Shown: in pieces, positions 1 through 21,367 of the stretch
How positions within the stretch are numbered: the first letter of the stretch is position 1
Layout of the letters: each line of letters starts with the position of its first letter
From: Jaapia argillacea MUCL 33604
Lineage: Eukaryota; Basidiomycota; Agaricomycetes; Jaapiales; Jaapiaceae
Length of the DNA stretch: 21,367 nucleotides
Direction: 5' to 3'
Assembly (NCBI GenBank): GCA_000697665.1
Contig: KL197736.1
Location: 1 to 21,367 of the forward strand
Position numbers and translations under genes: made by a program
Notes under the pieces: model-generated
Told to the model about the DNA's origin: nothing
Seen by the model: the letters and a program-made list of their open reading frames with translations, nothing else
Databases searched by the model: none

Positions 1-863
1 CCTCCTTCTCCCCCCTTCTTCATGTTCCTCCTCTCCTCTGGCCTCCCTCTCTCCCCCTCCTTCCCTTTTCCTTCTCCTCTCTCTTCCTTATTTCTCCATT
101 TTCTTTAATCCCAACTCCTTTTCTATCCTTTCTGTACTGTTTTCTCACCACCATATTTTATTTCCTCCACTTTATCTCATTGCCCTCTGAGATCTTCTCC
201 TATTCTCCAGCTCTCCCCTTGCTTCCATTCCTGACTCTCATCCTCATTTTTTCTCTCAACACAACTGCAGCATATCGGAATCATTCAGACTTCGGGGTGA
301 CCATGCTTGACTAAAAACTAATTAAATTCAGCGGTGTTTGATGTGTCCCATTCTGAGACAGTAAATTGCGACTTTTGACCGACTACCCCAGACCATGAGA
401 GACCGAGCCTGACTTTTCCACGACTTGGGTTGACTTATCGTTTTTACTGAGCATGATCGCCGACACCATTATTAAGTACTGATCCCGCTGTTGGTGATCC
501 GGACACAGGCTTGGGCTTCTTCCACTGTATTCCAGCGCCGCATTGTCCACTTCAGGCGTTATTCCAAGGTTTTCCTGAAGCGCAAGCGTGCCGCTGCCGT
601 CATGGTTGAAGTAGGAAGTTGTGGCCAAAGGTGATGTACCAAACTTGCAGGCGTACCCTACTTATTAGAAAGTCTCCAGAAAAAAGAGTCAAGCACTCAT
701 AGACTACGGAGTGCTGTAAATTCCGTAGCCAGAACTGCGTAGCTCGGCCCTGCGGTAGCGCGATCCGTCGGAAGAGATATGATAAGATAAGAAGATACAG
801 TTAGCCGCCATCGATAACGAAACACTGATTGAACCTCTTGCTTGTCGACACTTTGGGAGTTAC
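1..863. other. Gene-free left flank with pyrimidine-rich tract
   Basis: I see no supportable gene here. Bases 1 to about 270 are strongly pyrimidine-biased (C/T runs with few purines) on the + strand. They could be a promoter-type CT tract or low-complexity intergenic DNA. The rest is mixed sequence with short purine-rich stretches, including a GATA-rich run at about 779-797. The only longer open frame (minus strand, 383-628) has no recognisable motif and no intron structure. Confidence 0.6.
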
Positions 864-873
864 TGTATTTACC
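864..873. repeat. Left target-site duplication
   Basis: TGTATTTACC lies directly outside the left inverted repeat. It recurs as CGTATTTACC directly outside the right repeat, with 9 of 10 bases identical. Counting 10 bp makes both inverted repeats start with AGAA. Counting 9 bp gives a perfect duplication but leaves one extra base on the right end. Confidence 0.8.
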
Positions 874-910
874 AGAATATCATATCTGCGGGGGGATAGG
901 GCTATAGCCC
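874..910 (+). repeat. Left terminal inverted repeat of KDZ element
   Basis: This 37-bp end starts AGAATATC, contains a run of six G, and ends in the self-complementary 12-mer GGGCTATAGCCC (899-910). It matches the reverse complement of 6714-6750 at 30 of 37 positions without gaps. Six of the seven differences are transitions. A weaker match (GGCT) continues just inward if one gap is allowed. Confidence 0.85.
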
Positions 911-952
911 ACGGCTATGTCCAGTGGTCCATCGTCCCGCGCGGCCAAGTTC

Positions 953-981
953 GATTAGATAGTGATTAGATTTGATTAGAT
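953..981 (+). repeat. Three phased GATTAGAT subterminal repeats
   Basis: GATTAGAT occurs at 953-960, 964-971 and 974-981, with starts 11 and 10 bp apart, about one helical turn. Related GATNAGAT motifs occur near the right end at 6673-6680 and 6685-6692. Subterminal repeats are common transposase-binding sites in DNA transposons, so that role is a reasonable inference. One GATAAGAT also lies outside the element at 781-788, which weakens it. Confidence 0.45.
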
Positions 982-1210
982 TCGGACGTTGATCGAAAAT
1001 TTCCAATCAAAGCATCTCCAAAAGCCACACTCTCACAATGCGTTTGCCAAAGTCACGTATGTCGCGTTGTCCCTCCTCCAGCGCCCGTTGCTCTCGACAC
1101 CCAAAGCCCGCCAATGCAGTCGAGTATTGCTTGTTTCTGTCTCACTTTGACCTCCTTGTCGTCGTATATATCGTCAATGGCAATCCGTATGTTCCTCCCA
1201 ACCTGCTGTG

Positions 1211-4084
1211 ATGGACCCGAACCCGAACCTCGACCCTCGACTCCACGAGAATGAAACCTATCCACCTGACCCGCAGCTCAATTTTAAGCTGAGGTGTCGG
1301 AAGGAACATTGTAACCAACCCATGGGAGGCTTCCGTGTGTATCTCGGAAAGAGCAACCCCGGTCGAGCTCATCTCAGGGGAGCCATTGTTCAAACGGTGC
1401 GTCTCAACATCACCCCTATATTTTTGTGTATTGTCTCATCATCTGTTTTTTCAGTGCACAAGTTGTTATTACACCCTTTTCCACACGGACTCCTACATTT
1501 TCAGTGATGCTGAAGCCTTCGTGAGAAGGTTGAATCTTCGTCAAACGGGCATCCCCTGTCTCTCGGGGCCTCTTCGACTAGCTCCCCCAGGGCCTCCCCC
1601 TCCTGATAGAGCTACAACAAAGGTCTACTGTTCCAAATTGGACTGTTTCGTCAAAGGACCTGGGGGGCAGCGGACCACGGCGAATGTGAAGTGTATCGAG
1701 AAGAAATGCAAGAAGTGTTGCGAAGCAGCTCATTTGCTTGCGCAGGAGATGGGTCGAGCGGCTTGTAAGACTCACAAGCTACTCGAAATTCAACCTCGCA
1801 TAGCCCCCTCTTCCCCCCACCATCGGGAATCGCCGCAGCCTTCCCTCGAAACTTCCCACCGAGTCACGACTACCTCATCTCCTCTTTCTGCACAACCTCC
1901 CCCCTCGCCTCTTTTTCCTTCAGATTTCCAAGGTCGTAGTGGCCCACCGCAACCACACATTCCAAATCTCGCGGTTTCTCACTCAAGTCGGGGCCCAGCT
2001 ACTCCCCGTGCGTCTCAGCCTACACCAAGCTCTTCCCAGAGGCCCCCTCGAAGGAATGCCCTCGCCCAACCCCTTGACCCAATGTGGAGCCAAGTACATC
2101 ACCAAGCACGTCAGGAGAGAGATGCGAAGGAGTCCTTAAAGAGAAGGAGAGAAGACATTGATGCGGAGAAGAAGCGGACTGTCGAGATTCACTTCTATCA
2201 TACGGTGCGGTACACCTTCTTTCTGCTAACTATTCTCAGACTATGCTAATGCTACGGCTACGTGATGCAGAATGGCTGTCCTCCTGTCTCCTTCACATAC
2301 CCACTTCCAACCTACCCCGACCTCATTCTCTCGCGTATCCCACACGTTATGAATGACTTCAAGCTATCCGATATCTCGCTCGTTGATGTCTACATTGACA
2401 CTTGGAAAACCATCACCATCACAACAAGCTTCCCTGTCGATTGTTCACGCCCCGTTTTCGTCCGACTACGACCCAGCCTACTAGAAGAGCTTAAAGACTG
2501 CCCTGGACTTGCGGAGAGGGTAGCTGGATTGCCAAAGAGGAATACGCTGAACAAGAGAGCGCTGGACACAGTTGTATCGCCCCCGAAGAAAGTCGCTCGC
2601 AGGGACAATTCGACACCCATCCGCCCAAAGGTCAAATTAGAAGACATCATCTACATTGACACAACACCTCCTCCATCACATCCACCCTCTCTCCCCTCCA
2701 ACAACCCTTCTGTCACCATCGTTCCGCATCCACGATCCATTCCCCCAAGCCAACCTCAGGGTCTCGCGACTTCGAAGCAACGGCGATTTCCGAGCGAATA
2801 CTTCGTCAAGGAGATTTTTCGAGGTCTGTCAAAGCTTGAGGAACTCCGTGCTCCTGATGAAGGAGCCAATCAAATGACACTTGAGAAGGCTTGGCAACTC
2901 GCATTCCCGACTGTCGGCTATGTCCAATCTACAGCCAAGGCTCTCCGCGCCACCTGGAAGAAGGCTTCGCCTGAGCTCATCAATCGGTTTTGTCGATATG
3001 GCCATTCTCCCAAAGGCCTTTATCAGATCTTCAAGGGTGTTGTGTCGGGAACTGTTGCCAGCAACGATACGGATGACGAGATGGACTCATGGCTTGCTGA
3101 GCGCGGCCTTTCTCCGTTATCGAATGTTCTTCCCATGCCCGAGGAAGCACGGGCAACCGCTCGTTCAATCAAGGCCTTCGTTGTCGATGAACGCCAATCA
3201 CCAGTTGATCAGTCGATGAGGTGTGAATACTGCGATTACAAATGGCCACCTGGATACGTCCTTTCGGAGGAAATGGATCTCATCAGAGGAAAGCTTGTGT
3301 TGAAGACCAAGCTCAATTGCCGCGACACCTTCGAGTATTGCGCACAGCACAAGTATGAATGTGAACTCCTCCCACAAGCTCGTCAATTAGGGTGGCCCGA
3401 ATCAGTTGACTTCTCCAATCTCGATGTCTGGATCCTCGCCAAGCGCGGTGTCCTCGAAGTGACTCTCAAAAACATCACCACCAACGAGTTCTTCATGGAA
3501 TCAACATGGAGAGCCGACAGGGATGGCAAGTCAGGCGAAGATGAAAGTCGGAAGGGGCCAGAGGAGTCTAGTCAAGAGGATTCAGAGAGCGAGAAGGATG
3601 GTGATGATGTGAGAGTGTCGGCTCGCGGCCCAAAGGACTTCTACGCGGTTTCGAAGCGAAGTGCCGGATAGTAAGTTATCTGTTGTCTCCCGCTTAACTG
3701 CCCTTCTAATCTCGAACTTTGTCTAGTTATGGTGCCGAGGGCTTCATGATGATCCGATACATGTTTCCTGACCACTCCTTCGATCTTCAAGCCACTCGCC
3801 CCCTTTCTTGGGATCGGGTCATTTGTGAGGTATTTCTCCCCGAAGTAACTGTTCGTCTCATTCAGGAAGACTTGGGGATCGATTGTTCACTTGCCATCTG
3901 GACTCAGGAGGAGAGTGCTGCGTATGGTCTTCACCATTTCTCCGCCGAAGAAAGTGAAAGTATTACGAGAACTCAGAAATGGATCATTGCAAGTACGCAG
4001 ACTGAAGAGGATGAACTTCAGTTCCGTCAAGTTCATGTTGGTAACCACGTCTATTACTGCGAGGATGGACTCCTGGATTCGTAA
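1211..4084 (+). CDS. RTC4-like domain protein carried inside the transposon
   Basis: Model: exons 1211-1396, 1455-2204, 2271-3670 and 3727-4084, giving 897 aa. Introns are 58, 66 and 56 nt, with GT donors and AG acceptors in every case. The C-terminal part (about residues 628-870) resembles the RTC4-like domain. A C-x2-C pair (C630, C633) is followed by C669-x2-H672, then LLPQARQLGWP, a GYYG turn across the last intron and the EVFLPEVTVRLIQED segment. The N-terminus adds two cysteine clusters. The first (C29, H33, C34, an NPGR motif, C63, C66) resembles a GRF-type zinc finger. The second (residues 121-169) reads C-x4-C, C-x4-C-x2-CC, C-x2-H. Between them and the RTC4 domain lie low-complexity Pro/Ser linkers and a basic segment; an acidic stretch sits near 720-760. 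The family is named after yeast Rtc4 (restriction of telomere capping), whose molecular function is poorly defined. Its position inside the inverted repeats suggests a DNA-binding accessory protein of the element. The start is the first in-frame ATG; no upstream exon is evident. Confidence 0.82.
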
Positions 4085-4133
4085 ACGGAAGTTGTAACAT
4101 AGGATAGAAACTTATACAATATACGACAAGTGA
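4085..4133. other. 49-bp gap between convergent stop codons
   Basis: Only 49 bp separate the stop of the plus-strand RTC4-like gene from the stop of the minus-strand transposase gene. The gap is AT-rich (TATACAATATACG). Both 3' untranslated regions must overlap or extend into the opposite gene. No other feature is visible. Confidence 0.8.
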
Positions 4134-6424
4134 TTAGACACTGTCAGGCTGAAGTAGAACATGGCGAGGTACATTATATGGGCTCTCGCCCTTTTGATCC
4201 AGCTCTCTCACCAACATACGGTTTCGCCGCTTGATCATTTCGTCCAAGAAAAAGTTGTAACGGTCAACTTGCATCTCCCTGACAATGGCGAGAAATCCTC
4301 CAAACCAGGCATTCGCTTGCTCCGCAGCAGATGAATTGAAACGCCACTTGCCCTCTGGTGTTCGCAGCTCCTCCCAGTCGTAAGGATTGCAGTTTTGGGC
4401 GCAATGGGTATCGGACTCCTTGTGTTTGCACTTAAAGTGAAAAACGTCAACCGGTAAAGCACAACCGTCGAAGTAGTGTCGAAGAACGGGATCGGTATCA
4501 GCCTTGAGCATCGCCGTGAGGTTGCAATTACTATCATGCCAGAGAATACGAGGGAGGGAGGCCTTGGTCGGGAACAGCCTCATCCAGAATGTCTGCAATT
4601 CGTCAGTCGTCGTCCCAAGGCGTCAACGAAATACAACTCACCCTAACCCCGTTGGGAGCCTCGGAACCAAAAAATGTCGCCCGCCCTAGAACAACACCAC
4701 ACGATGCAACACAAAGCTCCTCGTTATGAGTTCGGCGGCGTCCAAACCGAGCTCTCAACTTCGCATTCCCGGATTCCGGCTTCCCTTCGCAAACACCACT
4801 TTCGTCGATGAGCACCTCCTGATCATCCAAACCAAGGCCTTCTGCTCCAACCTCAACATCCTCGCCCTCAGCAGACCCCGGAACAGCCAAGGAGTCGTGC
4901 GTCTGTGAAGAACGTGCACGTTCAAGGCGCCGTTTAAGTTGGAACATTGCTTTGCCTTGCTGAAAATGATAGTCTTCAAGTTTGCGGTGGTCAGCATTGC
5001 TGCAAGTGCGAAAACCGACTTCGACCTCGGCGACACACGACGTAACAACACAGATGGTATTGTGCGAGCGATGAACAGGGCAAAAGTGGTCCTTGACCGA
5101 CGCGAGAGGAACGGCACAATCGTGAACACCGCAACAAGGGTGACCGATAGTAATACCGTCTGCTACAGTGGAGCGAAGATAACCTATAGTAGAATTCAAC
5201 AATTGATACAAAACTGGGTGTTATACTAAATGTTCTACTCACATACAACACCGTCATCGTTGGTGAAGAACCACGTGCATTTGTCGCATACGTGGTTCCA
5301 ATTCTCCTGGCCAGGGCCCACCATCCGTATGTTCCTCTCCTGCAAAGCTGGTCGAAGTCGGAGGCCTTGCGTCGGAGCATCATGCTGAAGCTCAAGAGTA
5401 GTACCTCGCTCCTCACAATCCAAGAAAAGGCTATGAAAAAAGAAACCATTCCACACATCATCGATCTTCATAAGGAGAGATCGATTCCAAGAGGATGGTA
5501 AGGAGTCGGATATGGAATTCCTGCCGAGGCTGTAGTTGTATAACCGAGAACAGTTCGTCGCAGAGGTCCTGAGGCATGGTAAACCTTGTGATCATGGCAA
5601 ACGGAAGAGAACTTACCAGGAAGTGACCATCATGTTCGCAAATAGCTCACAGGTATCGCGAGACATGTAGACATGATCGGATGTCTCAATTAGGGTTGGT
5701 GGCTCTTGGTAGTATGTTCGAAGTGTCGCTTTGTTGTGGACATAGTAGTTTGGATGGTAACGAGTATAGCATTCTACCAGAAAGTCAACTCCCGGAGTCA
5801 AGTAGTAACGAAATTCAGATGCTTACTGCGACAATAGAGTGATGTTGTGAAACCCGGTACAGCTCCAAGCTTGACCGTGAAGACCGTGATCTCGTATTGG
5901 GATGGTTCCTTCAGCTCCCGTTCTGAAAGATAAACAACATCTTGGTATTCAAGAACATGGCGGCAAGCGGGATCGAGGCAAGTTTCGGTTGGAGGGTACA
6001 AGTTGAAGAAGCCTGGTTGTGAGACAATCATCAGTAAAGGACAAACTAGGTTGGAGAGCGACGAGAATGACTGACCTATTCCCCGGTCGAGACCATAATC
6101 TACAATTGACTCCATGTACGAGCTTGCTCTCGAGAGTACATCTGGGTCTAACGGGTGAAAGTTCCGCTCCCAGACCACATCACGAAAGGTCTCCCAAGCC
6201 AGCTTGGAAGTTTCGTGATCAAGACCGAGAGACAGAGCGAGAAACTCGTGGACGAGGTGGGGAAGTCGTTCTGGAGGACCATTTTTGTACCAAGGTTGTA
6301 TCCGTTTGATGTTTGGACGAGCGAGTCGGGCGAGGTCGACATACTTCACAACGGTATCGAAGGTGAGGCTTGCGTGAAGTTCAGGGGTAGTAGCGAGGAG
6401 CTGGCTGAGGTGAATAAAGAACAT
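4134..6424 (-). CDS. KDZ transposase-type protein with CxC5 and CxC6 clusters
   Basis: Model on the minus strand: exons 6424-6076, 6012-5827, 5773-5617, 5568-5243, 5183-4642 and 4592-4134, giving 672 aa. Introns are 63, 53, 48, 59 and 49 nt, all GT-AG. Every phase closes and no stop remains. An N-terminal helical region (1-115) is followed by a CxC5-type cluster (NLYPP motif, C128, C133, C177-x2-C180, then Y-rich sequence). A segment with RLRPALQERN and GQENWNHVCDKC (C325, C328) follows, then a CxC6-type cluster (C340, GHPCC at 354-357, C362, C374, C384, C389, C400, H405). The C-terminus (521-672) carries WHDSNC (D540), H572-x4-H577 and SSAAEQANAW (E611), matching the ends of KDZ RNase H-fold transposases. 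No clear first catalytic Asp was found. The likely role is transposition of this element. The ATG at 6424 is the first after an in-frame stop, but an extra 5' exon cannot be excluded. Confidence 0.88.
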
Positions 6425-6713
6425 TGAGGAGGGGATAGTACTGGGTCGTCAGAGGCTGAATCGGAGACCATGACGAGGCATTTGAGCACAGCGGAGACGG
6501 CCCAAGGGTGACAATAAGACGGGGAGGAAGCTCAAATACAGTCTCAGGGCTGGCAGTTCTTTTGTCGGTGGTGAGACAGTGTCTACGAGATGACAACAAA
6601 TGAACAAGAGTGGCGGGCCATAGCACGGTTGACGCGTTGGGGTTGAGGACGCGTCGTGGTCAACAAGCCACTGATAAGATTGCTGATCAGATTACAGATA
6701 GGCTACAGCCACA
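6425..6713. other. Right subterminal region, presumed transposase promoter
   Basis: This non-coding stretch lies between the transposase start and the right inverted repeat and must hold the 5' region of the minus-strand gene. It contains GTTGAC (6628-6633) facing GTCAAC (6659-6664) around two ACGCGT sites, then GATAAGAT (6673-6680) and GATCAGAT (6685-6692), which resemble the left subterminal repeats. A minus-strand open frame at 6381-6626 overlaps the transposase start but shows no matching domain. Confidence 0.5.
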
Positions 6714-6750
6714 GGGCTATAGCCCTGTCTCCCCGTGGATGAGATGTTCT
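6714..6750 (-). repeat. Right terminal inverted repeat of KDZ element
   Basis: The reverse complement starts AGAACATC and ends GGGCTATAGCCC (6714-6725), matching the left end at 30 of 37 positions. Here the central palindrome is longer: ACAGGGCTATAGCCCTGT (6711-6728) is perfectly self-complementary over 18 bp. Confidence 0.85.
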
Positions 6751-6760
6751 CGTATTTACC
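6751..6760. repeat. Right target-site duplication
   Basis: CGTATTTACC sits directly outside the right inverted repeat and pairs with TGTATTTACC at 864-873. Bases 2-10 are identical. Confidence 0.8.
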
Positions 6761-6852
6761 GAGCCTCCGAATATGGGTTGGAATGTTTTGTTTATTCCTG
6801 AAATTTTGACAAGACATACAAGCCAAGTTATAGCTTGGAGTCCAAAGGACAC

Positions 6853-6945
6853 GAAAACTTGAAGTTTTCTGTGGTTTCTACTTCAAGTTCAGAGTCATGT
6901 AGAGCTCTGAAAGCAACTGACTAAGCCACTCTACACTTCAAGTTC
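6853..6945. repeat. Small inverted and direct ACTTCAAGT repeats
   Basis: GAAAACTTGAAGTTTTC (6853-6869) is a perfect inverted repeat around a single central G. ACTTCAAGTTC follows at 6880-6890 and again at 6935-6945, and is the reverse complement of the first core. The region is otherwise non-coding. The function is unknown, and it may be the trace of a small inverted-repeat element. Confidence 0.45.
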
Positions 6946-7088
6946 CTCATCTCATTCGGAACACACAAAAGACTTCGAATTTACATTCGGTAGGAACAAC
7001 AAATTCTGAGGGCACCTAAATATTTTATTCCGGCATTACATTCTCAGATATTCAGGGGAGGTTAGAATACCCTTACTCCCGAAGTGCG

Positions 7089-8050
7089 ATGCACTCCCAC
7101 TTTTTCGCCGTCATGCTGTCGTTCGCGACAACGGCGTTGTCGTTTGTTATCGGCGGCGTCGTTCTCACAAACGATACCCACACCCTATCCTCTCGGACCC
7201 TCTCTTGATCCGGACTGGGTGGTTAACGACACCGTGACCTTCGCCCTCATGGCCTCGTGGCCCAGAGGCTTCGGAGAGGTCCTCGGTAACGACGCCCCCA
7301 CCTCGCTCTCCCGTGACGGCTACTATGGTACCTACAGGTCACCCTCCCAATACGACGATGACACCTTCGGTTCGTTGTGGCCTGGCCCCAGGACAGGTGC
7401 TCGGTAACGGCGCCCGCACCTCGCTCTCCCTCGACGACTACGACGGCACCCGCAGGTTACCCTCCTGAGGCGACAACGACGACTCCTTTGGCTGCAGCTT
7501 GTCCTGGCCTGGATGCTCCGGACAGGTGCTCGGTAACGACGCTTGCGCTGTACCCTCTCGCAACGGCTACACTCACCCCTCCACCCTCGACAACGACAAT
7601 CTCCCCTCCCTCGACGACTACGGCCGGGCCGGTGCCACTCTCCGACCAACCTATCCCACCACAGATAGTATAAACACATCCATCCCCTCCACGAACCAGT
7701 CAGTCACCCCTACGCAACACCCACCACCCCCAAACATATCGACCACATCGAAGAACTCGTGCACGACTGCCGCCTGCTCGAGACGGGTCCCAGCTGGATA
7801 CAGCAACGGCATGTGCAAGCCGTGCTGCGAGATGGCTTCATCGTCCCGCACGTTCGCCAACCATCACTGCAAGATTGGCTCTACGCCGAACTCGGCGGTG
7901 CTTATTTCAACGAGTACCAACCCAATGGATTTTGCGCGTCCTGCGCCTGTTCACCCCCTCGCCCATACTCCTTCCCAAATGCGAGAGCCCAGTAGGGAGG
8001 AGTGGTGGATTTCTGTGAGGGGGAGTTTGGGACGGCGCTTGGAGTCGTGA
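7089..8050 (+). pseudogene. Decayed repeat-rich coding relic with Cys cluster
   Basis: No single intact gene is supported. A short frame from 7089 begins with a signal-peptide-like hydrophobic stretch (MHSHFFAVMLSFATTALSF) and stops near 7207. From 7273 a roughly 40-residue peptide repeat can be followed. Copies start GEVLGND (7273), GQVLGNG (7391) and GQVLGND (7520), and share a TSLS motif and a D-rich block. Copy 1 is in another frame from copies 2 and 3, and copy 2 has a TGA at 7466-7468. From 7469 the same frame stays open to 8050 and contains C-x4-C, C-x2-CC and a final HHC within 7760-7870, followed by a P/S-rich tail. A second frame across the repeats is Pro/Thr-rich and also open, so the original frame is uncertain. 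A spliced, still active gene cannot be ruled out. Confidence 0.4.
7273..7640 (+). repeat. Degenerate tandem repeat, units of about 118-129 bp
   Basis: Three imperfect copies begin at 7273, 7391 and 7520. Each starts with a variant of GTCCTCGGTAACGACGCC and continues with CTCGCTCTCCC and GACGACTACG-like blocks. A partial earlier copy begins at 7221 with GGTTAACGACACC. The third copy is the most diverged. Confidence 0.65.
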
Positions 8051-9218
8051 TCATCATGTAATTGTGAGGCATTGAATTGCTTGATGTTGATGGGGCCACA
8101 CTGAGGCTTAGGTATTCAGACAACGTCAAATTTTTCAACCGTTGCACTGCCATACTAACTTATTAACCTGCACCCTGGCCTCGCTGTACTATGGCGTGTC
8201 ATTTCCTGCAGCCGAATTTGACAGAGAGCCACTGAAGTGCTGAAGTGCCACTTACGCCGCCACTGAACTCTAATCGCTCCCAATCTTTCTTTCTCACAAA
8301 TCCTTACTTCTCGAGGGGGCATTAGCAGTGGTGGGAGAAGTTGTCGTATTCAATGGGAATAAAATATGTCTTGCCTCGACGAAAGCAAGGCATCTTTCCT
8401 TAGACATTGAGGATGTATGGGTGGTATGGTAATGATCTTGCAACCGACTGGGAATCGAGCTGTCAAGATCGAGGGTGGTAGGGTGGCAAACGTGTTCGGT
8501 TCACGAAATATATGGAAACGAATACGCTGCAGTGTTCAAGCAATCCTTGGGACACTGTTCAGAGATTGGGCTCGGAAAACATTCTTAGCTCCTCAGACGC
8601 CAATCTGCTTTGATAGATCCAATACAATACATAATCTTATGTGCCTCCATTTTTCTGCTGGTAGCCTCAATGTCATACAATGGTGACGTAGAAGGTCGAT
8701 AACGACGGCGGCGTCCATCACCTCCTTGAGCCACACAGGCACACAAAAGTTACATTTTGGGAAATAAGTAATTTGTCAGCTCATCAGTTTCACCACTCAA
8801 TCCACCTCTTTCGAATACTACGGGGGTTACTTGCGGTATTGGGAGGATGTGAGATAGTAGGAAGGAACATCACACGAGAATATTCCCCCTCAATTTTTGT
8901 TTGGAATTTTATGACACTATTTGAGTCCTCCAGAGCCAAGGAACGCTTGAATACTGTACGTATATCGGCTAGGGGTCGTGCATATATGTCGGGTTGTTCA
9001 TTTTGGTGAGTGTCTTCCTTTACCCCTTTCTCCCAACTCGATGGCTATCGAAGTTAACCCTAGGAGGGGGGACGTTTAGTTGGTGGAGGCGTGTTATTTA
9101 AGTAGTTTACATATACGTTGCATATACACGCGATTGTAACCTTAACCCAATGTTTCTGGGGACGCCATCAACATCTTACAGCTCCGCTCTCGGGTCACGA
9201 CTTTCTCGTCCTGCCACC
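8051..9218. other. Intergenic region, no gene recognised
   Basis: I find no open frame with a recognisable motif or credible splice structure in this 1.17-kb stretch. The last part (about 9030-9218) is presumably the promoter and 5' untranslated region of the gene starting at 9219. A weak nested inverted repeat lies at 8366-8407 (ATGTCT with AGACAT). Confidence 0.6.
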
Positions 9219-9836
9219 ATGTCGACAACGACAACAATCATTGCAGCTCACTCTACATCCGGTGTCCAGCCACTACTCGGTCCAACGCCGACAGCTGGCA
9301 ACCAACCGCCGCCCATAGTCCACATCCTCTCTCTCCTCTCCGCATCCTTCAGCCTAATATTCCGCGTCTTCTCATATTTCACTTACACCCTCCTCTCTCT
9401 CCTCCACTTCTCGTTCCTCTCACCAGTATCATTCCTCTTCAAACCACTCCTCTACATCCTTTCCCCGCTAACGACACTCATCGCCATCATCGGCGACACG
9501 TTCGTCTTCATCCCGTATGAGATCATAGTAGGAGTGGCGGGATGGGTGTACCCGCTTTACGTGTTTGTGGGGGTTGCTTGTTTAGTTGGAGCTGTGGTAG
9601 GGTTTGGGGGGAGGGTTGTAGGAGGAGGGTTGGTTAGTGGGTTTTTGGAGGCTACGAGGAGGGCGCCGAAACGGCTACCGCGAATTCAGAGTGAGAGTCA
9701 GGTGAGAGGGACGAGTTTGGAAGGGGAGAGAGGTGAGGGAGTTAAGATGGAGAAGGAGGAGCAGGCGGAAGGAGGTGGGAGGCAGATGTGGAGAAGACCG
9801 ATGCCGGTTGGGAAGGGGAAGAAGAGGGTGCGGTGA
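9219..9836 (+). CDS. Small membrane protein, possibly Ldb16-like
   Basis: This is a single-exon gene of 205 aa. The start at 9219 is preferred over an in-frame ATG at 9150 because it sits in an ideal GCCACCATGTCG context and the extra 23 residues show no motif. Residues 1-32 are polar and Pro/Thr-rich. Residues 33-130 are almost continuously hydrophobic with repeated LLS/SP/KPLLY motifs, which suggests hairpins or several membrane segments. The part FIPYEIIVGVAGWVYPLYVFVGVACLVGA (92-125) ends the hydrophobic region. Residues 145-205 form a basic, Glu/Lys/Arg-rich cytosolic tail. The pattern of membrane core, YPLYVF-GVAC-type segment and polar tail resembles fungal Ldb16 proteins, partners of seipin in lipid-droplet assembly at the ER. 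That name rests on general resemblance only. The gene itself is well supported; the function is not. Confidence 0.7.
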   Translation: MSTTTTIIAAHSTSGVQPLLGPTPTAGNQPPPIVHILSLLSASFSLIFRVFSYFTYTLLSLLHFSFLSPVSFLFKPLLYILSPLTTLIAIIGDTFVFIPYEIIVGVAGWVYPLYVFVGVACLVGAVVGFGGRVVGGGLVSGFLEATRRAPKRLPRIQSESQVRGTSLEGERGEGVKMEKEEQAEGGGRQMWRRPMPVGKGKKRVR

Positions 9837-11212
9837 GATCAGGTCGGTTGGATGGGTTTGATTCGTTGGTTTCTGGTTTGTTGTATTATTAGGTGTGCAT
9901 CCATCTCCCTCAATCTTCTTGAGTAGCTGTTGATTACTACACCAGTTGTTGTACCGATGTCTTAGGTCCTTTCTTTACTACGAGCGTGGTGGCTTGCAAT
10001 TGCATATGTGCATTTGGTTTCAACGACGTCGGACTCACTAATCACTTGGAGAGGAGTTTGTTGAGTGGTCATATTCGGACTCGCCCACAGTTCGTCATTC
10101 GGCTTCACAATGGTAAGATGAGCAACAGTTGGGATGCGCAATAAGGCAAAATTCGCCTCGGTTGACTCTCATCCACCTTGAAATAATCACATAGGTGTGG
10201 AGGTCGAGTCCTCAAATTTGATTTCAGGTGAATCGCGTTGGACTTGACGCGTCCCCGCCTGAGTATATGACGGTACCATTCGATTGGAGTCGAAAGCTGG
10301 ATAATTTCAGTCAGCCACATGGGCGCTTCTTGATGGGAGAACTGTATGGAAGATGACTATCCTCCAAACCAAAATATTTCCGAGAGGAATGGAGTGTTTT
10401 CGTTACATTCCATAAAAGAGGATTCTCATGGTTGACACGTTCGATCTGCAGGGTTGACGTTTCTGTGCTTATCACGCGGAACTGGGAAGCTCGTCTGGCC
10501 AGGACATTTTGCAACACTATTCGGGGACGAAACCGAACTTTACCTACCGCATAGTATACGCGGACATAGGGAGCGAACGTGGTTGAATGTTCTGCCCTCT
10601 TCGCCTGCACAAGGATCTTGAAGATTGATATGGTAGGTTGTTACTCCGAGTGAAGGGCTTGAACATGGAGGAGAGTATGTGCAATGCGGTCAAATCCGGA
10701 GGTACAGTAGATCTCGCAAGAATATATAGAGCATTATCAACCGGTGCTCTTCCGAGACGCGTGGATGCGCCGGGGTATCGTGGAACGATAGCTGAGGGTT
10801 CATGGTCGATGTGCTGGCTGGTTGTGTAGTATAGATCTGTAATGGGGAGTAGAGGCGATGGTACTTTAGGTTCGCCAGCCAAGGTTCATTCCGAGTTCGT
10901 CGGGGCTAGCTATCAAGCGAGTATTGGTTCAATGGACCATGCGGGGATACCTTACACGCCCATTAGGTCGGTTTAATCTGGTGGCAATAACGAGGTAACA
11001 ACGAGGAGGGACACAGCTAATAGGGTGAACGCCAGCCAGATAGGCAAATAACATTCACGGCGATGGTGAGAGGCGGGCAAGTACCGTGGGAAAGATAAGA
11101 CCGCGGAGTTATGCAGCCGTTGACCTTCCCTGATGAAGTCATGACTTACAAGTACTAAAAACATCATGGATTCAATCTCTGCCTCTTTTTACCCCCTCGC
11201 GAATGACTCGGG
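9837..11212. other. Intergenic region, no gene recognised
   Basis: This 1.38-kb stretch separates two genes on the same strand. Three short minus-strand frames between 10105 and 10882 overlap one another in different frames. They have no recognisable motif and no splice signals that would join them. The last part should contain the promoter of the gene at 11213. Confidence 0.6.
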
Positions 11213-14200
11213 ATGAGATTCAGACGCGCTCAGCCTAAATCTTCGACGACGGATCCTGATGAAAAGTCCTCTGGGGATAACGCGACGAATGCCTCAGGCG
11301 AAGCTGATGGGCACGACGAGGATGGACAAGACCACGCTGATTCAGAAGGACAAGATCGATTGGAGAAGGATGCTCATGGGCATAAGGAACTCAGATTCTC
11401 TAAGGATCAGAAGGGTGAGATGGAGGAAGGGAGGAAATATGAGTTCAAGTTGCCCTTTGATGTCCGGTGGATTCAGAGTAACTGGTCGTGGTCCAAGTGG
11501 AAGCCGGCGATCAGGAGCGCTATTGCCAACTGGATTTCATTGATTCTTGTTGTGATCCCGGCAACCGAGAAATTGATTGGGCAGGTGAGTCTGAGATTCG
11601 CTTTGTGGACTTTGTTTGGGTGCTTGTGTTGTGGAGAGTCACTATATGCGTCGATGTTGTGATTTGAAGGAGAAGAGTCCCTTCCTTTCTACCTTGATTC
11701 ATTTCCTCTTGTGCAATCGCTGAAGTCACTTCTTTTTCAGGCTAGCTTTCTCATCCTCGTCGGTACGCAACTTACGCGCCCTAGTTTTGTATGATGCTAA
11801 CATCGCGTTGTAGCGGGGTTCATGTCCCCGCCCAGTGACCCATTCGTCGCCGTCCTAGAACGAGAAATTCTCATCATGGCTTCCGTGACTCTAGCATGGG
11901 CGTGAGTCATATGCGATGTCTTTAAAGTCCAAGTTCCAATCCAACCTTCACACAGATGGCTTTGTCTTGCAGCAAAATTGGCTTCGTTAGCCCGGGTTTC
12001 CGTCGATCCAAGCGTCAGCCCAGCAACCGTGTTCACTGGACAGTACATCGAAGCAGCTGTATGTCTTTCGAAAGTCTCAAACGACGCTGATTCTGACAAA
12101 TTACTTTAGCCAACTGTGATTATGGCTGTATTCCTGTTCCTCGGAAGCTCGTTCTTCCTTTACGTGAAAGCGAGGCAAGGGCCAGGTCCGTTCATCTTTG
12201 GGACCATCTTGGGGTGCATATGTCTTGGTGCGGACCAACCTTATCTCCCTTTACCCTCGCTGAAACCTGACATTTTCATAGACCTATCCTTCACCACTGC
12301 CAATTTCTTCCCTTACCCGTACTATGCTGTACGTCTGTTTCTTCTTGCCGTCAGCCCAGAACTCCATTGACCAATTACTGCAGATTGGACAAGCCATCGT
12401 GGTCCCTATCGCTTTCCATTCGGCTATTTCCCTCGTGGTATCGCTTCTCGTCTTCCCCTCCACCGTCTCTGCCCAATACAGAGAACGCCTCTCTGGTGTA
12501 CTCAGTCCCTTGGTGACAGTCATTTCCGAACACCGAAAGCTTCTTCAAACATGTACCACCGACCCCGAATTCTCTGCATCTGCCATCACCGCTGCAGTTG
12601 GCAAATCTGAAGCAGGTCTTATCCCGTTGGCTGCTTCAGGACGGCTTATGAAACGAGACGTGGTATGGTGTAGGTTCAGCCCAACGGATCTAGTTGACTT
12701 GCAGAATTGGGTGAGGAGGTTGTCTGTGAGGGCTAACGGGCTCGGGATATATTTCACTTTGATTGATCCCTTGAGGGAGAGGTTCCCTGTGACTCCTGCT
12801 GCGTCAAGACCGGGGACTCCTGCGCGGGGAACTCCTTCGCAATCTAGGGCTCAATCCAGGGCTGCCTCACGAGATCGGGAGGGTAGCGACAATGGTTCAC
12901 TACCTGTTAGCCCCGCGACTGAGGTTACTCATCTCGAGTCGGAAGGCGGCGAAGATACTACCCGCGTCCATATCTCGACTCCTCATCGTCGTCGATCCCA
13001 TGTAGTGAATGATCAATCTCATTCACATCATCTACCACGCCACTCTCATCGAACTCGATCCCCCCATCGTCATCGTCTCCATCTCCCCCACCTTACTCAT
13101 TTGACACCACAGCCTGAACAAGCTGTCGGCGTCTTTGAATCGATGAGATATCTCGATATCGAGGCTGCACATCTCTCCCATCCCTTGGCTGCCCATTATA
13201 CTCAGAGAGCGACGGAATTGCTGAGAGAGAGTTGTGATGATTTGTTGGGGAGTTGTGAGAAGGCTATACATGATGCTTGTGGGTGGTTGGGGACGATGAA
13301 TAAGAGTCGGTTTAAGTTTTGGCAGAAGGATGGTGAAAGGGAGAAGAGGATGAAGGAGAGGGAAGAGGGGATGGAGAAGGTTGCTGAAGAGTTGAGGGGG
13401 ACGTTGGGGACGTTCATGCATGAGAAAAGGTAGGATATTTAGCGCTTGCATCGGGGTTCTTACTAAACGAGTTTTGTGTTAGACATCTCGTCCTCGAGCC
13501 ATATCGGTCCTCCTTAGATCCCCGACTCGTAGCGTCTTTGCAGGAAATCCCGCCGCACCGACATCTGTTCCACTGTTACGTGTATCAGTACCACCTTATG
13601 AGAGTAGCCCAACTCGTGTTGGAGATGGTGGGTGCTGCGTGTTTTCCCACTTCCTCGGGTTTTCTGAGATGATTCTAAATCCAGCTTGACGACATGATCA
13701 AGAAAGAGAAGGAGAGGAAACGTGCGCGTGTATGGTTTCCCACTGTTCCCCTCAGTCGGTTGTGGTCATGGAACAATTGGGAGGTTGCTGAAAATGTGGA
13801 ACATGATGATGACGAGAATCCGGGTACGATAGCGGGTTAACCTCCTTTCATCACTCCAAGGGACTAAATAATTGTCGCCGATAGATGTCATTCAAGGTAT
13901 GGCACCAGAATGGGTGGAGGATTTAGGGGAACCTAGTCGTCGAGATCCGGATGCATTACCGCCGCGGAATGTGTTTGAGATGATATCGTGTCGCCTGTAT
14001 GGACTTGCAGCTGGATTAGGCCACGGTAACGCTCTCTTCGCCCTCAAGGCCGGTTTGTTTACAGGCAAGTGTCTTTATTATGAAACAACGTCAGTAGCTG
14101 ATTAGACTGCGAATATGTGTAGTCGTCCTCAGTCTGCCCAGTTTCTTGAGTTCAAGTGCCACGTTTGCGTATGGTACGTCCTCCATGATCATCTGAAGTT

Positions 14201-15908
14201 CAGACATGATTTACGACCGCGTTCTTCCTAGAAAACCGATTCGTCTGGGGTGTGTGAGTGGACTCCCATCTCGTTTGTGTATCCTCCTTGACGCCTTTTC
14301 ATGGTAGCTTCATGGGTCAGCTTACGCTCGCACGGTTCCGGGGTGATACTAGTTTTGGCCTCGTTTCCCGGATACTGAGTACGTTCCTTGGTGGTGTTGT
14401 TGGGATAACTATCTGGTCAGTTTGATGCCCCTTGGATTTTTGATTACATTGGGCATTGATAAGATCTTTGTTGCAGGTACATTTCTACGGGTTCTGGCAG
14501 AGGAAACGCTTTTGGGCTTGCCGCTGTCTGCGCTGTCTGTTTTCCTTTCTTCTACTTTGCGAGGATATATTGGCCGGGGCCACCGATGACGAATATCATC
14601 TTTTTCGTTACTGTTGCATTGGTGAGTTACTTTCGTACACTACCTGGCACAGCTACCCAGGCAAGGCTGATGCTGTTGACTAGGTGGTTGGATATTCTTG
14701 GCAAGACACACATCTTGCTTCACCCGTGAACCCAGGGTTTGGATACAGTTTGGCGTGGGTGAGTACAGGATATTTGTTGGCCAAGCGAAGTCCTGAACGC
14801 AATCGTGTAGAAACGATTTGTGCTCGTCACCGCAGGGGTTACAGCCGCTTTGTAAGTACATCCTGAGATGGCTTCCTGTCTGTTCGTATCTCTAAACTTC
14901 CCCCAGCCTGGCCTCCTTCCTACCTCCATCCACCACTTTGCGTCGTTACCAGCGGAGGACCTTCGCCACAAGTGTCAACGAAATCGGAGCCATATATTGC
15001 TCGATCATATCATTTGCTAATACTCCAAAAGATGCTCGTGGAGAGGCAGAGCAACAAGAGATTATACGTAGTCTGATCGCCATCAGAGCAAAACTGAAAA
15101 GATCAATTGGTCTGCGTGAGAATATAATCTACGAGGTGCGTCTGATTTTCCTCTCCTCCTTGTTCAGGGCCTTAATCTACATATATATTAGTTCTCCATG
15201 CGCGGACGATGGCCTTTGGAACGATATCACACCATTCTCGAGCTCCAATTGTATGAATCTGTCCGATATCCCCGTGACTACCACTCAATCCCTTTCAGGC
15301 AGATATCTTATCTCCTTTCACATCTGTTTTCCGTCATTGAACAATTAGAACCGTCATGGACTCGAGCGTTCCTCAGACGTACCCGATTTATTGACCCTGA
15401 TTTTGTTGGGGACGTCCTGGCCGTCATCAGTAGGATCAATCTCTCCATACCCCACCGGACTGAGGATTGACTAAAAGTTCCTCCACTTGCCTTGCAGGCT
15501 TGATCTCCACAGCTCTACGAATGGGTAACCCGTTGCCGCAGATCACACCATGTCCCTTGTTGGGTCGGTTCATGGCTCACCAGGATGGTTTGCACATTGT
15601 GGAAGAAGATGGTGATTATGGGTTGCCACGCACTCTCAACATCGACACGTTAGAAAACGAACAGTATATGTAAGTTACAGTCTACCCTGGGTGAACGTGT
15701 GTGGACTGATAAGATCTTCTGTAGGTTCTTTTGTGTGGCAGTTTCGACCTCGTATGGTATTGTGACGAGACTTGATCGGCTGATGGTTGCTACCAAGGAA
15801 CTCGTGGGGGAACAGTACCACATCCATGGTGTTGGATTTGAGATGAGGTTCGGGGAGGCTGAATCGGGTACGAGACCTAGTTCGATACGGCCGGCACGCG
15901 ATGCGTAG
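11213..15908 (+). CDS. ArAE/FUSC-type membrane protein (ArAE_2_N and DUF2421)
   Basis: Model, 20 exons: 11213-11584, 11741-11762, 11814-11901, 11956-12058, 12110-12227, 12282-12328, 12384-13429, 13483-13627, 13685-13823, 13885-14064, 14123-14173, 14232-14253, 14308-14415, 14477-14621, 14684-14758, 14811-14851, 14907-15135, 15192-15429, 15498-15669, 15725-15908. This gives 1,174 aa with every phase closing. An acidic N-terminus (1-80) leads into the first membrane bundle (about 100-290: ASFLILVAGFMSPPSDPF, TANFFPYPYYA, IGQAIVVP), typical of the 6-TM ArAE_2_N domain. A long cytosolic loop has Arg/Ser repeats and a His-rich segment (about 456-493). A second bundle (about 740-890) contains GLFTVVLSLPSF, ENRFVWGVFMGQLTLARFRGD and ARIYWPGPP. 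The C-terminus (about 895-1140) matches DUF2421. Family members include yeast Bre4-type proteins (brefeldin A sensitivity). Transport of an organic or aromatic acid at the ER or plasma membrane is inferred. The first intron is 156 nt; the others are 51-68 nt. Intron 10 uses a GC donor. Upstream exons are possible. Confidence 0.9.
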
Positions 15909-17573
15909 ATGATGAATGTACCAGCAAGGGTTACAATGCTGATCCCCGATGGACCATGGTGTTCCGTCTTCCCTAAAGCTACTGCTAGAATGCCTAACGG
16001 TAGGAAATCTGGAGCCCGTTAGTAATGGGTAGCGCCACACCTTGGAGGGGCGAATCACGCCGCACTATCACTAGCTTTATTTGAACCTACAGTTCTTTGC
16101 TTTAATTCTTGCCACTCCACCTTCAGCTAATCCTTCCTTATTTCGATCCCTGTTGGGGTTGCAAGGCTCCGATCACCACATCTTACTGATCCCTTATTTC
16201 CTTGTTCAGTATTTATGTTTCACATCTGATTCCTTATGTTTGCTATCCTTCGGTCCAACGCTACGTCTTGTTGAGGATTTTCCACCAAAAAAAAAGTTGG
16301 TTGTTTTGACCGTGTAAAGGATGTCTTAGTTGACCTTAAAATGCTTTACTATAGCCAGGGGGTTGTTATGGAACCGGGGTTTCCAGCAGCGTATATGGGC
16401 AGAAACTCATAGAACACTACAGAATGATAAAACCCGGGGGACCAGATAAACAGCTAAAGCGCAGGACAGGACATTCGCAACGAGTGTCATGGAGGGGGAA
16501 CGAATACAGGTCTGATACAGCATGTTCCCGGGTGGCTCAGATAGCAGTGACGCGTCGTTTCAGCCTCAGTTGCCGTTTTGAGCAAACATCGCGTGCAACG
16601 ACGGCTAGATAAGGAAGGTCAGTGGCTGAGGCTTCCTCATATGGAAATGGGTGGCTGAGACCTTCTCCTGGTCATTGGGGCGCACTCGGACTTGAATAAT
16701 GAATGCAGCACGACTTGTCGCGGCTTACGGTATCCTGACTGACCTCAGTATACAATTAAGGTACCTGTATCTGAGTTTATAGATTATGCGATTCTCTGTG
16801 GAGTGAACTACAGTGATGTAAGTACTGTTACAACTGCTTTGAGTCAGACATTTGGTACTTTAAATATTTCTATGCTTGGTGGGTGGTAGCTATATCATAG
16901 TAGGCACTGATTTACTTAAATACCTAACAGGTGTCCTCCGCCACAAGTGAAAGATCCTTCCCCTGACTGCCAGGTTGAGCATCTTCCGAGTCGAATGATA
17001 CAAAAATGATAAAAGATTGTATAAATATTGAGACCCGTAGGTCTTCCACTCTGGAGAAGCTTGTCATCCTTGGCAGGGCCTCTCAACCCCCAACGCTCGT
17101 GGAGTCCGTTGTTCCGCCCATCACTCCATCCACTGTTCTTGGCACTTGCCTTATTAGTACGATTGTGGCTGAAACGCCGTTTCCCTCTATCTCTAACACA
17201 TTCGTTTATTCTGTCCTCGTTCCACTCGGACTCCTATCCTACATCCCTCTACCCTGACTCTATGTTATATAACCACGCTCATTTGTACCTAGTACGGCAG
17301 TCCAGCTTGACAAGAGAGTACTACACCTTAACCAGTTCTCCAGTCGTGTGAAGACTACTTTAAACTCCGCCTTGTCGCGTGTCCGGAACCTTCCTTCCCT
17401 GCACACGACAGCCATTTTTGCCTGGCAGATGGCAGAAGTCGACCAAAAACATCCTGCCCACAACACTATTTGTGGCTGGTTAAACATGACTTCCCGTTCC
17501 TCATCGTTGATCTCGGCGAAGAGCGCGCCGTTGCGGTGCAGTTGCGTTCTTCTAACATCAGGCCACGTCGACT
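15909..17573. other. Intergenic region between transporter and TOR genes
   Basis: No gene is supportable in this 1.66-kb stretch. It contains an A9 run near 16288 and AT-rich patches around 16740-16870. The part next to 17573 is pyrimidine-rich and should hold the TOR promoter and 5' untranslated region. Plus-strand frames at 17006-17257, 17028-17351 and 17348-17734 overlap each other in different frames and show no motif. Confidence 0.6.
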
Positions 17574-20500
17574 ATGGCGTCGACCGCACCCTCTTCCGGA
17601 GGCCAAATGGATGTGCTCAGCCAGATATTCCAGGGCCTCAAATCCAAAGTTCCCGAGGTCCGATCACAATCGGCCCAAGAATTACGAAGATATGTGAGTG
17701 CAAGGACTGGCATATAGGAGTTCTCGTTTGCTGACTTTATGACGATAGGTGTCGACCAGCGTATCGGAATTGTCTTCAGAGGCAGCAGGGAAGCTGTGGG
17801 AGGATACCATCAATCGCAGACTATTCGATCTTGTCCACAGCCCAAACAGTTGGGAGAAACTTGGGGGGATCGCGGCCATAGGCGCGTGCGGATGTCATTT
17901 TGGTATTCTTGTGATTCTGACTGGTGTCAAACGCAGACCACCTTTTGGATGTGGATCCAGAGGAGACAATCGAGTCCAAGATGAATCTATTCCGATTCTA
18001 CAACTACGTGAAACCATTATTACCGAACAACGATATCAACGTCATGCTCGCAGCTTCCAAAACCTTGGGGCAGATTGCAGAAATTGGAGGTGCTACGTTT
18101 GGAGAGCGGTTCATGGAGAAAGAGGTTCAAACCGCGATCGAGTTGCTCCAAGGAGATCGACAAGAGCCAGGACGTTACGCGGGAGTCTTGATTCTGAAGG
18201 AACTTGCGCGGAACAGTCCAACCTACTTTCACTCGCACATTGGCCTCGTCTTTGACAAGATCCTAGTACCCCTGAGAGACTCTCGCGTGATCGTCAGAGA
18301 AGGTGCTGCCGAATTACTGGCCGCTTGTCTAGAGATCATCACCCAGAGGGAGCGGGGTTTTAGTCTGTATCTGCCCAGGATATTCCAGGATGCACAGCTT
18401 GGTCTGAAAATGACGCAGCCGGAGATTATTCATGGATCGCTTTTGACTTACCGTGAATTATTACTCCACGGAGGCAGCGTTCGTCCTTTCTCCAATGTTT
18501 TAGCATTATGAAGGTCTCTTTCTCATCCATCTTTTAGTTCATGAAGGAGGCGTTTCTGGATACGGCCGACCAGATCCTAAAGTTCCGCACCCATCGTGAC
18601 GCCCTCGTGAAAAAGATGGACATCACTTTAATTCCAACGTTAGCAGTATATGATACACAGACGTTCTCCGAGCACTTCCTACACAAGGCCATGGCCCACC
18701 TGCTCACGCAGTTGGATAGGCCCAGCGAGCGCTCTTTTGGTACGGACGATATCACATTTCGTGTCGTTTTCTACTGATGTTCCGTGTAGCTTTCATCGCC
18801 ATCGGTCATGTAGCCAGCGCTGTCGGAAGTGAGATGAAACCCTTTGTGGATGCAATCATGGGTCAGGTAAAAGGAGGTCTTCAGAGTCGAGGGTAAGTCA
18901 AATCACTGGCTGACACTCTCCTCACACCACATAATTCCTTCCAGGAAAAAGAATGCTCCATCCGAAGAACCGATGTTTCAATGTGTGGGCATGCTTGCGT
19001 CTGCAGTTGGACCGAACTTGACCAAGTTACTCCATGATCAACTTGACTTGATGTTTGCATGTGGTCTCAGCGAGCCTTTACGACAAGCCTTGGTCGCGAT
19101 TGCACGTCACATTCCTCCTCTTTTGAAGACCATTCAGGGTTGGTCGATATCGCATGTTAACGCCCCTCTCACTCAACTACCTCCATAGATCGTTTACTCG
19201 ACCTCTTATCAATCACTCTCAGCGGCCAACCTTACAAACCTCTCGGTGCCCCAACTTCTCTTGTTCGTCCTGATATCGCGGCAATTGCCAAAGATATCAA
19301 TGCTACCCAGGTTCGATGGGTCCGTCTCCTTTATGGATCATGATTGACAGTTATCTTTAGACAACGGGAGGTGGTAAGACTCCTGAACAGATCACACTTG
19401 CTCTTACGACTCTGGGCTCCTTTGATTTCAGTGGTAAGTTGATTGCGATATGGTTTGGTCACCTATAACCATTTCTCCATATAGGTCACGTTTTGAACGA
19501 GTTTGTTCGCACGTGCGCGATGCCCTATCTTGAAGATGACCATGCCGAAGTCAGACGGGCTGCTGCAACAACTTGCTGCCGTCTCTTTATCCGGGACCCT
19601 ATCTGCTATCAAGCGAGTAACCACGCCATCGAGATTATCAGCGATGTCCTCGACAAGCTCTTGACGGTCGGAATTGCAGACCCAGGTCCGTTGCATCTTC
19701 AGTCTGTTGTCCTTCGTTCGTTCAACGCAGTTGTAGACGCTTCTATCAGGCAAACCGTTCTATCATCTCTCCACGAGAGGTTCGATAAACATCTTGCGCA
19801 GGCAGAAAATGTGCGATCTCTCTTCATCGCCCTCAACGATGAGGTGTTTGAGAACCGTTTGACCGCTGTTACCTTGATCGGGCGTCTCGCGATGCACAAC
19901 CCGGCATACGTGATGCCATCCCTCCGAAAGGCCCTGATACAACTGGTGACTGAATTGGAGTACTCAACCGTCACGTAAGTTACTCTCCCCGGCCGAAGAT
20001 GCTGGCTAACTCAATCTTCGAGGCTAGTCGGAGCAGAGAAGAGTGCACTCGTCTTTTAACTACCCTAGTCAGTGCGACGCAACGACTCATCAAGCCCTAT
20101 GCAGTCCCAATGCTCCGTGTCCTGCTACAGAAGGCCGGCGACCCCAATCCGACGGTCGCTGCTCATGTCATCATGTGTCTCGGAGAGTTGACTTGTGCCG
20201 GTGGAGAAGAGGTAGTCCCACACGTTCCTGAGCTCATGGGTGTCATCATCTCCAAGTTGTCCGACCCTTCTCTAGCCAAACGGGACGCGGCTCTCCGCAC
20301 CCTTGGGCAGGTTTGCTCTAGCACAGGCTATGTGATTGCCCCCCTGATCGACTATCCCACACTTCTCAACCTGCTCGGCAAAATTCTGAAAGCCGAACCT
20401 ACTCAACACGTCCGGAGAGGAGTCATCAAAGTTTTGGGTATATTAGGCGCTTTGGATCCGTATAGGCGAAAGGTACTGTCTTATTCTAATGGATATGGTT

Positions 20501-21367
20501 CATTCTTCCTGAGCCCAGATTAGACCAAGCCAGAAGACGAAGCTGGGGATGAGAAAGCCGTCACAGCTGTCAACACTGTTCCTTTGACGCAAAGTGTTAC
20601 CTCAACAGCGTCTGATGACTACTATCAAACTGTAGTCATCAATGCCCTCCTCGGAGTTCTGAAGGATCAGTCTCTCAGTAGTCACCACCACCACGTCATC
20701 GAGGCAATTATGTCTATCTTCAAGACTCAAGGTTTGAAATGTGTCACATTTCTCCCTCAGGTTGGCGTCCGAGTTCTTGTTTTTGCACTCGTTAACCCCT
20801 GTTACAGATTATCCCAGCATTTGCCGCAGTCACTCGAACTTCCGCTCGTTTGCAGGAGTTTCATCTTCAACAACTTGCCATTCTTGTTGGTATCATCAAG
20901 CAACATGTCCGAAACTATACGCCTGAGGTTTTCGGGCTCATAACAGAACTATGGGAGAGTCTTTCTCTTCAATTACCCATCGTCTCTCTTGTGGAAGCCC
21001 TTGGTAAAGCACTGGATGCAGAGTTCAAGCCGTTCCTTCCAACGATCCTCCCTCTAATGCTCAAAGTCTTTGATGGTGAGTTGAACGACAAGCGAGCCAA
21101 CACCCAGATGAAGGTCTTCGATGCACTTCTGACATTCGGCTCCAATATTGAGGAGTACCTGCATCTTGTCATCCCTATCATCGTCAAAACGTACGAGCGG
21201 CCTGATGCGTCGACGGCATTGCGGAAAAGGGCTATCCAGACCGTCGATGGTCTGTCACGAAAAGTGAACTTCTCGGACCATGCCTCTCGTATCATCCACC
21301 CTCTCAATAGGGTTTTGGGTAATGCCAACAACGAAGTTCGAATGGCTGTTATGGAGACTCTATGCTC
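17574..21367 (+). CDS. TOR: TOR serine/threonine kinase, N-terminal HEAT region (partial)
   Basis: Model, 12 exons, running off the window: 17574-17693, 17749-17881, 17937-18478, 18538-18739, 18790-18892, 18945-19138, 19189-19310, 19361-19433, 19485-19974, 20028-20472, 20524-20760, 20808-21367. This gives about 1,073 of the roughly 2,300-2,400 residues usual for TOR. Motifs typical of TOR proteins include [113 protein letters not shown] and [20 protein letters not shown]. The product is the PIKK-family kinase at the core of TORC1/TORC2, which couples nutrients to growth. Only the alpha-solenoid scaffold is present; the FAT, FRB and kinase domains lie past 21367. Intron 2 (17882-17936) needs a GC donor to keep the conserved Asp of AIDHLL in frame. 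Introns are 47-59 nt. The start ATG has G at +4. Confidence 0.95.

Follow-up and report, generated by a model that had tools for sequence, protein, structure and literature searches.

The founding paper on KDZ transposons is that of Iyer et al. from 2014. The TET-bearing fungal transposons Kyakuja, Dileera, and Zisupton were described in Kojima 2025 (PMC12730594), the main text of which contains no mention of RTC4, CxC5, or CxC6. According to that paper, target-site duplications are 8 bp in Zisupton and Dileera, and Kyakuja, which lacks inverted repeats, has duplications of 7 bp. The same paper covers the two-protein transposons of the Harbinger/Nuwa type, which combine a transposase with a separate DNA-binding (Myb/SANT) protein.

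The protein domains of interest here have been reported from other settings. In Pleurotus ostreatus, one strain has 44 CxC5/CxC6 copies and another nearly 60, and the study found no KDZ transposon as close to them as would be expected (PMC7641404). The CxC5/CxC6 proteins given there are 660 and 739 amino acids long, and the 739-amino acid ORF lies in a 6,792-bp insert in MSH4 for which Copia was suspected. Yeast Rtc4 has a genetic link to telomere maintenance, with unclear function (PMC6162548), and RTC4 proteins, of which the rust Puccinia novopanici has 45 and P. sorghi 15, were read as DNA-damage proteins (PMC9370660). NEIL3 has GRF fingers that bind single-stranded DNA (PMC9266487). The main texts of two studies of Marasmius oreades do not mention CxC (PMC9674265, PMC8290104). 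No description of an RTC4-transposon pairing was found in the literature searched, a scope that stops short of most subscription journals, the founding KDZ work, and supplements.

The window analysed here is a stretch of 21,367 nucleotides from Jaapia argillacea MUCL 33604 (contig KL197736.1). Positions 873-6751 form an element of 5,879 bp that ends in inverted repeats and is flanked by an 8-bp duplication of its target site, GTATTTAC. The left repeat (873-910, plus strand) begins CAGAATATC and was identified by an inverted-arm search, by the same ends in two short relatives, and by family-type ends in seven sister elements; the right repeat (6714-6751, minus strand) reads GAGAACATC inward and is supported by the arm search, the short relatives, and an end-pairing scan. 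The longest inverted pair detected in the first 9 kb is 853-910 with 6714-6771, and the terminal bases of the element were placed at C873 and C6751 because comparison with the sister elements fixes them there. The strandless duplication GTATTTAC occupies 865-872 (sequence, short relatives, and end-pairing scan) and 6752-6759 (sequence and end-pairing scan). The short relatives, L053 on contig C12 and L054 on C1, are 99.4% identical to one another at two separate sites, share the ends of the window element, carry neither of its two genes, and have 8-bp duplications of their own (AGGATTCC and CGAGGAGC, respectively). The initial annotation had counted nine duplicated bases; however, the ninth base differs in L053 and the length is therefore eight, the ninth C of the window being the first base of the element itself, a chance match, as is the agreement of the ninth base in L054.

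Two convergent genes are enclosed, one on the plus strand for an 897-amino acid protein with a C-terminal RTC4 domain and one on the minus strand for a 693-amino acid CxC5/CxC6 protein. The central claim of the initial annotation, an intact-ended element holding this pair, stands, as does its statement that there is no TET/JBP gene: neither a TET/JBP nor a KDZ match was found within 5 kb of the element. Like the TET-bearing KDZ transposons, this is a fungal DNA element with a second, non-transposase gene, and its duplication has the length reported for Zisupton and Dileera (PMC12730594); unlike them, it has an accessory protein ending in RTC4 in place of TET/JBP and no Pfam KDZ domain was found. 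Its inverted repeats also set it apart from Kyakuja. The P. ostreatus CxC5/CxC6 proteins are similar in size to that of the window, are present in many copies, and likewise have no KDZ transposase nearby (PMC7641404); the sections of that study considered here describe no ends, duplication, or second gene for the insert. Harbinger/Nuwa-type elements share the two-protein plan, but the domains are unrelated, and the four accessory proteins scanned gave no Myb/SANT match.

The CxC5/CxC6 gene (4134-6424, minus strand; exons 6424-5827, 5773-5617, 5568-5243, 5183-4642, and 4592-4134, from a gene model with Pfam) encodes the probable transposase. The CxC5 cysteine cluster at 5529-6010 scores 128 bits, and the CxC6 cluster at 4972-5166, which starts at a candidate first catalytic D (ADG), scores 88 bits; both are on the minus strand, and no other Pfam match was obtained for the window protein at E values up to 10. 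The C-terminal region (4167-4598, minus strand) has a candidate second D (HDSNC) and a candidate E (NSSAAEQ), both invariant in nine family members. Across the nine C-terminal halves there are 25 invariant columns, including D and C in xDxNC and E in the SSAAE-type motif, as well as VDVFH and KH. The candidate first D is present in eight of eleven gene models, and L045 has N in place of the second D. The AlphaFold model of the core reached a pLDDT of 49, and structure comparison of this poorly modelled core found no fold match. From its motifs, the CxC5/CxC6 protein is probably a D-D-E transposase, perhaps a distant relative of KDZ, and is not classed as KDZ here.

The accessory gene extends over 1211-4084 on the plus strand (exons 1211-1396, 1455-2204, 2271-3670, and 3727-4084, from a gene model with Pfam applied to the protein), with the end of exon 3 set by hand from the sequence. 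Cysteine clusters near the N-terminus are GRF-like by eye, but Pfam does not recognise GRF in the window protein. A central block common to the accessory proteins (2784-3042, plus strand) was delimited by alignment and by a structure model of the L041 homologue, where residues 205-298 form a confident helical domain with pLDDT mostly 80-94. The RTC4-like region, which contains the cluster C-x2-C ... C-x2-H, lies at 3216-3931 (plus strand, Pfam profile matches); the Pfam stretch itself covers residues 767-847, approximately 3633-3931, and spans the last intron. On the spliced protein, RTC4 (PF14474) scores 28.5 bits, above the cut-off of 23.7, while unspliced sequence falls just below it, with 23.5 bits for the last exon alone and 21.9 in the genome scan. 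The same cluster accompanies the RTC4 domain in cellular proteins, namely yeast Rtc4 and the gene on contig C48 discussed below; however, the window copy is fused to zinc clusters and to the central block found in transposon proteins.

Fourteen CxC6 loci from this one genome, the window and 13 others, were compared with 10 kb taken around each; the CxC5-only loci at C20 and C40:254k lie outside this locus-by-locus comparison. Eight of the fourteen have family-type ends flanked by an 8-bp duplication, with element lengths of 5.3-6.4 kb. The duplication is exact over 8 bp in seven (the window, L038, L039, L040, L041, L046, and L047); that of L042 matches at 7/8 positions and was detected in a relaxed scan only. 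Family-type ends with a duplication were not found at L043, L044, L045, L049, or L050, the last three of which contain N runs. A strict end match at L048 was dropped, as its ends are unrelated to the family type. In an end-pairing control on 13 loci, with L050 excluded for a right flank that reads N, a strict match occurred in 8/13 true left/right pairings, one of them the dropped L048, versus 10/156 mismatched pairings, a control inflated because family ends are common to different loci. The signature of cut-and-paste transposons, inverted repeats with a duplication of fixed length in several copies, is thus present at 8/14 CxC6 loci and in L053 and L054.

The second gene was found at ten of the fourteen loci, including all eight with intact ends. 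An RTC4 match accompanies it in 6/8 intact-end elements and at 7/10 loci with an accessory gene, and was undetected in L046, L047, and L050. According to gene models and tblastn, homologous accessory genes ending in an RTC4 tail occur in the window and in L038-L043; identity falls to approximately 20% in the case of the window. One version of the protein is common to L046 and L050 (49% identity over 365 amino acids), and a genome profile scan gave no RTC4 match at either locus. The L046 protein starts with a GRF zinc finger (27.3 bits, cut-off 25.9), for which L050 scores 22.2, below the cut-off; the L046 exon carrying the central block runs into a stop. The core of the L047 protein is recognisable by tblastn to L038 (1e-4) and by iterated psiblast within this small set, and its tail scores just below the cut-off as an alpha-kinase (20.5 versus 21.3). 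The central block was seen at all ten accessory loci, partially in L043, and both intact elements without RTC4 (L046 and L047) retain it. Gene models of the decayed copies L043, L044, L045, and L048 are unreliable, as are the scripted last exons of L042 and L046. Since the gene pair recurs, the second gene is kept, and RTC4 is undetected in some copies, the better reading of RTC4 is that of a replaceable C-terminal tail on a conserved accessory protein, not of a passenger. The second gene itself has the look of a functional component of the element, and because it is conserved, "cargo" in the initial annotation was the wrong word: RTC4 is a C-terminal module of that gene, undetected in three of ten copies.

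Linkage was examined with Pfam models across the assembly (43.7 Mb, 95 contigs). Because only the best candidates are scored, match counts are lower bounds: at least 9 for RTC4, 15 for CxC6 (at 14 loci), 24 for CxC5, 71 for KDZ, and 26 for TET/JBP. After merging there were 16 CxC5/6, 41 KDZ, 26 TET/JBP, and 9 RTC4 loci, and linkage was defined as a distance within 5 kb. RTC4 is linked to CxC5/6 at 7/9 loci, to KDZ at 0/9, and to TET/JBP at 0/9, and TET/JBP is linked to canonical KDZ at 19/26 loci and to CxC5/6 at 0/26; none of the 16 CxC5/6 loci is near KDZ or near TET/JBP. The initial annotation had suggested testing whether RTC4-like and CxC5/CxC6 genes are neighbours inside shared inverted repeats more often than expected by chance, and the pairing does recur far above chance: under uniform placement the probability of 7/9 is approximately 8e-16, and that of 6/8 with the window excluded approximately 1e-13. 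At the seven linked loci, the RTC4 and CxC6 matches are 1,041-1,248 bp apart on opposite strands. These counts support the view that RTC4 occupies the place held by TET/JBP in the canonical KDZ elements of this genome. The best RTC4 score (57.5 bits in the genome scan, 55.9 on one ORF) belongs to a stand-alone gene on C48, probably the cellular gene, whose scanned ORFs have no other domain above cut-off; the RTC4 module of the elements probably derives from such a gene. According to the initial annotation, its proposal would be refuted by orthologous loci with the RTC4-like gene but without inverted repeats and transposase, or by other copies with like ends that never carry RTC4, and each was seen in part. 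One RTC4 gene does stand alone, but resembles a cellular gene; L046 and L047 have like ends without detectable RTC4 yet keep the second gene, and L053 and L054 lack both genes.

The accessory gene, including its RTC4 part, looks to be under selective constraint. When L040 is compared with L041, dN is 0.23 and dS 2.07 for the accessory ORF, and two parts of the transposase have dN 0.05 and 0.12 with dS approximately 1.5. Synonymous sites are near saturation, so weight is placed on the contrast between segments of the accessory ORF: dN is 0.20 and 0.21 in the RTC4 parts, 0.20 in the central domain, and 0.16 in the N-terminal part, versus 0.32 (linker), 0.38 (acidic linker), and 0.47 (tail). For L046 and L050 the accessory centre has dN 0.33 and dS 3.11, and the transposase 0.07 and 1.85; for L042 and the decayed L043 the values are 0.07 and 0.27 for the accessory gene and 0.05 and 0.13 for the transposase. 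The pattern speaks for an RTC4 tail that is retained for its function, at least in the L040/L041 lineage.

With a probability of roughly 0.75, positions 873-6751 are a complete two-gene DNA transposon, most likely of the cut-and-paste kind, with a CxC5/CxC6 transposase and a helper protein bearing an exchangeable tail. On the evidence of anatomy and conservation, the CxC5/CxC6 protein would be the catalyst: its zinc clusters are predicted to bind, and a putative RNase-H-like D-D-E core, with CxC6 inserted after the first D, to cut and join. The accessory protein has zinc clusters at its N-terminus (one sister shows a GRF zinc ribbon there), followed by a central helical domain and by a C-terminal module that can be exchanged and is RTC4 in this element. 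It may bind DNA near the ends and aid the element, and its tail may modify how the host responds to DNA ends or chromatin, handling broken or silenced DNA. This half of the mechanism draws on domain analogy (GRF, Rtc4) and on the constraint, and the odds that the protein serves as a helper at DNA ends or in repair are about even.

The initial annotation described the element as KDZ-type, that is, as a canonical KDZ transposon whose TET/JBP cargo has given way to an RTC4 gene. Pfam names CxC5 and CxC6 for association with KDZ transposases, and these clusters and the 8-bp duplication (PMC12730594) are the traits that fit the label. By eye the plan also looks the same, as a canonical KDZ protein of this genome reads DGN / YDINCQ / GLFHVHGH / DGEVIETLW, with D, D, and E in the order of the CxC5/CxC6 protein. 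However, the KDZ domain (PF18758) was unmatched at E values up to 10 in four CxC5/CxC6 proteins, including the full window protein, in a search whose HMMER filters drop most weak matches, although the same model detects the 41 KDZ loci; hhalign with shallow profiles found nothing against two KDZ sequences. Together with the 0/16 linkage and the conserved second gene, this makes a canonical KDZ element unlikely. Another proposal limits the CxC5/CxC6 protein to the role of a binding partner, with other machinery such as Copia moving the elements; this could account for P. ostreatus, where copies often adjoin Copia elements with no KDZ transposase nearby (PMC7641404). It is quite improbable in view of the elements' own inverted repeats and 8-bp duplications and the conserved D-D-E-like C-terminal region.

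Other alternatives concern the second gene. A host RTC4 fragment picked up by chance, with no role in the element, would fit the C48 gene as a source and the elements L046 and L047, which manage without a detectable RTC4 domain, but the arrangement is identical at seven loci and the RTC4 segments of L040 and L041 are as constrained as the central domain; such a passenger is hardly credible. A variant of the helper reading, in which the accessory protein would relieve the element of silencing by the host, a role proposed for TET/JBP carried on transposons, is a less likely possibility. It agrees with the clean split of accessory genes, TET/JBP with KDZ and RTC4 with CxC5/6 with zero crossover, and SUMO-interaction-like motifs occur in 4/9 accessory proteins (0.42 expected from shuffles) versus 1/9 transposases. 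The motif rule finds none, however, in the window, L040, L046, L047, and L050 proteins, and the four accessory proteins scanned have no base-modifying domain.

The preferred reading, a transposon with its own CxC5/CxC6 transposase and a helper, has implications beyond this locus. CxC5/CxC6 genes lie here in complete elements of their own, and neither a KDZ nor a Copia partner need be invoked to explain how they spread. Next to TET/JBP, RTC4 would be a second accessory module that recurs in DNA transposons of fungi, and fungal RTC4 gene counts may in part be transposon counts. Both the P. novopanici RTC4 proteins and the P. ostreatus CxC5/CxC6 insert may have a transposon explanation. As a tentative extension, CxC5/CxC6 elements could be a transposon group parallel to the TET-bearing KDZ elements, in which a rapidly evolving accessory protein exchanges its C-terminal effector (RTC4, kinase-like, or none), drawn from host DNA-end or chromatin genes, with the 45 P. 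novopanici proteins and the insert that made P. ostreatus sporeless belonging to such elements. The poorly understood RTC4 domain gains a testable setting, namely elements whose spread may depend on it.

Two more accessory-like places, at C1:3193620-3194528 and C57:50723-50998, were recovered by protein search and differ in arrangement. The RTC4 match on C38 is 2.5 kb from a tnp2 (Transposase_21) gene, a family with at least 13 matches genome-wide. With no clear duplication beside it, an inverted repeat of 15 exact bases surrounds this RTC4 gene and the tnp2 gene.

Two short elements elsewhere in the genome have the same ends as the window element (873-6751) and each carries an 8-bp duplication of its own, one at L053:1503-2404 (a region on contig C12) and the other at C1:807172-808073 (within the region designated L054). 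Both are approximately 900 bp long with a mutual identity of 99.4%, and they look like recently moved, non-autonomous relatives. Additional diverged relatives are present on C5, C2, C61, C21, and at C1:1345k.

In the element of L047 (a region around another CxC6 locus, on C4), the RTC4 position at the end of the accessory gene is taken by an alpha-kinase-like stretch (L047:4577-5077) that scores 20.5 bits, below the cut-off of 21.3. Accessory-like stretches also occur outside the standard arrangement at C1:3193620-3194528 and C57:50723-50998. SUMO-interaction-like motifs were found in four of nine accessory proteins (those of L038, L039, L041, and L042) versus 0.42 expected from shuffles; examples include IIDLT followed by acidic residues and IIEIDD at the extreme end of the protein. 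The window's accessory protein has no such motif by the same rule. The divergent CxC5/CxC6 gene of L049 (C10:678676-679686) has long open frames, no element ends were found in a search around it, and it is a candidate domesticated or distant copy.

On C38, at L052:4542-9544, an RTC4-like ORF (25.0 bits) and a tnp2-type transposase ORF (52.9 bits) are separated by 2.5 kb. Both ORFs sit inside an inverted repeat whose arms match exactly over 15 bases, and no clear target-site duplication was seen at this repeat; RTC4 may have been captured a second time here, by a different type of transposon. Across the whole genome, a canonical KDZ transposase lies within 5 kb of TET/JBP at 19 of 26 loci, an association that is already known, and none of the 16 CxC5/6 loci of this genome lies within 5 kb of either.

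Immediately to the right of the window element are three diverged direct repeats of 69 nt (7255-7597), spaced 118 and 129 apart, with 71-72% identity to the first copy. Farther along, the open frames at 17749-20943 appear to resemble the HEAT-repeat region of a TOR kinase.
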